Shown piece by piece: positions 1 to 64,000 of a stretch of DNA of 64,000 nucleotides. Within the stretch, counting starts at the first letter, position 1. Every line of letters starts with the position of its first letter. The notes under the pieces are model-generated. The model saw nothing but the letters and a program-made list of their open reading frames with translations. It did no database searches and had not been told where the DNA came from. Source of the DNA: Hymenobacter psychrophilus (GTDB taxonomy: Bacteria; Bacteroidota; Bacteroidia; Cytophagales; Hymenobacteraceae); contig NZ_FNOV01000002.1 in the NCBI RefSeq assembly GCF_900107135.1, positions 248,001 to 312,000 on the forward strand. The letters run 5' to 3'. The position numbers and the translations under genes are program-made.

Positions 1-634
1 CCCCGGCCTCCAGACCGTACTTGATGATGCCGCCGTGGAGCTGGTACACGTTATCGAAGCCCTGGTCGAGCAGGAAGGCGCTGGCCTTCTCGCACTTGAT
101 GCCGCCGGTGCAATAGGTCAGGATTTTCTTGTCCTTGTACTGTGCCAGCTCGGCTACTTTCTCCGGGAATTCGCGGAAGTTCTCGATGTCGAGCGTCACG
201 GCGTTTTTGAAGCGGCCGAGGCGGTGCTCGTAGTCGGAGCGCACATCGAGTACCACCACGTCGGGCTGGTCCTTCAGGTCGCGGAACTGCTCGGGCGAGA
301 GGTGAATGCCGGTGCGCTCGTAGGGCCGGATGGCGGGCAGGCCCACATGCACGATTTCGGGCTTCACGCGCACGTGCAGCTTCCGGAACGTGTGCTCCGG
401 GGCTTCTTCCACCTTGAATTCGAGGGCCGCAAAACGCGGGTCGGCCTTCACCAGTCGCATGTACTCTTCGCAGTCGGCCCGGCGGCCCGAAACGGTGCCG
501 TTAAGACCTTCGGGGGCCACAATGATGCGGCCCAGCAGGTTCAGCTGCAGGCAAAGCCGGTGGTGCTCCTCCCGAAACTGCTCGGGATTCTCCAGCGGCG
601 TGTAGCAGTAGTAAAGCAGAACGAGAAAGTCCAT
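1..634 (-). CDS. trhO: tRNA uridine(34) hydroxylase TrhO (rhodanese family), 3' end beyond window
   Basis: The reverse strand reads MDFLVLLYYCYTPLENPEQF and stays open to the window edge for about 211 residues. The N-terminal part has the family signature VAPEGLNGTVSG. A rhodanese domain follows, with its active-site loop TYCTGGIKCEKAS near residue 176; the cysteine after Tyr is the catalytic one. In characterised members (YceA/TrhO) this enzyme makes 5-hydroxyuridine at the wobble position of tRNA. The ATG at 634 begins exactly where the family's N-terminal strand is expected. The gene is downstream of the acetyltransferase on the same strand, with a palindromic spacer between. The C-terminus lies beyond position 1. 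Confidence 0.93.
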   Translation of the reverse strand, partial: MDFLVLLYYCYTPLENPEQFREEHHRLCLQLNLLGRIIVAPEGLNGTVSGRRADCEEYMRLVKADPRFAALEFKVEEAPEHTFRKLHVRVKPEIVHVGLPAIRPYERTGIHLSPEQFRDLKDQPDVVVLDVRSDYEHRLGRFKNAVTLDIENFREFPEKVAELAQYKDKKILTYCTGGIKCEKASAFLLDQGFDNVYQLHGGIIKYGLEAG

Positions 635-658
635 TCTTCGCTGAGAAGTTGAGAAGGT

Positions 659-725
659 GAAACCTGAGATGTGAGATGAGGAAATACCTGGTTGGTGGTT
701 TCGTCCGGCTCACTTCTCAGGTTTC
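659..725. repeat. Imperfect intergenic palindrome
   Basis: Arms at 659-675 and 709-725 pair over 17 bp with one mismatch (sense GAAACCTGAGANGTGAG). It sits between the acetyltransferase and trhO. Its GTGAG/CTCAC content resembles the palindromes at 5821, 12928 and 17605. Confidence 0.6.
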
Positions 726-744
726 GGAATCCCATGTCTAAAAT

Positions 745-1377
745 TTAAACTTTCGCGGCCGGGTTACCGAAAACCGTCTGGCCCGCAGCTACATCGGCCA
801 CCACAACCGAGCCAGCCCCTACGCGGGCTTTAGCCCCGATTTTCACCCCGGCCACGATTACGGCACCGGCCCCAATGAAGGCCTGCTCGCCCACCGTTAC
901 GCCGGCGTTGAGGATGGCCCCGGCCCCTAGTTGGGCGTAGTCACCCACTTCGGACTTTACATCGACTACGGCATTGGCACCCAGAATGCAGCCGTCGCCG
1001 AGGCGGGCGGTACCGGCTACCACGGCGTTGGCGCCCACGAGGTTGCCATGGCCCAGCCAGGCGTGGGCCGATACGCTGGCCCGCTCATGAATGGCGTTGA
1101 CGGGCGCCACACTGTATTCTTCGCGCAGCATGTTGGTGAGGCTGCGGCGGCTGGCCGTGTCTTCGGTGGCCACGAATACCTCACATTTCTTGCCCAGCAG
1201 CTTGAGCAGCTCCTTATCATCGGTGTTGCCCATCACCGACACGTCATTGAGTTCGGTCTGCTGCAGCGCAGCATCGTCGTCGAGCAGGCAGTACACGACT
1301 ACATCGTTGCTCTGGAAGGCATCGAGGGCAGCGGTGCCCACGGCCTGGGCTCCCAGGATGATTACAGGATTTTCCAT
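745..1377 (-). CDS. NeuD/PglD-like sugar acetyltransferase (left-handed beta-helix)
   Basis: This 210-residue protein has the two-part build of the NeuD/PglD/VioB family. Residues 1-90 form a small Rossmann-like PglD_N domain (start VIILGAQAVGTAALDAF). From about residue 95 to the end run hexapeptide repeats of the left-handed beta-helix type (LGDGCILGANAVV, IGAGAVIVAGVKIG), closing with the GNPAAKV motif of acetyl-CoA-dependent O- or N-acetyltransferases. The expected substrate is an amino sugar or sialic-acid-like sugar of surface glycans, but no partner glycan genes are nearby. Transcription probably starts from the TATCTTTG box at 1431-1438. The leader contains a terminator-like hairpin just before the ATG. 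Confidence 0.82.
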   Translation of the reverse strand: MENPVIILGAQAVGTAALDAFQSNDVVVYCLLDDDAALQQTELNDVSVMGNTDDKELLKLLGKKCEVFVATEDTASRRSLTNMLREEYSVAPVNAIHERASVSAHAWLGHGNLVGANAVVAGTARLGDGCILGANAVVDVKSEVGDYAQLGAGAILNAGVTVGEQAFIGAGAVIVAGVKIGAKARVGAGSVVVADVAAGQTVFGNPAAKV

Positions 1378-1383
1378 ATCTAT

Positions 1384-1407
1384 TAAAAAACGGCCGCGGG
1401 GCGGCCG
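1384..1407 (-). promoter_or_regulatory. Terminator-like hairpin in the acetyltransferase leader (possible attenuator)
   Basis: On the reverse strand CGGCCG-CCCCG-CGGCCG is followed directly by six T residues (complement of 1385-1390). It lies between the TATCTTTG box at 1431-1438 and the ATG at 1377, so this is intrinsic-terminator geometry inside the predicted 5' UTR rather than behind a gene. Nothing else in this intergenic stretch explains it. Confidence 0.5.
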
Positions 1408-1430
1408 ATGACGAGTTAAGAACGAAACAG

Positions 1431-1438
1431 CAAAGATA
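1431..1438 (-). promoter_or_regulatory. -7 box TATCTTTG for the acetyltransferase
   Basis: Exact match on the reverse strand to the Bacteroidota TAnnTTTG consensus, about 54 bp upstream of the ATG at 1377. Confidence 0.6.
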
Positions 1439-1514
1439 CGGCATGAGATGTCAGTTGCCAGTTGCTAATGAAACAACGGGTCATGCTGAGCATTCCCTTT
1501 CACTAGCAACTGAT

Positions 1515-2768
1515 TCACTTCAGCCAGCGGCGCACGTAGTTGTTTTGCAGCAGTAGCAGCAGCAGAAACGGCAGGAACGTGGTGCGGTAGCGGCTGAGCG
1601 TGCCCAGGTTAGGGGTGGTGAGGCCCAGCAGCGCGGCCAGCAGCAGGCAGTAGAGTAGCAGCGCCGCTACCACCGCAAAGGGCAGCCGGCCGGCGTGGCC
1701 CCGCATTATGGCCATTAATGCCACGCCCAGCAGCGTCAGTAGCAGCAGGTTTTCGAGGCCCGCAGCTACGTAGCGCACCGAGTCGCCCTCCCAGGGCCAG
1801 GGGCGCACCAGCGTGTTGAGGGCGGCCAGCGGCGCATGTTGCAGCACGCTTGCGGTGGTAGGCTGCAGGTTGGGGTAGTGCAGGTGCGGCCGGTTGGCGG
1901 AGGCGCGGAGCAGAACGGTGTAGTTGCGCTGGAGCTGGGAGGTGAATTTGTTGGGCCGGAACAGCGTGCTCACCTCCCCTGCCGCCCAGCCGCCACCGGC
2001 CAGCAGCCCCAGCAGCAGCGCCGCCTGCACCAGCCGGTGGCGGGCCAGCCCCAGCTGCTGCAGCACCCGTATCAGTCCCAGCCCGGCCAGCACCCCAAAC
2101 AGCACCACGGCGAAGAAATAGCGCATCTTGAAGTGCAGCAGCGCAGCCGCCAGCAGCCCCGCCACTACCCAGCCCCGGCCCGCAGGCGGCCCGTAGGCCA
2201 GCCGTAGCACAGCGGCCAGCACCAGCGCCCCGCTGCCCACCAGCAGGCTTTCCTTGGTCAGTCCCGAAGTCCAATACAGCACCGTGGGCCAGAGTAGAAA
2301 AGCCCCTACCGCTGCCAGCGGCACCGCCTCGGGCCACAGCCGCCGCAACTGCCGCACCAGCTCCCAACTGCCTACAAAGCTGAATACCGACAGGTACAGC
2401 GCGTTCAGCCCGGCGCTGCCCAGGCTGGCCAGGTTCAGCACCGACAGCAGCTTGACGAGGAACAACGTGTTGGAAAAACCATGAAACACCAGCGCCGCCC
2501 CCTGCCAGTGAAATTCATCGGTCGGCAGCATCTGCAGCCACTGGCCGGGGGCCTGCCACAGCTGGTCGGTCATGCGCCGGCTCCAGTCCATAAAATACAG
2601 GGCATCCTCCGTCAGCTTAACCAGGGTAAAGGCTGTTACCAGCAGCTTCAGCGCCAGCGTGGGCAGCACCCAGCGGCCCACCTGCGGCAGCGGCCGTACC
2701 CGGCGCAGCCACCGCCACAGCAGCCACAGCAGGCCGGTATTGAGCAGGAGGGCGATAGTAATCTTCAT
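1515..2768 (-). CDS. Polytopic membrane protein, possibly glycosyltransferase-like
   Basis: Protein of 417 residues with about ten hydrophobic segments, starting with a membrane anchor (KITIALLLNTGLLWLLWRW). A loop after the second segment is acidic and aromatic (LTEDALYFMDWSRRM), and a later loop reads YWTSGLTKESLL. This resembles the general plan of GT39- or polymerase-like envelope membrane proteins, but I recognise no catalytic signature and assign no function. Leu, Ala and Arg are strongly enriched, as in the other membrane proteins here. The ATG at 2768 directly abuts a degenerate heptamer array at 2771-2805. Confidence 0.7.
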   Translation of the reverse strand: MKITIALLLNTGLLWLLWRWLRRVRPLPQVGRWVLPTLALKLLVTAFTLVKLTEDALYFMDWSRRMTDQLWQAPGQWLQMLPTDEFHWQGAALVFHGFSNTLFLVKLLSVLNLASLGSAGLNALYLSVFSFVGSWELVRQLRRLWPEAVPLAAVGAFLLWPTVLYWTSGLTKESLLVGSGALVLAAVLRLAYGPPAGRGWVVAGLLAAALLHFKMRYFFAVVLFGVLAGLGLIRVLQQLGLARHRLVQAALLLGLLAGGGWAAGEVSTLFRPNKFTSQLQRNYTVLLRASANRPHLHYPNLQPTTASVLQHAPLAALNTLVRPWPWEGDSVRYVAAGLENLLLLTLLGVALMAIMRGHAGRLPFAVVAALLLYCLLLAALLGLTTPNLGTLSRYRTTFLPFLLLLLLQNNYVRRWLK

Positions 2769-2770
2769 TT

Positions 2771-2805
2771 AAGCCGCAAGCTACAAGCTGCAAGCCACAA
2801 GCTGT
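2771..2805. repeat. Degenerate heptamer array (5 x AAGCYRC-like)
   Basis: Forward-strand units are AAGCCGC, AAGCTAC, AAGCTGC, AAGCCAC and AAGCTGT, all 7 bp. The array starts 2 bp upstream of the membrane-protein start codon, so it occupies the place of its ribosome binding site and leader. Confidence 0.7.
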
Positions 2806-2837
2806 AGCGCGAAAACCTGTTTCGTATTACGCCTGCC

Positions 2838-4121
2838 CTAGCTACGTGGGCGGAGCAGGCTGGCCCCAATGCCGCAGTTCACGCAACGGCGCGGGGCGCA
2901 GTAGCCGCGGTGCAGGGCCAGCAGCGCCTGTGAGTCGGCGGCGCAGGTGTGGCGGAAACCGGCGGCTTCGTAGGCGTCGGTGAGGCGGTTGCGCTCGGCG
3001 GGCAACTGGTCGAGCAACGCCAGGGCGGCTTCTACCTGCTCGGGGTTGCCGATGGAGCGAGCGTAGGCCACGCGCAGGGGCACGACGGTATTGGTTATCA
3101 GCAGGTGCACGCTGCCGCGGCCCAGCGCGGCCACTTTGCCGGAGCGGCCGGGACGAGTGTGGGTTTGCCAGTACGCGGGCAGCGGAGCCCGGAAAAACTG
3201 CTCCAGCGCCCGGCCGTCGCGGGCCGTGAGCAGGGCGTCGAAGAGCGTGGGGCGGGCATGCAGCAGGGCCAGCAGCTGGACCAGCCGCACGGTGGGGAAG
3301 TTGGCCGGCCGCAGCCGCAGGAAATTCCACTCGTGAGCGGCCAGCGCCGTACCGTGCAGATTGTGCTTGTGGCGCAGAAACCCGAACTCGGTTTGCAGCT
3401 CCCGACTGAACTCATCCAGCGGCTCGTCTTCCAGAAACCCGGCCTGCCCGAACATGAGCGCGGCCAGCTGGCGGGCGTCGGCGCGGTAGCGGCGCAGCAG
3501 CGCCAGCGGCAGGGCTTTGGCCAGGCGGGCCAGTGGCTCGCTGTTTTTCTGGAAGCCGAAGGCCGCCGCCAGTGCGTGCCAGGTGGTGGCCTCCCAGTCC
3601 TGACCCAGCTGCTCGTGCAGCGCGGCTACGCGGTCGGCCTTCTGCTCCATGCGCTCCAGTAGGGTCCGGCCCAGCATCATGGTGCGCGTCAGCTCCGATA
3701 CCCGGGGCAGCAGTGGGGCGCAGGGCAATAGCGTTTCGGGAGGTTGGCCGCGCAGCTGCTCGTAGGCGGCCAGGGCGCCGGCCGGCAGCCGCGCCGCCAG
3801 CGCCAGCACCGGAATTTCGGAGCCGTTGGTACGTTGCACCGGCACGTCGGCCACGTCCACTACGTGCAGTACCACCTGGTCGTATTTGGGGTCGGTCTGG
3901 TGCTGGTGGCGGTGCCAGTCGGAGGCGCGCAAATGGATTTCTACGGCCCCGCTCCACTCCACCTCGCCCAACTGCAGGCGGGCCTGGAGGAAATCGGGGC
4001 CAGCGTCGGGGTTGCGGTGGCCGGGCCGCAGCACAGTTATCAGCTGGCCGTCGTCGGTGCGCAGGTCGGTTTTATCGAAGTACTGGTGCTGCCAGATGTA
4101 ATGGAGAAAGTCTTCCTGCAT
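2838..4121 (-). CDS. DUF2851 family protein
   Basis: The ATG at 4121 (MQEDFLHYIWQHQYFDK) is chosen over an upstream in-frame ATG at 4154 because the family typically begins with this segment. The product has about 427 residues. The N-terminal block contains the conserved run RNPDAGPDF and WSGAVEIHLRASDWHRH, then YDQVVLHVV, diagnostic of DUF2851, a family widespread in Bacteroidota and of unknown biochemistry. The end carries several cysteines (CAADSQALL, GYCAPRRCVNCGIG), a possible metal-binding tail. The pattern of acidic, Gln and His residues in the first 100 residues recalls a nuclease-like fold, but that is only an impression. It is transcribed away from the Sel1-repeat gene. Confidence 0.85.
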   Translation of the reverse strand: MQEDFLHYIWQHQYFDKTDLRTDDGQLITVLRPGHRNPDAGPDFLQARLQLGEVEWSGAVEIHLRASDWHRHQHQTDPKYDQVVLHVVDVADVPVQRTNGSEIPVLALAARLPAGALAAYEQLRGQPPETLLPCAPLLPRVSELTRTMMLGRTLLERMEQKADRVAALHEQLGQDWEATTWHALAAAFGFQKNSEPLARLAKALPLALLRRYRADARQLAALMFGQAGFLEDEPLDEFSRELQTEFGFLRHKHNLHGTALAAHEWNFLRLRPANFPTVRLVQLLALLHARPTLFDALLTARDGRALEQFFRAPLPAYWQTHTRPGRSGKVAALGRGSVHLLITNTVVPLRVAYARSIGNPEQVEAALALLDQLPAERNRLTDAYEAAGFRHTCAADSQALLALHRGYCAPRRCVNCGIGASLLRPRS

Positions 4122-4231
4122 AATGGATAAAGGACAGGTTAGGGCATAACGCAAAATTGATAATCAGGCTGTTAAAGATAGTTTTTCTCCCATACCTTGC
4201 CAATCTTTATTAACCCGCAAAAAGCTTCTGC

Positions 4232-5071
4232 TTGCCTGTAACTCTCTTTGACAACCGATTTCTACCCGACACTACCCGCCGGGCTATCATCTACCTTTAT
4301 CGGGCGCGTTTCGCCGACAACCGCACTTCCCACTACACCCGCCGGGCCATCGAGATGCTGCTCATGGCGGCCGAGGCTGGTAACATCAGCGCCGCCAGTA
4401 TGCTGGGCATAGCGTATCACGAAGGCTGGGGGCGGCTTCCGCAGGATAGTAGTCTGGCGGCGCGCTGGCTACAGCAGGCCGCTGCTGCGCGGCACCGACT
4501 TGCCTGCTACAACCTGGCCATTCTGTACGACAATGGGTTGGGAGTTGAGAAGAATCCGAACATTGCCCGCCGATATTATACCATAGCCGCAAAGGCGGGT
4601 TGCTCCGAAGCCATGTATGCGGTAGGTACCTACTACTACTGGGGTCATGGCATCGAACCAGATTATACCAAAGCCAGGAAATGGTTTCGCCGCAGCGCTG
4701 CGTTGGGCAACGCCAAGGCCATGCAGGATTTGGGTCGTATGTATCAACGCGGAGTCGATGGGGGGCGCAATGCTGCTCGGGCCATTCGCTGGTTCCAGCA
4801 GGCAGTGGCGGCCGGAGATTCCAGAGCCCACATTGGATTAGGGATTGAATACGCCATAAAAGAGGAATTCCCACAGGCCCGCCAACATCTGGAGCTGGCA
4901 GCCGAATCTGATGAGTCGCACGCCATGTACCTGCTGGGCCGATGGGCCGAGGAAGGCTGGGACACGCCACCTAACCTTGCGGACGCACGCTTCTGGTTCC
5001 GCGCAGCCGCAGAGCTCGGACATGAAAAAGCCGGCTTCCGGCTGGCGGGTTTAGAAGGCGAAGGTTTCTGA
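4232..5071 (+). CDS. Sel1-like repeat (TPR-type) protein with TTG start
   Basis: Protein of 279 residues built almost entirely of Sel1-like repeats: at least six copies of a 36-38-residue helix pair with the A-x-x-x-L-G-x-x-Y-x-x-G pattern, for example ASMLGIAYHEGWG, CYNLAILYDNGLGV, MYAVGTYYYWGHGI and AMQDLGRMYQRGV. Such solenoids bind proteins or peptidoglycan-linked partners. I see no signal peptide, so a cytoplasmic scaffold is likely. An in-frame TAA at 4211 and no ATG before residue 42 make TTG at 4232 the best start. A weak promoter-like TACCTTGC lies at 4193-4200. No cognate partner can be named from the neighbours. Confidence 0.82.
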   Translation: MPVTLFDNRFLPDTTRRAIIYLYRARFADNRTSHYTRRAIEMLLMAAEAGNISAASMLGIAYHEGWGRLPQDSSLAARWLQQAAAARHRLACYNLAILYDNGLGVEKNPNIARRYYTIAAKAGCSEAMYAVGTYYYWGHGIEPDYTKARKWFRRSAALGNAKAMQDLGRMYQRGVDGGRNAARAIRWFQQAVAAGDSRAHIGLGIEYAIKEEFPQARQHLELAAESDESHAMYLLGRWAEEGWDTPPNLADARFWFRAAAELGHEKAGFRLAGLEGEGF

Positions 5072-5095
5072 CTAACGGCTCAATCAACCATAAAA

Positions 5096-5136
5096 AACCG
5101 GCCCGCCCCTGCTGAAACAGCAGAAGCGGGCCGGTT
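5096..5136. terminator. Terminator between convergent genes (Sel1 protein and LolA family)
   Basis: The outer 11-bp arms AACCGGCCCGC and GCGGGCCGGTT enclose an inner CTGCTG-AAA-CAGCAG stem. On the reverse strand the hairpin is followed by a T-run (complement of 5092-5097), so it best serves the leftward LolA gene. It may also stop the rightward Sel1 gene. Confidence 0.8.
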
Positions 5137-5155
5137 AGGTTAGCAGGCGGCGCGG

Positions 5156-5800
5156 TTAGCGCAGGTCAATCACCTTTACGCCTTTGTATTTGGCTTTGTC
5201 GAAATTGAAGGTGGTGGCATCGACCGGGGCATTGGGCAGGAACTTGCTGATGCGGTAGGTGTAGCGGTTGCCGTTCTTCTTGTACATCTGCCAGCTTTTC
5301 ACCGCCTTGTCGGTGCGGCCGATTTTCAGGCGCACTTTGTACATGGGGTTGTTGCGGTCTTCGGGGGCCAGTTCGATAACGTCGACCAGTTCGCCGCCTT
5401 CCTTGGCCTCCCCGGCGTAGCTATACTTGTAGCCCTTTTTATAGAGCGTATAAATCTGCGAAGGCGATACTTCCTGCTCGTCTGGCTCGTAGTCGGATAC
5501 GTTTACTTCGTTTTCCGACTTCATGTAGGTCCACATGGTCTGGCCGTTGTTGATGACTTCCTGGCCACTCATTTTTAGCCGGAACTTCTGGCCGCTCACC
5601 GTAATGTCGCCGCTCAGGTTTTCTTTCACCTTGGCCGCATCGTTTTCGAGGGTTTGGGTGAACGTAGCTTTAAAGGCCTTCATGGCCTTGTATTTCGCGC
5701 TCATCTGGTCCAGAATCTTCCCCGCCTTGGGGTCCTGCTGGGCCGAAGCCACGGAGGTAAACGAAACGGACAGAGCGAGCAGAGCGAGATATTTCTTCAT
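5156..5800 (-). CDS. LolA family outer-membrane lipoprotein carrier
   Basis: Protein of 214 residues with a clear Sec signal peptide (KKYLALLALSVSFTSVASA, cleaved before QQ). The mature part has the LolA start (ILDQMSAKYKAMKAFKATFTQ), then a half-barrel pattern of alternating strands (GDITVSGQKFRLKMSG, GQTMWTYMKSENEV) and the closing FNFDKAKYKGVKVIDLR. LolA ferries lipoproteins through the periplasm to the outer membrane. Bacteroidota carry several paralogues and not every one is proven to be the carrier. The start abuts a CCCTTTGC sequence at 5803-5810, which could be a weak -7 box giving a nearly leaderless message. Confidence 0.85.
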   Translation of the reverse strand: MKKYLALLALSVSFTSVASAQQDPKAGKILDQMSAKYKAMKAFKATFTQTLENDAAKVKENLSGDITVSGQKFRLKMSGQEVINNGQTMWTYMKSENEVNVSDYEPDEQEVSPSQIYTLYKKGYKYSYAGEAKEGGELVDVIELAPEDRNNPMYKVRLKIGRTDKAVKSWQMYKKNGNRYTYRISKFLPNAPVDATTFNFDKAKYKGVKVIDLR

Positions 5801-5820
5801 TGCAAAGGGAAAATCTTAGG

Positions 5821-5912
5821 AGTGAGTATAGAGACGTGAGAAGTGAGACTTTGTTTAATTACAAATGGGTGGAAGATGATTTTTTCTCACTTCTCACGTC
5901 TCTGCACTCACT
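5821..5912. repeat. Intergenic palindrome, 28-bp arms (GTGAGAAGTGAG type)
   Basis: Arms 5821-5848 and 5885-5912 are inverted copies with two mismatches, around an AT-rich loop. It fills the gap between the LolA start and the ftsK stop codon (same strand), so it follows ftsK and precedes lolA. Confidence 0.8.
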
Positions 5913-5922
5913 TCTATCCTCT

Positions 5923-8892
5923 CTATTTGGGCAACGTATTCAACAACTGTTCCAAACTGTACTCATCCGGAATTAATACCTCCCGGGCCTTGCTGCCCTC
6001 GAATGGGCCCACAATACCGGCGTGCTCCAACTGGTCGATCAGGCGGCCGGCGCGGTTGTAGCCGAGCTTGAGGCGGCGCTGCAGCAGCGAGGTGCTGCCC
6101 TGCTGGTGCGTAACAATAACGCGGGCCGCCTCCTCGAACATATTGTCGCGGTCGGCGGGGTCGAAATCGTCGCTGTTGCCGTTGCCGCCGCCGTCCTCGC
6201 CCACCACTTCGGGCAGATGGTAGGCATCCGGGTAGCCTTGCTGCCCGCCCACGAAGTCGCAGAGGCGGTCCACTTCGGGCGTATCGATGAAGGCGCACTG
6301 CACCCGGATGATGTCGGAGCCCTGCGAAATCAGCATGTCGCCCTGGCCGATGAGCTGGTCGGCCCCGCCGGCATCGAGGATGGTTCGCGAGTCGATTTTG
6401 CTCGTCACCTTAAAGGAAATCCGGCAGGGGAAGTTGGCCTTGATGATACCGGTAATCACGTTTACCGAGGGGCGCTGGGTGGCCACAATCAGGTGGATGC
6501 CGATGGCGCGGGCCAGCTGGGCGAGGCGGGCAATGGGCGTTTCCACCTCCTTGCCGGCCGTCATCATCAGGTCGGCCAGCTCGTCAATCACCAGCACAAT
6601 GAAGGGCATGTAGCGGTGGCCCTTCTTAGGGCTGAGGCGCCGCTCCACAAACTTGCGGTTGTACTCTTTCAGGTTGCGGCAGCCGGCATCCTTGAGCAAA
6701 TCGTAGCGCTTGTCCATCTCCATGCACAGCGAGTTGAGCGTGTTGACCACCTTCTTCGTGTCGGTGATGATGGGCTCCTCGGTGTCGGGCAGCTTGGCCA
6801 GGAAGTGGCGCTCGATCTTGTTGAAGATGCTCAGTTCCACCTTTTTGGGGTCGACGAGCACGAACTTGAGCTGGCTGGGGTGGCGCTTGTAAATCAGCGA
6901 AGCCAGAATCACGTTCAGGCCCACCGACTTACCCTGGCCAGTGGCGCCGGCCATCAGCAGGTGGGGCATCTTGGCCAGATCGACCACGAATACCTCGTTG
7001 GTAATGGTGCGACCGAAGGCAATGGGCAGGTCCATTTCCGTAGAGATGAACTTGTCGGTGTTGAACACCGAGCGGATGCTCACCATCTCCTTTTTGGCGT
7101 TGGGCACCTCGATACCGATGGTGCCCTTGCCCGGAATAGGCGCGATGATGCGGATACCTAAGGCCGCCAGGCTCAGGGCAATATCGTCTTCGAGGCTCTT
7201 GATTTTGCTGATGCGCACCCCGGCGTCGGGCACGATTTCGTAGAGCGTGACGGTGGGGCCGATGGTGGCCTTGATGCTGGCGATGTTGATGCCGTAGTGG
7301 CCCAGCGTCTCCACGATGCGGTCCTTGTTGGCTTCGAGTTCCTCTTTGGTTACCTGGGCTTTGGCCTGGCCGTAGTCGTTGAGCAGCTCCAGGGTGGGGT
7401 ACTGGTAGCGGGGCAAATCGAGGGTGGGGTCGTACTCGCCGGTGGGCATCACTTCGGCCTCCTCGTCTTCCTCGGCAATCACGGCCATGTCGGGCCCGGC
7501 CGAGGGGTCTAGCTCGGGCTTACCGGTGGCATCCTCCACCTCGAACGAGAGGCCTGCGGGCCGGACCGGTACGGCGGCCGGGGCGGCCGGGGCGGCCGTA
7601 GCGGGCGGCAATGGGGTGTCATCATCCACCAAATCGGCCAGCGAAAGCGGCGTGGGCACGTTGGCCACCAGCGGTGCGGCCGGCGGCGCAACCGGCGCGC
7701 GGTCGGGCTCGGGCTCGGCTACCTCAATAGAGAAGCTCGGGCCACTGGCTTTGGCGGCTACTGCCGCAGCCGCTACCGGCGCCACGCTCAGGGGCAGCGC
7801 CGAAGCGCCGGCCACCAGCCCCCCTCCTACCGCGCTGGCGGCTGCCAGCGCGGGCGAAGCGACCGAGCCCGTGCGGGCCGGCGCAGGGGCCGATTCGGCC
7901 TCGGCGGGCGCGTCGTCGGCCTCTTCGTCGGCCACGGCGCCCGCGCCGCGGGTGTCGCGCAGTGTGAAGCCGAGCGGATTGTCGTCAGGTTCGTCGGCCG
8001 CCGAAGGGGCATCAATGGCCCAGGGCGCGGGGGCGTTGGTGGCGCGGTGGTTGCCGGCAGCCGGGCCCGGGTTTTCACCGGTATCAGCCGTGGCAGCAGC
8101 GGGGCTGCTCAGGTTGAGGCTGGTGATGTTGAAGAAGAACACCACAAACGAAATCAGCACGAAGGCCAGCAGCAGCACCGTGCCCCAGCCAATGAGGCTG
8201 TCGAGCAGGAAGGCCGTTTCGTAGCCCACGCCGCCGCACAGAAAATCGAGGCTGTGGGCCAGGGCGGGGTCGATGTCGGGGCTTTGCAGCGAGAGCACCA
8301 CATAGCCCAGCAGCACGCTCAGCCAGAGCGTTGTGAACAGGCACAGGGCCAGCACATAGCTGAACGATACGGCCCCGCGGCGAAACACGATTTTGTAGCC
8401 CAGGAAGAACACGATGGGAATCAGGGCAAACGCCGCCACTCCAAATCCATCCTGAATCAGCCACTCGGCCAGCAGCGCGCCCACTACCCCCAGCCAGTTG
8501 CCGGTTTCCTGGCCCGCGTCGCGCAGGGCCGTGCGGCTCAGGCTTTCGGTCACGCTCTGGTCGGCGTGGCCGGTGAACAGGAACGAGACGAAGGCAATGG
8601 TGAGGTAGATGGAGCTGAAGAGCAGGAAGAAGCCCAGAAACAGCTGAAACCGCCGGTCGCGAAGAAAACCGAACAGCTTACCCAGCCGCAGCGCGGGCAT
8701 TTTCAGCGGCTTGCGCTCCTTGCGGGGGCCGGGAACCGACTTGGGCTCGTTGCGCCGGTTTTCGCGCGGCGGTGCCTCGGCAGCGGCAGCGGGCCGGGGT
8801 TGGTTGCGGGCCGGCCGCGGCTCCGCCGGCCGGGGCTCGTTGCCGCGGCGGGTGGGGGTTTCGGCCGGTTGCTTGTAGGTATTTTTAGCCAT
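5923..8892 (-). CDS. ftsK: DNA translocase FtsK
   Basis: Protein of 989 residues. Residues 1-105 are basic and Pro/Arg-rich, and about 110-275 hold four membrane helices that anchor it at the septum. Residues about 280-500 are an Ala/Pro/Glu-rich linker. The RecA-type motor has Walker A GATGQGKS near residue 645 and Walker B VLVIDELADLM near 770. The C-terminal gamma winged helix (SLLQRRLKLGYNRAGRLIDQLE) normally reads KOPS-type guide sequences and activates XerCD. The length and all parts look intact. It pumps chromosome ends through the division septum; a xerD gene lies 2.5 kb away. A TAGATTTG promoter box is at 8912-8919. Confidence 0.97.
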   Translation of the reverse strand: MAKNTYKQPAETPTRRGNEPRPAEPRPARNQPRPAAAAEAPPRENRRNEPKSVPGPRKERKPLKMPALRLGKLFGFLRDRRFQLFLGFFLLFSSIYLTIAFVSFLFTGHADQSVTESLSRTALRDAGQETGNWLGVVGALLAEWLIQDGFGVAAFALIPIVFFLGYKIVFRRGAVSFSYVLALCLFTTLWLSVLLGYVVLSLQSPDIDPALAHSLDFLCGGVGYETAFLLDSLIGWGTVLLLAFVLISFVVFFFNITSLNLSSPAAATADTGENPGPAAGNHRATNAPAPWAIDAPSAADEPDDNPLGFTLRDTRGAGAVADEEADDAPAEAESAPAPARTGSVASPALAAASAVGGGLVAGASALPLSVAPVAAAAVAAKASGPSFSIEVAEPEPDRAPVAPPAAPLVANVPTPLSLADLVDDDTPLPPATAAPAAPAAVPVRPAGLSFEVEDATGKPELDPSAGPDMAVIAEEDEEAEVMPTGEYDPTLDLPRYQYPTLELLNDYGQAKAQVTKEELEANKDRIVETLGHYGINIASIKATIGPTVTLYEIVPDAGVRISKIKSLEDDIALSLAALGIRIIAPIPGKGTIGIEVPNAKKEMVSIRSVFNTDKFISTEMDLPIAFGRTITNEVFVVDLAKMPHLLMAGATGQGKSVGLNVILASLIYKRHPSQLKFVLVDPKKVELSIFNKIERHFLAKLPDTEEPIITDTKKVVNTLNSLCMEMDKRYDLLKDAGCRNLKEYNRKFVERRLSPKKGHRYMPFIVLVIDELADLMMTAGKEVETPIARLAQLARAIGIHLIVATQRPSVNVITGIIKANFPCRISFKVTSKIDSRTILDAGGADQLIGQGDMLISQGSDIIRVQCAFIDTPEVDRLCDFVGGQQGYPDAYHLPEVVGEDGGGNGNSDDFDPADRDNMFEEAARVIVTHQQGSTSLLQRRLKLGYNRAGRLIDQLEHAGIVGPFEGSKAREVLIPDEYSLEQLLNTLPK

Positions 8893-8911
8893 TGGAAAGT
8901 ACGCCAGAAAC

Positions 8912-8919
8912 CAAATCTA
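8912..8919 (-). promoter_or_regulatory. -7 box TAGATTTG for ftsK
   Basis: Exact TAnnTTTG match on the reverse strand, 20 bp before the ftsK ATG. Confidence 0.6.
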
Positions 8920-9086
8920 GGTATAAAAGAGGTGAAACAGGGAGATAACTCAAGGGGAGACAGTACGATGATGGAATAGTACGTTTGACGTTCCGAGTCG
9001 CCAACGGCACGCAAGGGGAAGCTAGGCCGTTGAGCCCGACCACTTACCCCGCGCCAGCAGCCTGCTTGTACGTCGAACTCGCCCTT

Positions 9087-10820
9087 TTATTTCACCTCAT
9101 ACACCCACAGGTGCCAGTAGGCGCCCGGCGCGGCATACTGCCCGAACAGGCGCAGGCCGCTGGCCCGGGGCCGGGCCAGGCGGGCCGCCGACAGCACGTA
9201 GCGCCCTCCTAAGCGGCGGAAGGCGGCGGCATCGAGCTGCCAGTGCTGCACGGTGCGGGCCGGCGTGGCAGGCACCCGAAAATCCTTGCCCAGCTCGGCC
9301 GAAAACAGGTAGCAGCGGTTGCCCCAGGCATCGAAATAGGCCGCCAGGGCCGGGCTTTTGGCCAGCTCGCCGGCAATCAGCGGCCGGAAGGCGTGCTTGT
9401 ACCTGAGCGGGTAGTTGTTGAGGTAGGCATCGAGGGTGAAGAAGCCGTTGAGCGTGGCCACGGCCGGCGGCAGGCCCAGGCAGGCCACCCGGTAGGCCGC
9501 CGGTGTCAGGCCGGTCCGGGCCGCAATATCCTGCCGCACCTGCCCAAACAGCCCGGGCGCTACGAAGGCGACGTAGGTTGGCTCGGAAGCAGGCAGCCGG
9601 CCCAGCAGGCGGCGCACGTTCAGCGTCCATTCGGTATTCATGCCCAACCCGATAAGCAGTTGCAGGCCCACCAGCGCCCAGCGGCCCCTACCGGCGGGCA
9701 GGCGCCGTAGGCTTAAGGCCAGCAGCGCAAACCAGGCCAGCGGCAGCAGAAAATGCAGCCGCGAAAGGTTGAAGGCGCGCAGCAGCGGCAGCGCCTGTTG
9801 GCCGGCGGCCGTAAGCTGCGGGTAGAAACCGCAGAATAACGCCGCCGCACCCAACGCCGCCAGTGCTGCGGCCAGTTGCCACCGTAGTTGGCGGCGGTTG
9901 GGCGTATCCGGGCTCAATGCCGCCGCTGCGCCGGCGGCCAGCAGCGGGGCCAATCGTACAAACAGCCCGCTGTGGTAGTGGCCCAGCAGCAAGTAGCGCG
10001 CGCCGGCCAGCAGCCCCACCCCTACCCCGGCCGGTGCCAGCCGGGAGTAGTCGAACTCCAGCCGGTGCGACACAAACTGCCCGCCCAGCAGCGCCGATAC
10101 CAGCGGGTACTCCACCACCAGATACGTAACGGCCAGCACCCCCAGACCCAGCAGGAGGCGCCCGGCGGCGCGGTAACGGCCCTGGCTGGCCTCACGGAGC
10201 AACAGTACCCCGCCGGCCAGCAGCACAAACACCCCCGCCAACACCAGGCTCGACCACAGCCCGAAGCCCACCAGCACTGCCCAGTCGGGCCAGCGGGCGG
10301 GGCGGCGGCGCAGGCGCAGCAGCACGGCTACCACCGCTGGCTGCCCCAGCACCGATATGCCGTAGGCCGTGTAGGCCGGCAGCACGGCCCAGGCCAGGGC
10401 CAGCGCGGCGCACAGCGTGGCGTGGCGCGGGCCCGGCAGCAGGTACCGGCGTAGCAGCCAGTACATGCTCAGCAGGCCTGCCAGCCGCACCAACAGCTCG
10501 TGCAGCAGATAAGCGGGCAGCGTGGGCAGCAGCGCCTGCAGGCCTACCAGCGGCTGCAGGCCCGGCCGCAGGGCGTTGCGGGGCAGCCCGTCCAGCAGCC
10601 GCTCTACCACCGCGCCCGGGGCGTAATCGAGGGCTTTGCCTTCCCGCAGTAGCGCGCAGCCGGTAGCCAGCTCGGTGTCGAGATTATCGTCGAGCAGAAT
10701 GTAAGTGCGGCCGGCCGGCGCTACGTAGGCCAGCGCCAGTAGCAGCAACGCCACCACGGCCCCCAGCAGGGCCCGGCGCGGACGAAACGACGGAACAACG
10801 GCGCGAAGCGAATCGTGCAT
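9087..10820 (-). CDS. Large polytopic membrane protein (DUF6044-like)
   Basis: Protein of 577 residues with about ten hydrophobic helices up to residue 410 and a soluble C-terminal part. The segment NGFFTLDAYLNNYPLRYKHAFRPLIAGELAKS around residues 470-500 and the following YFDAWGNRCYLF recall DUF6044 (YkoS-like) membrane proteins. I make that link from memory of the family only, and the function is unknown. An early loop ILLDDNLDTEL has acidic residues where GT39/GT-C enzymes keep their catalytic aspartates, so a GT-C-like glycosyltransferase is the alternative. A TACTTTTA sequence at 10847-10854 may be its -7 box. Confidence 0.72.
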   Translation of the reverse strand: MHDSLRAVVPSFRPRRALLGAVVALLLLALAYVAPAGRTYILLDDNLDTELATGCALLREGKALDYAPGAVVERLLDGLPRNALRPGLQPLVGLQALLPTLPAYLLHELLVRLAGLLSMYWLLRRYLLPGPRHATLCAALALAWAVLPAYTAYGISVLGQPAVVAVLLRLRRRPARWPDWAVLVGFGLWSSLVLAGVFVLLAGGVLLLREASQGRYRAAGRLLLGLGVLAVTYLVVEYPLVSALLGGQFVSHRLEFDYSRLAPAGVGVGLLAGARYLLLGHYHSGLFVRLAPLLAAGAAAALSPDTPNRRQLRWQLAAALAALGAAALFCGFYPQLTAAGQQALPLLRAFNLSRLHFLLPLAWFALLALSLRRLPAGRGRWALVGLQLLIGLGMNTEWTLNVRRLLGRLPASEPTYVAFVAPGLFGQVRQDIAARTGLTPAAYRVACLGLPPAVATLNGFFTLDAYLNNYPLRYKHAFRPLIAGELAKSPALAAYFDAWGNRCYLFSAELGKDFRVPATPARTVQHWQLDAAAFRRLGGRYVLSAARLARPRASGLRLFGQYAAPGAYWHLWVYEVK

Positions 10821-10933
10821 GAAAGCAATGGCAGGAATGGGGCTGTAAAAGTAATGGCCTTTTTACGGCAAAAGGCATCCGCATCATGCTTTCAAACGTT
10901 AAAACAATTCCTTCTTTTTTTAGGCTTTTTCTT

Positions 10934-11344
10934 ATGACAGAGTACCTGCTCTCCAGCCCCGAAAATCCTGATTACTGCCGGCTGAGCTACTTGCCGGAGC
11001 AGCAGCTCACCGTCAGTTGGCACGGCCAGGTAACGGGCCCGCTGGCTTACGAAGGCGCGCAGGCGGCGCTCGACATTCTGCGCCAGCACCCCTGCTGCTG
11101 CCTGCTTAACGACAACACCGACCTGCAGGGCCCCTGGTTCGATTCATTGTTATGGCTGGCCCAGCGCTGGGCCCCGGCCGCCGCCGCCGCTGGCGTGCAG
11201 TACGTGGCCCACGTTGTACGGGCCGGCACCCTGGCTACCACTTTCCTGGGCGCGCCCACCCACCATTTATTCACCCAATTTGAAATTCAGATTTTCGACC
11301 TGCTGACGGAAGCCAACGACTGGCTGGCCTCCTGCAGGAAATAA
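10934..11344 (+). CDS. Small STAS/SpoIIAA-like protein of unknown role
   Basis: The ATG at 10934 gives 136 residues starting MTEYLLSSPENPDYCRLSYL; an in-frame ATG at 10886 would add a 16-residue tail of unlikely composition. The order of features (a strand with LTVSWHGQVTG, a helix, LLNDNTDLQGPW, another helix, then a strand with AHVVRAGTL) suggests an alpha/beta STAS- or SpoIIAA-like fold. Small proteins of this kind are common in Hymenobacter-type genomes. There is no enzymatic motif, and no kinase or phosphatase partner is adjacent. It is divergent from the membrane protein at 9087-10820. Confidence 0.6.
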   Translation: MTEYLLSSPENPDYCRLSYLPEQQLTVSWHGQVTGPLAYEGAQAALDILRQHPCCCLLNDNTDLQGPWFDSLLWLAQRWAPAAAAAGVQYVAHVVRAGTLATTFLGAPTHHLFTQFEIQIFDLLTEANDWLASCRK

Positions 11345-11405
11345 GCGGTCGGCGCGGTTGAACACCAGTCCACATTAGTAGCCTCGGCAGCCGCCCGCGG
11401 CTAGT

Positions 11406-12308
11406 TCAGCTGCGCGGATGGAACTGGGTGATGACCTGGCGCAGGTAGTCGCGGTCGAGGTGGGTATAGATTTCGGTAGTCGTGATGCTTTCGTGACCCA
11501 GCATTTCCTGCACAGCCCGCAAATCGGCCCCGCCCTCGATTAAATGCGTGGCAAAGCTGTGGCGAAAGGTGTGCGGACTGATGCTTTTGGCAATGCCGGC
11601 CTTTGCGGCGGCGGCCTTGATGATGTGAAAAATCATGACCCGCGAGAGGCCCGCGCCGCGCTTATTGAGAAACACGGTGTCTTCGTGGCCGGGCTTGATG
11701 TCGAGGTGGGCGCGGATGCCCTGCAGGTAGAAGCCCAGGTGTTTGAGCGCGTCGCGGCCGATGGGCACGAGCCGCTCCTTGTTGCCCTTACCGGTTACGC
11801 GCACGAAGCCCTGGTCGGCGTAGAGGTTGGACAGGCGCAGGCCGGTCAGCTCGCTCACGCGCAGGCCCGAGCTGTAGAGCACCTCCAGCATGGCCCGGTT
11901 GCGGGTACCTTCGGGCGTGCTCAGGTCGATGGCGGCCAGTAGCTGTTCTATTTCAACGTAGCTGAGCGTGTCGGGTAGCTTGCGGCCGGTTTTGGGGGCC
12001 TCCAGCGTGTCGGTGGGGTCGATGGAGAGCATATCCTCCATAATCAGGAAGCGGTAGAAGGCCTTGATGCCCGACAGGGTGCGCGCCTGCGAGGTGGCCT
12101 CCAGGCCCAGGCCACCCAGCCAGGTGAGAAAGTCGCGCAGCAGCCGGGTGGTTACCTGCTGAGGCGAGGCCGGCAACCGTTCCAGCTCCAGGTACTGGCG
12201 CAGCTTGTGCACGTCGCGGGCATAGGCCTCCACCGAGTTGGCCGACAACGACTTTTCGAGCTGCAGGTAGCCCTCGAACTGTTTAATGGCAAGGTTCCAG
12301 GGCGACAT
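11406..12308 (-). CDS. xerD: Site-specific tyrosine recombinase XerD
   Basis: Protein of 300 residues. The N-terminal SAM-like core-binding domain (FEGYLQLEKSLSANSVEAYARDV) is followed by the catalytic domain with GLRVSELTGL (Arg near 149), HTFRHSFATHL (His-x-x-Arg near 249), LGHESITTTEIYTH (second His and the nucleophilic Tyr near 281). With XerC it resolves chromosome dimers at dif, activated by FtsK. The ATG at 12308 is preferred over a TTG two codons upstream. The promoter box TACCTTTG on the reverse strand (12334-12341) lies inside one arm of the palindrome shared with aroQ. Confidence 0.95.
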   Translation of the reverse strand: MSPWNLAIKQFEGYLQLEKSLSANSVEAYARDVHKLRQYLELERLPASPQQVTTRLLRDFLTWLGGLGLEATSQARTLSGIKAFYRFLIMEDMLSIDPTDTLEAPKTGRKLPDTLSYVEIEQLLAAIDLSTPEGTRNRAMLEVLYSSGLRVSELTGLRLSNLYADQGFVRVTGKGNKERLVPIGRDALKHLGFYLQGIRAHLDIKPGHEDTVFLNKRGAGLSRVMIFHIIKAAAAKAGIAKSISPHTFRHSFATHLIEGGADLRAVQEMLGHESITTTEIYTHLDRDYLRQVITQFHPRS

Positions 12309-12333
12309 ACGCAAGGGGAATTAGAGAACCAGG

Positions 12334-12341
12334 CAAAGGTA
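12334..12341 (-). promoter_or_regulatory. -7 box TACCTTTG for xerD
   Basis: Exact TAnnTTTG match 25 bp upstream of the xerD ATG, inside the left arm of the palindrome. Confidence 0.65.
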
Positions 12342-12441
12342 CTGTCATCCTGAGCAGCGCGAAGGACCTTTTTACGGTAGCAAGACGTAACAACGATTTG
12401 TGCTACCGTAAAAAGGTCCTTCGCGCTGCTCAGGATGACAG

Positions 12442-12449
12442 TACCTTTG
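12442..12449 (+). promoter_or_regulatory. -7 box TACCTTTG for aroQ
   Basis: Mirror image of the xerD box, inside the right arm of the palindrome, 40 bp upstream of the aroQ ATG. Confidence 0.65.
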
Positions 12450-12489
12450 CCTGGTTCTCCAGTCCCCTAGTCCCCAGCCCTCCTACCTC

Positions 12490-12939
12490 ATGCAAATCCT
12501 GCTGCTCAACGGCCCCAACCTCAACCTGCTGGGCCGGCGCGAACCCGGCATCTACGGCACCCGCTCGTTTGAAGACTACTTGCCCGAATTAGTCGAGGCT
12601 TTTCCGCAGTTCGAGTTGGTGTATTTCCAGAGCAACCACGAGGGCGGCCTCATCGACAAGCTGCACGAAGTGGGTTTCAGCTACCACGGCATCGTGCTCA
12701 ATGCCGGCGGCTTCACGCACACCAGCGTAGCGCTGGCCGATGCGGTAGCCGCCATCGGCTCGCCCGTAGTAGAAGTGCACCTGAGCAACCTGCACGCCCG
12801 CGAAGAGTTCCGCCAGCGCAGCCTGCTGGGCCGCCACTGCGCCGGCAGCATCAGCGGCTTCGGCCTCGAAAGCTACCGGCTGGCCCTGCACTACTTCGAC
12901 GGCCAACGCCCCAAACGGGTAGGGTTCAAGGTGAAATAG
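12490..12939 (+). CDS. aroQ: Type II 3-dehydroquinate dehydratase
   Basis: Protein of 149 residues, standard for the dodecameric type II enzyme of the shikimate pathway (3-dehydroquinate to 3-dehydroshikimate). Visible motifs are NGPNLNLLGRREPGIYG (catalytic Arg/Tyr loop), FQSNHEGGLIDKLH, NAGGFTHTSVALADA and EVHLSNLHAREEFR (active-site His). Its last codons and stop (AAG GTG AAA TAG) form the start of the palindrome at 12928-13050, so the Val-Lys ending is shared with several unrelated genes here. It is divergent from xerD. Confidence 0.95.
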   Translation: MQILLLNGPNLNLLGRREPGIYGTRSFEDYLPELVEAFPQFELVYFQSNHEGGLIDKLHEVGFSYHGIVLNAGGFTHTSVALADAVAAIGSPVVEVHLSNLHAREEFRQRSLLGRHCAGSISGFGLESYRLALHYFDGQRPKRVGFKVK

Positions 12940-13050
12940 TGAGGTGGTGAAATAGCGGGTTTGATGTTTGGTACTCCTACTTGCGCCAGTAGCGCAACCA
13001 GGCCCCTGGAACGTCAAACTCACCAACTCACTATTTCACCATTTCACCTT
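12928..13050. repeat. Imperfect palindrome of the GTGAAATAG type
   Basis: AAGGTGAAATAGTGAGGTGG (from 12928) is mirrored by CTATTTCACCATTTCACCTT (13031-13050), with inner arms GTTTGATGT/ACGTCAAAC and a central TTGCGC-CAGTA-GCGCAA hairpin (12981-12997). It starts inside the aroQ coding sequence and ends 5 bp before the promoter box of the aminotransferase gene. Confidence 0.8.
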
Positions 13051-13054
13051 TACG

Positions 13055-13062
13055 TACCTTTG
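13055..13062 (+). promoter_or_regulatory. -7 box TACCTTTG for the SerC-like gene
   Basis: Exact TAnnTTTG match, 25 bp upstream of the ATG at 13088. It argues against in-frame starts further upstream. Confidence 0.65.
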
Positions 13063-13087
13063 TAGCTCCATTTTACATACCCCACCT

Positions 13088-14155
13088 ATGTATACGTTCA
13101 ATCCCGGCCCCTCGCAGGTGTACCCGCAGGTACGCCAGTATTTACAGGACGCTTTTGATGAAGGCTGGCTTTCGACCCCGCACCGGGGCGAGAAATTTGT
13201 GCAGCTGATGCGCCAGACGGTGCAAGAGCTTAAAACCAAGCTCAACATCCCGCAGGACTACACCATTTTCTTCCTCAGCTCGGCCACCGAGTGCTGGGAA
13301 GTGCTGGCCCAGAGCCTGACGCCCACCAAAAGCTTCCACCTCTACAACGGCGCTTTCGGCCAGAAATGGTACCAGGCCGCCAAGGCCCTGCGTCCGGCTA
13401 CGGTCGGCCTCACTTTTGGTATCGATGAGGTGCCCGACGCCGACAACCTGCCCGGCCTCGACGAGCAAACCGACTTGGTGTGCATCACCCAGAACGAAAC
13501 CGCCACCACCACCCAACTGCGCGACGGCACCATTCTCAACCTGTATAACCGCCTGCCCAGCAAGGCTCTACTGGCCGTCGATGCCACGTCGTCGATGGCC
13601 GGGGTCCAGATCAAGTTCATCAAGGGCGACATCTGGTACTCATCGGTGCAGAAGTGCTTCGGACTCCCGGCGGGCCTGGCCGTGATGGTGCTTTCGCCGC
13701 GGGCCATCGAGCGGATGCGCCAGCTCAAGGAGCGCAGCCACTACAACTCGCTGACCGAGCAGTACGACAAGATGCTCAACTTCCAGACCACCCACACGCC
13801 CAACGTGCTCGGTATTTACCTGTTGAACCGCTCCATCCACGACAACCCGCCCATCAAAGTCACGCACCAGCACGTTGTCGAGCGGGCCACCAAGCTCTAC
13901 GACTACTTCGACCAGGCCACCCAGCTCCGGCCGCTGGTTACCAACCCCGAAACCCGTTCCTCCACCGTGGTAGGCCTCACGGCCGCGCCCGCCCTCATCG
14001 AGGAGGTAAAGCGCCGCGCCCTGGAGAACGGCCTGTTTATTGGCAGCGGCTACGGCGAGCGGAAAGCCACCGGCCTGCGCATCGCCAACTTCCCGGCCAT
14101 CCCCGATGCCGCCTTCGAGCAGCTCGTGCAGTTCTTCGCCAAGGAGTTCTCCTGA
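13088..14155 (+). CDS. serC: SerC-like class V aminotransferase (phosphoserine transaminase)
   Basis: The ATG at 13088 gives a 355-residue PLP enzyme starting MYTFNPGPSQVYPQVRQY, the SerC N-terminus. PHRGEKFVQL corresponds to the family's H-R substrate loop. DATSSMAGVQI contains the cofactor-contacting Asp, and SVQKCFGLPAGL near residue 189 holds the Schiff-base lysine. The expected reaction is 3-phosphohydroxypyruvate plus glutamate to O-phosphoserine. Some class V relatives use other substrates, so specificity is inferred. No serA lies in the window. The stop TGA at 14153 is the first base triplet of a palindrome that runs to the marC start. Confidence 0.78.
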   Translation: MYTFNPGPSQVYPQVRQYLQDAFDEGWLSTPHRGEKFVQLMRQTVQELKTKLNIPQDYTIFFLSSATECWEVLAQSLTPTKSFHLYNGAFGQKWYQAAKALRPATVGLTFGIDEVPDADNLPGLDEQTDLVCITQNETATTTQLRDGTILNLYNRLPSKALLAVDATSSMAGVQIKFIKGDIWYSSVQKCFGLPAGLAVMVLSPRAIERMRQLKERSHYNSLTEQYDKMLNFQTTHTPNVLGIYLLNRSIHDNPPIKVTHQHVVERATKLYDYFDQATQLRPLVTNPETRSSTVVGLTAAPALIEEVKRRALENGLFIGSGYGERKATGLRIANFPAIPDAAFEQLVQFFAKEFS

Positions 14156-14311
14156 ATCACAGATAGTGTAAATGGTGCAGGCACCACAGATTCGGTCAAC
14201 TAGCGGATTCGTTCGCGCTGCCCATCCATCTGCACGAGTCCGCTCCCACAACGAATCTGCCCTCCACAACGAATCTGCGTTATCTGCACCATCCGCAACA
14301 TCTGTGATTCA
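14153..14311. repeat. Palindrome running from the serC stop codon to the marC start codon
   Basis: TGAATCACAGAT (14153-14164) begins with the serC stop and is the exact complement of ATCTGTGATTCA (14300-14311), whose last A starts the marC ATG. Similarity continues inward (ATGGTGCA, CAGATTCG). The inside also holds a direct repeat, CCACAACGAATCTGC, at 14246-14260 and 14264-14278. It belongs to the same family as the copies at 58404 and 62560. Confidence 0.88.
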
Positions 14312-14871
14312 TGTTTAGCCTCAAGGAAATAGCTTCCGTTACGCTCACGCTGTTTGCCATCATTGATATTCTGGGCTCGGTGCCCATTATCATCCAGATC
14401 CGGCAGCGCGAGGGCGGCGTGAATGCCGAAAAGGCCACGCTGGTGGCGGCCGCGCTGATGGTGAGCTTCCTGTTCGTGGGCCAGAGTATTTTGTCGCTTT
14501 TTGGCGTTGATTTCCAGTCGTTTGCCTTGGCGGGTGCCATCATCATCTTCCTCATTGGCATGGAGATGATCCTGGGTATCGAGCTGTTCCGGCACGACCC
14601 GGCAGCGGGCACCGGCTCCATTGTGCCGCTGGCCTTCCCGCTCATTGTGGGGGCCGGCACCATGACCACGCTGCTGTCGCTCCGGGCCGCCTACCAGCTG
14701 CCCAACGTGCTGGCCGGCGTGCTGGTAAACCTGATCTTCGTTTATCTGGTCATCAAAAGCTCGGCCTGGATTGAGCGCAAACTAGGCAAAGCCGGCGAAG
14801 ATATCCTGCGCCGCGTGTTCGGCGTCATCCTGCTGGCCATTGCCATCAAGCTGTTTAAAACCAACTTCTAA
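14311..14871 (+). CDS. MarC family integral membrane protein
   Basis: Protein of 186 residues with six hydrophobic segments. The start FSLKEIASVTLTLFAIIDILGSVPIIIQI and the mid-part PLAFPLIVGAGTMTTLLSLRAAYQ match the MarC/YchE family of inner-membrane proteins of unknown function (the antibiotic-resistance link of MarC was later withdrawn). No signal peptide. The leader upstream of the ATG is entirely repeat sequence, with no purine-rich ribosome binding site. Confidence 0.9.
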   Translation: MFSLKEIASVTLTLFAIIDILGSVPIIIQIRQREGGVNAEKATLVAAALMVSFLFVGQSILSLFGVDFQSFALAGAIIIFLIGMEMILGIELFRHDPAAGTGSIVPLAFPLIVGAGTMTTLLSLRAAYQLPNVLAGVLVNLIFVYLVIKSSAWIERKLGKAGEDILRRVFGVILLAIAIKLFKTNF

Positions 14872-14884
14872 GAAGCTGCTTCGC

Positions 14885-15025
14885 AGAAGCGAGGAGCTAG
14901 AATGCCTGTCATTCTGAGCTTGCGAAGGACCTTATAGCGCCTGAACAGCCGTAACAACGACTCGTTTTAACGTTATAAGGTCCTTCGCAAGCTCAGGATG
15001 ACAGGCATTCTAGCTCCTCGCTTCT
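14885..15025. repeat. Intergenic palindrome, 52-bp arms with one mismatch
   Basis: Arms 14885-14936 and 14974-15025 pair over 52 bp with a single mismatch. They share the core TCATYCTGAGC...GCGAAGGACC with the xerD/aroQ palindrome, and the loop keeps CCGTAACAACGA. It fills the space between convergent marC and the antiporter, so it may act as a two-way terminator. Confidence 0.93.
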
Positions 15026-15030
15026 CAACG

Positions 15031-16218
15031 TCAGTATTCCCCTATTTCCGGCTCTTCGCGGCTCATGAGCAGGCCCACCATCATGAGCACGCCGGTGAGC
15101 AGGATGACGATGAAGAGGATGTTTTCGGAAACTTCGCCAATAAGGTGCTCCAGGGGGATACTGTAGAACAGCAGCACCGTAATCAGGCCTTTGGGGGCAA
15201 TAAAGAGCTCGGGAATGAGGTCGGTTTTGGCAATGAAGCGCAGGTAGAAATAGCGAATGGCCGTGAGGGCCACCACGATAATAACCCCTTGCAGCAGCAA
15301 TTGCGGGCTCATGAGCTTGCTAACCGTAATGCTGAAGCCGAAGAGCAGGAAGAAAAACGTGCGGATCAGAAACGCCGACTCGGCCGTGATGCTGCGCAGC
15401 TGGTGCAGTTCCTCGGTGAGGCGGGCCGGGTTGAACCAGCGTTTCAGCGGGCCCAGCATAAACTGCTCGGCGTTGTTGACGGCCAGGCCAAACACCAGCA
15501 CCAGCACCAGCGAGGAAAGATGCAGGTTTTTGGCCACGCTGTAGAGCAGAATCAGGAAGGCCAGAATCAGGAAGAACTTAACGTGCAGCCGAATCCGGTC
15601 GAGCAGGAAAATGAGGGCCGCCGTGCTTACAATGGCCACCAACGCCACGGATATGATATCGAGGCCGAACGTAGCCACCGACATGCCTTCGCCGAAGTTG
15701 GACTGCAGGGCAAAGTTGAAAAGCATGATGCCCAGAATATCGGAAAAGGTGCTCTCGTAGATGATGAACTCCTGTTTTTCGCCCGTCAGGCCGGCCACAC
15801 TGGGAATGGCAATGGCCGAGCTGATAACGGCCAGCGGAATGGCATTGACGAGGCAGCTCTGAAAATTGACGTGCAGCCAGAAGTGCAGAATCAACGCAAT
15901 AGCCAGCGACTGCACCACCAGCATGAGGACGGCTGCCAGGAAAGAGCGCCGGATGAGCGGAAATTTCTCACGGGTTATCTTCAGGTCCAGCGCGCCCTCC
16001 AACACAATCATAATCAGCCCAATGATTCCGAATATCTCCAGAATCACCTTGGGCGTGACGAAGGTAAAGTCGAAGTAGTCGGCACCCTGGCGCAGGGCAA
16101 TACCCGAAAGCAGCAGCATGAGCACCGACGGCACCTTGGTGGCGCGGGCAATCAGGTCGAAGAGGTAGGACAGGATGACGGCCAGGCTCAGGCCGATAAG
16201 AATGGTATAAGAACCCAT
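15031..16218 (-). CDS. Cation/proton antiporter (CPA family)
   Basis: Protein of 395 residues with about 12 membrane helices. Signature stretches are LLLSGIALRQGADYFDF near the start, IVLEGALDLKI (typical of the CPA1/CPA2 helix 3 region), AIPLAVISSAIAIPSV and FIIYESTFSDILGIMLFNF, where the Glu/Ser and Asp correspond to the ion-binding region of NhaP- or KefB-type exchangers. It probably exchanges Na+ or K+ for H+ at the inner membrane. There is no C-terminal TrkA-N or other regulatory domain, so it is the short form. It converges on marC. Confidence 0.85.
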   Translation of the reverse strand: MGSYTILIGLSLAVILSYLFDLIARATKVPSVLMLLLSGIALRQGADYFDFTFVTPKVILEIFGIIGLIMIVLEGALDLKITREKFPLIRRSFLAAVLMLVVQSLAIALILHFWLHVNFQSCLVNAIPLAVISSAIAIPSVAGLTGEKQEFIIYESTFSDILGIMLFNFALQSNFGEGMSVATFGLDIISVALVAIVSTAALIFLLDRIRLHVKFFLILAFLILLYSVAKNLHLSSLVLVLVFGLAVNNAEQFMLGPLKRWFNPARLTEELHQLRSITAESAFLIRTFFFLLFGFSITVSKLMSPQLLLQGVIIVVALTAIRYFYLRFIAKTDLIPELFIAPKGLITVLLFYSIPLEHLIGEVSENILFIVILLTGVLMMVGLLMSREEPEIGEY

Positions 16219-16372
16219 AGAGTGCAGTTAGGCCTAAAAGTAATTCCGGCTATACGAGCCGGAATCGGGGCGGTTGACCGGAGTTGCGAAAACCCGGAAC
16301 GGCGAAGATACGCTTTCGGCGGTGGTAGTGCGGCCTGCGCGGCCGGGCCGGGCGTTGCGCGGGGGTGCGGCG

Positions 16373-16380
16373 TACCTTTG
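16373..16380 (+). promoter_or_regulatory. -7 box TACCTTTG, 4 bp before an ATG
   Basis: Exact TAnnTTTG match followed by GGCC and the ATG at 16385. Transcription would start at or next to the start codon, giving a leaderless mRNA. Confidence 0.6.
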
Positions 16381-16384
16381 GGCC

Positions 16385-17626
16385 ATGCAACAGCTTTTGG
16401 GGAAAGAAGTGGCCGTAGTGGGTGGCGGGCCGGCGGGCCTGCTGGCCGCCCAGCGCCTGGCCGAAGCGGGCTGCCGGGTACACCTCTACGAGGCGCAGGC
16501 TACCGTGGGCCGTAAGTTTCTGGTGGCCGGGCACGGGGGCTTCAACCTGAGCAATGCCGAAGACGCCGCGCCCTTTGCAAGCCGCTACGCCGCCCGCGCC
16601 CCCGACTTCAGCGGCTTTCTGGCCCACTTCTCCCCCGCTCACCTGCGCGCCTGGGCCGCCGAACTGGGCATTACCACTTTCGTGGGCACCAGCGGCCGGG
16701 TGTTTCCCGAGGCCCAGCACAAGCCTGCCGAGTTGCTGCGGGCCTGGGTGGCGCGGCTGCGGGCACTGGGCGTTACGCTGCACCTGCGCCACCGCTGGCT
16801 GGGCTTCGGCCCGGCCGGTTCCCTGCTCCTGCGCAACGAGGCCACCGGCGAGCAGATTACTGTGCGGCCCGCTGCCACGCTGCTGGCCCTGGGCGGGGCC
16901 AGCTGGGCCAAAACCGGCTCCGACGGCGCCTGGCTGCCCGAACTGGAGCGCGCCGGCATACCCGTTGTGCCCTTCGCGCCCGGCAACTGCGGGGCCGAGG
17001 TGGCATGGTCGGAGTTTTTCCGCAGTAAAGTGGGCCGGCAGCCGCTCAAGAACGTGGCCCTGAGCTGCGGTCCGGCTACCGTGCGCGGCGAAATCATGCT
17101 CACTGAGTATGGCCTGGAGGGCACGCCCGTGTACGCCCTCACGCCCCATTTGCGGGCCCAGCTGTCCGGTGGCGGCCCGGCCGTGCTGCACCTGCATCTT
17201 AAACCCGACCTCGGCCCGACCCAGTTGCTGGAGAAGTTGGCACGGCGCAAGCCGGGCAAGTCGGTGGCTTCGTTTCTGGCGGAGGCGCTACGGCTGGGGC
17301 CGCCGGTGCCTACGCTGCTGCGCGAGCTGGGCCCCGCCGTGTTTCCGGCCGCGCCGGCCAAAGCCGCTGCCCTGCTGTCGGCCCTGCCCATTCCCGTTGC
17401 CGGTTTGCGCCCGCTCGATGAGGCCATCAGTACGGCTGGCGGCGTGGCGTGGGAGGCGCTGGATGAGCACCTGATGCTGCGGGCGCGGCCCGGTACCTTC
17501 GTGGCGGGCGAAATGCTCGACTGGGAAGCGCCCACCGGCGGCTACTTGCTGCAAGGCTGCTTTAGTACCGGCGCCTGGGCCGCCCGTGGCCTGCTAAGCT
17601 GGCTGGGTGGTGAGATAGTGAAATAG
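16385..17626 (+). CDS. HI0933-like flavoprotein (TIGR03862-type NAD(P)/FAD oxidoreductase)
   Basis: The ATG at 16385 gives 413 residues starting with the FAD-binding GxGxxG region VAVVGGGPAGLLAAQRLA. Residues 35-55 contain GRKFLVAGHGGFNLSNAED, typical of the BaiN/HI0933 flavoprotein family, followed by TSGRVFPEAQHKPAELL. The C-terminal VAGEMLDWEAPTGGYLLQGC is the second FAD contact. The substrate is unknown. The last residues GGEIVK and the stop are encoded by repeat sequence (GGTGGTGAGATAGTGAAATAG). It has no operon partner. Confidence 0.85.
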   Translation: MQQLLGKEVAVVGGGPAGLLAAQRLAEAGCRVHLYEAQATVGRKFLVAGHGGFNLSNAEDAAPFASRYAARAPDFSGFLAHFSPAHLRAWAAELGITTFVGTSGRVFPEAQHKPAELLRAWVARLRALGVTLHLRHRWLGFGPAGSLLLRNEATGEQITVRPAATLLALGGASWAKTGSDGAWLPELERAGIPVVPFAPGNCGAEVAWSEFFRSKVGRQPLKNVALSCGPATVRGEIMLTEYGLEGTPVYALTPHLRAQLSGGGPAVLHLHLKPDLGPTQLLEKLARRKPGKSVASFLAEALRLGPPVPTLLRELGPAVFPAAPAKAAALLSALPIPVAGLRPLDEAISTAGGVAWEALDEHLMLRARPGTFVAGEMLDWEAPTGGYLLQGCFSTGAWAARGLLSWLGGEIVK

Positions 17627-17720
17627 GGAGTTGCTGTTCGAGGGCCCTGGCAGTGCAAATGGCGCAATCCGGCGTTTTAACAGCATCTCACCATTTCACC
17701 ACCTCCCTATTTCACCTCCC
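17605..17720. repeat. Imperfect palindrome of the GTGAAATAG type
   Basis: GGTGGTGAGATAGTGAAATAG on the left is mirrored by CACCATTTCACCACCTCCCTATTTCACC on the right, with inner TTGCTGTT/AACAGCAT. It overlaps the 3' ends of both convergent genes and supplies their final codons and stop codons. Confidence 0.8.
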
Positions 17721-17958
17721 GTTCGGCTTTTTCGGCTTCGGCCAGTACGCTTTTGGCTTCGTTGAGCAGGCGCTGGCCGTGGTCGAGCTGCTGGCGCAGG
17801 ATGAGGGCGAAGAGCACGAAATAGGACACAATGGGCAACACCATGCCCAGCGCAAACCACAGCCAGAACGAGCGGCCGTAGCTGTAAGCGCAGTATGCCG
17901 TGATGAGGGGCACCAGCATCATGGCGAACATGCCGGCAATAACTAAATCGACGAACAT
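17707..17958 (-). CDS. Small membrane protein with charged C-terminal helix
   Basis: Protein of 83 residues: two membrane helices (LVIAGMFAMMLVPLITAYCAY and FWLWFALGMVLPIVSYFVLFALIL), then a helical tail rich in Gln, Glu, Lys and Ala (QQLDHGQRLLNEAKSVLAEAEKAEREVK) that could form a coiled coil. I do not recognise a family. The ending EREVK plus stop comes from the palindrome. It is divergent from the DisA-domain gene, 196 bp apart. Confidence 0.65.
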   Translation of the reverse strand: MFVDLVIAGMFAMMLVPLITAYCAYSYGRSFWLWFALGMVLPIVSYFVLFALILRQQLDHGQRLLNEAKSVLAEAEKAEREVK

Positions 17959-18154
17959 GGGGCTGGAGCTGAGCGGTGGGCAGAAGATAAACGCAGTGGA
18001 AGATACACTATTATCGGCAGCCGGACAAGGGCCGTCGTGCTGCTAACCCGCCCGAAGCCCGAAGGTTGCGGGCGAAGAGCGGCAAAACCGATCTTTCGGT
18101 AGGCTTTTTGCGTACCTGCCTCTTTCCGCCTTCCACGTTCTGCCCGCTGCCCCT

Positions 18155-19609
18155 ATGTGGGAAAACCAAAGCCTGTTTCGCGTATCCGCCCAACTGTTTG
18201 CCGATGGCGTGTTCAACCTGCTCGATCGGGCACTGAAACCGGAGATTTTTCTGCTGGGAATTGCTTCGGCCCGCGAAACCGACGAACCCCAGGCGGTAGT
18301 TATCGAGCCCCAGAGCCACCGCTACGCCCCCACCGATTTTACGGCCGTGAAAGACCACGCCGTGGCCCTCGAACCCGATGGCCCCCGCGAAGTGGTGTAC
18401 CATCTGCACCAGCTCGACCACGACCGCTACGAAAAGCAGCGCTGGTACGAACTGCTGCGCCGCGCCACCGAGCACACCCTGCACGAGCTGGTAGCCCGGC
18501 GCCAGGAAGACCGCGTGAGCTTCTGCTCGCTGCCCGTGAGCACCGGCGGCTACCAGGTGCTGATTGTGCTGCAGCTGTCGGCCGAGGCCTACCATAGCTA
18601 CTATGCCCTGCCCGGGCCGGCCGTGCCCAACCGGCCTGGGTCGCTGCTGTCAGCCACCGTCGAGGAGCTGCTGCTCGACGCCTCACGGGCCCTGCGCGAG
18701 TCCGACCACGCCGACGACGACCGGCTGGTGCTCAACCGCGACTACAACGAGGTGCTGCGGGCCGCGGGCCGCCGGTTTATGCTACGCGCCGCCGCCGGCA
18801 GCCACGGCCTGTATGATGCCTGCAATGGCGTAGCAGCCTTGCGCCACGAAGGCGACGAAGGCGTGGGCACCATGCTCGTTTCCAGGCGCAACCACCCGGC
18901 CGTGGTGCCCGTGCTCATGCTCGATACGCCGGTGCCGTTGCGCGACTACCGCCGCATCCGCAAGCTGCTGGAGCTGAGCGAGGACCGCCACGCACTCATT
19001 ACCGATGCCACCGACGTATTCGGGCTGGGTTACCTCGTGGAGCCCGACGATGCGCAGTACGAGGCCCTGTTCACTGTTCATTTCACCAAGCACTACAGCT
19101 GGGAGCTGAGCCACGACGGGCAGCGGATGATGAAAGTGGTGTCGAACACGCCGCGCCTGCCGCAGGGCACCATCGACGAAAACAACTTTACCAAGGCCGT
19201 GGGCCGCATTTTTCCGGTGCTCGATGCGGCCGGCATTGCTTACCTCTGGGAGCTGACGCTGAGCGCCGCCAAGCAGGAGCACGGCACCATTCTACTGATT
19301 TCGGAGGGGGCGGCCCAGGAGGCGGTCCGGCTCTCGCCGCAGTGTTTCCGCGTCACGCCGCGCCTGATGACGCCCTCAGTACTGCGCCTGGTCACCAACA
19401 TCGACGGGGCGGTAGTTATCGAGCCCAACGGCACCTGCCACGCCATCGGGGCCATTCTCGACGGCCTGGCCACGGAGAAGGGCGACTCCAGCCGTGGCTC
19501 GCGCTATAACTCGGTACTGCGCTACGTGGAAAGCAGCCGCTACCCGGTGCTGGCCGTGGTGGTGAGCGAAGACGGATGGATTGACCTGCTACCCCCAGTA
19601 TGGCGTTGA
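18155..19609 (+). CDS. Protein with C-terminal DisA-type diadenylate cyclase domain
   Basis: Protein of 484 residues. The last about 115 residues resemble the DisA_N (DAC) domain that makes c-di-AMP: DGAVVIEPNGTCHAIGAILDG near residue 418 matches its DGA motif and following strand. GDSSRGSRYNSVLRYVESS near 448 sits where active cyclases have the RHR motif, and then comes a core strand LAVVVSEDGWIDL. The first 330 residues are not a DNA-binding or membrane module and could be one of the predicted sensor domains found in front of such DAC domains. There is no signal peptide. The RHR is changed to SRYNS, so activity is uncertain. No c-di-AMP phosphodiesterase lies nearby. Confidence 0.72.
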   Translation: MWENQSLFRVSAQLFADGVFNLLDRALKPEIFLLGIASARETDEPQAVVIEPQSHRYAPTDFTAVKDHAVALEPDGPREVVYHLHQLDHDRYEKQRWYELLRRATEHTLHELVARRQEDRVSFCSLPVSTGGYQVLIVLQLSAEAYHSYYALPGPAVPNRPGSLLSATVEELLLDASRALRESDHADDDRLVLNRDYNEVLRAAGRRFMLRAAAGSHGLYDACNGVAALRHEGDEGVGTMLVSRRNHPAVVPVLMLDTPVPLRDYRRIRKLLELSEDRHALITDATDVFGLGYLVEPDDAQYEALFTVHFTKHYSWELSHDGQRMMKVVSNTPRLPQGTIDENNFTKAVGRIFPVLDAAGIAYLWELTLSAAKQEHGTILLISEGAAQEAVRLSPQCFRVTPRLMTPSVLRLVTNIDGAVVIEPNGTCHAIGAILDGLATEKGDSSRGSRYNSVLRYVESSRYPVLAVVVSEDGWIDLLPPVWR

Positions 19610-19636
19610 TTTATAAGGTCTTAGGTTTTAAACAAG

Positions 19637-19744
19637 GAACGTCATCCTGAGCGGAGCGAAGGATCTTATCCCGTGAGAACGAGTCGTCAAAACGATTATC
19701 GGTCTACGGTAATAGGATCCTTCACTCCGCTCAGGATGACGTTC
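19637..19744. repeat. Intergenic palindrome, 33-bp arms, terminator-like
   Basis: Arms 19637-19669 and 19712-19744 pair with two mismatches and share the core GAACGTCATCCTGAGCGGAG. A T-run follows on the forward strand. It lies between convergent genes. Confidence 0.88.
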
Positions 19745-19763
19745 TTTTTCTAAGCCCTACCAC

Positions 19764-20753
19764 CTACCCGTTCACGCTCTTCATCATGGCTTCGGGGTAG
19801 CGGGAGCCGGCGGCGGCGTGCTGGGGGGCTATTTCGTTGATGCGGGCCAGGTCCTGGGGAGTTAGGCTGAGGTCAGCGGCGGCTACGTTTTCTTCCAGGT
19901 AGCGCACGCGCTTGGTGCCGGGGATGGGCACAATGTCGCTGCCTTGGGCCAGTACCCAGGCCAGGGCCAGCTGGCCTGGCGTGCAATCCTTTTCGGTGGC
20001 TATTTCCTTAAGGCGGACCACCAGATCGAGGTTCTTCTGGAAGTTTTCACCCTGGAAACGGGGCGTATGGCGGCGGTAGTCATCGGCAGCCAGGTCTTCG
20101 AACTGCCGGATCTGGCCCGTCAGGAAGCCCCGCCCCAGGGGCGAGTAGGGCACGAAGCCGATACCCAACTCGCGGCAGGTGGGCAGAATCTCCTCCTCGG
20201 GCTCCCGGCTCCAGAGCGAGTATTCGGTTTGTAGGGCCGTAATGGCGTGCACCTGGCTGGCGCGGCGCAAGGTATCGGGGGCCGCCTCCGACAAACCCAG
20301 GAAGCGCACTTTGCCTTCTTCTACCAGCCGGCTCATAGCCCCCACGGTTTCCTCAATCGGCGTATTCGGGTCGACGCGGTGCTGGTAGTAGAGGTCGATA
20401 TGGTCGGTGCCGAGGCGCTTGAGGCTGGCTTCACAGGCGGAGCGCACGTACTCGGGGCGGCCGTTGATGCCGCGCTTTTCGGGGTTGTCGGGGTCGCGCT
20501 GGATGCCGAACTTGGTGGCAACAATGGCCTCCGTGCGGCGGCCCTTCAGGGCCCGGCCCAGCAGCTCCTCGTTGAGAAAGGGGCCGTACATATCGGCCGT
20601 ATCGAAAAAGGTAACGCCTATTTCCAGAGCCCGGTGCAGGGTGCGGATGCTTTCCTGGTCGTCGCGCTGGCCGTAGAAATCGGACATGCCCATGCAGCCG
20701 AGGCCGAGGGCGGACACCGTGAGGCCGGAGCGGCCGAGTTGGCGGGTTTTCAT
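19764..20753 (-). CDS. Aldo/keto reductase
   Basis: The ATG at 20753 gives 329 residues starting [20 protein letters not shown], the classic AKR start; the frame upstream is only heptamer repeat. Catalytic tetrad positions are visible: [10 protein letters not shown] (Asp, Tyr), VATKFG (Lys) and YYQHRVDP (His). The end region [15 protein letters not shown] binds NADPH. It resembles YajO/YhdN-type reductases acting on small aldehydes or sugars; substrate unknown. The start codon is 7 bp from the heptamer array, so the promoter must lie in or beyond the repeat. Confidence 0.92.
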
Positions 20754-20760
20754 AGATGAA

Positions 20761-20809
20761 GAAGTAAGAAGTAAGAAGTAAGAAGTAAGAAGTAAGAAGT
20801 AAGAAGTAA
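20761..20809. repeat. Heptamer array, 7 x GAAGTAA
   Basis: Seven exact 7-bp units on the forward strand (TTACTTC on the reverse). It starts 7 bp upstream of the aldo/keto reductase ATG and lies between it and the divergent DUF4112 gene. Stop codons occur in every forward frame. Confidence 0.97.
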
Positions 20810-20897
20810 AAACGGGGTGATGGCGCGGAAGTTTGGCCGCTGCCCCCAACCTGTACGTGGGGGCTGCGTTTCTGTGCGAAAACCCTTTTCTCCCTCC

Positions 20898-21386
20898 ATG
20901 ACGCCAACTCCTACTTTCGACCAAGACGACCGCCTGCGGTGGGTGGAGCGCGTTTCGCGCCTGCTCGACAGCCAGTTCCGGGTGCCCGGCACCAGCTGGC
21001 GCTTCGGCCTCGACCCGCTCATGGGCCTGATTCCGGTGGTCGGCGGGCTGCCTTCGCTGGCCATTTCGGGCCTGCTGATTCTGACCATGATGCGCCACGG
21101 GGCCAGCGGCAACCTGGTGGTGCGGATGGTATTCAACGTGGTGCTCGACACGCTGATTGGGGCTATTCCGGTGGTAGGTAACGTATTCGACTTCGCCTAT
21201 AAAGCCAACGACCGCAACGTGAAACTGCTGCGCGCCCATTACGCCGAGAACAAATACCAGGGCTCGGGCAAGGGCCTGATGGCGGTATTATTATTGGTAC
21301 TGCTGGCGCTGGGTGGCTTGTTCGTGTGGGCCGCCTGGACGCTGGGCGCCGCCCTGTGGCACTGGGGCGAGTCGGTGCAGTGGTGA
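20898..21386 (+). CDS. DUF4112 membrane protein
   Basis: The ATG at 20898 gives 162 residues. [17 protein letters not shown] and [35 protein letters not shown] are the two related G-x-I-P-V-V-G blocks that define DUF4112. One hydrophobic helix lies between them and another near the C-terminus ([21 protein letters not shown]). The function of the family is unknown. It is divergent from the aldo/keto reductase, with the heptamer array between. Confidence 0.9.
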
Positions 21387-21400
21387 ATGAGTGGCTCGAT

Positions 21401-21516
21401 GAATGAGGAACTGCCGTTACGCGGTAGCCCCGCCGGGGCTTTAACACCTTCGTGCCCCTAACTGCTACCGCCATGCCGCTCTGCTGGGGCTACCGCGTAA
21501 CGGCAGTCCCTCATTC
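21401..21516. repeat. Palindrome, 31-bp arms (GCGGTAGCCCC type)
   Basis: Arms 21401-21431 and 21486-21516 pair with one mismatch, with a second GC-rich palindrome (GCCCCGCCGGGGC) near the left arm. It occupies the whole gap between the DUF4112 stop and the promoter box of the lipoprotein operon. The GCCCCGCCGGGGC core recurs at 43736-43796. Confidence 0.88.
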
Positions 21517-21522
21517 GCCGCT

Positions 21523-21530
21523 TACCTTTG
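21523..21530 (+). promoter_or_regulatory. -7 box TACCTTTG for the lipoprotein-SCO1-cytochrome operon
   Basis: Exact TAnnTTTG match, 4 bp before the ATG at 21535: the same spacing as at 16373, again predicting a leaderless message. Confidence 0.6.
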
Positions 21531-21534
21531 GGGC

Positions 21535-21975
21535 ATGAAAACCCTTCGTTTCGTTCCGCTGCTGCTGTTGCTGGCTGGCTGCCAGCCGTCGTCGTCGTCT
21601 CAACCCGAAGCCGGCCTGCCGGTTGCCGAGGCCGAAAAAACCGTGCTGGCCCGCCACGATTCGCTGATGGCTCAAATGGACCAGCTCTACGAGTTGCGCC
21701 AGCAGCTGGCCAAAGCCCCGGCCACCGATACCGTGGCCATCGGACAGGCCCGCCGGGCCCTGGTGGGCGCCGAAAACGGCATGATGGACTGGATGCACCG
21801 CTACAGCCGGCCGGCCGACACCGTGGCCGATGCCCGCCGGCTTGCCTACTACGCCATGCAACAGGAACGCATCGATTCGGTGGGTCGTTTGTTTGATAGC
21901 AGCCAGGCGGCGGCCCACCAGCTGCTGAAAGCCGCATCCGCATCTGCTACACCTTCGTCTTCCGTTACCCAATAA
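21535..21975 (+). CDS. Small lipoprotein, first gene of the SCO1 operon
   Basis: Protein of 146 residues with a lipoprotein signal (KTLRFVPLLLLLAGC, Cys at 15). The mature part is mostly helical with heptad-like Leu/Gln spacing (LARHDSLMAQMDQLYELRQQLAKA) and MMDWMHRYSRPADTV. Met and His residues are present but no clear metal site is visible. Twelve bases separate it from the SCO1 gene, so a role in the same respiratory or copper-handling unit is inferred. No named family is recognised with certainty. Confidence 0.75.
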   Translation: MKTLRFVPLLLLLAGCQPSSSSQPEAGLPVAEAEKTVLARHDSLMAQMDQLYELRQQLAKAPATDTVAIGQARRALVGAENGMMDWMHRYSRPADTVADARRLAYYAMQQERIDSVGRLFDSSQAAAHQLLKAASASATPSSSVTQ

Positions 21976-21987
21976 ACTGTTTCTGTG

Positions 21988-22671
21988 ATGACTACTTCGC
22001 TTCGCCGCGTTGGCCAACTGCTGGCCGCCGCCGGGCTGGCCCTGAGCTTCTCGCTCGGCGGCTGCTCATCGGCCACCGAAAACCCAGTTGAACGCCTGCC
22101 GATACTGGGCCTCAAGTACTCCGAGCCCACTTCGCCCTCCGACACCCTGCCCGACCCCATCCCCGCCTTCCGCCTTACCAACCAAGACCGGCAGGTTATC
22201 ACCAACCAGACCTTTGCGGGCAAGGTGTACGTTACCGATTTCTTCTTTGCCACCTGCCCCAGCATCTGCCCCAAAATGCAGAGTGAGCTGCTGCGGGTGT
22301 ACAAAGCCTACGAAAGCAACCCCGACGTCCTGTTCCTGAGCCACACCATCGACCCGGCCCACGACTCGATTCCGGTGCTGCGCGACTACGCCGAGCGCCT
22401 GGGCATTCAGGACGCCGCGCGCTGGCACTTCGCTACGGCCGGCCGCGACTCCATTTTTGCGCTGGCCAAGGCCTACATGACCGGCGCGCAGGTAGATGCC
22501 ACCGTACCCGGCGGCTACGCCCACAGCGGCACCTTTGCCCTCGTCGATTCGCGGCGCCGGGTGCGGGGCGTGTACGACGGCATGGTGCCCGCGCAGGTCG
22601 ACCAGCTGATTAAAGACATTCCGGTGCTGCTGAAAGAGGAAGCCGAAACGCAGCCCGTGGCGGCCAAATGA
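21988..22671 (+). CDS. SCO1/SenC family copper chaperone (lipoprotein)
   Basis: Starting at ATG 21988 (a GTG three bases earlier is possible), 227 residues. A lipobox SLGGC ends the signal. The thioredoxin-like fold has the copper-binding CPSICP near residue 90 and the conserved His in YAHSGTFALVD near 177, the full Cu site of SCO1. SCO proteins deliver copper to the Cu-A site of cytochrome oxidase or act as thiol reductases. The stop overlaps the cytochrome c start (ATGA), so the two are translationally coupled. Confidence 0.92.
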   Translation: MTTSLRRVGQLLAAAGLALSFSLGGCSSATENPVERLPILGLKYSEPTSPSDTLPDPIPAFRLTNQDRQVITNQTFAGKVYVTDFFFATCPSICPKMQSELLRVYKAYESNPDVLFLSHTIDPAHDSIPVLRDYAERLGIQDAARWHFATAGRDSIFALAKAYMTGAQVDATVPGGYAHSGTFALVDSRRRVRGVYDGMVPAQVDQLIKDIPVLLKEEAETQPVAAK

Positions 22672-23096
22672 AGCGCCACCCGCTACGGCTGACCGGCGTG
22701 GCCGCGCTACTCCTGACCCTGGCGCTGTCGTTGGAAAGCTGCTTTACCGAGCGCCAGAACGAAGGCGCGCAACTCTACGCCGCCCATTGCAGCAGCTGCC
22801 ACGGCGACCAGGGCCAGGGGCTGGAGCGCCTCATTCCGCCCGTAGCTGCTTCCGACTATGTGGCAAAGCACCGGGCCGAGCTGCCCTGCCTCATCCGCAA
22901 AGGCATGCAGGGCGATATTGTTGTCAATGGCATTCATTACAACCAGATAATGCCCGGCCACGAAGACCTTACCGACTCACAAATCACCATCCTGCTCAAC
23001 TTTGTGCAAACCAGCTGGGGCAACACCAACCAGATCTACACCATGCGCGAAACCTCCGAGCTACTCGGCCGCTGCAACGGCTCGGATGGGCAGTGA
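22668..23096 (+). CDS. Monohaem cytochrome c lipoprotein
   Basis: Protein of 142 residues with an N-terminal signal and a lipobox-like LESC. CSSCH near residue 40 binds haem covalently and IMPG near residue 94 offers the distal Met. GEGLERLIPP-like and HEDLTDSQITILLNFV segments fit class I cytochrome c. Together with the SCO1 gene this suggests a periplasm-facing electron carrier, possibly feeding a cytochrome oxidase encoded elsewhere. The reading frame ends at the edge of a TTAGTGG heptamer array. Confidence 0.9.
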   Translation: MKRHPLRLTGVAALLLTLALSLESCFTERQNEGAQLYAAHCSSCHGDQGQGLERLIPPVAASDYVAKHRAELPCLIRKGMQGDIVVNGIHYNQIMPGHEDLTDSQITILLNFVQTSWGNTNQIYTMRETSELLGRCNGSDGQ

Positions 23097-23131
23097 TTAG
23101 TGGTTAGTGGTTAGTGGTTAGTGGTTAGTGA
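23097..23131. repeat. Heptamer array, about 5 x TTAGTGG
   Basis: Four exact units plus a fifth with one change, starting one base after the cytochrome c stop codon. It is followed by AAGGAATGTCATTCTGAGCG, the start of the next palindrome. The same heptamer-plus-palindrome composite recurs at 31059-31227. Confidence 0.93.
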
Positions 23132-23137
23132 AGGAAT

Positions 23138-23247
23138 GTCATTCTGAGCGAAGCGAAGAATCTCGCGTGCCAAAGTAATTTCTGATAGCAGGGCTACTAC
23201 TGCACGCGAGATTCTTCGACTTCGCTTCCGGCTGCGCTCAGCATGAC
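23138..23247. repeat. Intergenic palindrome of the GTCATTCTGAGCGAAG family
   Basis: GTCATTCTGAGCGAAGCGAA on the left and its mirrored copy on the right (with a 13-base insertion in the right arm) enclose GAATCTCGCGTGC/GCACGCGAGATTC. It lies between convergent cytochrome c and hydrolase genes. Confidence 0.82.
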
Positions 23248-23261
23248 GTGCCTGCCCCCCC

Positions 23262-24668
23262 CTATTTCACCACTGCGGTCAGCCAGTCGCCAACCACCTT
23301 GAGCGCGGATGGAGCGAAGGTTTCCTCGATTTTGGCGTAGTGGCTGGTGGCTTTGGGGTCGGTTTGGAAGAGGTGGTTGAGGTCAGGCAGAGCACGCACC
23401 GTGACGTTGGCGTTGCGGCCGGCTTTGAGGCCCCGCTCGATGACCGGCAGGTTATCATCGGCGGCCACTTGCAGGTCGGTGGTGCCGTTGAGGGCCAGCA
23501 CGGGGCATTTTACGTTGGCCAGATACAGCGCCGGGTCGGTGAGCAGGAAGCTGCGCAACCAGGGCGCGGTAAGTTGGCCGGCCTGTTTTTGCGCCTGCTC
23601 GGGGCTGAGGCCGGGCACTTGCTGCTGCATAACGGTGGTCAGTTGCTGGGTGGCTTCGGCAGTAGTGGCGGTGGCGGGCAGGCGGCGCAGCGCGGCAAAC
23701 AGGGCGGTGTGCAGGCGGCGGTTGGCCCCGATTTGGGCCGAATCGGCCCCGGCAGCGCGGCCCAGGTCGGCTTGCTGGCGCAGCAGAATGGCGTCGCCGG
23801 GCAGGCCGGGGCCGGCCAGGCTCACCACGAAATCGGGGCCCTGAGGCTGGGCCGCGGCCTGCCAGGCTACCAGGCCACCTTCGCTGTGCCCGATCAGGCC
23901 CACTTGCCGGGCCTTAATGTCGGGGCGGGTACGCAGGTAAGCCAGCGCGGCCTGGGCGTCGGCCGTGAAATCGGTGGTGAGGGCATCCTTAAAGGTGCCG
24001 CCCGATTTGGCGGTGCCCCGGTCGTCGTAGCGCAGCACTGCGAAGCCCCGACGGGTGAGGTAGTCGGCCAGCACCAGGAAGGGCTTGTGGCCGAACACGG
24101 TTTCGTCGCGGTCTTCGGGGCCCGAGCCCGACACCAGCACCACGGCCGGAAACGGGCCCTTGCCCTGGGGCAGCGTAAGCGTACCGGCCAGCTGAAAACC
24201 GCCTTTGGCACCCGGAAATGCAAGGTCGAGGGCGCGGTAGGGCAGCGGGCCGGTGGGCTCCTGGGGCCGGCGCGGCGCGGCAGCGGCCCCGGTAGTGGCT
24301 CCGGTGCTGCTACGCGTCAGGGTCAGCGGAAACTGGCTGCCGCCCTGGCTCCAGGAGCCCACGGCCTGCTGCCCATCGGGGGCGAAGCGGCCGGCAAAGC
24401 GGCCCCCGATTTTATCGGCCCCAATCAGCAGGCTGTCGTGGCGCACAACTACGGCCGACAGCGGTAGGCCCGTGGCTCCCTGCTGGGGCACGGCCATGGT
24501 GCCGCTGAGCTGGCTGGCAGCGCCTTTCAGCTCGAATATCACGCGCAGACTCTGGCCGGGCAGGGCAATCTGGCCCTGCCAGCTGCCCGTGGGGTTGGGA
24601 GCCAATTGGGCCGAAGCAGCGGGGGCCAGCAGCAGCAGTTGGGCGGCGAGGAAAAGGAGCTTTTTCAT
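23262..24668 (-). CDS. Secreted alpha/beta hydrolase (dienelactone hydrolase-like)
   Basis: The ATG at 24668 gives 468 residues with a Sec signal (KKLLFLAAQLLLLAPAASA). Residues 20-130 form a beta-rich N-terminal domain. The hydrolase domain then has an oxyanion region VLVSGSGPEDRDE, nucleophile elbow GLIGHSEGGLVAWQ and a C-terminal DLNHLFQTDP with the catalytic His. YDDRGTAKSGG is typical of this periplasmic family. An ester or peptide substrate is likely but unknown. The terminal Val-Lys-stop (GTGAAATAG) matches the repeat-derived ends of other genes. Confidence 0.88.
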   Translation of the reverse strand: MKKLLFLAAQLLLLAPAASAQLAPNPTGSWQGQIALPGQSLRVIFELKGAASQLSGTMAVPQQGATGLPLSAVVVRHDSLLIGADKIGGRFAGRFAPDGQQAVGSWSQGGSQFPLTLTRSSTGATTGAAAAPRRPQEPTGPLPYRALDLAFPGAKGGFQLAGTLTLPQGKGPFPAVVLVSGSGPEDRDETVFGHKPFLVLADYLTRRGFAVLRYDDRGTAKSGGTFKDALTTDFTADAQAALAYLRTRPDIKARQVGLIGHSEGGLVAWQAAAQPQGPDFVVSLAGPGLPGDAILLRQQADLGRAAGADSAQIGANRRLHTALFAALRRLPATATTAEATQQLTTVMQQQVPGLSPEQAQKQAGQLTAPWLRSFLLTDPALYLANVKCPVLALNGTTDLQVAADDNLPVIERGLKAGRNANVTVRALPDLNHLFQTDPKATSHYAKIEETFAPSALKVVGDWLTAVVK

Positions 24669-24995
24669 GGGGAAGAAAGGTATGTGAGGGGGATGGTGGG
24701 GTTGTTGCTCCGGGAGCCGGTAGGGTTTTGGTAAGGTTAGCGGCGGTGGCGGCAGAACCAAGACAAAGGTGCAGCGGGAAGGTGGCCGCGGATAGCCTTT
24801 CGGATAACCCAACCGCCCGGCTGGATAAACGCCCGCGCCGGCCGGACGAACCGCGTTCATCCGGCAGCGTTGCCCAGAGCCGGGCGGGGCCGTACTTTCG
24901 TTGCGGCTATACAAACTGCGTTTCTGGAGGGGAGCGTGCCCGCTTAGCGGGTTGCCCTCTCATCCGGCCAACTCACCATTTCATTCTTTTGCCCC
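24669..24995. promoter_or_regulatory. Divergent promoter region (hydrolase / LytS)
   Basis: A 327-bp gap without a convincing gene. On the reverse strand a CACCTTTG sequence (24764-24771) is one base off the -7 consensus and could drive the hydrolase. On the forward strand TACTTTCG (from about 24893) could drive lytS. No palindrome or heptamer array is seen here, unlike most gaps in the window. Confidence 0.35.
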
Positions 24996-25994
24996 ATGAA
25001 AACCTGGCTGCTGATATTGCGCGATGCGCTGGTGTGGGGCGGGCTGGGGCTGCTGCTATGGCTGGCCACCTCGAAGGTGCCGCTGGAGTTCCAACCACAA
25101 GCCTATCGGGGCATCATGCCTTTTATGCTGCTGACGATGGCGGCCGTGTACGGCAACAACCTAGGGCTGGTGCCCTGGCTGTTTGATAAGGGCCGCTACG
25201 GCTGGTACGCGCTGGCACTGCTACTGTGGGTGCTGCTGCTGCACGCGGTCGGGCAGCTCATCTGGCCCGGAGTGTACGCCCGCAGCATTATGCAACCGGG
25301 TGCCAACAGCCTGTTTACGATGCTTATTGCCCTGGGCTTGCTGCTGATGTGGCGCACAGTGGCCCAGCGGCGGCAGCGGCTGCGCGGCCAGTTGCTGGAG
25401 CGCGAGCAGCAGCTGCGGCTGCTGGAAGCGCAGGTAAACCCGCACTTTTTGTTCAACACGCTCAACAGCCTCTACGCCCTCAGCCTCACCCAAAGCCCCC
25501 AAACCCCCGACATGCTGCTGGCTTTGGCCGGCCTGATGCGCTACCAGCTCGAAAGCACCAAGCACGCCCAGGTGCCGCTAGCCGACGAGCTGGACTACCT
25601 GCGCGATTACGTCCGCTTGCAGGAGCTACGGCTAGGGGCGCGCTGCCCGGTTACGCTTACACTACCCGAAAATGAGGAGGTGGACGGCCTTATGGTGCCG
25701 CCGCTGCTATTTCTGGCCCTGGTCGAAAACGCGTTTACCTACGGCACCCGCCGGGCCGTGGGCAGCTTCGTGAAAATAGTGGTGGGCCTGATAGGAGGCC
25801 ATAAGGCTATGGCCTTGGTTACCCTTAATGCCCTGCCCCCGCCCAGCGACCAGCAAGGCGGCACCGGTACCGGCCTGGCCAACACCCGCCAGCGCCTGGA
25901 GCTGCTTTATCCCGGCCGCCATATCCTGGAGGCCGGTCCCGACCCCGACAACCCCAGTCAGTTTCGCGCTATGCTTTCCCTCAAATTACTATGA
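24996..25994 (+). CDS. LytS/YehU-type sensor histidine kinase
   Basis: Protein of 332 residues. Four membrane helices occupy about residues 1-118, a short coiled linker follows (QRRQRLRGQLLEREQQLRLLEAQ), then the His_kinase domain with the phosphoacceptor motif QVNPHFLFNTLNSLYAL near residue 150. The degenerate ATPase has VPPLLFLALVENAF and the G-box GTGTGLANTRQRLELLY. There is no large extracellular sensor domain. Its stop overlaps the regulator start (ATGA), a typical coupled LytS-LytTR pair. Confidence 0.93.
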   Translation: MKTWLLILRDALVWGGLGLLLWLATSKVPLEFQPQAYRGIMPFMLLTMAAVYGNNLGLVPWLFDKGRYGWYALALLLWVLLLHAVGQLIWPGVYARSIMQPGANSLFTMLIALGLLLMWRTVAQRRQRLRGQLLEREQQLRLLEAQVNPHFLFNTLNSLYALSLTQSPQTPDMLLALAGLMRYQLESTKHAQVPLADELDYLRDYVRLQELRLGARCPVTLTLPENEEVDGLMVPPLLFLALVENAFTYGTRRAVGSFVKIVVGLIGGHKAMALVTLNALPPPSDQQGGTGTGLANTRQRLELLYPGRHILEAGPDPDNPSQFRAMLSLKLL

Positions 25995-26734
25995 ATACGC
26001 CGCCGCTGAACGTACTGATTGTGGACGATGAGCCGCTGGCCCACGAGGTGCTGCGGACCTACGTGGAGCGCGTGGCCCACCTGCGCGTGGCCGGCCATTG
26101 CTACACGGCTGCCGAGGCCCTGTCGTTTCTGCATAATCAGCCCGTCGATGTGGTGCTGCTCGATATTCAGATGCCTGAAATGAGCGGTCTGGAGCTGCTG
26201 GCGGCCCTGCCCCACCCGCCCCACATCATCCTCACCACCGCCCACGCCGAGTTTGCGCTGCAAGGCTATGAGTTTGGCGTGGTCGACTACCTGCTCAAGC
26301 CCGTGCCGTTTCCGCGGTTTCTGAAGGCCGTGGGCCGGCTGCCCACTGCTCCTGCCACCCCGGCGGCCATTGCGGTGGTGGCTCCGGCCGCACCGGCACC
26401 GCCCGCTACGCCGGCCGCCCTGCTGCTGCGCGACGGAGCCAGCACCCACCGCGTGCCGCTGGCCGATATTCTGTGGCTCGAAGCCTACGGCAACTACGTG
26501 AAGGTGCACACCGCCGCCGGCCGCCTCGTGGTAACCGATACGCTACGCCGGCTGCTGGCCGAGCAGCTGCCCGCTCCGACCTTTCTGCGGGTGCATAAGT
26601 CGTATGTGGTGCCGCTGCAGCAGGTGGAGCGCCTGGCAGGCAGCCAGCTGACGCTGCGCAACGGCCAGGTGCTGCCGCTGGGAGCCGCTTTCCGCCAGGA
26701 CTTCCTGCGCCACTGGCCGGGAACTGTGGGCTGA
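25991..26734 (+). CDS. LytTR family response regulator
   Basis: Protein of 247 residues. The receiver domain has NVLIVDDEPLAHEVL (acidic pocket), VVLLDIQMPEMSG (phospho-Asp) and DYLLKPVPFPRFLKA (conserved Lys). An Ala/Pro-rich linker leads to the LytTR DNA-binding domain from about residue 145 (DILWLEAYGNYVKVHT, FLRVHKSYVVPLQQVE). It is coupled to the kinase upstream. The operon's own promoter or membrane-stress genes are possible targets, but none can be named. Confidence 0.94.
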   Translation: MNTPPLNVLIVDDEPLAHEVLRTYVERVAHLRVAGHCYTAAEALSFLHNQPVDVVLLDIQMPEMSGLELLAALPHPPHIILTTAHAEFALQGYEFGVVDYLLKPVPFPRFLKAVGRLPTAPATPAAIAVVAPAAPAPPATPAALLLRDGASTHRVPLADILWLEAYGNYVKVHTAAGRLVVTDTLRRLLAEQLPAPTFLRVHKSYVVPLQQVERLAGSQLTLRNGQVLPLGAAFRQDFLRHWPGTVG

Positions 26735-26838
26735 GTCAGGTGGTTATTTTTAGAGCGGCAGTTTGGCCGGCGGCCCATTTTGGCCGTGCATTTTAGCCCA
26801 AACCTGCTTAGCTTGCACCTTCATTACTTTGCTTGAAT

Positions 26839-27858
26839 ATGGCCCTGTTTGACTTTCTAAAAAAGAAGCCCGAAGATAACGCTTCGGCCCCTGCAACCCC
26901 TACTACGGCCGCCGAATCGGGGGTCGAGCCGACTGCGCCAGCTGCCCCGGCGGCCCCAACTGAGCCAGCCGGCCCGCGCTACAAAGGCTCCAACTACCAG
27001 ATGCCCGCCCCGGAGGCCCCGGCCCCCATGCCGATGATTCCGCCGGCCCCGCCCATTGCCATGCCTAGCATGATGGGTGGCCCGGACGAAAGCCAGATGG
27101 ACGCCCAGGCCGCGCACGCCGCTTTCCAACCCACCAACATTCTGGAGCAGCTGCTGATGCAGGCCTCCTACGACCCGCAGTTTCGTTCGCCTTTCTACCA
27201 AGCGCTGCTCGGCGAAGAGCTGGCAGTGGTGCTGGCCGCCAAAGAGGGCCAGGAGCCCGGCGAAGTTACACCTACCGAGGGCATGGAAATTCAGTTGCAG
27301 GCCCTGCACGACGGCAAAATAGCCATCTTCTCCTCCGTAGAGCGCATTTTCGACAACGGCGCCGTACCCGAGGGCAGCGTTACCTACATGCGCCTGCGGG
27401 GGCACGACTTCTTTAGCATGGTGCAGGATGCCGACTGCGCCATCAACCCTTTCTCGGCGGTAGGTAAGCTGATGCCGGCCGACGAAATTAAAGCCCTGAT
27501 GGCCGGCCAGCTCTTCGATGCCGGTCCACCCCAGGATGTGCAGGTAACCCTGCACCAGCCCGAGCCCGAGCCAACGGCCCTGCTCGACGGCCTGCGCGCG
27601 TACAGCGCCGCCCAGCCCAGCATTCGTGCCGTGTACCTGGCCGAAATGCGCATGCAGAACGTGCCTGAACAGTCGCGCCTGCTCGTGGCCTTCGATACCG
27701 AAGAGACTGACCCGGCCTTCCTGCAGGAACTGGGCCCCATCATTCAGGGTAATATCGCCGAGGCTCAGTTCGTCGACCTCATGCTGATTGACCCCACCTC
27801 CGAAGAGCCGCTGGTTCAGTACCTGCTCACTACGGAGCCGGTGTACGCCCGGGCTTAG
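26839..27858 (+). CDS. SseB family protein with Pro/Ala-rich N-terminus
   Basis: The ATG at 26839 gives 339 residues. Residues 1-90 are low-complexity Pro/Ala/Met sequence after a short ALFDFLKKK start. From about residue 95 comes an SseB N-terminal domain (FQPTNILEQLLMQASYDPQF, IQLQALHDGKIAIFSSVERIF, INPFSAVGKLMPADEI), then an SseB C-terminal-like domain (AQPSIRAVYLAEMRM). SseB relatives are linked to serine sensitivity or used as type VII/III associated proteins, and the precise role is unknown. The stop codon TAG falls in the first unit of a GCTTAGA heptamer array. Confidence 0.82.
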   Translation: MALFDFLKKKPEDNASAPATPTTAAESGVEPTAPAAPAAPTEPAGPRYKGSNYQMPAPEAPAPMPMIPPAPPIAMPSMMGGPDESQMDAQAAHAAFQPTNILEQLLMQASYDPQFRSPFYQALLGEELAVVLAAKEGQEPGEVTPTEGMEIQLQALHDGKIAIFSSVERIFDNGAVPEGSVTYMRLRGHDFFSMVQDADCAINPFSAVGKLMPADEIKALMAGQLFDAGPPQDVQVTLHQPEPEPTALLDGLRAYSAAQPSIRAVYLAEMRMQNVPEQSRLLVAFDTEETDPAFLQELGPIIQGNIAEAQFVDLMLIDPTSEEPLVQYLLTTEPVYARA

Positions 27859-27894
27859 AGCTTAGAGCTTAGAGCTTAGAGCTTAGAGCTTAGA
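27853..27894. repeat. Heptamer array, 6 x GCTTAGA
   Basis: Six exact 7-bp units. The first unit encodes the last alanine codon and the TAG stop of the SseB-like gene. A short palindrome-type terminator follows directly. Confidence 0.97.
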
Positions 27895-27897
27895 AGA

Positions 27898-27931
27898 GAA
27901 CGTCATTCCGAGCGGAGTGGCGTTCTTTTTT
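27898..27931 (+). terminator. Terminator derived from the GTCATTCCGAGC palindrome family
   Basis: GAACG-TC-ATTCCG-AG-CGGAGT-GG-CGTTC forms a hairpin followed by seven T residues. It looks like a miniature version of the long palindromes at 19637 and 31103 and sits between convergent genes. Confidence 0.75.
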
Positions 27932-28461
27932 TATTCCGTTTTTCCATTCTCCGCCTGAACCTTTGCCCTGGACCTCATAACCCGGGCCAGCAGCGGGCGC
28001 AGCACGAAGTAGACTACCGGCCCCAGCACCAGAGACGCACCGGCCCAAAGCAGCAGCGCGCCCAGCAGGGCCTGCCAGAGCAGCTGCAGCGCCGCCAGCA
28101 AGTCGTGGCCGAACAGATAGCGGAGCTTTTCCAGCGTGAGCTCGGGGGCCTGGTCGCTCCAGAGCAGGGCGCCCTGCCGCAGCAGCGGGATGATGAGCAG
28201 CAGCTGCACCGGGCTCCAGAGGTGGGCGACAAGCAGCGTGGCGGCCACATTCAGGCGCAGGCGCAGCGCCGCAAAAGAAGCCGTGAGCGTTGTAAGGCCC
28301 AGCACCGGGATAACGCCGCAGGCCGAGCCCAGCACCACCGTGAGGGCCAGTTGGTGCGGCGTGAGGCCCTGACGCAGCAGCCCCAGCAGCGGGTCGGTGA
28401 GCCGGCGCTGCCACCATCTACGGATCGGCGTAGGCACAGGTGAAGGCGAGGAATCGGACAC
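27931..28461 (-). CDS. DUF2062 membrane protein
   Basis: Protein of 176 residues beginning at GTG 28461 (no usable ATG upstream). LGLLRQGLTPHQLALTVVLGSACGVIPVLGLTTL is the DUF2062 signature, followed by WSPVQLLLIIPLLRQGALLW. About four membrane helices. Family members are often near glycosyltransferases, and here the neighbour upstream on the same strand is a polytopic GT-like protein. The function is unknown. TATCTTTT at 28481-28488 may be its -7 box. Confidence 0.85.
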   Translation of the reverse strand: MSDSSPSPVPTPIRRWWQRRLTDPLLGLLRQGLTPHQLALTVVLGSACGVIPVLGLTTLTASFAALRLRLNVAATLLVAHLWSPVQLLLIIPLLRQGALLWSDQAPELTLEKLRYLFGHDLLAALQLLWQALLGALLLWAGASLVLGPVVYFVLRPLLARVMRSRAKVQAENGKTE

Positions 28462-28503
28462 GGCAATCAGCTATAAAACGAAAAGATAACGCGCCGCCGC
28501 CGC

Positions 28504-29916
28504 TTACTCGGGGGCGCCTTCGGGCAGCACCGGTACTTCCAGGCTGGCGCGGGTGCTGGCCGACAGCGTGACGCAGCTCAGCATAAATACGGCAAAGCCC
28601 ACGAGCAGCGGCAGCCGCCAGGCCGGAACCACCACTTGGGGCCAGCGGGCCGGATGCGGCAGTCCGAAGCATACCAATCCGTAGATAAGCACGTGCAGCG
28701 AGATAAAGAAGCGGCACTCCACCACCAGCGGCACCGAAGCCAGGGTGGGCAGCACCAGCGCCGCCACCAGCAGCCAGTGAGCGGGCCGCAGCAGCGGGGC
28801 CCGGCGCACCGCTAGCAGCAGCGCCCCAAAAAACACCGCATAGTGCAGCAGCGCCAGCCCGCTGTTGGGCGAGTACACCCGCGTCAGGTAGGGGCTCGAA
28901 TACAGCACATCGAGGCCGTTGAACAGGTGTCGGCAGAACAGGGCCGTCATGTCGAGCGGGTGCTCGGCCACCAGCCGAGCGTAGTTGGCCAAGCTGGTGA
29001 CCTGCGAGGAGGCACGGTTGGCCAGCACGAGGCGGCCGGCATTATCGAAGTAGAAAACCTGCGCTTTGGGGTAGGCGCCCCCGATGTTGGTTTCGTACTT
29101 CTGCACGCCCAGGCCCTCATTAAGATGCCACAGGTATAGGTTATCCTCGCCGGCTACCGCGTACTGCCCGCTTTTATCGGTATTGAGCACGAAGGGGCTG
29201 GCCGAATCGAAATTGTGCAGGTTGAGGGCCAGCTGCGGGGCCATTACCAGCAGCGCCCCCACCACCAGGGCAGCCCAGCCGGCCAGTTGCCGGCCGCGGG
29301 CCGCGGGCTGCGGCCGCAGGAGCCGAAACAGCAGCACGCAGGGCACGGCCAGCATATAAATCGGCCGGATATAGATGGTACCGATCAGCAGAAAACCGCC
29401 CAGCAGTAGCGCCGCCGGATGCCGGGCGCGCAGCACGAGCCCCGTTCCGCCCAGCAGAAACAGCAGGGCCGGGAAGTCGGAGAGCAGGAAGTTGAAATGG
29501 TCGCGCCAGAACAGGAAGCCCAGCGCAATAAACACCAGCCGCCGCCCCAGCAACACGGGTTGCCGGGTAAGGGCCTGCCAGCAGCGCGGCCCCACCACGC
29601 CAAACAGCAGCGCCGCCAACACGGCACCCTCGGTTTTCACCAGGCCCATCTGGTAGCCGGGCAGCCAGCTGCGCTCCAGGGCCGTGAGGGGGTAGTTGAG
29701 CAGCGGGTACAGGTAGCCGCGCATCTGCGAGGTCATGTTGAAGAGCGAGAACTTACCGTCCTGCTCCATATCGTGGGCAAAGCGCCAGTACAGCTCCGAA
29801 TCGTAGTAGAGCGCGTGGAACTTGGAAAACGCCAGGTGAATGCCGAATAGCAGCAGCGCCGCCAGAAAAGCCCACCAATCGGGATGTTTGCTTGCCGCCT
29901 GCCACGCCTTGCGCAT
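28504..29916 (-). CDS. Polytopic membrane protein, GT39/PMT-like
   Basis: The ATG at 29916 gives 470 residues with about 11 membrane helices. The first loop has FHALYYDSELYWRFAHDMEQDG, an acidic pattern (D-x-E) like the first catalytic loop of GT-C glycosyltransferases. A later lumenal segment (FVLNTDKSGQYAVAGEDNLYLWHLNEGLG) is soluble. A glycosyltransferase acting on lipid-linked sugars is the best guess; a protein with unknown transport role is the alternative. It is transcribed from the TATCTTTG box at 29998-30005 and is divergent from yihY. Confidence 0.72.
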   Translation of the reverse strand: MRKAWQAASKHPDWWAFLAALLLFGIHLAFSKFHALYYDSELYWRFAHDMEQDGKFSLFNMTSQMRGYLYPLLNYPLTALERSWLPGYQMGLVKTEGAVLAALLFGVVGPRCWQALTRQPVLLGRRLVFIALGFLFWRDHFNFLLSDFPALLFLLGGTGLVLRARHPAALLLGGFLLIGTIYIRPIYMLAVPCVLLFRLLRPQPAARGRQLAGWAALVVGALLVMAPQLALNLHNFDSASPFVLNTDKSGQYAVAGEDNLYLWHLNEGLGVQKYETNIGGAYPKAQVFYFDNAGRLVLANRASSQVTSLANYARLVAEHPLDMTALFCRHLFNGLDVLYSSPYLTRVYSPNSGLALLHYAVFFGALLLAVRRAPLLRPAHWLLVAALVLPTLASVPLVVECRFFISLHVLIYGLVCFGLPHPARWPQVVVPAWRLPLLVGFAVFMLSCVTLSASTRASLEVPVLPEGAPE

Positions 29917-29997
29917 ATGCTTATTTGTCACTGTTGCGGAGCCAATCGGCTCACCGGATATAAAGTCTGATTTAGCCGGAGTTTCAGGCCCGGCCGG

Positions 29998-30005
29998 CAA
30001 AGATA
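29998..30005 (-). promoter_or_regulatory. -7 box TATCTTTG for the GT-like gene
   Basis: Exact TAnnTTTG match on the reverse strand, about 80 bp upstream of the ATG at 29916. Confidence 0.55.
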
Positions 30006-30118
30006 GTCGCCCAACTTGCCCAGCCGCACGAAATTCCCCATTTATAGCTCGGCCGGCGCGTATCTTCGCGCTGCACTCCCGCCGGCCGGATTCCTTTCTG
30101 CCTCCGGTGCCTATCCTG

Positions 30119-31069
30119 ATGACCCACCTTGCTTCGCCGCAACCGGCCCGCCAGCCCTTTTCCGTGTTTGTGCTGCTGCTGCGCCGGGCGGCCCGCGAAT
30201 TTGGCAACCACGACCCACTGCGGCTGGGGGCGGCCACGGCCTTTTTCGCCACTTTCGCCCTGCCGCCCATCGTCATCATCCTCATTCAGGGGCTGGGCTA
30301 CCTGTACTCGGCCTCGCAGGTGCGGGTGCTGCTGCTCACCAAACTCTCGCACCTGCTGGGCGCCTCGGCGGCCGGGCTCGTCGAGCAGATTCTGCGCAAC
30401 GTGACCGACGTGCAGCGCAGCCGGCTGGTTACGTGGCTGGGCTTCGCGTTTCTACTCTTCATTGCCACTACCCTGTTCGGCGTTATTCAGCACTCACTCA
30501 ACCAGATATGGCAGGTACGGGTGCGCCGCAGCACCGGCCAGCTGCGTACCGTGCTCAAAGAAAGGAGCCGTTCACTGGGGTTGCTGCTGGCCACGGGGTT
30601 GCTCTCGATCCTGGCCTTTCTGTCGGACGCGGCCCTGGGCTTTGTGGCCCACTACGCCGACTACTTCGATGCCAACTTCAGCAATTTCGTGCTGGAGTTG
30701 GGCAACCGGCTGTTTTCCTGGCTGATTCTGGTGGGCTGGTGCGGGGTAACGTTTCGTAACCTGAGTTCGGCCAAAGTACCGCGCAAGGCCGTCTGGCGCG
30801 GGGCCCTGCTCACGGGCAGCCTCATCAGCCTGGGCGAAAGCGTCCTGGGGCTGCTGCTGGTGCCGCGCAACCTGGGCCCCATCTACGGGCCGGCCTCCAG
30901 CATTGTGCTCGTGCTGCTGTTCGTGTTCTATTCGGCCATGATTTTCTACTTCGGCGCCTGCTTCACCAAGGCCTACGCCCAGCACGCGGGCCTCGATATC
31001 CGCCCCAAAAAATCGGCCGTCCGCTACAAACTGGTCGATGTGCTGGAGGAAGAGGTGGTTAGTGGTTAG
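30119..31069 (+). CDS. YihY/BrkB-like membrane protein
   Basis: The ATG at 30119 gives 316 residues. Six membrane helices and the family segments LRLGAATAFFATFALPPIVIILIQG, FAFLLFIATTLFGVIQHSLNQIW and LGPIYGPASSIVLVLLFVFYSAMIFYFGACF identify the YihY/BrkB family (once taken for RNase BN). The function is unproven. The last residues EEEVVSG and the stop are read from a TTAGTGG heptamer array, so the C-terminus may differ between strains. TATCTTCG at 30061-30068 is a possible promoter box. Confidence 0.87.
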   Translation: MTHLASPQPARQPFSVFVLLLRRAAREFGNHDPLRLGAATAFFATFALPPIVIILIQGLGYLYSASQVRVLLLTKLSHLLGASAAGLVEQILRNVTDVQRSRLVTWLGFAFLLFIATTLFGVIQHSLNQIWQVRVRRSTGQLRTVLKERSRSLGLLLATGLLSILAFLSDAALGFVAHYADYFDANFSNFVLELGNRLFSWLILVGWCGVTFRNLSSAKVPRKAVWRGALLTGSLISLGESVLGLLLVPRNLGPIYGPASSIVLVLLFVFYSAMIFYFGACFTKAYAQHAGLDIRPKKSAVRYKLVDVLEEEVVSG

Positions 31070-31100
31070 TGGTTAGTGGTTAGTGGTTAGTGGTTAGTGG
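31059..31100. repeat. Heptamer array, 6 x TTAGTGG
   Basis: Six exact units. The array begins inside the yihY coding sequence and provides its stop codon. AAGGAACGTCATTCTGAGCG follows, giving the same composite as at 23097-23247. Confidence 0.97.
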
Positions 31101-31102
31101 AA

Positions 31103-31227
31103 GGAACGTCATTCTGAGCGAAGGCGCAGCCGGAGTTGAAGAATCTCTACTGCTTCGTTGTAACAATTCAGACGAAGCGGTAGAGATTCTTCGACTCCGG
31201 CTGCGCCTTCGCTCAGAATGACGTTCC
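31103..31227. repeat. Intergenic palindrome, 56-bp arms with two mismatches
   Basis: Arms 31103-31158 and 31172-31227 enclose a 13-nt loop. Same family as 19637 and 23138, with the inserted CGCAGCCGGAGTTGAAGAAT segment resembling the 23-kb copy. It lies between two co-directional genes, unlike most other copies. Confidence 0.93.
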
Positions 31228-31271
31228 CTATAACTTCTAACCTCTAGCCCCTCTGCCCTCTCGCAAAGCCG

Positions 31272-31279
31272 TACCTTTG
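31272..31279 (+). promoter_or_regulatory. -7 box TACCTTTG for the DEAD-box gene
   Basis: Exact TAnnTTTG match 18 bp before the ATG at 31298. It rules out an in-frame TTG start at 31277, which lies inside the box. Confidence 0.65.
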
Positions 31280-31297
31280 CTGATTGAATCTCTGATT

Positions 31298-32728
31298 ATG
31301 ACCCCGACCGAACCGACTACCCCCGTCACCTCGCCCGCCGCCGCCGCCGCTACTTTTGCCGACCTGGGCCTGGCGCCCGAGCTGCTGCAAGCCCTGGAAG
31401 AACTCCAGTTCCAGACCCCTACGCCTGTGCAGGAGCAGGTAGTGCCCATGGCCCTGGCCGGGCAAGACGTGGCCGGGCAGGCGCCCACCGGCTCGGGCAA
31501 AACGGCCGCCTACGGCCTGTCGGTGCTGCAATTGCTCGATTTAAAGCAGGATGCCGTGCAGGTGATTGTGCTGGTGCCGGCCCGCGAGCTGGCCCTGCAG
31601 GTGCGCGACGCGCTCAAGAAACTGGGCAAGTACCTGCCCAACCTGCGGGTGGCGGCCTTCTACGGCGGCCACGCATTCCGCGAAGAAACGGCCTCACTCA
31701 CTCAGGCCCCGCACATTGTGGTGGCCACGCCCGGCCGTCTGCTCGACCACTTCGAGCGGCGCACCATTATTCCGAACCAGCTCAAAACGCTGATTCTCGA
31801 CGAAGCCGACAAGCTGCTGGAGCTGGGTTTTCAGGATGAGCTGGTAGAAATCATCAAGCGCCTGCCCCGCCGCCGCCAGACCCTGCTGTTCTCGGCCACG
31901 ATGTCGGACAAGGTGCTGGATTTGATTCGCAAGAACCTGACCCGGCCGCGCGTGGTAAACGCCGGCCAGGACACCGACGAGCTGCCCGAAAACCTGACGC
32001 TACTCGGCCATGTAGGCCCCATCGAGCAGAAGCCCGCCGCCCTGCTGCACCTGCTCAACCTACCCGAAACCGGCCGCGCCCTCATTTTCTGCAACACCCG
32101 CGACCGGTGCATGGAGCTGACCCGCTTTCTGGTGGGCCGCGGCGTGGCGGCCGAAGTGCTGCACGGCAAAATGCCCCAGCCCGAGCGCGACAAAGCCCTG
32201 CTCAAGCTGCGCAACGGCTCCAGCCAGGTGCTGGTAGCCACCGACGTAGCCGCCCGCGGTATCGACGTAACCCAGCTCGATACGGTGGTGCAGTACGACG
32301 CCCCCGATAAAGCCGACGGCTTCCAGCACCGGGCCGGCCGCACGGCCCGGGCCGGCGCGGCTGGTACGGCCCACCTGCTGGCCACCGAGAAGGAAAAGAA
32401 CCATGTGAGCAAGTGGCCGGTGGCCGAGGGCATCGAATGGAAGCCGCTGCACGCACCCAAGCTGCCGCCGGCCGCCCCCAAGGCCCCGCGCCCCGAAAAC
32501 ATAACCCTGCACGTATCGGCCGGCAAGAAGGATAAAGTAAGCGCCCACGACTTAGTAGGTGCCTTCGTGAACGTGGGCGGCGTGGCCCGCGACGAGGTAG
32601 GCCACATCGAAGTATTCGACTACTATAGCTACGTGGCCGTGCCCCGCGAGCAGGCCCAGCTGGTGGCCGAGCGCCTGGCCGGCACCAAGGTAAAGGGCCG
32701 CAAGGTGCGCGTCTCGATAGTGGCTTAG
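31298..32728 (+). CDS. DEAD-box RNA helicase with DbpA-type RNA-binding domain
   Basis: The ATG at 31298 gives 476 residues. Motifs in order: Q motif (FQTPTPVQEQ), Walker A APTGSGKT near residue 64, PAREL, ATPGRLLD, DEAD near 168, FSATMS, the ARGIDV region and HRAGRTARAG. The last about 75 residues (ITLHVSAGKKDKVSAHDLVGAFVNVGG ... GHIEVFDYYSYVAV) match the DbpA RNA-recognition domain, which targets 23S rRNA in E. coli. A role in large-subunit assembly is inferred. The short leader suggests a strong simple promoter. Confidence 0.93.
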   Translation: MTPTEPTTPVTSPAAAAATFADLGLAPELLQALEELQFQTPTPVQEQVVPMALAGQDVAGQAPTGSGKTAAYGLSVLQLLDLKQDAVQVIVLVPARELALQVRDALKKLGKYLPNLRVAAFYGGHAFREETASLTQAPHIVVATPGRLLDHFERRTIIPNQLKTLILDEADKLLELGFQDELVEIIKRLPRRRQTLLFSATMSDKVLDLIRKNLTRPRVVNAGQDTDELPENLTLLGHVGPIEQKPAALLHLLNLPETGRALIFCNTRDRCMELTRFLVGRGVAAEVLHGKMPQPERDKALLKLRNGSSQVLVATDVAARGIDVTQLDTVVQYDAPDKADGFQHRAGRTARAGAAGTAHLLATEKEKNHVSKWPVAEGIEWKPLHAPKLPPAAPKAPRPENITLHVSAGKKDKVSAHDLVGAFVNVGGVARDEVGHIEVFDYYSYVAVPREQAQLVAERLAGTKVKGRKVRVSIVA

Positions 32729-32762
32729 CGCCGGTCGGCGCCGCTGCTTTCCACTCGTTTTT

Positions 32763-32803
32763 TTCGCCCGCGCAATTCCCTTTTGGGCCGTTGCGCGGGC
32801 GAA
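32763..32803 (+). terminator. Terminator hairpin after the DEAD-box gene
   Basis: TTCGCCCGCGCAA and TTGCGCGGGCGAA form a 13-bp perfect stem with a 15-nt loop, followed by GTCGTTTTGG. Located 35 bp after the stop. Confidence 0.72.
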
Positions 32804-32988
32804 GTCGTTTTGGGGTAACTGGGTTGCTACCGAACGCCGGAGCAATGCTCTATTTGCCAACAGTAGTTCTGCAGCATGCTACATAGGCGCATGTAGCTGG
32901 TATTCGCCCGGAACCTGCTACTTTGCTAAGCGGAGCCGTGCGTACGGTTCTGCCACTGAATCGCCCACCTTTCCCGCCGTTGCTGCTT

Positions 32989-34293
32989 ATGGCCGCCCCG
33001 ATATCCTCCGTCCCGCTTCCTGCCGCCGCCCAAACCGCACCCGGAACCGAAACACCCAACTACACCCCCGCCCTAGCTTCGCTGACGGTGCTGTTCTTCA
33101 TGATGGGCTTTGTCACGGTTCTCAACGACATCCTGATTCCTTATCTGAAAGGGTTGTTCACGCTGAGCTACACCGAAGTAGGTATGGTAAATTTCTGCTT
33201 TTTTGGGGCCTATCTGTTGATAGGTGTACCAGCTGGAATACTTGTAAGGAAAGTCGGTTATAAGAATGGAATGCTGGTGGGTTTTTTGGTAGCAGCTTTG
33301 GGAGCTTTCCTATTTTTCCCGGCTGCTGAAGGGCGCACCTTTCCACTTTTTCTAGGTGCACTTTTTATACTGGCGAGCGGGATTGTAACTCTGCAAGTCG
33401 CTGGTAATCCTTACGTCGCTATTCTTGGTCCACCAGAGTCCGCTTCGGCTCGTCTAACCCTGACGCAAGCTTTTAATTCCCTGGCAACAGCATTCGGCCC
33501 TTATGTTGGCACCAAGCTCATCTTATCCCGTTTACCCGACCCCAAAACAATGACGCCGGCCCAGGCGGCAGTTCTTGATGTTACTCCGGTTCAGAACTTG
33601 TACTTGGTTGTTGGTGGCATAATGCTGCTGATTAGCATAATCCTGTTTTTCGTCAAACTTCCTCGTATCGCTCAGGAATCAGCTCCTGTAGGCGACACAA
33701 GCCGAGCTTGGCATCACCGGCATTTGCTGCTGGGCTTATTAGGCATTTTTACTTACGTAGGTGCCGAAGTAGCTATCGGCTCTCATATTGTGAGTTATTT
33801 AAATCAAACTGAGGTCATGAATCTTACTGCTGAAATAGCAGGCTATTGGGTTATGGCCTATTGGGGAGGTGCTGCCATCGGACGCTTTCTCGGAACGATA
33901 ATCATGCGCTCCATTAGACCAAGCTTGCTTTTATCCTTTAATGCCGTGGGCGCAATAGCATTACTTCTAATCTCAGTTAGCTCCACTGGCGAACTAGCCA
34001 TGTATAGCTTACTGGCCGTGGGGCTTATGAACTCCATCATGTTCCCGGTAATATTCACGCTGGCGGTGACGGGACTAGGCCGTCATACCGAAGATGCTTC
34101 GGGCCTGCTTTCCGCCTCCATTGTGGGTGGAGCTATCATTCCATTGTTCTTTGGGCTGATTGCCGACAGCACCCTGGGCGGCGGCGGCGTTCAGGCCCTG
34201 CGCTGGGCTTTCGTGCTGCCGGTGCTATGCTACGCTTACATTGCATGGTACGGGATGAAAGGCTACCGGCCTGCTGCCATAACTGGCGTCTGA
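32989..34293 (+). CDS. FucP-type sugar MFS transporter (mosaic base composition)
   Basis: The ATG at 32989 gives 434 residues with 12 membrane helices. FFMMGFVTVLNDILIPYLKGLF, FFGAYLLIGVPAGILVRKVGYK, LQVAGNPYVAILGPPESASARL and the late FPVIFTLAVTGLGRHTEDASGLL are typical of the glucose/galactose/fucose H+ symporters of Bacteroidota. It is a paralogue of the protein at 50936-52345. The first and last parts use GC-rich codons like the neighbours, while the middle (about 33150-34080) is clearly richer in A/T-ending codons. A TACTTTG sequence at 32919-32925 may be the promoter box. Confidence 0.9.
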   Translation: MAAPISSVPLPAAAQTAPGTETPNYTPALASLTVLFFMMGFVTVLNDILIPYLKGLFTLSYTEVGMVNFCFFGAYLLIGVPAGILVRKVGYKNGMLVGFLVAALGAFLFFPAAEGRTFPLFLGALFILASGIVTLQVAGNPYVAILGPPESASARLTLTQAFNSLATAFGPYVGTKLILSRLPDPKTMTPAQAAVLDVTPVQNLYLVVGGIMLLISIILFFVKLPRIAQESAPVGDTSRAWHHRHLLLGLLGIFTYVGAEVAIGSHIVSYLNQTEVMNLTAEIAGYWVMAYWGGAAIGRFLGTIIMRSIRPSLLLSFNAVGAIALLLISVSSTGELAMYSLLAVGLMNSIMFPVIFTLAVTGLGRHTEDASGLLSASIVGGAIIPLFFGLIADSTLGGGGVQALRWAFVLPVLCYAYIAWYGMKGYRPAAITGV

Positions 34294-34312
34294 CTGTTAA
34301 ATCATCTAGCTG

Positions 34313-34642
34313 ATGAAACTCCTGTTCATCTGCAGCCAGAACCGCTGGCGAAGCCTGACGGCCGAGCGGCTGTTTGAGCAGCACCCGAACTGTGAGGCCC
34401 GCTCGGCGGGCACCGAGCCCGGGGCCAGGGTGCGCGTAACGGCCGGCCACCTGGGCTGGGCCGATGTAGTGCTGGTGATGGAGCGCCGCCACACCGATAT
34501 CCTACGCCAGAAGTTCGGCCCCGAACTGGAGGGCAAGCGCGTCATCAACCTGCGCATCCCCGACAAATTTCAGTTGATGAGCCCGTTGCTGGTGGATTTG
34601 CTGCGGGAGCGGCTGCGCGAACACCTGGCCGTGGAAGTATAG
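34313..34642 (+). CDS. Low-molecular-weight protein tyrosine phosphatase-like protein
   Basis: Protein of 109 residues starting LLFICSQNRWRSLTAERLF: the Cys and Arg of CSQNRWR fit the C-x5-R loop of LMW phosphatases. It is shorter than usual (about 150) and lacks the C-terminal D-P general-acid motif; the corresponding region reads IPDKFQLM. It matches the small phosphatase-like group seen in many bacteria. Activity is uncertain. A hairpin (34652-34696) separates it from the MtfA-like gene. Confidence 0.8.
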   Translation: MKLLFICSQNRWRSLTAERLFEQHPNCEARSAGTEPGARVRVTAGHLGWADVVLVMERRHTDILRQKFGPELEGKRVINLRIPDKFQLMSPLLVDLLRERLREHLAVEV

Positions 34643-34651
34643 GCACCGAGC

Positions 34652-34696
34652 CGCTAAACGACTGGCCAACCCTGAACGCTGGCCGGCCGTTTAGCG
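34652..34696. repeat. Short intergenic hairpin
   Basis: CGCTAAACG (34652-34660) and CGTTTAGCG (34688-34696) are exact inverted repeats with a further TGGCC/GGCC pairing inside. It fills the gap before the ATG at 34701. Confidence 0.6.
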
Positions 34697-34700
34697 ACTC

Positions 34701-35642
34701 ATGAATTATCTGTTCTTTCTTGCCTTGTTGGCCCTGGTAGGCTTCTTTTTCTACCGCTACCTCACCCAGGATACCCGCCTGAAAAAAGCCGCCCTGGCCC
34801 GGGAGTTTCCGGCCGCCTGGCGGCTGGTACTCAGCGAGCGGGTAGCCTTTTACCTCTCGCTCACCGAAGGTGACCGAAAGCGTTTCGAGCAGCGCGTGCA
34901 GCTGTTCATGGCCCAGACCCGTATTACGGGCGTGCAAACCGAGCTCGACGATGCCACCCGGCTGCTGGTAGCAGCTTCGGCCATTATCCCGGTGTTCGGC
35001 TTTCCCGACTGGGAGTACGGCAACCTGAGCGAGGTACTGGTAGTACCCGATGCCTGGACCCAGCAGCGCGACCCGAACAGAGAGTACGTAGGCCTCGAAG
35101 GCACGCTGCTCGGTAGTGTGCAGGGTTTCCAGACTTCCCACTACATGCGCCTCTCCAAAACGTCGTTGGAGCGCGGTTTCCAGGATGCACTGGACAAGCA
35201 GAACGTGGGCATCCACGAGTTTGCCCATTTGCTCGACGAGGCCGACGGGGTAATTGACGGCATCCCTGCCGCGACGCTGCCGGCCGAGTTACGCCCTGAG
35301 TGGGAGGCCGTGATGCAGCGCGAAATCGAGGCTATCCGGGCTGGCAACTCCGAAATCAACGACTACGCGGGCACCAATGAGGCCGAATTTTTTGCCGTCG
35401 TGACGGAGTATTTCTTCGAGAAGCCCGAGAAGCTGCAGCAGCACCATCCGGAGCTGTACGCCCTGCTGCTGCGGGCCTTCCGCCAAAACCCCAAAAAACG
35501 CTTTCTGCGCCGCGCCACCGACCCACGCGAGTGGCTTAAAACTATGCGCAGCCGCCGCAAATTCGGCCGGAATTCGCCCTGTCCCTGTGGCAGCGGCAAG
35601 AAGTATAAGGACTGCCATTTAGGCCAGGAGGCAGCCGTTTAA
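34701..35642 (+). CDS. Membrane-anchored MtfA-like zinc peptidase fused to a SEC-C motif
   Basis: Protein of 313 residues. Residues 2-20 are a membrane anchor (NYLFFLALLALVGFFFYRYL). The middle is MtfA-like: EGDRKRFEQRVQLFMAQTRITG, IPVFGFPDWEYGNLSEVLVVP, HEFAHLLDEADG near residue 171 (HExxH zinc site) and NEAEFFAVVTEYFFEKPE (third-ligand region). The C-terminal RNSPCPCGSGKKYKDCHLG (about 289-308) is a full SEC-C zinc motif, as at the end of SecA. In E. coli, MtfA binds the Mlc repressor and is a peptidase. The fusion and anchor suggest a distinct role at the membrane. It may be co-transcribed with its neighbours. Confidence 0.88.
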   Translation: MNYLFFLALLALVGFFFYRYLTQDTRLKKAALAREFPAAWRLVLSERVAFYLSLTEGDRKRFEQRVQLFMAQTRITGVQTELDDATRLLVAASAIIPVFGFPDWEYGNLSEVLVVPDAWTQQRDPNREYVGLEGTLLGSVQGFQTSHYMRLSKTSLERGFQDALDKQNVGIHEFAHLLDEADGVIDGIPAATLPAELRPEWEAVMQREIEAIRAGNSEINDYAGTNEAEFFAVVTEYFFEKPEKLQQHHPELYALLLRAFRQNPKKRFLRRATDPREWLKTMRSRRKFGRNSPCPCGSGKKYKDCHLGQEAAV

Positions 35643-35663
35643 TTCTTTATTAACAGCTACTAT

Positions 35664-36143
35664 ATGGCTATCGACCTCCACGCTTTTTGGGATACCAACA
35701 ACCCCAAAAATCCGCCACTGACCGACGAGATGGTACGTACCGCGGAGAAGCTGCTGGATGTGCAACTGCCGCCACTGCTGGTAACACTGTTGCGGCTGCA
35801 GAACGGCGGCTCGACCAACACCTTCGACTTTCCCATGCCTCAAGCTCCCTGGAGGGAGAACCGCATAAGAATGCACGGGCTATTCGGCATTGTAACTGAT
35901 GAAGGCCTGCAATCGAACCTGAACATCCTTGATACGCCTTACATGACCGAGGAATGGGACCTGCCCGAGCGGCAAGTGCTGTTATGGGGCGAAGGCCACT
36001 GGTGGGTCACGCTCGACTACCGCACCAGCCCAGAGCCTGCTGTCCTGTGGATTGATGCCGATGACGCGGTTGAAATGCTGATTGCACCCAGTTTCGAGGC
36101 TTTTTACAACGCATTAGTTCCTGCTGCTCCTATGGAGGGATAA
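35664..36143 (+). CDS. SMI1/KNR4 (SUKH) family protein
   Basis: Protein of 159 residues. AEKLLDVQLPPLLVTLLRLQNGG is the SUKH signature near the N-terminus, and LLWGEGHWWVTLDYRTSPEPAVLWIDADD the central strand pair. Many SUKH proteins are immunity proteins of polymorphic toxins, but no toxin, Rhs or DNase gene lies nearby. A housekeeping or orphan immunity role remains open. It is 21 bp downstream of the MtfA-like gene, probably the same transcript. Confidence 0.85.
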   Translation: MAIDLHAFWDTNNPKNPPLTDEMVRTAEKLLDVQLPPLLVTLLRLQNGGSTNTFDFPMPQAPWRENRIRMHGLFGIVTDEGLQSNLNILDTPYMTEEWDLPERQVLLWGEGHWWVTLDYRTSPEPAVLWIDADDAVEMLIAPSFEAFYNALVPAAPMEG

Positions 36144-36187
36144 GTCCGGCTCGACGGAATTAACTTGAATGGGACTAATTTGTGGTG

Positions 36188-38038
36188 ATGAAAAGAATCT
36201 TTCTCCCCGTTTTCACTGCCGCCGCGCTACTCACGGCCTGCGCCCCTACTGCCCAGGTTCCGGTAGCCACCACGCCGCCCCCGGCCGAGCAGCCCGCCGT
36301 GGCCGCTGCGCCCAACTGGACGGCGCTGGCCGAAACCTACCTCGACTATTATTCGGGTGAATATCAGCGCCTCTATACGGCTTCGGCTGAGGCCGAGTGG
36401 CGCTCCAACACCCACATCGTGGCCGGCGACACGACCAACGCCGGCGCCACGGCCCGCGCCAACGAGCGGATGGCCGCTTTCACTGGCTCCTCGGAAAATA
36501 TTACCCGCCTGCGCCAACTGCTAGAGCACAAGAGCGAGCTGACCGAACTGCAAGTGAAGCAGCTCGAAGCCGCCCTCTACAACGCCGCCAACTCGCCCCA
36601 AACCATTGCCGATGTGGTGAAAGCCCGCATCAAGGCCGAAACTCAGCAGACCGAAAAGCTCTACGGCTTCGACTATAAGTATCAGGGCAAATCGGTAACC
36701 ACCAACGACCTCGATGAGCTGCTGCGCAAGGAGAAGAACCCGGTCCGGCGGCAGCAACTCTGGGAAGCCAGCAAGGAAATCGGGCCGACGCTGAAAGGTG
36801 GCTTGCTGAACCTGCGCGACCTGCGCAACCAGACGGTGCAGGCCCTGGGATACCCCGATTACTTCACTTACCAGGCTTCCGATTACGGCCTGAACCGGCA
36901 GGAGATGATGACGCTGGTGCGCCAGCTTAATCAGGAACTGCGCCCGCTCTACCGCGAGCTGCACACCTACGCCCGCTACGAGCTGGCCAAGCAGTACGGC
37001 GTAAAGCAGGTGCCCGACTACCTGCCTGCATCCTGGCTGCCCAACCGCTGGGGCCAGGACTGGAGCAGCATGGTGGACGTAAAGGGCCTGAACCTCGACC
37101 CTGTGCTGGCTAAGAAAGGGGCCGAGTGGCAGGTGCAGCAGGCCGAGCGCTTCTACCAAAGCCTAAGCTTCCCGGCCCTACCGGCTTCGTTCTACGAGAA
37201 GTCCAGCCTGTATCCGCTGTCTAAGGGGGCCGATTACAAAAAGAACAACCATGCCTCGGCCTGGCACATGAACTTGGAGCAGGACGTGCGCAGCCTGATG
37301 AGCGTGGAGCCCAACACCGAGTGGTACGAAACCACGCACCACGAGCTGGGCCACATTTACTACTACCTCAGCTACACCAACCCCGAAGTACCGGTGCTAC
37401 TGCGCGGCGGCGCCAACCGGGCCTACCACGAGGCCATGGGCTCCCTGATGGGCCTGGCGGCTCGCCAGAAGCCCTTTTTGGCTGGTCTGGGGTTGATTGA
37501 CCCCAAGGTAAAAACCGATGAGATGCAGTCGTTGCTGAAAGAAGCGCTGGGCTCGGTGGTGTTTATTCCGTTTGCTTCGGGCGTGATGAGCGAGTGGGAA
37601 AACAGCTTCTACGCCGATAACCTGCCCGCCGACCAGCTCAACGCCCGCTGGTGGGAGCTGGCCAAGCAGTACCAGGGCATCGTGCCGCCGAGCACCCGCG
37701 GTGAGCAGTTCCTCGATCCGGCCACCAAAACGCACATCAACGACGACCCGGCCCAGTACTACGATTATGCCCTGAGCTACATCATCCTGTTCCAGCTCCA
37801 CGACCACATTGCCAAGCAGATTCTGCATCAGGACCCGCACGCTACCAACTACTACGGCAACAAGGAAGTCGGCACCTTCCTGGCCGACATCATGCGGCCC
37901 GGCGCGAGCAAGGACTGGCGCACGGTGCTCAAGGAGAAAACCGGCGAAGACCTCTCGGCTCGCGCTATGGTCGAATATTTTCAGCCCCTGATGGCCTATT
38001 TGAAAGAAAAAAACAAAGGCCGCAAGTACACGATGTAA
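36188..38038 (+). CDS. M2-family peptidyl-dipeptidase (ACE-like), lipoprotein
   Basis: The ATG at 36188 gives 616 residues with a lipoprotein signal (KRIFLPVFTAAALLTAC) and a Pro/Ala linker. Gluzincin site: TTHHELGHIYYY near residue 384 (HExxH) and YHEAMGSLMGLA about 25 residues later (third ligand Glu). SVEPNTEWYETTHHE and RPLYRELHTYARYELAKQYG are typical of peptidase M2, the family of angiotensin-converting enzyme. It removes dipeptides from peptide C-termini in the periplasm or at the cell surface. Length is normal for bacterial single-domain members. Confidence 0.93.
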   Translation: MKRIFLPVFTAAALLTACAPTAQVPVATTPPPAEQPAVAAAPNWTALAETYLDYYSGEYQRLYTASAEAEWRSNTHIVAGDTTNAGATARANERMAAFTGSSENITRLRQLLEHKSELTELQVKQLEAALYNAANSPQTIADVVKARIKAETQQTEKLYGFDYKYQGKSVTTNDLDELLRKEKNPVRRQQLWEASKEIGPTLKGGLLNLRDLRNQTVQALGYPDYFTYQASDYGLNRQEMMTLVRQLNQELRPLYRELHTYARYELAKQYGVKQVPDYLPASWLPNRWGQDWSSMVDVKGLNLDPVLAKKGAEWQVQQAERFYQSLSFPALPASFYEKSSLYPLSKGADYKKNNHASAWHMNLEQDVRSLMSVEPNTEWYETTHHELGHIYYYLSYTNPEVPVLLRGGANRAYHEAMGSLMGLAARQKPFLAGLGLIDPKVKTDEMQSLLKEALGSVVFIPFASGVMSEWENSFYADNLPADQLNARWWELAKQYQGIVPPSTRGEQFLDPATKTHINDDPAQYYDYALSYIILFQLHDHIAKQILHQDPHATNYYGNKEVGTFLADIMRPGASKDWRTVLKEKTGEDLSARAMVEYFQPLMAYLKEKNKGRKYTM

Positions 38039-38141
38039 TTACCGCGAGCCAACCCTAATGCTGGTTGCTGGGGCAGAACTGCCAAAAAGCAAACCGACAG
38101 CATGCAGTTGTCACGCCCTAATTGGCCATATTCGCTGAGTA

Positions 38142-38181
38142 AAAAAAGAGAGCCGTCCCAATCAGGGCGACTCTCTTTTTT
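38142..38181. terminator. Two-way terminator
   Basis: AAAAAAGAGAG and CTCTCTTTTTT form the outer stem, with T-runs on both strands, between the convergent M2 peptidase and GAF genes. Confidence 0.85.
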
Positions 38182-38200
38182 ACTGACGTACACCCATTGA

Positions 38201-38923
38201 TCAGGAGGCACCCAACAATGCTTCCAACCGGCGTTCCAACACCTTGGTCACTCCGGCAACACGGCGCATAACGAGGTCGTGAATTTCAGAGTCATCGAGG
38301 TTGAGGCCCTGGTTGCGGGCCGCAAGGTAGCGCACGAGCGTAGCGTTGTCCTCGAGGGTGGCGGCCAGCTCGCGCTGGGCGGCTTCCCAACCAGCAGGTT
38401 GCTGGGCATGCAGGTACTGAAACCGCAGTTCAATAGTGCTGCTAACCAGCCCGGCAAGCTGCTCCAAAACCTGCTCCTCCGGTCCCGACAATATGCGGTA
38501 CTCGCGCCCGATAACGGCCATCATACCAATACGGGAGTTATCGGGCGGCATCCGCAGGGCCGAACCGGCATAAAAGTTCAGCCCCATCTGCTGAGCCACA
38601 TCAGGATTAATGAGTCGGCAACTGTCGGGCGAGTAGTCGGAGGTGATGATGGGCTCATCGACCAGAATGGCTGCCGAGCACAGGCTGGCGTTACGCGGCA
38701 GACTGGTAATGCCCTCAACCCCGGCCACTGCCTTAAACCAGACCTGCTTCTCATCGACCAGCGAAATAATGGCAATCGGAGTGCTGAACAACTGCGCCGC
38801 CCAGGTTACATAATCGTCGAAAATGGGCTCGGGCGAGGTATTGGCAATCTGGTAAAGGTGCAACGCCCGTAGCCGGTCGGCCTCGGCGGCCGGAATCAGG
38901 CTTTCGGGAAAGGAAATGCTCAT
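38201..38923 (-). CDS. GAF domain protein
   Basis: Protein of 240 residues. Residues about 22-165 form a GAF domain (ALHLYQIANTSPEPIFDDYVTWAAQLFSTPIAIISLVDEKQVWFKA, then SLCSAAILVDEPIITSD), a common ligand- or signal-sensing fold. The tail (165-240) is helical and charged, with no kinase or cyclase domain. It follows the pirin-like gene on the same strand by 9 bp, so the two likely form one transcript and perhaps share a redox or stress function. Confidence 0.87.
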   Translation of the reverse strand: MSISFPESLIPAAEADRLRALHLYQIANTSPEPIFDDYVTWAAQLFSTPIAIISLVDEKQVWFKAVAGVEGITSLPRNASLCSAAILVDEPIITSDYSPDSCRLINPDVAQQMGLNFYAGSALRMPPDNSRIGMMAVIGREYRILSGPEEQVLEQLAGLVSSTIELRFQYLHAQQPAGWEAAQRELAATLEDNATLVRYLAARNQGLNLDDSEIHDLVMRRVAGVTKVLERRLEALLGAS

Positions 38924-38932
38924 GCAATAGGG

Positions 38933-39652
38933 TTAATAGTTGGCCGGAGTAGCCGGCAGATCAAGCAGCACAAACCGTGCATCAGCCGTGGCCCGAATTT
39001 CCAGCACGTGCTCGTCGGTGGCCCGTAGCTGGTCGCTGGTACCCACGTCGAGGCCGTTCACGAAAATCTGCCCTTCGAGTACATAGATGAAGGTGTTGCG
39101 AATGGGAAAGGTTTTGAAGCGGACTGTTTCGTCGGCGTCGAGGTTGCACCAGTAAATGGTGCTGTTGGAATTGACGTACAGCAGATCTTCGAGCACCTTC
39201 TGGCCCGAGGCTACTGGAATTAGTTTGTTGCTGGTACCAAACAGGCTGACGTCCTTCTGCTCGTAGCAGGGTGCCAGCCCTTTCTGGCTTGGCATCAGCC
39301 AGATCTGGTAGATATGGGTGGGCGTGTCGGTGGCGTTCATCTCGGCGTGGGCCAGGCCCGTGCCGGCCGTAATGCGTTGCGCATCGCCTTTCTTGATGGA
39401 ACCGCGGTTGCCCACCGTATCATCGTGTTGCAGTTCGCCGTCGAGTACCAGCGTCACAATCTCCATCTCGGAGCGAGGCTGTTGCGGGTAGCCGCCTTTG
39501 CCCTGGATTGTGGCGTCGTTGAACGCCCGTAGTGGGCCGAAGTGCTCGTTGTCGGGGTCGTTGTAATCAGCAAAGCTCAGCAGGTAATAGCTGCTGAGCC
39601 AGTTGGTGGGCGTAGCGTGGTAGCGGTCGGTGGCAGGAATCAGTTTCAACAT
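38933..39652 (-). CDS. Pirin family protein (incomplete metal site)
   Basis: The ATG at 39652 gives 239 residues of two cupin barrels. Conserved stretches: FGPLRAFNDATIQGKGGYP, MEIVTLVLDGELQHDDTVGN, GDAQRITAGTGLAHAEMN. Pirins bind iron or another metal through His-x-His in the first strand, a later His and a Glu. Here the second-half ligands (LQHDD, LAHAE) are seen but the expected His-x-His before MEIVT reads QQPRSE. Related YhhW-type enzymes oxidise quercetin. This copy may be altered. It is co-directional with the GAF gene. Confidence 0.85.
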   Translation of the reverse strand: MLKLIPATDRYHATPTNWLSSYYLLSFADYNDPDNEHFGPLRAFNDATIQGKGGYPQQPRSEMEIVTLVLDGELQHDDTVGNRGSIKKGDAQRITAGTGLAHAEMNATDTPTHIYQIWLMPSQKGLAPCYEQKDVSLFGTSNKLIPVASGQKVLEDLLYVNSNSTIYWCNLDADETVRFKTFPIRNTFIYVLEGQIFVNGLDVGTSDQLRATDEHVLEIRATADARFVLLDLPATPANY

Positions 39653-39731
39653 CGGGAAAGAGAACACAAGTGAATACTGCCCCGATTTACGCAGCCGGCC
39701 CCCGGAAGTTAGGCAACCTACTTATCAAGAT

Positions 39732-39765
39732 CCGGCCCTGCTACCGCTGAAAGTAGCAGGGCCGG
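39732..39765 (-). terminator. Hairpin behind the S24 regulator gene
   Basis: CCGGCCCTGCTAC and GTAGCAGGGCCGG are perfect 13-bp arms with an 8-nt loop, 87 bp downstream of the regulator's stop. No T-run follows on the reverse strand, so termination is only likely. Confidence 0.55.
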
Positions 39766-39852
39766 GAAAATGAACTCTCTAAAGCTTCGCTGGTCCTTGT
39801 TGAACCACTTGTGAGCAACTGCCCTTCCGCCTAAGATAAGGCGACAGTTACC

Positions 39853-40671
39853 CTATACTTTCTTCATCGTGCTCACCTGCTGCTGCAAATCAAGCACAAT
39901 ACTGGCCAAACGGCTCAACGAGAGGTCGGCAATAGGGAAAGTACTGCTGATATAGGCCTTCGCCTCCCAGATTTCCACCACGTCCTCTACGTCGATTTCG
40001 TAGGGTGAGTAAAGCGGATTATCAGAATGCAACGCCAGCATGGCATTGTCTTTCAGGCGGTTGAATACACGCTTGAACACAATTCCCTCCTTGCTGCTAA
40101 CGATGATGCAGGGCGTACCGTCCTTGAGGTTGAGCCAGTCATCGACGTAGCGGCCCACGATAACGGTGCCACTGGCAATGGGCAGCATCGAGTCGCCGGC
40201 AATTTCAAAAGCCCGGAAAGTGCCCGAACTACCCAGCATGGGCAGGCGGAACTTGGGCAGCTCCTCCAGGTACTCGGGGTCGGCGTAGCCATTGAGGTAG
40301 CCGGCAGCAGCCTTTTGGGGCACCAGCTCAATGTTCTCGTTCTGCTCCCGGTCGACGGTGAGAGCGAGGATGCGCAGCTTGCCACCGCCCGCGTGCACGG
40401 CACTGGTATCGGTGGCCGCCATCTGGGCATTTTGGGCCTGCAGCTGGGCGGCAGCTTTGGCGTTTTTCCGCTTACTAAAGTCGGTGGTTACCAGCGCATC
40501 GAGCGTGATGCCGAACAGGCGGGCCATGTTTACGAGCGTGGCCAGCTTGGGCTCGGCACGGCCCTCCTCATAGGCGCCCACCAACGAACGTTTGATACCC
40601 AGCTTTTCGGCCATCTGGGCCTGGGTAAGACTCAGTTCGCGCCGCCAGAATTTGAGGTTGGTGTTGATCAT
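39853..40671 (-). CDS. XRE/S24 repressor (LexA/CI-like, Ser-Lys dyad)
   Basis: The ATG at 40671 gives 272 residues. Residues 1-65 hold an XRE helix-turn-helix (LSLTQAQMAEKLGIKRSLVGAYEEGRAEP). A low-complexity linker leads to an S24 peptidase-like domain: AGDSMLPIASGTVIVG carries the nucleophilic Ser and GIVFKRVFNRL the general-base Lys. An AAAGYLNGYADPEYLEELP segment includes an Ala-Gly bond, the usual self-cleavage site. This suggests a stress- or DNA-damage-responsive repressor. Two AT-rich palindromes upstream could be its own operator. Confidence 0.88.
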   Translation of the reverse strand: MINTNLKFWRRELSLTQAQMAEKLGIKRSLVGAYEEGRAEPKLATLVNMARLFGITLDALVTTDFSKRKNAKAAAQLQAQNAQMAATDTSAVHAGGGKLRILALTVDREQNENIELVPQKAAAGYLNGYADPEYLEELPKFRLPMLGSSGTFRAFEIAGDSMLPIASGTVIVGRYVDDWLNLKDGTPCIIVSSKEGIVFKRVFNRLKDNAMLALHSDNPLYSPYEIDVEDVVEIWEAKAYISSTFPIADLSLSRLASIVLDLQQQVSTMKKV

Positions 40672-40753
40672 AACGCAGGGAGAGCCGGGGAAACGGGACG
40701 AAAAGGGCAAGTATGGACCGGCTCACGAAGATAGGAACTCCGTTACGATAATA

Positions 40754-40789
40754 CTAATTCAATTAGCCGAAAAATTTACTAAAATTTTT
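40754..40789 (-). promoter_or_regulatory. AT-rich palindromes upstream of the S24 regulator (candidate operator)
   Basis: CTAATTCAATTAG at 40754-40766 is a perfect 6-1-6 palindrome. AAAAATTTACTAAAATTTTT follows at 40770-40789 as a second near-palindrome. Both stand out as an AT island in GC-rich sequence about 85-120 bp upstream of the regulator ATG. Confidence 0.45.
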
Positions 40790-40887
40790 GCGATGCGCCA
40801 CCAGTTGCCGGTCCATGAAGCCCGACACTACCGGGCGCCGCCAAACCAGCTTACCAGAGCCCAAACCACAACTCCACACTTGCCTAT

Positions 40888-43155
40888 TTATTCGCCGCGC
40901 TGGCGCCGGAAGTACTGCTGGGCCAGCCGCAGCCGGAAATAGTCGTAGTCTTCGCGCAGGTGGTCGAACAGGTCACGCAACAGCGGCTGGCCGCCGAGCT
41001 GAGCCACGGCGGTCTGGATGTTGGCCAAGTCCCGGGGCGTCAGAAAATCTTCCAGCCGCAGCTCGGCACCATTGGTATACAACGTACCCAGGTGGCTCTG
41101 CACGGTACTCAGGGCTAAGCCCCGGCGCTCGGCAATGGCCTCGGGGCTCAGGCCCATGCGGTGAAGTTGGAAGGTGGTATCGATAGTCGAGCCGGCCTCG
41201 GTGTTCACCTCCTTTTTGCTTGCTTCTCTTTTGCGCGGCGCCCGGGCCGACGCGGCATCGTCGGGGTCGAGGCCGGCGGGCAGCTCATCATCGAACTCGG
41301 CCTGGGCGGCGGGGTTGCCGCCGTGGGTCATTACCTCCCGGATAAACGCTTCGCCGTAGGTATCGAACTTCTTCATCCCGACCCCCGAAATGCCCAGCAT
41401 GGCCACCCGGTTGACGGGCCGCTCGGCGGCCATTTCCGTGAGCGTGGCATCGGTGAAGATAACGTAGGGCGGCACGCCCTGCTCGTCGGCGATGCGCTTG
41501 CGCAGGGCGCGCAGGGCCTCGAACAGCTGCGCCTCGCGCGAGGTGGGCGCAGCCGCCGAAGCAGCGGCGGCTTTGCGCCCCCGGGGCTTCTTTTCGGCCT
41601 TCTCGGCGGGCTGAAACTTCTTCATCGACACCGGCCGCTGGCCCTGGAGCACTTCCCGGCCCAGGTCCGTGATTTTCAGCGCGTAGCCTTCCTCGTAGGC
41701 AATGTACACCAGCCCGTCGTTGAGCATCTGGTGGACGTAGCTGTACCAGTCGAGGTAGGGCAGGTCGCGGCCGGCACCGTAGGTTTTAATCTGGTCGAAG
41801 CCCCCGCTGAGCACGGCCTGGTTGCGCATGCCGCGCAGCACGTCGATCAGCAAACTGATGCTGAGCCGCTCGCGGCCCCGCACCAGGGCCGAGAGGGCCT
41901 TCTGGGCTATTTCGGTGCCGTCGAAGGTGGTGGGTGGGTTGCGGCAGATGTCGCAGTTGCCGCAGTCGTGGGGCAGGGTTTCGCCGAAGTAGTTGAGCAG
42001 CACGCGGCGGCGGCAGCCGGCGGCCTCGGCAAACTGCTGCATGCGCTCCAGCTTGGTAAGGTTAAGCTGCGTGAGCTGCGGGTTTTCTTTGGTGAGCATG
42101 TCGCGCAGGCTCATCACGTCGCCGAACGAATAGAACAGCAGGGCCGTGGCGGGCGTGCCGTCGCGGCCGGCGCGGCCGATTTCCTGGTAGTAGCCCTCGA
42201 TGTTTTTGGGCAGGTTGTAATGAATCACCCAGCGCACGTTGCTCTTATCGATGCCCATGCCGAAGGCGATGGTGGCCACAATCACCTGCAAATCGTCCTT
42301 CAAAAACCCTTCCTGCACCGCGCTGCGCTGGTTGGGCGTGAGCCCGGCGTGGTAGTAGCCGGCCTTGATGCCCTTGGCCTGGATTTTCTGGGCCAGCGTT
42401 TCGCACTGCTTGCGGCTCAGGCAGTAAATGATGCCCGCCTCGCCTTGGTGGCGCTCCAGAAACTCCAGAATGCCTCCTACCCTATCCTGTCCGGGCCGCA
42501 CGATGAGGTTGAGGTTGGGCCGGTCGAAGCTCGACAGGAAAACTTTCGGCTTGTTCAGGCGCAGCTGCTGCTGAATGTCGCGGCGGGTGAGGCGGTCGGC
42601 GGTGGCCGTGAGGGCGATAATGGGCACCTGCGGAAACTGCTCGCGCAGCACCCGCAGCTGGGTGTACTCGGGCCGGAAATCGTGGCCCCAGGAGCTGATG
42701 CAGTGGGCTTCGTCGATGGCAAACATGCTCACCCGCAGGCGCTTCAGAAAGGCCATAAAGCCGTCGGAGAGCAGCTTTTCGGGGCTCACGTAGAGCAGCT
42801 TGAGGTGGCCGTTGAGGCAGTCGGCGGCAATGTTGCTGGCCTCGCTGCTGCCAATGCTGGAGTTGATGTAGGCGGCCGGAATACCGTTGGCTTTCAGCGC
42901 TTCCACCTGGTCTTTCATCAGGGCAATGAGCGGCGAGACGACGATGCAGACGCCCTCCTGCACCACGGCCGGCACCTGGAAGCAGATGCTTTTGCCGCCC
43001 CCGGTGGGCATGAGCACCACCGTATCCTGCCCCCCCATAATGTTGCGGATAATGTCCTCCTGCATCGGCCGGAACGCGTCGTAGCCGTAGTATTTCTTCA
43101 GGACGAGGCGGGCGGATTCGATGGTTGGGGCGAGGGGTTCGGCGGCGAATAACAT
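40888..43155 (-). CDS. recQ: ATP-dependent DNA helicase RecQ
   Basis: The ATG at 43155 gives 755 residues. Helicase motifs: MPTGGGKS near residue 51, ALMKDQV, DEAHCISSWGHDF near 147 and ALTATADRLTR. The second half has the conserved RAGRDG arginine finger. The zinc site is CRRRVLLNYFGETLPHDCGNCDIC, followed by an RQC winged helix. An HRDC-like domain (LFEALRALRKRIADEQGVPPYVIFTDATL) and a C-terminal helix-turn-helix (LSPEAIAERRGLALSTVQSHL) complete the long Bacteroidota form. It acts in recombination repair and fork restart. TACCTTTA at 43160-43167 lies 4 bp before the ATG. Confidence 0.96.
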   Translation of the reverse strand: MLFAAEPLAPTIESARLVLKKYYGYDAFRPMQEDIIRNIMGGQDTVVLMPTGGGKSICFQVPAVVQEGVCIVVSPLIALMKDQVEALKANGIPAAYINSSIGSSEASNIAADCLNGHLKLLYVSPEKLLSDGFMAFLKRLRVSMFAIDEAHCISSWGHDFRPEYTQLRVLREQFPQVPIIALTATADRLTRRDIQQQLRLNKPKVFLSSFDRPNLNLIVRPGQDRVGGILEFLERHQGEAGIIYCLSRKQCETLAQKIQAKGIKAGYYHAGLTPNQRSAVQEGFLKDDLQVIVATIAFGMGIDKSNVRWVIHYNLPKNIEGYYQEIGRAGRDGTPATALLFYSFGDVMSLRDMLTKENPQLTQLNLTKLERMQQFAEAAGCRRRVLLNYFGETLPHDCGNCDICRNPPTTFDGTEIAQKALSALVRGRERLSISLLIDVLRGMRNQAVLSGGFDQIKTYGAGRDLPYLDWYSYVHQMLNDGLVYIAYEEGYALKITDLGREVLQGQRPVSMKKFQPAEKAEKKPRGRKAAAASAAAPTSREAQLFEALRALRKRIADEQGVPPYVIFTDATLTEMAAERPVNRVAMLGISGVGMKKFDTYGEAFIREVMTHGGNPAAQAEFDDELPAGLDPDDAASARAPRKREASKKEVNTEAGSTIDTTFQLHRMGLSPEAIAERRGLALSTVQSHLGTLYTNGAELRLEDFLTPRDLANIQTAVAQLGGQPLLRDLFDHLREDYDYFRLRLAQQYFRRQRGE

Positions 43156-43215
43156 AGCGTAAAGGTAAGGTAAATGGCGGCGGGGCAACAGGTGAAGATA
43201 ACCCCCGGATAGCGG

Positions 43216-43248
43216 GAATCGTGCACGAAGCCCCCCGAATCGTGCACG
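43216..43248. promoter_or_regulatory. Two GAATCGTGCACG sites, 21 bp apart
   Basis: GAATCGTGCACG occurs at 43216-43227 and 43237-43248. Each contains the palindrome CGTGCACG and their centres are exactly two helical turns apart. They lie between recQ and the divergent copper-storage-like gene and could bind a regulator of either. Confidence 0.5.
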
Positions 43249-43310
43249 GCCAACCGGAGTGGACTCGCGTACAAGAGGCTACAATTCGTTTAATTTATTC
43301 CCTTTTTCCT

Positions 43311-43655
43311 ATGAACCAGCCCAACAGCTCCGCCACCCAGAACCAGCAAGTCCTCGACGCCCTCGCCCGCTGCATTGCCGCCTGCGAAATGTGCGCCACC
43401 GCCTGCCTGCACGAAGACGATATTAAGATGATGGTGCCCTGCATCCGCCTCGACCGCGACTGCGCCGACATCTGCCGCCTCACCCACGCGTTCATTGCCC
43501 GCGGCTCCGACCACGCCCAGCACGTGCTGAAGGAGTGCATCGAAATCTGCCAGAAGTGCGCCGACGAGTGCGGCCAGCACCAGCATGAGCACTGCCAGCA
43601 GTGCGCCGAAGCCTGCCGCGCCTGCGTAGAGGCTTGCAAAGCTTACCAGAAGTAA
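43311..43655 (+). CDS. Four-helix-bundle copper-binding protein (Csp-like, DUF326)
   Basis: The ATG at 43311 gives 114 residues with 16 cysteines: at 21, 25, 28, 32, 44, 51, 55, 76, 80, 83, 87, 95, 98, 102, 105 and 109. They lie mostly in C-x2-3-C helical spacings (CIAACEMCATAC, CIEICQKCADEC, CQQCAEACRACVEAC). This matches Csp proteins, where cysteines lining the core of a four-helix bundle store many Cu(I) ions. There is no signal peptide, so it is the cytosolic (Csp3-like) type. A SCO1 copper chaperone also lies in the window but not adjacent. Confidence 0.9.
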   Translation: MNQPNSSATQNQQVLDALARCIAACEMCATACLHEDDIKMMVPCIRLDRDCADICRLTHAFIARGSDHAQHVLKECIEICQKCADECGQHQHEHCQQCAEACRACVEACKAYQK

Positions 43656-43965
43656 GACCGGAGCACGCGAAAGGCAACCGTATACACGCCCCAGCGGGGC
43701 GGTATGTTGGTAGCATAGAGCCACCCAGTCAGTACCAGAGCCCCGGCGGGGCGACACAAATTGTTCAATTGTTTGTGTCGCCCCGCCGGGGCTCTGATGT
43801 TTTTTGGTCTCTGTCGGCTACCGATATGCCGCCCCACCGGGGCCCAATGGGGGCGCAGGGTTTTTACGGCTCGTTTTACTTGCCCGGTTCCAGCACCACG
43901 GTCATTTTGGCGGGCGGCGGCGGCAATTCTAAGCGCATCGTCGTTCACTCAGCTACCAACCGGCT
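43656..43965. repeat. Intergenic region made of GC-rich palindromes
   Basis: No gene is supported here. CAGAGCCCCGGCGGGGCGAC (left arm from 43736) and its complement ending at 43796 form a 25-bp perfect inverted repeat (43736-43760 and 43772-43796). Outside it, the CCCCAGCGGGGCGGTAT part is mirrored by ATGCCGCCCCACCGGGGC further right, so the whole stretch is one nested palindrome. The core is shared with 21401-21516. Confidence 0.8.
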
Positions 43966-44583
43966 TCACCGAATAATTTCCATTCCGCTCTGCTGCAGCA
44001 TGAGGTCTAGGCGGTAGTCGTAGCTGCCATCAGGCTGCTTGGGGCCACGCTCCAGCTTGGCGTTACCCTGCCAGCGCAAAACCTCTCCGCCATTGGGAGG
44101 CACTGCATAAAACGTTTGGCTGGGGTCGGAAGGCACAATATGGCGACGAGTAGCATGGGTAGCGTCGAAGTCGCCGACCCACTGCTTGTAGTTGTAGCTG
44201 TAGTAGTCGTTGTGGACCTCGTACGGGGCAAGAGGGCCTGTTTGCTTGATGTTGAACCAATAAAACAACGGCGATACTTCGGGTAAGTGAAGGCGAATGG
44301 GAATGGCTTCAGGACGATTCGGACCAAAAATAATACTGGTCCCGAACGATTCCCTAGCTACCAGTGTGAGCTGACCAGCCGCGTCGGAGCGCAGCTCCCG
44401 TAGGGGGTAGCCCTGTTTCCAGACAACGACCCGTTGCGGAGGCAACGGCTGGCCAGCAGTATCGAGCAGCGTCAGGTGTAGGGTGTATCTGATGGAACGC
44501 TGGCCCAGGGAAAACGCCCACAGGGCTCCGGTAGTCGCCGCTACCACCAAGCAGCCTACCACGATGGCAATAATTTTCAGCAT
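43966..44583 (-). CDS. Membrane-anchored protein of unknown function
   Basis: The ATG at 44583 gives 205 residues: one N-terminal membrane helix (LKIIAIVVGCLVVAATTGALWAF), then a beta-rich periplasmic part (YTLHLTLLDTAGQPLPPQRVVVWKQGYPLRELRSDAAGQLTL, with a carboxypeptidase-regulatory or transthyretin-like look). The end has FYAVPPNGGEVLRWQGNAKLE and YDYRLDLMLQQSG. I do not recognise the family. A TATCTTGC sequence just upstream may be its promoter box. Confidence 0.6.
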   Translation of the reverse strand: MLKIIAIVVGCLVVAATTGALWAFSLGQRSIRYTLHLTLLDTAGQPLPPQRVVVWKQGYPLRELRSDAAGQLTLVARESFGTSIIFGPNRPEAIPIRLHLPEVSPLFYWFNIKQTGPLAPYEVHNDYYSYNYKQWVGDFDATHATRRHIVPSDPSQTFYAVPPNGGEVLRWQGNAKLERGPKQPDGSYDYRLDLMLQQSGMEIIR

Positions 44584-44789
44584 AGCCAGCAAGACTTTTT
44601 GAGTGTGTATGCAAGATATGTCAACGCTTTGCGGCACTTGGCAGTCCGGATGACTTCTGCTTATAACAGCCCTTACCAATCAGCTGATAACTACTGCAAC
44701 CCGCTACTTGCCTCCGTTGCCGGCCCGTGAATTAATTCCCGAAATCTGCTATTATGGTGGCTTCCGGCTTTGAACTTATTGGCCGTTAG

Positions 44790-46661
44790 TTACTTTGTCA
44801 GCTCCAGCACTACGGCCGTTTTGGCGGGCAATTGCAGCGTGCTCAGGTCGGCCAGTTGCTCGCCCGTTAGCACGTTTTTGGCTTTGCTGAAGCCGCTCAT
44901 GCGCTCGGTGAAGCGGGCGGTGGGCAGGCTGGCTGGCTTATCGGTGGTGTTGGTGGCCACCATGACGGTGCCGGCGGCATCGTAGCGGAAGTACACGTAG
45001 AGGCCGTTTTCGGGCAGGTACTGCATCAGTTGGCCCGAGCTAAGCGTGGGATGGTCGCGGCGGTAGGTGGCCAGGGTACGCACAAAATTGAAGGCATCGT
45101 TTTCGACCTCCGTGCGGCCGGCGGCGGTGAACTTGTTGTCCTTGTCGCCGGGGAAACCGCCGGGGAAGTCGCGCCGCACTTCGGCATCCGAGGGGTCCTT
45201 GTAGTTCTTCATCAGGATTTCGGTGCCGTAGTAGATGCTCGGGATGCCGCGGGTGGTCAGCATCCAGGTCAGGCCCAGCTTGAACTTGGCCACGTCCTCC
45301 CCTACTTCCGAGAGGAAACGGTTGTGGTCGTGGTTGTCGAGGAAGGTGACGAGCTTGGTGGGGTCCTGGTACACGCCGTCGAGGGCCAGGGCCTGATACA
45401 CGCGCTGGGCACCGTTGTCCCAGCCGGTGGCGGCAGGCGTACCTACCTCCTTCAGGCCAGCTAGCATGCCGCTTTCGAGCACGAAATCGAGGCCGCCGGG
45501 CTGGTTGGATTTGAAGGGAAAATCCATCTTGTTGCGCACGTAATAAGCCTGGTCCACCACGTTGTTCACCGACGACTCGCCGAAGATGTGGATGTTGGGA
45601 TACTGGGCCAGCAGCGCCGCGTTGCAACGGTTCATGAAGGGCTGGTCGTTGTACATATAGGTGTCAATCCGCCAGGCATCCACCCCAAACATTTCCACCG
45701 ACCACAGCGCGTGCTGAATCAGGAAGTTGGCCACATACGGGTTCTGTTGGTTGAGGTCGGGCAGGAAGGGCACGAACCAGCCGTCGGTGGTCACGAGCCG
45801 GTCGATTTTGGCCGAGTGCGGGTCGGTGATGGGCTGCTGGCGGTAGCTGGTGTTGGTGTAGCTGGGCCACTGGTGCAGCCAGTCCTTCGAGGGCAAATCC
45901 TTGATAAACCAGTGGTTGATGCCCACGTGGTTGTACACGGCGTCCTGCACTACTTTCAGGCCCATGGCGTGGGCCTGCTGCACGAAACTGAGGTAGGCCG
46001 CATTGCCGCCCAGCCGCCGGTCCACGGCGTAATGGTCGGTGAAACCGTAGCCGTGGTAGGCCGAGCGCATGTTGCCGCCCTCGTCGGTGAGGGGCTGGTC
46101 GTTTTCGATAACCGGCGTAAACCAAACGGCCGTTACGCCCAGTTCTTTGAGGTAATCGAGGCGTTGGGCGGCTCCCTGCAGGTCGCCGCCGTGCCGCAGG
46201 AAGGGGTTGGCGCGGTCGGCGTTGGGGTCGGCCAGGTCCTTGAACTTATCGTTTTTCGGGTCGCCGTTCACGAACCGGTCGGGCATGGCCAGGTAAATCA
46301 GGTCAGCATCCGTCACGCCCTGGCCTTTGGGGCGGTTGTCGCGGGCCTTCAGCTCCCATTTCTGGGTGATGAGCTTGTTGCCCTTACGGCCCACCAGCCG
46401 CACCGTGCCGGGCTTGGCATCGGGTGCGATAGTCAGGTCGAGAAAAGTGTAGTTGGGGTTCTCGGTGGTGTGCGCTTCGGTGAGCGTAACGCCCGGGTAG
46501 CTGACCGAATACGTGAGCGTGCCGGCCTGCGGACCATACACGAGCAGCTGCACCTTGGGCTCCTGCATGCCCACCCACCAGTTGGTCGGGTTCACGCGGG
46601 TGATGGACTGGGCCGTGGTGAGCAGCGGCAGAAGGATCAATAGGAGCAGCAGCTTTTTCAT
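44790..46661 (-). CDS. Secreted GH13 amylase (cyclomaltodextrinase/neopullulanase-like)
   Basis: The ATG at 46661 gives 623 residues with a Sec signal (KKLLLLLILLPLLTTAQS). An N-terminal carbohydrate-binding-like domain (NWWVGMQEPKVQLLVYG) is followed by the GH13 barrel: DAVYNHVG (region I), GVDAWRIDTY near residue 330 (nucleophile Asp), HIFGESSVN near 362 (acid Glu), FLDNHDHNR near 443 (third Asp). A beta-sandwich ends the protein. It probably hydrolyses alpha-1,4 glucans or cyclodextrins at the cell surface or in the periplasm. No SusC/SusD pair is present in the window. Confidence 0.93.
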   Translation of the reverse strand: MKKLLLLLILLPLLTTAQSITRVNPTNWWVGMQEPKVQLLVYGPQAGTLTYSVSYPGVTLTEAHTTENPNYTFLDLTIAPDAKPGTVRLVGRKGNKLITQKWELKARDNRPKGQGVTDADLIYLAMPDRFVNGDPKNDKFKDLADPNADRANPFLRHGGDLQGAAQRLDYLKELGVTAVWFTPVIENDQPLTDEGGNMRSAYHGYGFTDHYAVDRRLGGNAAYLSFVQQAHAMGLKVVQDAVYNHVGINHWFIKDLPSKDWLHQWPSYTNTSYRQQPITDPHSAKIDRLVTTDGWFVPFLPDLNQQNPYVANFLIQHALWSVEMFGVDAWRIDTYMYNDQPFMNRCNAALLAQYPNIHIFGESSVNNVVDQAYYVRNKMDFPFKSNQPGGLDFVLESGMLAGLKEVGTPAATGWDNGAQRVYQALALDGVYQDPTKLVTFLDNHDHNRFLSEVGEDVAKFKLGLTWMLTTRGIPSIYYGTEILMKNYKDPSDAEVRRDFPGGFPGDKDNKFTAAGRTEVENDAFNFVRTLATYRRDHPTLSSGQLMQYLPENGLYVYFRYDAAGTVMVATNTTDKPASLPTARFTERMSGFSKAKNVLTGEQLADLSTLQLPAKTAVVLELTK

Positions 46662-46747
46662 GAGGTAAGATGGGGTATTTGCGCCTGATAGTGTTTCCCG
46701 CAGAGGCGTGTAGAGGTTTCCACAGAGGGACACAAAGGCTAGCACGA

Positions 46748-46846
46748 TGTAGAGACGCATATTTGCGTCTCGTCGTTGCTGATGTAGACCGATGCGCACC
46801 GCCGTTCTACATCAGCAACGACGAGACGCAAATATGCGTCTCTACA
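46748..46846. repeat. Perfect 41-bp palindrome (GTAGAGACGCATATTTGCGT type)
   Basis: Arms 46748-46788 and 46806-46846 are exact inverted repeats with a 17-nt loop. The right end overlaps the stop codon of the RNA methyltransferase gene (46842-46844). It belongs to the GTAGAGACGC family, another copy of which is at 61120-61233. Confidence 0.97.
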
Positions 46847-48020
46847 CCACCTTCCTGGTGCCGCGGTACAGCTCGTACTTGAGCAGGCGGCAGTCGATGG
46901 GGCCGTTGTAGAGCGGGATGCGGCGGCTGGCTTTGAGGCCCACGCGCTTGGCGGCCTCTAGGTTGCCGGTGAACAGGTAGGCGTCGTAGCCCTGGAAGCT
47001 GGTTTTAAGCGTGTCGCCGATGGTTTTGTAGAGCGCGTCCATCTCGGTTTCCTCCCCGATTCGCTCGCCGTAGGGCGGGTTGGTGAGCACGATGCCGGGC
47101 TCGGCGCGGGCAGGCGCGGCGGCATCCTTCACGTCGCGCACGCCCAGACGGATGAAGTCTTCGAGGTCGGCGGCGGCTATGTTTTCGCGGGCCAGCTCGA
47201 TAAAGTCCCGGCTCAGGTCGGAGCCACCGATGTAGCACTGGGGCTCCTCCAGGCGCATCTGCCGGGCATCCATCTGCACGGTTTCCCAGAGCACGGCGTC
47301 GAAATCGGCCCAGTGCTCAAACCCGAACTTGCCCTGGTGGTACAGCCCCGGCGCGATGCGCTGGGCAATGAGGGCGGCCTCGGTGAGGATGGTGCCCGAA
47401 CCGCACATGGGGTCGACGAGCGTCGTTTTGCCATCCCAGCCCGAGAGCAGCAGCAGGCCGGCGGCCAGGGCCTCATTGAGCGGGGCCACGTTGGTTTGCT
47501 GGCGGTAGCCGCGCTTGTGCAATGACTCGCCCGAGGCATCGAGGCTGAGTACCACCTCGTTTTCCAGCATGTGCAGATGCAGCCGGATATCGGGGTTGCG
47601 CACATCCACGTTGGGCCGCTCGCCGGTGCGGTTGCGGAACTGATCCACGATGGCGTCTTTGGTGAGCTGGGCCACGAACAGCGAGTGCTCCAGGTTGGAT
47701 TTGTTGACGACGGCCGTAATGGCAAACGTCTGATCCTGGCGCAGGTACTTGCTCCAGTCGATGCGGCCCACCTCGCGGTACAGGGCTTTTTCGTCGGGGG
47801 CCGAGAAGCCGGCGAAGGGCCGCAGGATGCGCACGGCGGTGCGGCACCACAGGCAGGCTTCGTAGAGCAGCTGCTGGTTGCCGCTGAACTCGATGGCCCG
47901 CTGCCCCACCTTCTCGATTTTGGCGCCCAGGTCACGCAACTCCTGGGCCAGCACTTCTTCCAGCCCGAACTGGGTGGTGGCGGTCATGTAAAACGGTTCG
48001 GCGCGGCGGTTGGCAGACAT
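46842..48020 (-). CDS. RlmL/YcbY-like RNA methyltransferase with THUMP domain
   Basis: Protein of 392 residues. THUMP-type N-terminal part (FGLEEVLAQELRDLGAKIEKVGQRAIEFSG, then AITAVVNKSNLEHSLFVAQLTKDAIVDQF), then a Rossmann methyltransferase with LVDPMCGSGTILTEAALIA (SAM site) and the catalytic motif TNPPYGERIGEE. RlmL modifies G2445 of 23S rRNA; the RlmK half is absent, so this is the single-domain type (RlmL- or Trm14-like). GACCTTTG at 48043-48050 fits a -7 box and supports the ATG at 48020. The last codons are in the palindrome at 46748. Confidence 0.92.
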   Translation of the reverse strand: MSANRRAEPFYMTATTQFGLEEVLAQELRDLGAKIEKVGQRAIEFSGNQQLLYEACLWCRTAVRILRPFAGFSAPDEKALYREVGRIDWSKYLRQDQTFAITAVVNKSNLEHSLFVAQLTKDAIVDQFRNRTGERPNVDVRNPDIRLHLHMLENEVVLSLDASGESLHKRGYRQQTNVAPLNEALAAGLLLLSGWDGKTTLVDPMCGSGTILTEAALIAQRIAPGLYHQGKFGFEHWADFDAVLWETVQMDARQMRLEEPQCYIGGSDLSRDFIELARENIAAADLEDFIRLGVRDVKDAAAPARAEPGIVLTNPPYGERIGEETEMDALYKTIGDTLKTSFQGYDAYLFTGNLEAAKRVGLKASRRIPLYNGPIDCRLLKYELYRGTRKVV

Positions 48021-48042
48021 AGGGTAGATTCAGGTGAAGCCG

Positions 48043-48050
48043 CAAAGGTC
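48043..48050 (-). promoter_or_regulatory. -7 box GACCTTTG for the RNA methyltransferase
   Basis: One base off TAnnTTTG on the reverse strand, 22 bp upstream of the ATG at 48020. Confidence 0.4.
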
Positions 48051-48132
48051 GGGAATCTGAGGCAAGCGTGTATCTTGGGGCAGCGGATGGTAAATATTGA
48101 CCCGTGAAAACTGTTCAACTCATTCCGTGCTC

Positions 48133-48642
48133 ATGCCACCCATCAAACAGTTAATCAGCATATTCATTCTGGCCATTCTACTCACGGCCTGCTCCGCTGA
48201 AGAAGTCAATACAACTAGCTCGGAACCACTGACCATTTCAGTCGAACTAGCAGATGGGCCGATGGAACGGCCACGCTACGGTGTAGCAATTAAGGCAACT
48301 CTGACGAACAACACAGCCGATACACTCCGCTATGGCACCCTATCATGTTCCTGGCAGGACACATATATATTAGACACAGAAGAACTACGCATTCAGGGAA
48401 CGAGCTGCGACAAAAACATTCCGAAACTGGCAGCTATTCCACCCCGGGGAAAGGAGAAGAAAATAATGGTTTTAGTGACGGACAGAAGCGTAGAAAAATC
48501 GCCCGCTATCAGATTCCGCGTTGGCTTTCACTGGCTCAATGCCAGTAATTATCAAGAGGCTTTTGAAAAAATAGAACAGCTTCAGAATACAGGGATTAAG
48601 AATACAGAAAACATTGTATGGTCTAACCCGGTGGAATTTTGA
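48133..48642 (+). CDS. AT-rich lipoprotein of unknown function
   Basis: The ATG at 48133 gives 169 residues with a lipobox (PPIKQLISIFILAILLTAC). The mature part contains a beta-sandwich-like stretch (VELADGPMERPRYGVAIKATLTNNTADTLRYGT), similar to domains that read X-N-N-T-x-D-T-L-R, and a long charged tail. Codon use is much more A/T-rich than in the neighbours, which suggests recent gain. No catalytic motif is seen. Confidence 0.65.
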   Translation: MPPIKQLISIFILAILLTACSAEEVNTTSSEPLTISVELADGPMERPRYGVAIKATLTNNTADTLRYGTLSCSWQDTYILDTEELRIQGTSCDKNIPKLAAIPPRGKEKKIMVLVTDRSVEKSPAIRFRVGFHWLNASNYQEAFEKIEQLQNTGIKNTENIVWSNPVEF

Positions 48643-48678
48643 CAATAGGCCGGTAAGCAAATAAATAACGAAAGCGCT

Positions 48679-49095
48679 ATGCCCACGCTCCAACGCTTCC
48701 TCGACGCTCAAAAGTCCACCTACGAAACGGCCCTGACGGAAATCCAAAGCGGCCGCAAGCGCAGCCATTGGATGTGGTTTATCTTCCCCCAGCTGCAGGG
48801 CCTGGGGCTGAGCGAAACGGCCCGGTTCTACGCCATTCGGGATGCCCGGGAAGCGGCTGCCTACCTGGCCCACCCGGTGCTGGGGCTGCGGCTGGAAACC
48901 ATCAGCGGGGCGCTGCTGGCCCTGGATTCCGCCGACGCCACCCGCATCTTCGGCAGCCCCGACGATGTGAAGCTGCGCTCCTCCATGACGCTGTTTCGGG
49001 CCGTGCCGGGCGCGGCGGCGGTGTTTGGGGCAGTGCTGGAGCGGTTCTACGAAGGCCAACCCGACGCCAAGACGGTGGCGCTGTTGAACAAGTAG
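48679..49095 (+). CDS. DUF1810 family protein
   Basis: Protein of 138 residues. LQRFLDAQKSTYETALTEIQSGRKRSHWMWFIFPQLQGLG is the DUF1810 signature, followed by YLAHPVLGLRL and FGSPDDVKLRSSMTLF. A small cytoplasmic helical protein of unknown function, widespread in bacteria. Its role here is unknown. Confidence 0.92.
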   Translation: MPTLQRFLDAQKSTYETALTEIQSGRKRSHWMWFIFPQLQGLGLSETARFYAIRDAREAAAYLAHPVLGLRLETISGALLALDSADATRIFGSPDDVKLRSSMTLFRAVPGAAAVFGAVLERFYEGQPDAKTVALLNK

Positions 49096-49239
49096 GCCCA
49101 GGAACGGCGCGAAACAACTGAGCGGCATCCGCCGGGCCAAATATGCCGGGCAGATGTCGTTCTTGCACCCGTAAAAGCCGCGCGGCACTTTGCGCTGGCC
49201 ACCTGCCGCTCGTTTCCTGCTTTCCTCATCCTGCAAAAT

Positions 49240-50268
49240 ATGCCCCGGCCCGGTTTTCTGTTCGACCCCAGCAAGAACTCGCTGTTCTACCTGGTGCTGT
49301 TTATGACGTTTATCGTGCTGGGACTTACGGCCAGCGAGGCGCTGAGCGGGCGCTACTCTATCATTGGCAGCGTGGCCTCGTTTCTGGGGCTGTTTGTGGC
49401 TTTCCAGAGCTGGAAGGCGGCCGACGATGCGTCGCGCAACACCGACAAAGCCCTGACCCAGATGCACCAACTGGCCGAGGAAACCCGCCAGCTGGTGGAG
49501 CGCAGCACCACCGTGGAAGAGCAGATCAAGGCTGCTGTCGTTACCATCAGCGACGCCACGCGGGAGCTGTACCGTGGCTTCCAGCCCATTCTGCTGGCCA
49601 TGCGCGACTTTCTGGAGGAATCGAAAGGCAGCGAGTACCTGGCCCTGATGACCGACTCGGCCGCCATCGGCACCTTTTACGCCCGTCATCACCGCCCCGA
49701 GCTCAATCAGCGCGAAATGCGCGCCCTCACCAACCAGATTCATGACCTGCTGCTGGCGCGGGCCCGCGACGCCCGCGAGTTTTACCTGGCCACGCTGGCC
49801 GCCGATACGCCGGCGGCCGACAACCAGCTGCCAACCCGCGACCAGTACGGCCGCCTCCACCACTTTGTGCAGGGCGTCTGGCAGCAGTTCCACCCCGAAG
49901 GGCCGGTATCGGGCGAGGTGTGGGAGGAGCACCGCGAGGAGCACCTGGCTACGCTGCGCCAGATAGAGGAGACATTTCAGACGCTTTCGGAGCACCCTCA
50001 GCAGCGCGCCGCCGGCCTCGGGCCGCACCAGCAGGTGCCGGTGCTGCCGCTGCAGCTTTTCCTGCGCTTCGACGCCGAAGCCCACGAGCCATTGCGGGCG
50101 CTGGTGGTGTTTTTGGGCCAGTACAACCTCGATAGAGTGGCCGAGGCCCGCGCCATGCAAACCACCGACCCCGAACTGGTACGTGCCTTCATCAGCATGT
50201 TCGAAAGCCTCACCAGCCTCGACGACAACGCCGCCTATCAGCAGCTGCGCCGGGAGTTCCCACTGTAA
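49240..50268 (+). CDS. Membrane protein with coiled-coil region, unknown function
   Basis: Protein of 342 residues. Two membrane helices (NSLFYLVLFMTFIVLGLTAS, IIGSVASFLGLFVAFQSW), then a coiled coil (TDKALTQMHQLAEETRQLVERSTTVEEQIKAAVVTISDATREL) and a C-terminal part rich in Arg, Glu and Gln with LHHFVQGVWQQFHPEG. The pattern is like a membrane sensor without an output domain. It is not recognised as a family. Confidence 0.6.
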   Translation: MPRPGFLFDPSKNSLFYLVLFMTFIVLGLTASEALSGRYSIIGSVASFLGLFVAFQSWKAADDASRNTDKALTQMHQLAEETRQLVERSTTVEEQIKAAVVTISDATRELYRGFQPILLAMRDFLEESKGSEYLALMTDSAAIGTFYARHHRPELNQREMRALTNQIHDLLLARARDAREFYLATLAADTPAADNQLPTRDQYGRLHHFVQGVWQQFHPEGPVSGEVWEEHREEHLATLRQIEETFQTLSEHPQQRAAGLGPHQQVPVLPLQLFLRFDAEAHEPLRALVVFLGQYNLDRVAEARAMQTTDPELVRAFISMFESLTSLDDNAAYQQLRREFPL

Positions 50269-50463
50269 GCCGAAAAATCTGTTTGTTTGCGGCGGCCGCT
50301 CCCCCAACTCGGCGCCTCTTAGTAGGCCGCATGCCTGGGTACTGTGGCTGTACCTGGTGGCGCTTACTTTGGGCGGCATTGCCGCCGTCTTCACTTCGCA
50401 GTTCCTGACGCGGCCGGTGGTGAAGGCCACGGAGTGCGAATAAGTTATAAAAGCTCGTGCTCA

Positions 50464-50775
50464 ATGAAAAGCAAGTCTCAACCCCTCGATAACTCCTTCG
50501 GCTTTACAGCAGGTGCCTTGCTGCTCTATTTCTCTTGGTGGCTTTACGTTGTACATTTTCTTTACTGGAAGGACTATGGTAACGACTACGCAGCAGCTAC
50601 CGCGTCACTGGGTATAGGTTTCGTTACAATTGCGTTGACGACTATTTATGAAATCGGCTTCCTCGTAGCGGCTATTAAATCCACGCCTAAACGGCCTTTT
50701 TATTTAGTTGTATCCTTGGTTTTACTACTGCCAATAGTTTGCATTTGGCTATTCGAAACATATGGCCGGAAGTAG
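50464..50775 (+). CDS. Small AT-rich membrane protein
   Basis: The ATG at 50464 gives 103 residues with three membrane helices (FGFTAGALLLYFSWWLYVVHFLYW; TASLGIGFVTIALTTIYEIGFLVAAIK; FYLVVSLVLLLPIVCIWLF). Codon use is A/T-rich. No family recognised. It follows the coiled-coil membrane gene and may be linked to it. Confidence 0.6.
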   Translation: MKSKSQPLDNSFGFTAGALLLYFSWWLYVVHFLYWKDYGNDYAAATASLGIGFVTIALTTIYEIGFLVAAIKSTPKRPFYLVVSLVLLLPIVCIWLFETYGRK

Positions 50776-50935
50776 CAGGAAGTGAACAATATGCAGAATA
50801 CACTATAACCCATTGCGGGCAGAGACCTCAAGCTGGCTAGTCCATTCAGTTGGATTTCCCTCCCGCTGCACTTCTGCCAAAAACTCCGTAGCATTGCTTA
50901 GCCGGCCTGTGCGCCGGCTTTTTCCTTTCCCGCAT

Positions 50936-52345
50936 ATGGCCGCTCCCCTCGCCTCTTCTCCTGCTACCGCTACCGCCCCGGCCGCCACCCGCTCCTACGT
51001 GGGCCCGATGGTGCTCATGACCACCCTGTTCTTCCTGTTCGGGGCCGTCACGAACTTCAACGACGTGCTCATGCCCTACCTCAAGGACGTGTGCCAGCTC
51101 ACCGATTTCCAGTCGACGGCCGTGCAGTCGGCTTTTTTTGGGGCCTATTTTCTGATGTCGCTGCCGGCCGGGCGGGTGCTGGAGAAGCTGGGTTTCCAGC
51201 GCGGCATTGTGCTGGGGCTGCTCGTGATGGCCTGCGGGGCGTTGCTGTTCGTGCCGGCCGCCAACTCGCGCACATTCGGGCTGTTTCTGCTGGCGCTGAG
51301 CTTCCTGGGGGCCGGCATTACGCTGTTGCAGGTGGCGGCCAACCCCTACGTGAGCGTGCTGGGGCCGGCCCGCACCGCCGCCAGCCGCGTGAGCATCGTG
51401 GGCGTGGCCAACGGGCTGGGCGGCACGCTCTCGCCCCTCATCGGCGGCCTGATTCTGTTCGGGGGCTCCACGGTGCTCAAGGCCCAGCTGGCCCAGCTGC
51501 CGCTGGAGCAGCGCCTGAACGAGGAAGCCGCGCTGGTAAAACCGCTTTATATAGGCTTGGCCGTATTTCTGGCTGTGCTGGCGCTGCTGTTTTTCGTGGT
51601 GCGCCTGCCCGAAGTGGAGAGCCTGCCCGCCGATGAGGACGCCGCCACCGCGCAGGCCGTCGCCGAAACCGGCCGTTCGTCGGCCCTCAGCTTCCGCCAC
51701 CTGACGCTGGGCGTTGTGGCCATTTTCGTATACGTGGGCGTCGAAGTGGGCATCGGCTCGTTCATCATCCGCTACGGCGAGGCCCAGAATATCGCCCAGC
51801 TCAGCGGCTTTACGCAGGAGCTGGTGCGCATCCTCAGCCTGGCCACCAACTGGGCCGCCGCGCTGTTCGGCAACACGCCCGAGGCCATCGACACCTCGGC
51901 CGGCTTCACGAAGGCGGTGGGTGCGGTGCTGGTGGCCTCCTACTGGTTTGGCGTGATGGTAGGCCGCATCATCGGCATTCCGCTGCTCAGCCGCTTCGAT
52001 GCCCGCAAGCTGCTGGCCGGCGTGTGCGCCGCGGGCGTGGCGCTGGTTACGCTCTCCATTTTCAGCCAGGGCGAAACCGCCCTGTGGCTGGTGGTGCTCT
52101 GCGGCCTGTGCAACGCCATTATCTGGCCCGTAGTGTTCCCACTGGCCATTACCGGACTGGGCCGCTTCACCAAACAAGGCTCGTCGTACCTGATTATGGC
52201 CATTGTAGGCGGAGCCATCATCCCCCCGCTCATGGGCCTGATTGCCACTCACGGCGGTGGCCTGCGCGTAGCCTTCGTGCTGCCAGTGCTCTGCTACGCC
52301 TACCTGCTGTTTTACGCGTTGAGCGGTTACCGGGTGGTTAGATGA
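50936..52345 (+). CDS. FucP-type sugar MFS transporter (second paralogue)
   Basis: The ATG at 50936 gives 469 residues with 12 helices. TTLFFLFGAVTNFNDVLMPYLKDV, FFGAYFLMSLPAGRVLEKLGFQ, LQVAANPYVSVLGPARTAASRV and PVVFPLAITGLGRFTKQGSSYL are the family signatures of Bacteroidota sugar/H+ symporters. A longer central loop (residues 195-290) than in the 32989 copy. The composition is uniformly GC-rich. The likely substrate is a hexose or fucose, unproven. Confidence 0.9.
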   Translation: MAAPLASSPATATAPAATRSYVGPMVLMTTLFFLFGAVTNFNDVLMPYLKDVCQLTDFQSTAVQSAFFGAYFLMSLPAGRVLEKLGFQRGIVLGLLVMACGALLFVPAANSRTFGLFLLALSFLGAGITLLQVAANPYVSVLGPARTAASRVSIVGVANGLGGTLSPLIGGLILFGGSTVLKAQLAQLPLEQRLNEEAALVKPLYIGLAVFLAVLALLFFVVRLPEVESLPADEDAATAQAVAETGRSSALSFRHLTLGVVAIFVYVGVEVGIGSFIIRYGEAQNIAQLSGFTQELVRILSLATNWAAALFGNTPEAIDTSAGFTKAVGAVLVASYWFGVMVGRIIGIPLLSRFDARKLLAGVCAAGVALVTLSIFSQGETALWLVVLCGLCNAIIWPVVFPLAITGLGRFTKQGSSYLIMAIVGGAIIPPLMGLIATHGGGLRVAFVLPVLCYAYLLFYALSGYRVVR

Positions 52346-52357
52346 GCTGTTGATTAA

Positions 52358-52396
52358 GAGAACGTCATTCTTCGCTTCGCTCTGAATGACGTTCTC
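52358..52396. terminator. Terminator-like palindrome (GAGAACGTCATTC family)
   Basis: GAGAACGTCATTC (52358-52370) and GAATGACGTTCTC (52384-52396) are perfect 13-bp arms, with TCGCTTCGC in the loop, between convergent MFS and DUF547 genes. It resembles the core of the long palindromes at 19637 and 31103. Confidence 0.75.
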
Positions 52397-52423
52397 GCAA
52401 CTATGAGCTAACAGCTTATTCCG

Positions 52424-53233
52424 TTACTGCTCATTCAGGCTCCAGTTGTATTCTTTGTAGCTGATTTTCGCGTTGGGGTCGATTTTCTGCTTGGCGTAGC
52501 GGTTCACGGCATCCTGGATGGAGGTGCTGCCGTTCTTCTCGAAATCCTTGGGATAGAAGCTGTAAATGGCCGACAGCGTGGGCTGGCCAGCAGGCGTGAG
52601 GTCGTTTTTCTGGGGGTTGTTGATGAAGTCGCGGCCCTGCTCGGCCAGCTGCTCCTGCACGGTGCGGCCCACGAAGGCTTCATTGCGCAAGCGCGGGCAC
52701 GACATGGCGGCGCACACCAGTGCGTAGTGAATCCGGTTATCATCAAACTGCTTGCGGATAATGCGGTGCTCGATGTCATTGAGCGTGTAGCGCTTGCCGC
52801 CAAGCGAGATAAAATCCTGGTCCCAGACGGTGTCGACGAAGATTTTGTCGCCGCCCAAATCCTTGATGCTCTTTACCGGGTAGGCCCGGATGATGCGTTG
52901 CACCGTGAAGGCGTTGTAGGCGTTAATCCAGTAGGCCAGCTTCTCATCGGCGGGCGATTTCTTGGCCGGCAGATTGTCGCTGAGCGTTTTGAGGTAGGAA
53001 TTCAGCGCGGCGCTGTCCTGCCGGAAGCCCTTGTAGTTCACCATTCCCTGGTCGTCGACGTACTTTTTGAGCAGCCCGTCCCAGGCCGAATGGTCGAGAG
53101 TGGGTCCGTCCTGGGAAGTCGGGTTGAGCGGAATCAGGTAGCCGACGTAGCCGCAACCGGCGGAAGCCAGCGTGCCGGCGGCCAGCAGAGTGCCCAGAGC
53201 CAGGCGGGAAGTGAAGCGGGAAATAGGCTGCAT
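52424..53233 (-). CDS. DUF547 lipoprotein
   Basis: Protein of 269 residues with a lipobox-like GTLASAGC. SAWDGLLKKYVDDQGMVNYKGFRQDSAALNSYLKTLSD opens the DUF547 fold, followed by KLAYWINAYNAFTVQRIIRAYP, YTLNDIEHRIIRKQFDDNRIHYALVCAAMSCPRLR (the most conserved part) and VNRYAKQKIDPNAKISYKEYNWSLNEQ. The family is related to transglutaminase-like proteases with an atypical site; the function is unknown. The cell surface side of a membrane is the likely location. Confidence 0.88.
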   Translation of the reverse strand: MQPISRFTSRLALGTLLAAGTLASAGCGYVGYLIPLNPTSQDGPTLDHSAWDGLLKKYVDDQGMVNYKGFRQDSAALNSYLKTLSDNLPAKKSPADEKLAYWINAYNAFTVQRIIRAYPVKSIKDLGGDKIFVDTVWDQDFISLGGKRYTLNDIEHRIIRKQFDDNRIHYALVCAAMSCPRLRNEAFVGRTVQEQLAEQGRDFINNPQKNDLTPAGQPTLSAIYSFYPKDFEKNGSTSIQDAVNRYAKQKIDPNAKISYKEYNWSLNEQ

Positions 53234-53333
53234 ATCGGAAGGAAAGGTTCGGTGAAGTGGCCGGCTGGTGGTGCCGGGCTGGCATATACGGAGTTACTAG
53301 GCATATCAGTTGCCGGTTACCGGCCGGGAGTAC

Positions 53334-53402
53334 CGGGGCTGAGGCCCTGGGCTAGTCAGCGTTTCAACTAACCCGCTACGTAGCCCAGGGCTTTAGCCCT
53401 GG
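53334..53402. repeat. Palindrome of the CCAGGGCTTTAGCCCTGG type
   Basis: GGGGCTGAGGCCCTGGGCTA (from 53335) is mirrored imperfectly by TAGCCCAGGGCTTTAGCCC (from 53381). It lies just upstream of the murB promoter box and is the only copy of this type in the window. Confidence 0.55.
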
Positions 53403-53431
53403 GACTCTGGGCCGGCAACTCCCAACTAATG

Positions 53432-53439
53432 TACCTTTG
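53432..53439 (+). promoter_or_regulatory. -7 box TACCTTTG for murB
   Basis: Exact TAnnTTTG match, 25 bp upstream of the ATG at 53465. Confidence 0.65.
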
Positions 53440-53464
53440 GGCTCTCACCGTTTCGCCCGCTGTT

Positions 53465-54493
53465 ATGAGCCCCGCCCCTGTTCTCGAAGCCCATGTTTCG
53501 CTCCGCCCCTACAACACGTTTGGCCTGGAGGTAACGGCCCGCTGGTTTGCCCGCTTTGCTTCGGTTGAGGAGCTGCGGGCGCTGCTGACGCTGCCCGAGG
53601 TGCAGGCGGCCGAAAAGCTCATTCTCGGGGGTGGCTCCAACCTGCTGTTCACCCGCAACTTCGAGGGCGTGGTGCTCAAAAACGAAATCCGGGGGCTCGA
53701 AGTGGTGGACCAGGATGAGGAAACGGCCCTGGTGCGGGCGGGCGCCGGCGAAAGCTGGCACGCGCTGGTGCAGTACGCGCTTGGCCAGGAGCTGAGCGGT
53801 ATCGAAAACCTGTCGCTGATTCCGGGCACGGTGGGCGCGGCCCCGCTGCAGAACATCGGCGCCTACGGGGCCGAGCTGAAGGATACCTTCGAGCAGCTGG
53901 AGGCCCTGGAGCTGGCTACCGGTCGGCTGCGCACATTTTCGGGGCCCGAGTGCGGCTTCGGCTACCGCGAAAGCGTGTTCAAGGGGCCACTCAAAAATCA
54001 GTTCATCGTCACCAGCGTGCTGCTGCGGCTGCACCGCCAGGCCCAGCTCAACGTGCGCTACGGCGACATCCAGACCACGCTGCAGGACATGGGCATTGAG
54101 GGCGACCCGACGCCGCGCCACATCAGCGAGGCCGTCAGCAGCATCCGCCGCAGCAAGCTCCCCGACCCGGCCCAGATTGGCAACGCGGGCTCGTTCTTTA
54201 AAAACCCCGAGGTGTCGCAGGCCAAATTCGACGAGCTGAAAGGCCAGTTTGAGGGCCTGCCGGGCTACCCCGTGCCGGGCGGCGTGAAGGTACCCGCCGG
54301 CTGGCTCATCGAGCAGTGCGGCTGGAAGGGCCAGCGCCGCGGCCCCCACGGCGTGCACGACCGGCAGGCGCTGGTACTCGTCAACCACGGCGGGGCCCAG
54401 GGCCAAGATATCCGCGACCTAGCCTACGAAATTATTGCCTCGGTGCGTGAGAAATTCGGCATCGAGCTGCACCCCGAAGTGAACATTATTTAG
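53465..54493 (+). CDS. murB: UDP-N-acetylenolpyruvoylglucosamine reductase (type I)
   Basis: The ATG at 53465 gives 342 residues, typical for the type I enzyme. FAD-binding parts: LILGGGSNLLFTRNFEGVVLKNEI and NLSLIPGTVGAAPLQNIGAYGAEL. Catalytic region: GFGYRESVFKG (Tyr-Arg), then NAGSFFKNPEVS with the active Ser, and HPEVNII at the end, where the catalytic Glu follows. It reduces enolpyruvyl-UDP-GlcNAc to UDP-MurNAc in peptidoglycan synthesis. Confidence 0.96.
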   Translation: MSPAPVLEAHVSLRPYNTFGLEVTARWFARFASVEELRALLTLPEVQAAEKLILGGGSNLLFTRNFEGVVLKNEIRGLEVVDQDEETALVRAGAGESWHALVQYALGQELSGIENLSLIPGTVGAAPLQNIGAYGAELKDTFEQLEALELATGRLRTFSGPECGFGYRESVFKGPLKNQFIVTSVLLRLHRQAQLNVRYGDIQTTLQDMGIEGDPTPRHISEAVSSIRRSKLPDPAQIGNAGSFFKNPEVSQAKFDELKGQFEGLPGYPVPGGVKVPAGWLIEQCGWKGQRRGPHGVHDRQALVLVNHGGAQGQDIRDLAYEIIASVREKFGIELHPEVNII

Positions 54494-54629
54494 CCGCGGC
54501 CCGCTGGGTTCGGGCATCATGCAATCTTCAGCCGGCGGGTTCGTTTTTTACTGCTGGATTCAAGACCTTTGTCCAAAACTGCCAGTACGCGGTTTTCTTT
54601 TCCCCACCCCTTTTTTTGCTTTTCGTTTG

Positions 54630-56939
54630 ATGAAAAAATTACCCTTGCTGGCGTTATTGCTGAGCGTGGCCGGCTGGCAGTCGGCGCAGGCGCAAACTGC
54701 TATTACCATCGGCGCGGCCCGGGCCCAGGCGCCAACTTTCAACACCTCGGGAGCCACCGTTACGCTGCGTGGTATCGTTACCAACGGCGCCGAGCTGGGC
54801 GCCATTCGCTACATGCAGGACGGCACCGGCGGCATTGCCGTGTATTCGGCCACCCAGCTTGGCGCCGTAGTAGCCGGCGACTCGATTCTGGTTACCGGTG
54901 TGCTCAAGGATTTCCGGGGGCTGCTCGAAATCGACCCTATTACCTCGCTCGAAGTGGTAGCCGGCAACCGGCCGCTGCCGAAGCCCGTCGAGTTTTCGGT
55001 GGCTACTGCAACGGCCGCTTACGCCGAGCAGTACGAGGGCCAGCTGGTGAAACTGGTAAACGCCACCACCGTAACAACTGTTGCGGGCGCGCCGGTATCG
55101 GCCTTTTCGGCCAACACCTCTTACCGCGTGAGTGGCAACGCCGCCACCGTGATGTACGTGAACCGGGCTTCCGACGGCCCCGACGGACTGGTGGGCAAAC
55201 CCTCGCCTACCGGCGTTTTCGATGTGGTCGGCATCATGAGCCAGTTCACCAACACGGCCCCGACGGGCGGCGGCGCCGCGGCTGGCTACCAGCTGCTGCC
55301 GCGCCTCTACGCCGACTTCCGGCAGGGCAACACGCCTAATTTCCTGGCTACCCCCTACCCCACCAACATCAGCACCACCGGCTTCACGGTAAACTTCGTT
55401 ACCCAGAACGCTGGCAGTACCAAACTGGAGTACGCCACCAGCCCCGCCGGCCCGTTTACGGCCGTCGATAACGCCGCCAGCACCACCAGCCACCGCCTTG
55501 CCCTCACGGGTTTGCTGCCAGCTACCATCTACTACGTGAAGGCCAGCAGCACCAACGCCGTGGGACTGTCCGAGTCGCGGGTAGTACCCATGATTACGGC
55601 GTCGCGCTCGACGGGCAAGATGCGCACCTACTTCACCAACCCCGTGAATACGGCGCTGGCCCTGCCCGGCAACGCGGCCCTGTACCTGCCCAACGGCGCC
55701 ATGGCCGACACGGTAGCCCGCTACATTGGCCGGGCCAAGCAGACGCTCGACATTGCCATTTACAACTGGAACAGCCCCACGATTGTAGCCGCTGTGAATG
55801 CCGCCAAAACCCGCGGCGTGGCCGTGCGCGTTATCTACGAGAACGAAAATGCCAACGTCAGCCTTTCCAACCTCGACCCGGCCGTGCCCCGCATCGGCCG
55901 CCAGACGCTGCAGAACATCATGCACAACAAGTTTGTGGTGATTGACGCCAACAGCGCCGAGCCCAACCAGCCCTGGGTCTGGACCGGCTCGACCAACTGG
56001 ACGGCCGCCCAGCTCAGCACCGACCGCAACAACTCCATTGCCGTGCAGGACCAGTCGCTGGCCCGCACTTACACCGTCGAATTCAACGAAATGTGGGGCG
56101 GCGGCACCCAGGCCACGGCCCTGTTCGGCTCGCGCAAAACCGACAACACGCCCCACTACTTCAGCATTGCGGGCAAGCAGGTGGAGTCGTGGTTCTCGCC
56201 CACCGACAACGTGAACGGCCGGCTGATTGAGGCCATCCAGACGGCCGACAGCGACCTGCACATTGCTACCATGCTGCTCACCCAGACGGATATCGGCAAC
56301 GCCATTGCCAACCAGATCCGGGCCAAGAACATGGCCGGCTGCTCGGAGATGGTGATGAACTCGATTCAGGCCAACTCCGCCGCGCAGGACATCTTCGACA
56401 ACATTAAAACCGTGCTCGGCCAGCGCCTCATGATCGACAAGCAGTCGGGCATCATGCACCACAAGTACGCCATCATCGATGCCACGGCGCCACAATCGGA
56501 CCCGCAGGTGTTCGTGGGCTCGCACAACTGGAGCCTGTCGGCCAACACCGAAAACGATGAAAACACGCTGATTGTGCACGATGAGCGCATTGTCAACCAG
56601 TACTACCAGGAGTTTGCCCAGCTGATTGCCAACCAGAACAACGGCGTGCAGGTGTGCAACCTGGTACTGGCCACCAAAAACGCCAGCATCCAGCGCAGCA
56701 GCGTGCAGGTGTACCCCAACCCCACCAGCGGCAAGTTCCGCCTGCGGGTGCAGACCGGCGCCGCCCGCACCGCCCGCGTAGTGCTGCGCGACGCCACCGG
56801 CCGCGTGGTGCTCGACCAGACCCAGCCCCTCAACGGCCAGGACGTGAGCGTAGACGCCTCGGGCCTGAAAGCCGGCCTGTACATGGTGCAGCTGGTAACG
56901 CCCGAAACCACGCAGATCAGCCGCGTGGTAGTGGAGTAG
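54630..56939 (+). CDS. Secreted phospholipase D-like protein with T9SS sorting domain
   Basis: The ATG at 54630 gives 769 residues with a Sec signal (KKLPLLALLLSVAGWQSAQA). Residues 25-220 form an OB-fold, DUF5689-like nucleic-acid-style domain (ITIGAARAQAPTFNTSG ... YMQDGTGGIAVYS). Residues about 225-320 form a fibronectin III-like domain. Two PLD active sites follow: MHNKFVVID + GSTNWT near 430 and MHHKYAIID + GSHNWS near 608. The tail (VQVYPNPTSGKFRL from about 692) is a type A T9SS sorting domain. The parts suit an exported nuclease or phosphodiesterase; a phospholipid substrate is the alternative. Confidence 0.88.
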   Translation: MKKLPLLALLLSVAGWQSAQAQTAITIGAARAQAPTFNTSGATVTLRGIVTNGAELGAIRYMQDGTGGIAVYSATQLGAVVAGDSILVTGVLKDFRGLLEIDPITSLEVVAGNRPLPKPVEFSVATATAAYAEQYEGQLVKLVNATTVTTVAGAPVSAFSANTSYRVSGNAATVMYVNRASDGPDGLVGKPSPTGVFDVVGIMSQFTNTAPTGGGAAAGYQLLPRLYADFRQGNTPNFLATPYPTNISTTGFTVNFVTQNAGSTKLEYATSPAGPFTAVDNAASTTSHRLALTGLLPATIYYVKASSTNAVGLSESRVVPMITASRSTGKMRTYFTNPVNTALALPGNAALYLPNGAMADTVARYIGRAKQTLDIAIYNWNSPTIVAAVNAAKTRGVAVRVIYENENANVSLSNLDPAVPRIGRQTLQNIMHNKFVVIDANSAEPNQPWVWTGSTNWTAAQLSTDRNNSIAVQDQSLARTYTVEFNEMWGGGTQATALFGSRKTDNTPHYFSIAGKQVESWFSPTDNVNGRLIEAIQTADSDLHIATMLLTQTDIGNAIANQIRAKNMAGCSEMVMNSIQANSAAQDIFDNIKTVLGQRLMIDKQSGIMHHKYAIIDATAPQSDPQVFVGSHNWSLSANTENDENTLIVHDERIVNQYYQEFAQLIANQNNGVQVCNLVLATKNASIQRSSVQVYPNPTSGKFRLRVQTGAARTARVVLRDATGRVVLDQTQPLNGQDVSVDASGLKAGLYMVQLVTPETTQISRVVVE

Positions 56940-56987
56940 GTTGCCAGAAGTGAGAAGTCAGACTTCTCATCCCCTCTTCTGACGTAA

Positions 56988-57026
56988 AAAAGAGGCGGCT
57001 CCCGAAATTCGGGAGCCGCCTCTTTT
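56988..57026. terminator. Strong two-way terminator
   Basis: AAAAGAGGCGGCTCCCGAA (56988-57006) and TTCGGGAGCCGCCTCTTTT (57008-57026) form a perfect 19-bp stem with T-runs on both strands, between the convergent PLD and small-membrane-protein genes. Confidence 0.9.
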
Positions 57027-57029
57027 AAT

Positions 57030-57362
57030 TTACCATTGATCGGCCTTAGCCTGTGCCCGGGCTTCGCCTTTGCGTTTTCTTATCCAGAAATAGATAGAGA
57101 TATTCAGCAGCAGTAAACTAGTTGAAATACCCTTTATCCAAGGAACAAACGTGTCTAATTCGATATCCTCCGCAAACCCCAGCAAAAACAGCGTAATCAA
57201 ATATAAAAGCGCAAAAATCACTAGGCAGCTGAAGTGCTTGGTGATATAATGGAGCAAGGTTAGTAACAGCAGGAAGAAAGCAATACAAATACTAGGAATT
57301 ACAGCTAAAAAACCGTAAAAAACGCCGTAATCAGGATCTAGAAGTAAGACAGCATAGAGCAT
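57030..57362 (-). CDS. Small AT-rich membrane protein
   Basis: Protein of 110 residues with three to four membrane helices (FYGFLAVIPSICIAFFLLLLTLLHY, LVIFALLYLITLFLLGFA, ISTSLLLLNISIYFWI) and a basic tail (RKRKGEARAQAKADQW). Codon use is A/T-rich like the lipoprotein at 48133. No family recognised. It ends 4 bp from the terminator and is co-directional with rlmF. Confidence 0.6.
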   Translation of the reverse strand: MLYAVLLLDPDYGVFYGFLAVIPSICIAFFLLLLTLLHYITKHFSCLVIFALLYLITLFLLGFAEDIELDTFVPWIKGISTSLLLLNISIYFWIRKRKGEARAQAKADQW

Positions 57363-57462
57363 ATTTACTTTGCTAATAAAGGTTGAGCTAATTCAATCCG
57401 CAGCCGGCGAAAGCTAATTGACCCAAGTTGCGGATTAGAGTTAATAAGACCTTATTTATTTT

Positions 57463-58404
57463 CTAGGAGTCGACCTTAACTTTCCAGCGCCGCGCGGCCC
57501 ACTCCTGGCGTTGCTCGGGTGTCTGGAAGGTCCAGGCCACGATGCGGCTGATTTTCTGACCCTGCTTCATCTCGATGGTGCGGGTTTCAGGCGAGCCGGC
57601 CAGCTTGAGGAAGTGGTAGATGCTGGGCAGGGTTTCCTTTTTGGAGATGAGCGTGCTGAACCACAGCACCCGCTCGCGCACGCCCACGCTCTGGGCCACC
57701 ATACGCTTCAAAAAGCCCTCTTCGCCGCCCTCACACCACAGTTCCGTATTCTGCCCCCCGAAGTTGAGCACCGGCGCACCACTCGTTTTGGGGTAGCCCA
57801 GGTTGCGGCCCTTGCGACGGCTGCCGCTGGCGGCCTCCTCGGCCGAGGAATGGAACGGCGGATTGCACACCACCAAGTCAAACTCCTCCTTGGGCTTCAC
57901 GATGTCCTCGAACACAAAAGCCAGGTGGCTTTGTGCCCGCAGCTCCACCCGGTTCGTCAGTGCCGGGTTAACCGCCACCATACTTTTGGCTGCTTTCAGG
58001 GCTACCGAATCGGTTTCGGAGCCCACAAAGCGCCAGCCGTAGGCTTTACTGCCGATGATGGGGTACACGCAGTTGGCGCCCACCCCGATATCGAGCACAT
58101 GCACGGCTTTGTCGGTGGGCACGGTGCCCGCGTTATCAGTAGCCAGCAGGTCGGCGGCGTAGTGCAGGTAGTCGGCGCGGCCGGGAATGGGCGGGCAGAG
58201 GTAGCCGGCCGGCACGTCCCAGTGCTGCACGTCGTAGTGCTGCCGCAGCAGCGCCTGGTTCAGGGCCTTTACGGCGGCGGGGTTGGCGAAATCGATGCTA
58301 TTGTCGCCGGCCGGATTGGACACCACGAAGGGCGCAAGCGCGGGGCTGGCGGCCGTGAGTTGCGCGAAATCGTAGCGGCCGTTGTGGGGGTTGCGAGGAT
58401 GCAT
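57463..58404 (-). CDS. rlmF: 23S rRNA (adenine-1618-N6)-methyltransferase RlmF
   Basis: The ATG at 58404 gives 313 residues. The family start MHPRNPHNGRYDFAQL is followed by DFANPAAVKALNQALLRQHYDVQHWDVPAGYLCPPIPGRADYLHY. The SAM site is VLDIGVGANCVYPIIG and the catalytic motif VVCNPPFHSSAEEA. It methylates A1618 of 23S rRNA. The leader immediately before the ATG is a copy of the CAGATGGCACAGATGG repeat, so an upstream in-frame ATG at 58437 is repeat-derived and not the likely start. Confidence 0.92.
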   Translation of the reverse strand: MHPRNPHNGRYDFAQLTAASPALAPFVVSNPAGDNSIDFANPAAVKALNQALLRQHYDVQHWDVPAGYLCPPIPGRADYLHYAADLLATDNAGTVPTDKAVHVLDIGVGANCVYPIIGSKAYGWRFVGSETDSVALKAAKSMVAVNPALTNRVELRAQSHLAFVFEDIVKPKEEFDLVVCNPPFHSSAEEAASGSRRKGRNLGYPKTSGAPVLNFGGQNTELWCEGGEEGFLKRMVAQSVGVRERVLWFSTLISKKETLPSIYHFLKLAGSPETRTIEMKQGQKISRIVAWTFQTPEQRQEWAARRWKVKVDS

Positions 58405-58449
58405 AATCACAGATGTTGCAGATGGCACAGATGGCACAGATTCGTTCTG
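58404..58449. repeat. 46-bp repeat abutting the rlmF start codon (inverted copy at 62560)
   Basis: Forward strand: AATCACAGATGTTGCAGATG (from 58405) followed by two GCACAGATG units and ATTCGTTCTG. It matches the complement of 62560-62605 with three differences in 46 bp, and the palindrome upstream of marC in the shared GCAACATCTGTGATT motif. Confidence 0.92.
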
Positions 58450-58803
58450 CTGTTACCAATTAGCAAATAACACACATTCTAGGTCGCCTACAGTGGTTGT
58501 CCGGTTTCGCAATCTGGATTAACGCCTTAATCTGTAGGACCAGAACGAATCCTTTTTCGTCCGTACCATCTGCAGCCTATACAGTTACAGCGGTTATCCG
58601 GCTTTGCAATCTAAGCTAGTGCTGCGTCAGGGAAGTTTCTTGCCAAAAAAAGCGAGACTTCTCGACCAATTCGGAATAAGATTCCGACACGGCACTAGCA
58701 ACGGCTGTCACCGCATTTTGAGTTTTCGGTGCAAAACAAGTACGTAGCGCCTCTCGAGGCTCGTAAAATCAACGGCGGACGGATGCCGGTTCCTTTTACC
58801 GCT
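58450..58803. other. Non-coding region with direct repeats and terminal inverted-repeat-like arms
   Basis: No gene is supported. ACAGTGGTTGTCCGGTTTCG at 58490 and ACAGCGGTTATCCGGCTTTG at 58587 begin two 32-bp direct repeats differing only by transitions. GCTAGTGCTGCGTC (58615-58628) is mirrored by GACACGGCACTAGC (58686-58699), and between them TCGGAAT-AAG-ATTCCGA forms a small hairpin. It looks like the remains of a small mobile or repeat element. Confidence 0.5.
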
Positions 58804-58811
58804 ATGTTTGT
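58804..58811 (+). promoter_or_regulatory. -7 box TATGTTTG for the oxidoreductase-hydrolase pair
   Basis: Exact TAnnTTTG match, 54 bp upstream of the ATG at 58866. Confidence 0.5.
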
Positions 58812-58865
58812 GGTTCAGTACCGTGGCTGTGCCAACCAGCCGTGCCCACCTTCTTCTTTGTCGAT

Positions 58866-60287
58866 ATGCTACCCTCTGCCTGCGCCAAAATCATCGTAAT
58901 CGGGGCCGGGGTAGGGGGGCTGAGCGCCGCCATCCGGCTGGCGCGGCAGGGGCACGCGGTGCTGGTGCTGGAGGCGCGGGCGCAGGCCGGCGGGCTGGCG
59001 TCCGGCTTCACGGCGGGCGGCTTCATTTTCGATGCCGGCCCCTACATCCTGCTCGACAAGCCGGGGTTGGAGTGGGCGTTCGACCACCTCGGCATTGCGC
59101 TCGATGCGCTGCCGCTTACGCCTATCGAGGCCGTGTACCACGTGCTGCACGAGGACGGTACCACCACCGCCTTCGACCGCAGCCTGGAGGCCACCGCGGC
59201 GGCTTTCGAGGCCCAGTACCCCGGCAGCGGGGCGCAGTACCAGGCCTTCGTGGCCCGCACCGGGGCCATTCACCGCAATGTGCAGCCGCTCACGTTTCAC
59301 TCGCACCCTGGGGTGTGGGATGTGCTGCGCAACGGCTCGCTGGGCAGCGTGCCCTTCATGCTCAGCTCGTTGGGTGGCGTGCTGGAGAAGTCGGAGCTGC
59401 CGGCGCAAGTGCGGGCCGGCATCGGCATCTGGACGCACATTGCCGGGCAGCCCATGGCCCAGGCCCCCGCCCCGATGGCCTTCGTGCCCAGCCTGTTTCA
59501 CGGCGTGGGGGCCTTCCTGCCGCGCGGCGGCATGCGCGCCGTGCCCGAGCTGCTGCTGGCCACCGCCCTGGCCGTCGGCGTGGAGCTTCGCTTCAATACC
59601 AAGGTGGCTGGCATCCGGGCCCCGCACGGCACGGCCACGGGGGTGGTCACGGTGGCGGGCGAGGAGCTGCCGGCCCGGGCAGTACTCTCCGATGCCAGCG
59701 GCATTGGCACCTACGTGGAGCTGGTGAAGGATTTTCCTGAAGCGCAGAAAGAGAAGCTCAGGCAGTTGCCGCTGCAATCGCCGGGCACCTGCGTGTACCT
59801 GGCGGTGCGGGGCCGCCGGCCGCCGTACTACGTGCGCTTCAAGCTGCGCGGCCAGGGCTGCACGGCCTTCGTGCAGCCCGGCCTGCTGGCTCCCGAGCTG
59901 GCGCAGGACGGTTGGTTTCCGGCCCGCCTCATCTCCCCGCTGGCCCACCCCGAAGCCGCCCGCCTGGGCCCCGAGGGCCAGCAAAAGCTCCTAGATGAGC
60001 AGCTGGCCGAGCCCTGGTGGCAGGAAGGCATCGACGAATACCAGGTGCTGCACCGCCGCACCACCTTCGAGTGGGGCCGCGACTACCACCTCTACCGCGA
60101 CAGCATGAACCCCGTGATGACGGCCCAGCTCATGCGCAAAGGCCGGCTGGCCCACCGCAGCCCCACCATCAAAAACCTGTACCTGACCGGCAGCTCCACG
60201 CACCCCGGCCAGTGGGTGAGCTTCTGCGCCATTGCCGGCATCCTGGCCGCCGACAGCCTCACCCACGACCTGCCCGCCCATGCTTGA
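58866..60287 (+). CDS. Phytoene desaturase-like FAD oxidoreductase
   Basis: The ATG at 58866 gives 473 residues. FAD site IIVIGAGVGGLSAAIRLARQGHAVLVLEARAQAGGLA; substrate-side GGFIFDAGPYILLDKPG; late YLTGSSTHPGQWVSFCAIAGILAA is the second FAD contact of the CrtI/CrtO/CrtN desaturase-isomerase superfamily. Related enzymes act on carotenoids or other isoprenoids. The substrate cannot be told. It overlaps the hydrolase gene by 8 bp, so the two are coupled. No other carotenoid genes are in the window. Confidence 0.86.
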   Translation: MLPSACAKIIVIGAGVGGLSAAIRLARQGHAVLVLEARAQAGGLASGFTAGGFIFDAGPYILLDKPGLEWAFDHLGIALDALPLTPIEAVYHVLHEDGTTTAFDRSLEATAAAFEAQYPGSGAQYQAFVARTGAIHRNVQPLTFHSHPGVWDVLRNGSLGSVPFMLSSLGGVLEKSELPAQVRAGIGIWTHIAGQPMAQAPAPMAFVPSLFHGVGAFLPRGGMRAVPELLLATALAVGVELRFNTKVAGIRAPHGTATGVVTVAGEELPARAVLSDASGIGTYVELVKDFPEAQKEKLRQLPLQSPGTCVYLAVRGRRPPYYVRFKLRGQGCTAFVQPGLLAPELAQDGWFPARLISPLAHPEAARLGPEGQQKLLDEQLAEPWWQEGIDEYQVLHRRTTFEWGRDYHLYRDSMNPVMTAQLMRKGRLAHRSPTIKNLYLTGSSTHPGQWVSFCAIAGILAADSLTHDLPAHA

Positions 60288-61104
60288 CACCACCCTGGAA
60301 ACCGTGCAGGGCCACCGCGTGCGGGTAGCCCGCCTGGGCCAGGGCGAAGCCGTGGTGCTGCTGCATGGCTACCCCGACAACCTCCAGGTTTTCAGCCGAA
60401 TCGCGCCCGCTCTGGCGGTCGATAAGCAGGTCATCGCCTTCGACTGGCCCGGCCAGGGCAACAGCGCCGCCTGGCCCGGCGGGGTCACGCCCGTGGTGCT
60501 GGCCCGCCACCTGCTCACGCTGCTCGACGCCTGGGGCCTGCCCAAAATCCACCTCCTTGGGCAGGACATGGGCGGGCAGCCGGCGCTGGTGTTCGCGGCC
60601 GCCTACCCCGAGCGCATCCACAGCCTAGTGGTGATGAACTGCCTGGCCGACGGCAATACGTCCACGTCCTGGGAAATCCGCTGGCTGCGGCGGTTCGGGC
60701 TGAACAAGCGGCTGCTGAGGCACCTGCCGTGGCTGGTGTTTCAGCGGGCGGTGCACACGTTTCTGCCCTGGGGCCGGCCGGGCCTGTCGGCCGCGCTGCA
60801 ACGGGAAATGTGGCAGACGTTCCGGCAGCCGGCCGTGCGCGAGGTGGTGGTGCGCATGTGCGCCGGCTACGAGGCGCAGCTGCCGCGCCTGCCCGCCCGC
60901 TACCAGCAGGTGCAGTGCCCCACGCTCATCCTCTGGGGCGAAAAGGACAAGCACTTCCCGCCCTCACAAGCGCGGTTTTTAGCTGCGCAAATCCCCCATG
61001 GCCAACTTGAAATCATTCCCGGCGCATGGCATTGGATGGTGCTGGCCCAGGCCGATGAGGTAGTGGCACGCATCCGAAAGTTTTATGGGGCGCTGTTGTT
61101 GTAA
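60280..61104 (+). CDS. Alpha/beta hydrolase with Asp nucleophile
   Basis: The ATG at 60280 gives 274 residues. VVLLHGYPDNLQVFSRIAPAL is the oxyanion region, HLLGQDMGGQPALVFAA the nucleophile elbow with Asp as in epoxide hydrolases and haloalkane dehalogenases, LILWGEKDKHFPPSQARFL the acid residue and IPGAWHWMVLAQ the catalytic His. Coupled to the upstream FAD enzyme, it may open an epoxide or ester of an oxidised isoprenoid; this is inference from context. Confidence 0.88.
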   Translation: MLDTTLETVQGHRVRVARLGQGEAVVLLHGYPDNLQVFSRIAPALAVDKQVIAFDWPGQGNSAAWPGGVTPVVLARHLLTLLDAWGLPKIHLLGQDMGGQPALVFAAAYPERIHSLVVMNCLADGNTSTSWEIRWLRRFGLNKRLLRHLPWLVFQRAVHTFLPWGRPGLSAALQREMWQTFRQPAVREVVVRMCAGYEAQLPRLPARYQQVQCPTLILWGEKDKHFPPSQARFLAAQIPHGQLEIIPGAWHWMVLAQADEVVARIRKFYGALLL

Positions 61105-61119
61105 AAGGGCCAGATTGAG

Positions 61120-61233
61120 GTAGAGACGCCTAGTGGCGTCTTGTCGTTGAATGGCTTGCACATGTAACATCCGACGATTCCGTTCAACCGAAGGCCAGCG
61201 GAGCGAACGACGAGACGCCACTAGGCGTCGCTA
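61120..61233. repeat. Palindrome, 29-bp arms (GTAGAGACGCCTAGTGGCGT type)
   Basis: Arms 61120-61148 and 61205-61233 pair with two mismatches. It is a second copy of the GTAGAGACGC family (compare 46748), between convergent hydrolase and monooxygenase genes, and suits a two-way terminator. Confidence 0.88.
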
Positions 61234-61250
61234 CACCGTTCCACCAACTG

Positions 61251-62393
61251 CTAGTAATTCAGCGCATACACCGCGCAAAACTGCCGCTCCGTGACCCACT
61301 GCGGGGTGGCGCGCATGGCGGCGTTGCGGAGCGCCCCGACGTTGCCGGTCAGGTAGCCCACGCGGCCCAATAGCCGGGACATTTGCACGATGTGGCGGGC
61401 CTTGGCGTGGCGCAGCGCCCGCAGGGCGGCGAAGGCCTGGGCGGGCGTATCCGGGTGCTGTTGTAGGCTGAGGGCCAGGGCGAAAGCATCCTCCACGGCC
61501 TGGCAGCCGCCCTGGCCCATGTAAGGCGTGGCGGCGTGCGCCGCATCGCCAATCAGGCCGATGCGGCCCCGGTGCCAGTGGGGCAGCGGGTCGATGTCCA
61601 TGATTTCGTTTTTGAGGATGGCCGACTCCCTCGCCGCCGCCAGAATGGCCCCCACCGGGTAAGCAAACTCCGCGAAGGCCGCCTGCAGCCGCTTCAGCAG
61701 CCCGGCCCGCTCCCCGCCAAACGTGCCCGGCACCGCCGCAAACCAATCCACCACCCCATCGGCAATTTCGGAGAAGCCGAACCGCAGCCCGCCCATCCAG
61801 GCCTCCCGAATGGCCTTTTTAAAATGCGCATCGAGGTGAATTTCCGACATGCCGCGCCATACCAGATGCCCCTTGCCGGCCGGCCGCCGCCCCGGAAACA
61901 GGTGCTCGCGGATGGGCGAGTGAATGCCATCGGCCCCCACCACAAACGCTCCGCGCAGCGTGCTGCCGTCGGCAAACGTCACGCTCACGCCCTCGTTATC
62001 ATCCACCAGTCCCACGCAGACTTTGCCCAGCCGCACCTGGGCCGGGTCTATCTCGGCCAGCAGCAGCTGTTGTAGCGTGGCCCGCCGGATGGCCGTGGTG
62101 CCGTGCCCAAACCGCTGCCGGATGCGCGCCTGGTCGGTGCGCATGATGGGCCGCATCTGCCCATCCACCACCTCAATGGCCGTCAGGGGCACGCCTCCGG
62201 CGTTTATTTTGGCCGCCACGCCCAGCCGCTCGAACACCTGCATGGCGTTGGGGGCCATCCAGATACCGGCCCCGAGCGGTAGAATCTGCGGGGCCGCCTC
62301 GCACACAATGGCGGCAATGCCGCGCTGCTGCAGCGCGATGGCCGCCGTCAGCCCCGCAATTCCGCCCCCAATGATGATGCCCGATAGCTGCAT
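61251..62393 (-). CDS. FAD-dependent monooxygenase
   Basis: Protein of 380 residues. GIIIGGGIAGLTAAIALQQRGIAAIVCEAA is the FAD GxGxxG, FVVGADGIHSPIREHLFP the DG motif and GLIGDAAHAATPYMGQGGCQAVEDAFALA the GD motif of group A flavin monooxygenases. It resembles salicylate hydroxylase or zeaxanthin epoxidase-type enzymes. Next to a desaturase-like enzyme and an epoxide-hydrolase-like protein, an epoxidase acting on an isoprenoid is plausible. A TACCTTTA sequence at 62416-62423 could be its -7 box. Confidence 0.88.
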   Translation of the reverse strand: MQLSGIIIGGGIAGLTAAIALQQRGIAAIVCEAAPQILPLGAGIWMAPNAMQVFERLGVAAKINAGGVPLTAIEVVDGQMRPIMRTDQARIRQRFGHGTTAIRRATLQQLLLAEIDPAQVRLGKVCVGLVDDNEGVSVTFADGSTLRGAFVVGADGIHSPIREHLFPGRRPAGKGHLVWRGMSEIHLDAHFKKAIREAWMGGLRFGFSEIADGVVDWFAAVPGTFGGERAGLLKRLQAAFAEFAYPVGAILAAARESAILKNEIMDIDPLPHWHRGRIGLIGDAAHAATPYMGQGGCQAVEDAFALALSLQQHPDTPAQAFAALRALRHAKARHIVQMSRLLGRVGYLTGNVGALRNAAMRATPQWVTERQFCAVYALNY

Positions 62394-62559
62394 GTAGTGC
62401 GTCTGCGTGAGGTGCTAAAGGTAGGCGGGTACTGGCATTTCCTGGCAGAGACCCATACCATAATCCCTCGCCACTTGATGCGCCGAATCCGTTGGCAAAG
62501 GACGTGCTTTTGGTTAAGGAATTCGCCTGACTAAGCACTAGCGCCCGAATCGGTGGTAC

Positions 62560-62605
62560 CAGAACGAATCTGTGCCATCTGTGCCATCTGCAGCATCTGT
62601 GATCC
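62560..62605. repeat. 46-bp repeat behind mutS2 (inverted copy of 58404-58449)
   Basis: The forward strand reads CAGAACGAATCTGTGCCATC (from 62560) to CAGCATCTGTGATCC (to 62605), directly abutting the mutS2 stop codon (62605-62607). Inverted relative to the rlmF copy. Confidence 0.92.
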
Positions 62606-64000
62606 TACTTCAACACGGCCACCGTCACGCCGTCGCCGCCGCGGTCGGCGTGTTCGTCGGCTACGCTGGCTACTTCGCGGGCGCGGTGCAGGTAGTCGCG
62701 GGCAATCTGGCGCAACACGCCGTTGCCGCGGCCGTGCAGGATTTTGATTTCCGGAATGCCCAGCATGATGGCGTCATCCACGTAGCTGCGGATTTTGGTG
62801 AGGGCGTCTTCGGCCCGCTCGCCGCGCAAGTCCAGCGTGGGGTTGAAGCTGGCCATGCGGCTGGTGGTATTGAAGCCCCCGGAGCCGGCGTACTGGGCCG
62901 GGGCCAGCCGGGCCGCCTTCTTCTCCCGCTCCCGAATCTCGGAGCGCGTCAGCTTTTCGAGCTGACCAATCTTGACGATGGTTTTCATACCGCCAAACGA
63001 CACCTCGGCCGTTTTGCCCTTCACGGCCATAATTTCGCCGTGGCCCTCCTGGCCCAGCAGGGCCACTTTGTCGCCCACTTTAAGGGTAGCGGCGTCGGCC
63101 AGCTCGCGGGTGGCGCGGGCCTTGGGCGGCTCCATCTGCAGCTTCTCGCGCACGAAGGTGTCGAGCTTGCCGCGGGCCTCCTTGGTGCGCTCCTTGTCGG
63201 CCTGGCCCAGGCGGATTTCCTGGATGGTGGCCTCGATTTGCTGGTTGGTGTCGCGTAGCAGCATCTTGGCCTGAGCCTTGGCGGCGCGTAGCGTTTCCTG
63301 GCTGGTGTCGTCGAGGAAGCGTTTGAGGTCCTGGTATTCCTGGGCGGCTTTTTTCAGGCGGCGCTCGGCTTTGGCGGCTTCGGCGGTGTGGTGCTCCAAC
63401 TCGGTTTTCTCCTTTTCGAGGCCTTCGAGCAGCTGGTCGTAGCGGATTTTATCCTTGCCCACGAGCTGGCTGGCCCGCTCCACAATCTGCCGGGGCAGAC
63501 CAATCTTGCGGGCAATTTCGATGGCGAACGAGGAGCCTGGCTTACCGATTTCGAGGCGGTAGAGGGGTTGGAGCTTGTCAGGGTCGTAGCGCATGGCCCC
63601 ATTCACGATACCGGGCGTGCGCTCGGCGTAGTTTTTCAGGTTGGTGTAGTGGGTGGTGATGACGCCGAAAGCGCGGGCGCGGTTGAGCTGCTCCAGCACG
63701 GCCTCGGCAATGGCCCCGCCCAGGCTGGGCTCGGTGCCGGTACCGAATTCGTCAATCAGCACCAGGCTGCACTTGCTGGCCAGCGTCACGAACTGCTTCA
63801 TGTTGAGCAAGTGCGACGAATACGTACTCAGGTCGTTTTCCAGGCTCTGCTCATCACCAATATCGATGAACACATCATCAAACATGCCGGCCTCCGACTT
63901 CTCGCCGGCCGGAATCAGCAGCCCGCACTGCAGCATGTACTGCACCAGCCCCACCGTTTTCATGCTCACCGACTTACCGCCGGCGTTGGGCCCCGAAATC
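62605..64000 (-). CDS. mutS2: Endonuclease/ATPase MutS2, 5' end beyond window
   Basis: The reverse strand is open from the right edge for about 464 residues. ATPase domain: ISGPNAGGKSVSMKTVGL (Walker A), LVLIDEFGTGTEPSLGGA (Walker B) and THYTNLKNYA. A coiled-coil region follows (LEGLEKEKTELEHHTAEAAKAERRLKKAAQEYQDL). The C-terminal Smr nuclease domain has LDLRGERAEDALTKIRSYVDD and ILHGRGNGVLRQIARDYL. MutS2 suppresses homologous recombination and, in some species, rescues collided ribosomes through its Smr domain. The N-terminal MutS-like part lies outside the window. Confidence 0.95.
   Translation of the reverse strand, partial: ISGPNAGGKSVSMKTVGLVQYMLQCGLLIPAGEKSEAGMFDDVFIDIGDEQSLENDLSTYSSHLLNMKQFVTLASKCSLVLIDEFGTGTEPSLGGAIAEAVLEQLNRARAFGVITTHYTNLKNYAERTPGIVNGAMRYDPDKLQPLYRLEIGKPGSSFAIEIARKIGLPRQIVERASQLVGKDKIRYDQLLEGLEKEKTELEHHTAEAAKAERRLKKAAQEYQDLKRFLDDTSQETLRAAKAQAKMLLRDTNQQIEATIQEIRLGQADKERTKEARGKLDTFVREKLQMEPPKARATRELADAATLKVGDKVALLGQEGHGEIMAVKGKTAEVSFGGMKTIVKIGQLEKLTRSEIREREKKAARLAPAQYAGSGGFNTTSRMASFNPTLDLRGERAEDALTKIRSYVDDAIMLGIPEIKILHGRGNGVLRQIARDYLHRAREVASVADEHADRGGDGVTVAVLK

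Follow-up and report, generated by a model that had tools for sequence, protein, structure and literature searches.

The gap between xerD and aroQ

In the window, the 64,000-nt stretch of Hymenobacter psychrophilus DNA analysed here, a gene for an xerD-type tyrosine recombinase and aroQ, the gene for a type II dehydroquinase, are divergently oriented, and the gap between them holds a long palindrome (Table 1). An earlier note, made from the sequence alone, had described the arms of this palindrome as perfect over 58 bp; perfect they are, but their length is 59 bp, and of the 8 positions just outside them 3 are mismatched. Folded as a single DNA strand, positions 12316-12467 reached -83.7 kcal/mol (z -24.3), a stability equalled by 0 of 200 shuffles. 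A scan of 452 kb of this contig for arms of 20 bp or longer, with 85% identity or better and a loop no longer than 110, gave 89 palindromes, and none of the perfect ones is longer than the focal one, others having perfect arms of 57 and 54 bp; the same scan of a triplet-shuffled control found 0 palindromes. Rfam and tRNA scans of the window gave no matches, nor did a sigma-70 and terminator scan of the xerD-aroQ gap. Long palindromes are difficult to assemble and this draft genome consists of 45 contigs, yet an assembly artefact is hardly credible, as the outer flanks of the palindrome are unique and asymmetric, and long palindromes occupy the same gap in relatives sequenced by others.

Table 1. 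Coordinates of the genes, palindrome arms, half-sites, boxes and wings at the xerD-aroQ gap (window positions).
Feature	Position	Strand	Description
xerD-type tyrosine recombinase gene	11406..12308	-	ATG 12308; Pfam PF00589, PF02899
Left palindrome arm	12324..12382	+	59 bp
xerD-side wing	12324..12341	-	box + 10 bp beyond, locus-specific
Predicted -7 box of xerD	12334..12341	-	TACCTTTG; predicted transcription start near 12329
Left REP-like half-site	12342..12370	+	TGTC tag, type 1 (GTCATCCTGAGCNNNGCGAAGGACCTT)
Spacer between arms	12383..12400	.	18 nt
Right palindrome arm	12401..12459	-	59 bp, exact reverse complement of left arm
Right REP-like half-site	12413..12441	-	head-to-head with left half-site
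Predicted -7 box of aroQ	12442..12449	+	TACCTTTG; predicted transcription start near 12454
aroQ-side wing	12442..12459	+	exact mirror of xerD-side wing
aroQ, type II dehydroquinase gene	12490..12939	+	ATG 12490; Pfam PF01220

The core of the palindrome consists of two head-to-head copies of GTCATCCTGAGCNNNGCGAAGGACCTT. Searching the whole genome for GTCATYCTGAGCNNNGCGAAG with up to 3 mismatches, we obtained 358 half-site matches (171 + 187), compared to 4 (3 + 1) for the reversed control. A second type of half-site continues as GAAGAATCTC, and its copies (type 2) are tagged CGTC. Within 452 kb, the half-sites were arranged as 22 pairs and 21 singles. Both consensus half-sites fold, with 5 + 2 pairs flanking a tandem mismatch and A and T coming first, at energies no better than those of shuffles; the loop is 3 nt long, the tail is CTT or CTC, and in the focal half-site the first A-T pair is missing.

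We compared this repeat with the CGTC-tagged REPs reported from Bacteroidetes by Di Nocera, De Gregorio and Rocco (2013, PMC3733652), a paper whose main text contains 0 occurrences of Hymenobacter. As described there, the terminal CGTC is often changed to TGTC or CCTC, the stem is 8-9 bp long and opens with a complementary A and T at its first two positions, the loop is 4-5 nt, the tail is CCA-like, and the elements lie mainly between convergent or same-direction genes. Our repeat shares with them the terminal tag (TGTC at the focal locus, CGTC in type 2), the short stem that follows it, hundreds of copies, head-to-head dimers (with a spacing of 42 bp here, within 20-100 bp) and the lack of a dedicated transposase. 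It differs in the tandem G-A mismatch of its half-site stem, in its shorter loop and in its tail, which is not CCA, and the focal dimer, unlike those REPs, is found between divergent genes and beside two boxes. Since the tag, copy number and dimer form fit while the loop and tail do not, we place the repeat close to the CGTC-tagged family, as a candidate member. It also resembles REPINs with RAYT transposases (PMC3116915, PMC2817692), in that two inverted REPs form one hairpin unit present in many copies, but in that system the transposase is flanked by the same repeat, and we rejected a RAYT origin because the only Y1-transposase gene (PF01797) found in the genome sits among another repeat. 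In the 1.5 kb examined, CCCAGGG...CCCTGGG repeats stand on either side of this lone gene (L161, C36:154241-154582).

The other members of the family in the window had been said to lie behind genes, and so they do: the half-site pairs at 14908, 19641, 23138 and 31108 are each found behind at least one gene, the last of them only if the ORF at 29840-31069, which our crude gene caller dropped, is real. According to similarly crude gene calls, the 17 palindromes flagged as family members in 452 kb comprise 7 in tandem, 5 in convergent and 4 in divergent gaps and 1 within a gene, against a background of 179 tandem, 57 convergent and 53 divergent gaps. The flanks of 44 repeat pairs in 852 kb were mostly mirrored over a few bases only. 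Further repeats in the window include runs of tandem 7-base units (GTTAGTG and kin) at 23073-23144, 27845-27888 and 31042-31113, two of which adjoin palindromes and the like of which also flank palindromes in relatives, and GTAGAGACGC-type palindromes at 46744-46848 and 61120-61234, perhaps GTAG-tagged REPs.

Promoter-like boxes and the wings of the dimer

Each arm carries one box, the mirror image of the other and pointing outward to its own gene (aroQ or xerD), just as the earlier note had described. The boxes fit the Bacteroidota -7 consensus, TAnnTTTG at -12 to -5 of sigma-A promoters (PMC9723704), and begin 48 nt (aroQ) and 33 nt (xerD) before the start codons. Both distances fall within the range over which the box is enriched in this genome; in 537 upstream regions, the motif occurred 81 times in sense, 27 times in antisense and 18 times reversed, and it peaked 30-39 nt ahead of the start. 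The predicted starts of both transcripts lie in the outermost six bases of the arms, and the hairpin is contained in neither predicted RNA, so RNA structure should not maintain the arms. Long inverted repeats adjoining a Xer-family gene also bring to mind an invertible promoter operated by the neighbouring tyrosine recombinase, and invertible promoters are frequent in Bacteroidota. However, because the boxes lie in the arms and not in the 18-nt spacer, inversion would leave transcription unchanged, and in 60 of the 70 loci read the two genes stand back to back, with varied sequences between them; we give this idea next to no weight.

The 18-base focal wing, TACCTTTGCCTGGTTCTC, matched the genome exactly in the two arms only, and a relaxed search yielded two more matches at 3 mismatches, versus 6 for the reversed control. 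As the outer 18 bp of the arms have no other exact copy in the genome, the REP dimer sits between two promoter-like boxes, and arm identity continues outward from the dimer across both of them. Judged by sequence, the boxes belong to the locus and not to the repeat family.

We then turned to the same gap in relatives, the nearest by aroQ being H. terrestris, H. lapidiphilus, H. actinosclerus and H. aerophilus. From 100 genomes with an aroQ match, 70 loci were read, with a divergent xerD in 60 and none within the examined stretch in 10. After 8 gaps longer than 300 bp were skipped, the remaining 52 and 7 further ones made up a set of 59 gaps, 15 with a GTCAT dimer, 39 without GTCAT and 5 with GTCAT on one side. 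Exact boxes were present on both sides in 3 of the 15 dimer gaps (L031, L040, L198); in the 39 gaps without GTCAT, they were present on both sides in 5, on the aroQ side only in 2 and on neither in 32. Three gaps without the repeat (L041, L047, L048) have the two boxes apart, with unrelated DNA between them and unmirrored wings. The nearest relatives carry a T as the second base of the box. An origin of the boxes before the repeat is thus a moderately supported suggestion, with few species behind it. As for the proposal that the repeat had been captured as a divergent promoter, a box-flanked repeat in a divergent gap is what we find, but the boxes are outside the repeat family and other palindromes fill the same gap in relatives, and so the repeat seems to have been inserted between two promoters rather than recruited as one.

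Strong palindromes (score of at least 19; shuffles at most 11), of several families, were present in 19 of the 52 gaps, and the region between xerD and aroQ may be a hot spot for them. The repeat itself is of type 2 in six relatives, of type 1 here and in G092, and mixed in G087 (H. rubripertinctus), where the dimer upstream of aroQ (L042) has a left half of type 1 and a right half of type 2. Since the repeat type varies at this gap, fresh insertion is part of the story. A very stable 59-bp stem with both boxes within its arms could also act as a cruciform switch, supercoiling extruding the arms and coupling or shutting both promoters. We consider this very improbable, as only the 4 of 17 family-flagged palindromes mentioned above lie in called divergent gaps, and relatives with a mismatched or absent palindrome still keep both xerD and aroQ.

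Outside the dimer, the two wings of one species resembled each other more than wings taken from different species did. A permutation test that ignores kinship gave the 15 dimer gaps a within-species score of 10.77, against 7.23 (sd 0.58) with exchanged partners, a score reached in 0 of 5000 permutations, and the wings of 4 of the 15 (L031, L035, L036, L191) beat every cross pairing. All 59 gaps together gave 11.8 within species versus 5.87 +- 0.28 permuted (0 of 5000), with 18 of 59 beating all cross pairings, a set that mixes in the 39 gaps without GTCAT, where some wings are arms of other palindromic repeats (e.g. L166, L184, L196, L220). Upstream of aroQ in L184, for instance, the wings match at 36 of 37 positions, including a GC-rich palindromic repeat of another family. 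No excess of wing matching was seen in the five one-sided GTCAT gaps, and a test of wing pairing over the 12 bases that follow TTTG, confined to a nine-species clade, was not significant by itself (23811 of 362880 permutations reached the value). Across 15 orthologous palindrome pairs, 16 columns had changed in concert, versus ~0.7 expected under independent change, in a test that starts from detected palindromes and hence favours matched arms. The same 15 pairs contained 35 unmatched columns and the close relatives G004, G030 and G099 showed no concerted change at the xerD-aroQ gap, indicating that the arms also drift.

Boxed and mirrored repeats at other loci

For the repeat end followed by AG and TANNTTTG, this genome gave 11 matches and the set of 120 genomes gave 70, spread over 19 of them, with 0 for the control. 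When the spacing was left free (0-8), 12 of 19 matches in this genome stood at spacing 2, one inside a gene, and the control gave 5 in total. A search for other copies boxed in both arms, which the earlier note had proposed, found them at nine places in five genomes, the focal one included: two more here (C17:136156, which we term locus A, and C23:188096), three in G099 and one each in G016, G030 and G027. Gene direction was checked at the focal pair, at locus A with its orthologs and at C23:188096; the neighbouring genes are divergent at the first two.

Four species have the dimer at locus A, where its neighbours are a WD40 gene and a gene for a phosphopantetheinyl transferase. In G016 (H. 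aerophilus DSM 13606), 44 of the 45 wing positions at this locus are identical, and the mirror extends through both start codons (ATG), the outer 70 nt holding 1 mismatch; agreement is 29/45 in G099 and 23/45 in both G027 and G000, ten of these positions being the repeat end and the box. At another locus (locus B), G099 is boxed on both sides, and its kin G030 has a box on one side at that spacing and TACCTTTA farther out on the other. The events may have come in another order, for the REP dimer could have been inserted into the middle of a divergent promoter that was already palindromic. Such an order would accommodate the mirrored boxes of three gaps without GTCAT (L045, L179, L222), as well as the REP dimers within longer palindromes described in A. 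variabilis and H. neapolitanus (Di Nocera et al., PMC3733652), but it is unlikely given that L041, L047 and L048, without the repeat, have separate boxes and unmirrored wings, and that all four locus A species have the dimer and only one the far mirroring.

The third boxed locus of this genome, C23:188k, has a mirrored 17-base wing with the box TATCTTTG. Its neighbours, a glycosyltransferase gene and one for a polysaccharide deacetylase, run in the same direction, and Pfam finds nothing on the opposite frame. Since the left gene runs the same way as the right one, the mirrored left box serves no outward gene, and because it faces the end of the glycosyltransferase gene it speaks for copying over promoter selection. 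Under the latter, a single regulator would recognise both wings, or the wings would keep expression of xerD and aroQ in balance, and their similarity would be convergent. The constant spacing between repeat end and box, seen in the 12 of 19 matches at 2 nt, agrees with this, as do the 70 matches of GGATGACAG-TANNTTTG, a pattern that itself fixes the spacing. We nevertheless hold selection for equal promoters to be quite unlikely, as identity passes the box, and at locus A in G016 even the start codons, as C23:188k has its box mirrored on a side without an outward gene, and as we know of no shared regulation of xerD and aroQ.

In 852 kb on two contigs, 7 of 44 repeat pairs had at least 10 exactly mirrored bases beyond GTCAT, versus 0.37% of cross-copy pairings. 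The focal arrangement is as unusual as had been supposed: by crude gene calls on these contigs, mirrored wings occurred in 1 of 69 divergent gaps (80-300 bp), versus 37 of 271 tandem and 22 of 70 convergent ones, and they were accordingly rejected as a rule for divergent gaps. Terminators may explain part of the 22 convergent cases. In the window, a second palindrome (14885-15025) has a mirror reaching 23 bp past the repeat; the corresponding gap of H. terrestris is occupied by an unrelated palindrome whose long arms match, and that of H. lapidiphilus by a mismatched form of this unrelated one.

Proposed copying between the arms

The reading that we favour, at a probability of roughly 0.58, is that a REP dimer came to lie between divergent outward boxes and that template switching copied one arm, together with its unique flank, onto the other. 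The dimer of a dispersed TGTC-tagged palindromic repeat would provide a long hairpin-forming stem; a replication fork meeting this stem could lead the polymerase to switch template, and one arm, along with the unique DNA just outside the repeat, would then be copied onto the opposite side, making at least 18 bp of predicted promoter and leader identical at the focal gap. Promoter function gives no reason for the ten identical bases beyond the box, and these count for copying, as do locus B, the columns changed in concert and the predicted absence of the hairpin from both RNAs. Template switching is the mechanism that we infer; gene conversion would leave the same trace. Perfect arms had been taken to imply recent origin or correction between arms, and the comparison of species favours correction, through the wings and locus A, where it finds the copied arm extending past the repeat, as template-switch correction requires. 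Copying perhaps proceeded from the xerD side to the aroQ side: in G000 and G074, the aroQ-side wing was closer to the xerD-side wings of other species than to their aroQ-side wings (4.4 versus 3.6 of 12 and 4.2 versus 3.0 of 12, respectively), with the opposite trend in G016 (3.2 versus 3.8 of 12), whose xerD-side wing is common to G027, a genome from which the tree separates it with weak support.

Two further candidates were rejected. Loss of SbcCD as the cause of the many palindromes was not supported, as SbcD scored above the cut-off, with two SbcC stretches in one frame below it. A TA target-site duplication, considered because the box begins with TA, likewise found no support, since only 2 of 24 terminator-side type-1 ends begin with AGTA, one of them being C23:188k.

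Correction of quasipalindromes by replication template switching has been described in E. coli lacZ reporters (PMC7202029), in yeast, with homogenisation of inverted-repeat arms (PMC8604942), and for RNA hairpins (PMC8794818). As in those systems, one arm of an inverted repeat would have been rewritten from the other, leaving perfect arms; unlike them, our case concerns promoter and leader DNA beside a dispersed bacterial repeat and is drawn from comparison only. Our searches of the open-access literature turned up no paper on repeats of Hymenobacter, on mirrored divergent promoters or on template switching at REPs. Most likely, a known kind of repeat has had an uncommon consequence here, namely that two predicted core promoters are now exact mirror copies of each other by replication template switching.

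Palindromes with arms of at least 40 bp numbered 4.2 per 100 kb in 44 Hymenobacter loci versus 0.2 in 23 Pontibacter loci, and none were found in 2 Adhaeribacter and 11 other Bacteroidota loci, all of these loci being centred on aroQ and the sample thus not random. We tentatively suggest, at somewhat less than even odds, that the palindromic repeats of Hymenobacter seed fold-back copying and that divergent core genes such as xerD and aroQ repeatedly gain identical promoters by mutation, not selection.

It is already known that template switching repairs hairpin arms and makes multi-base mutations; that it carries promoters between neighbouring genes appears, from a limited literature search, to be undescribed. 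If the mirrored gaps are as they seem, they would represent natural events at several loci of one genus, whose direction and tract length can be compared. Identical divergent promoters need not imply shared regulation, and, if our reading is true, the promoter, leader and even start codon of one gene would have been copied onto its divergent neighbour.
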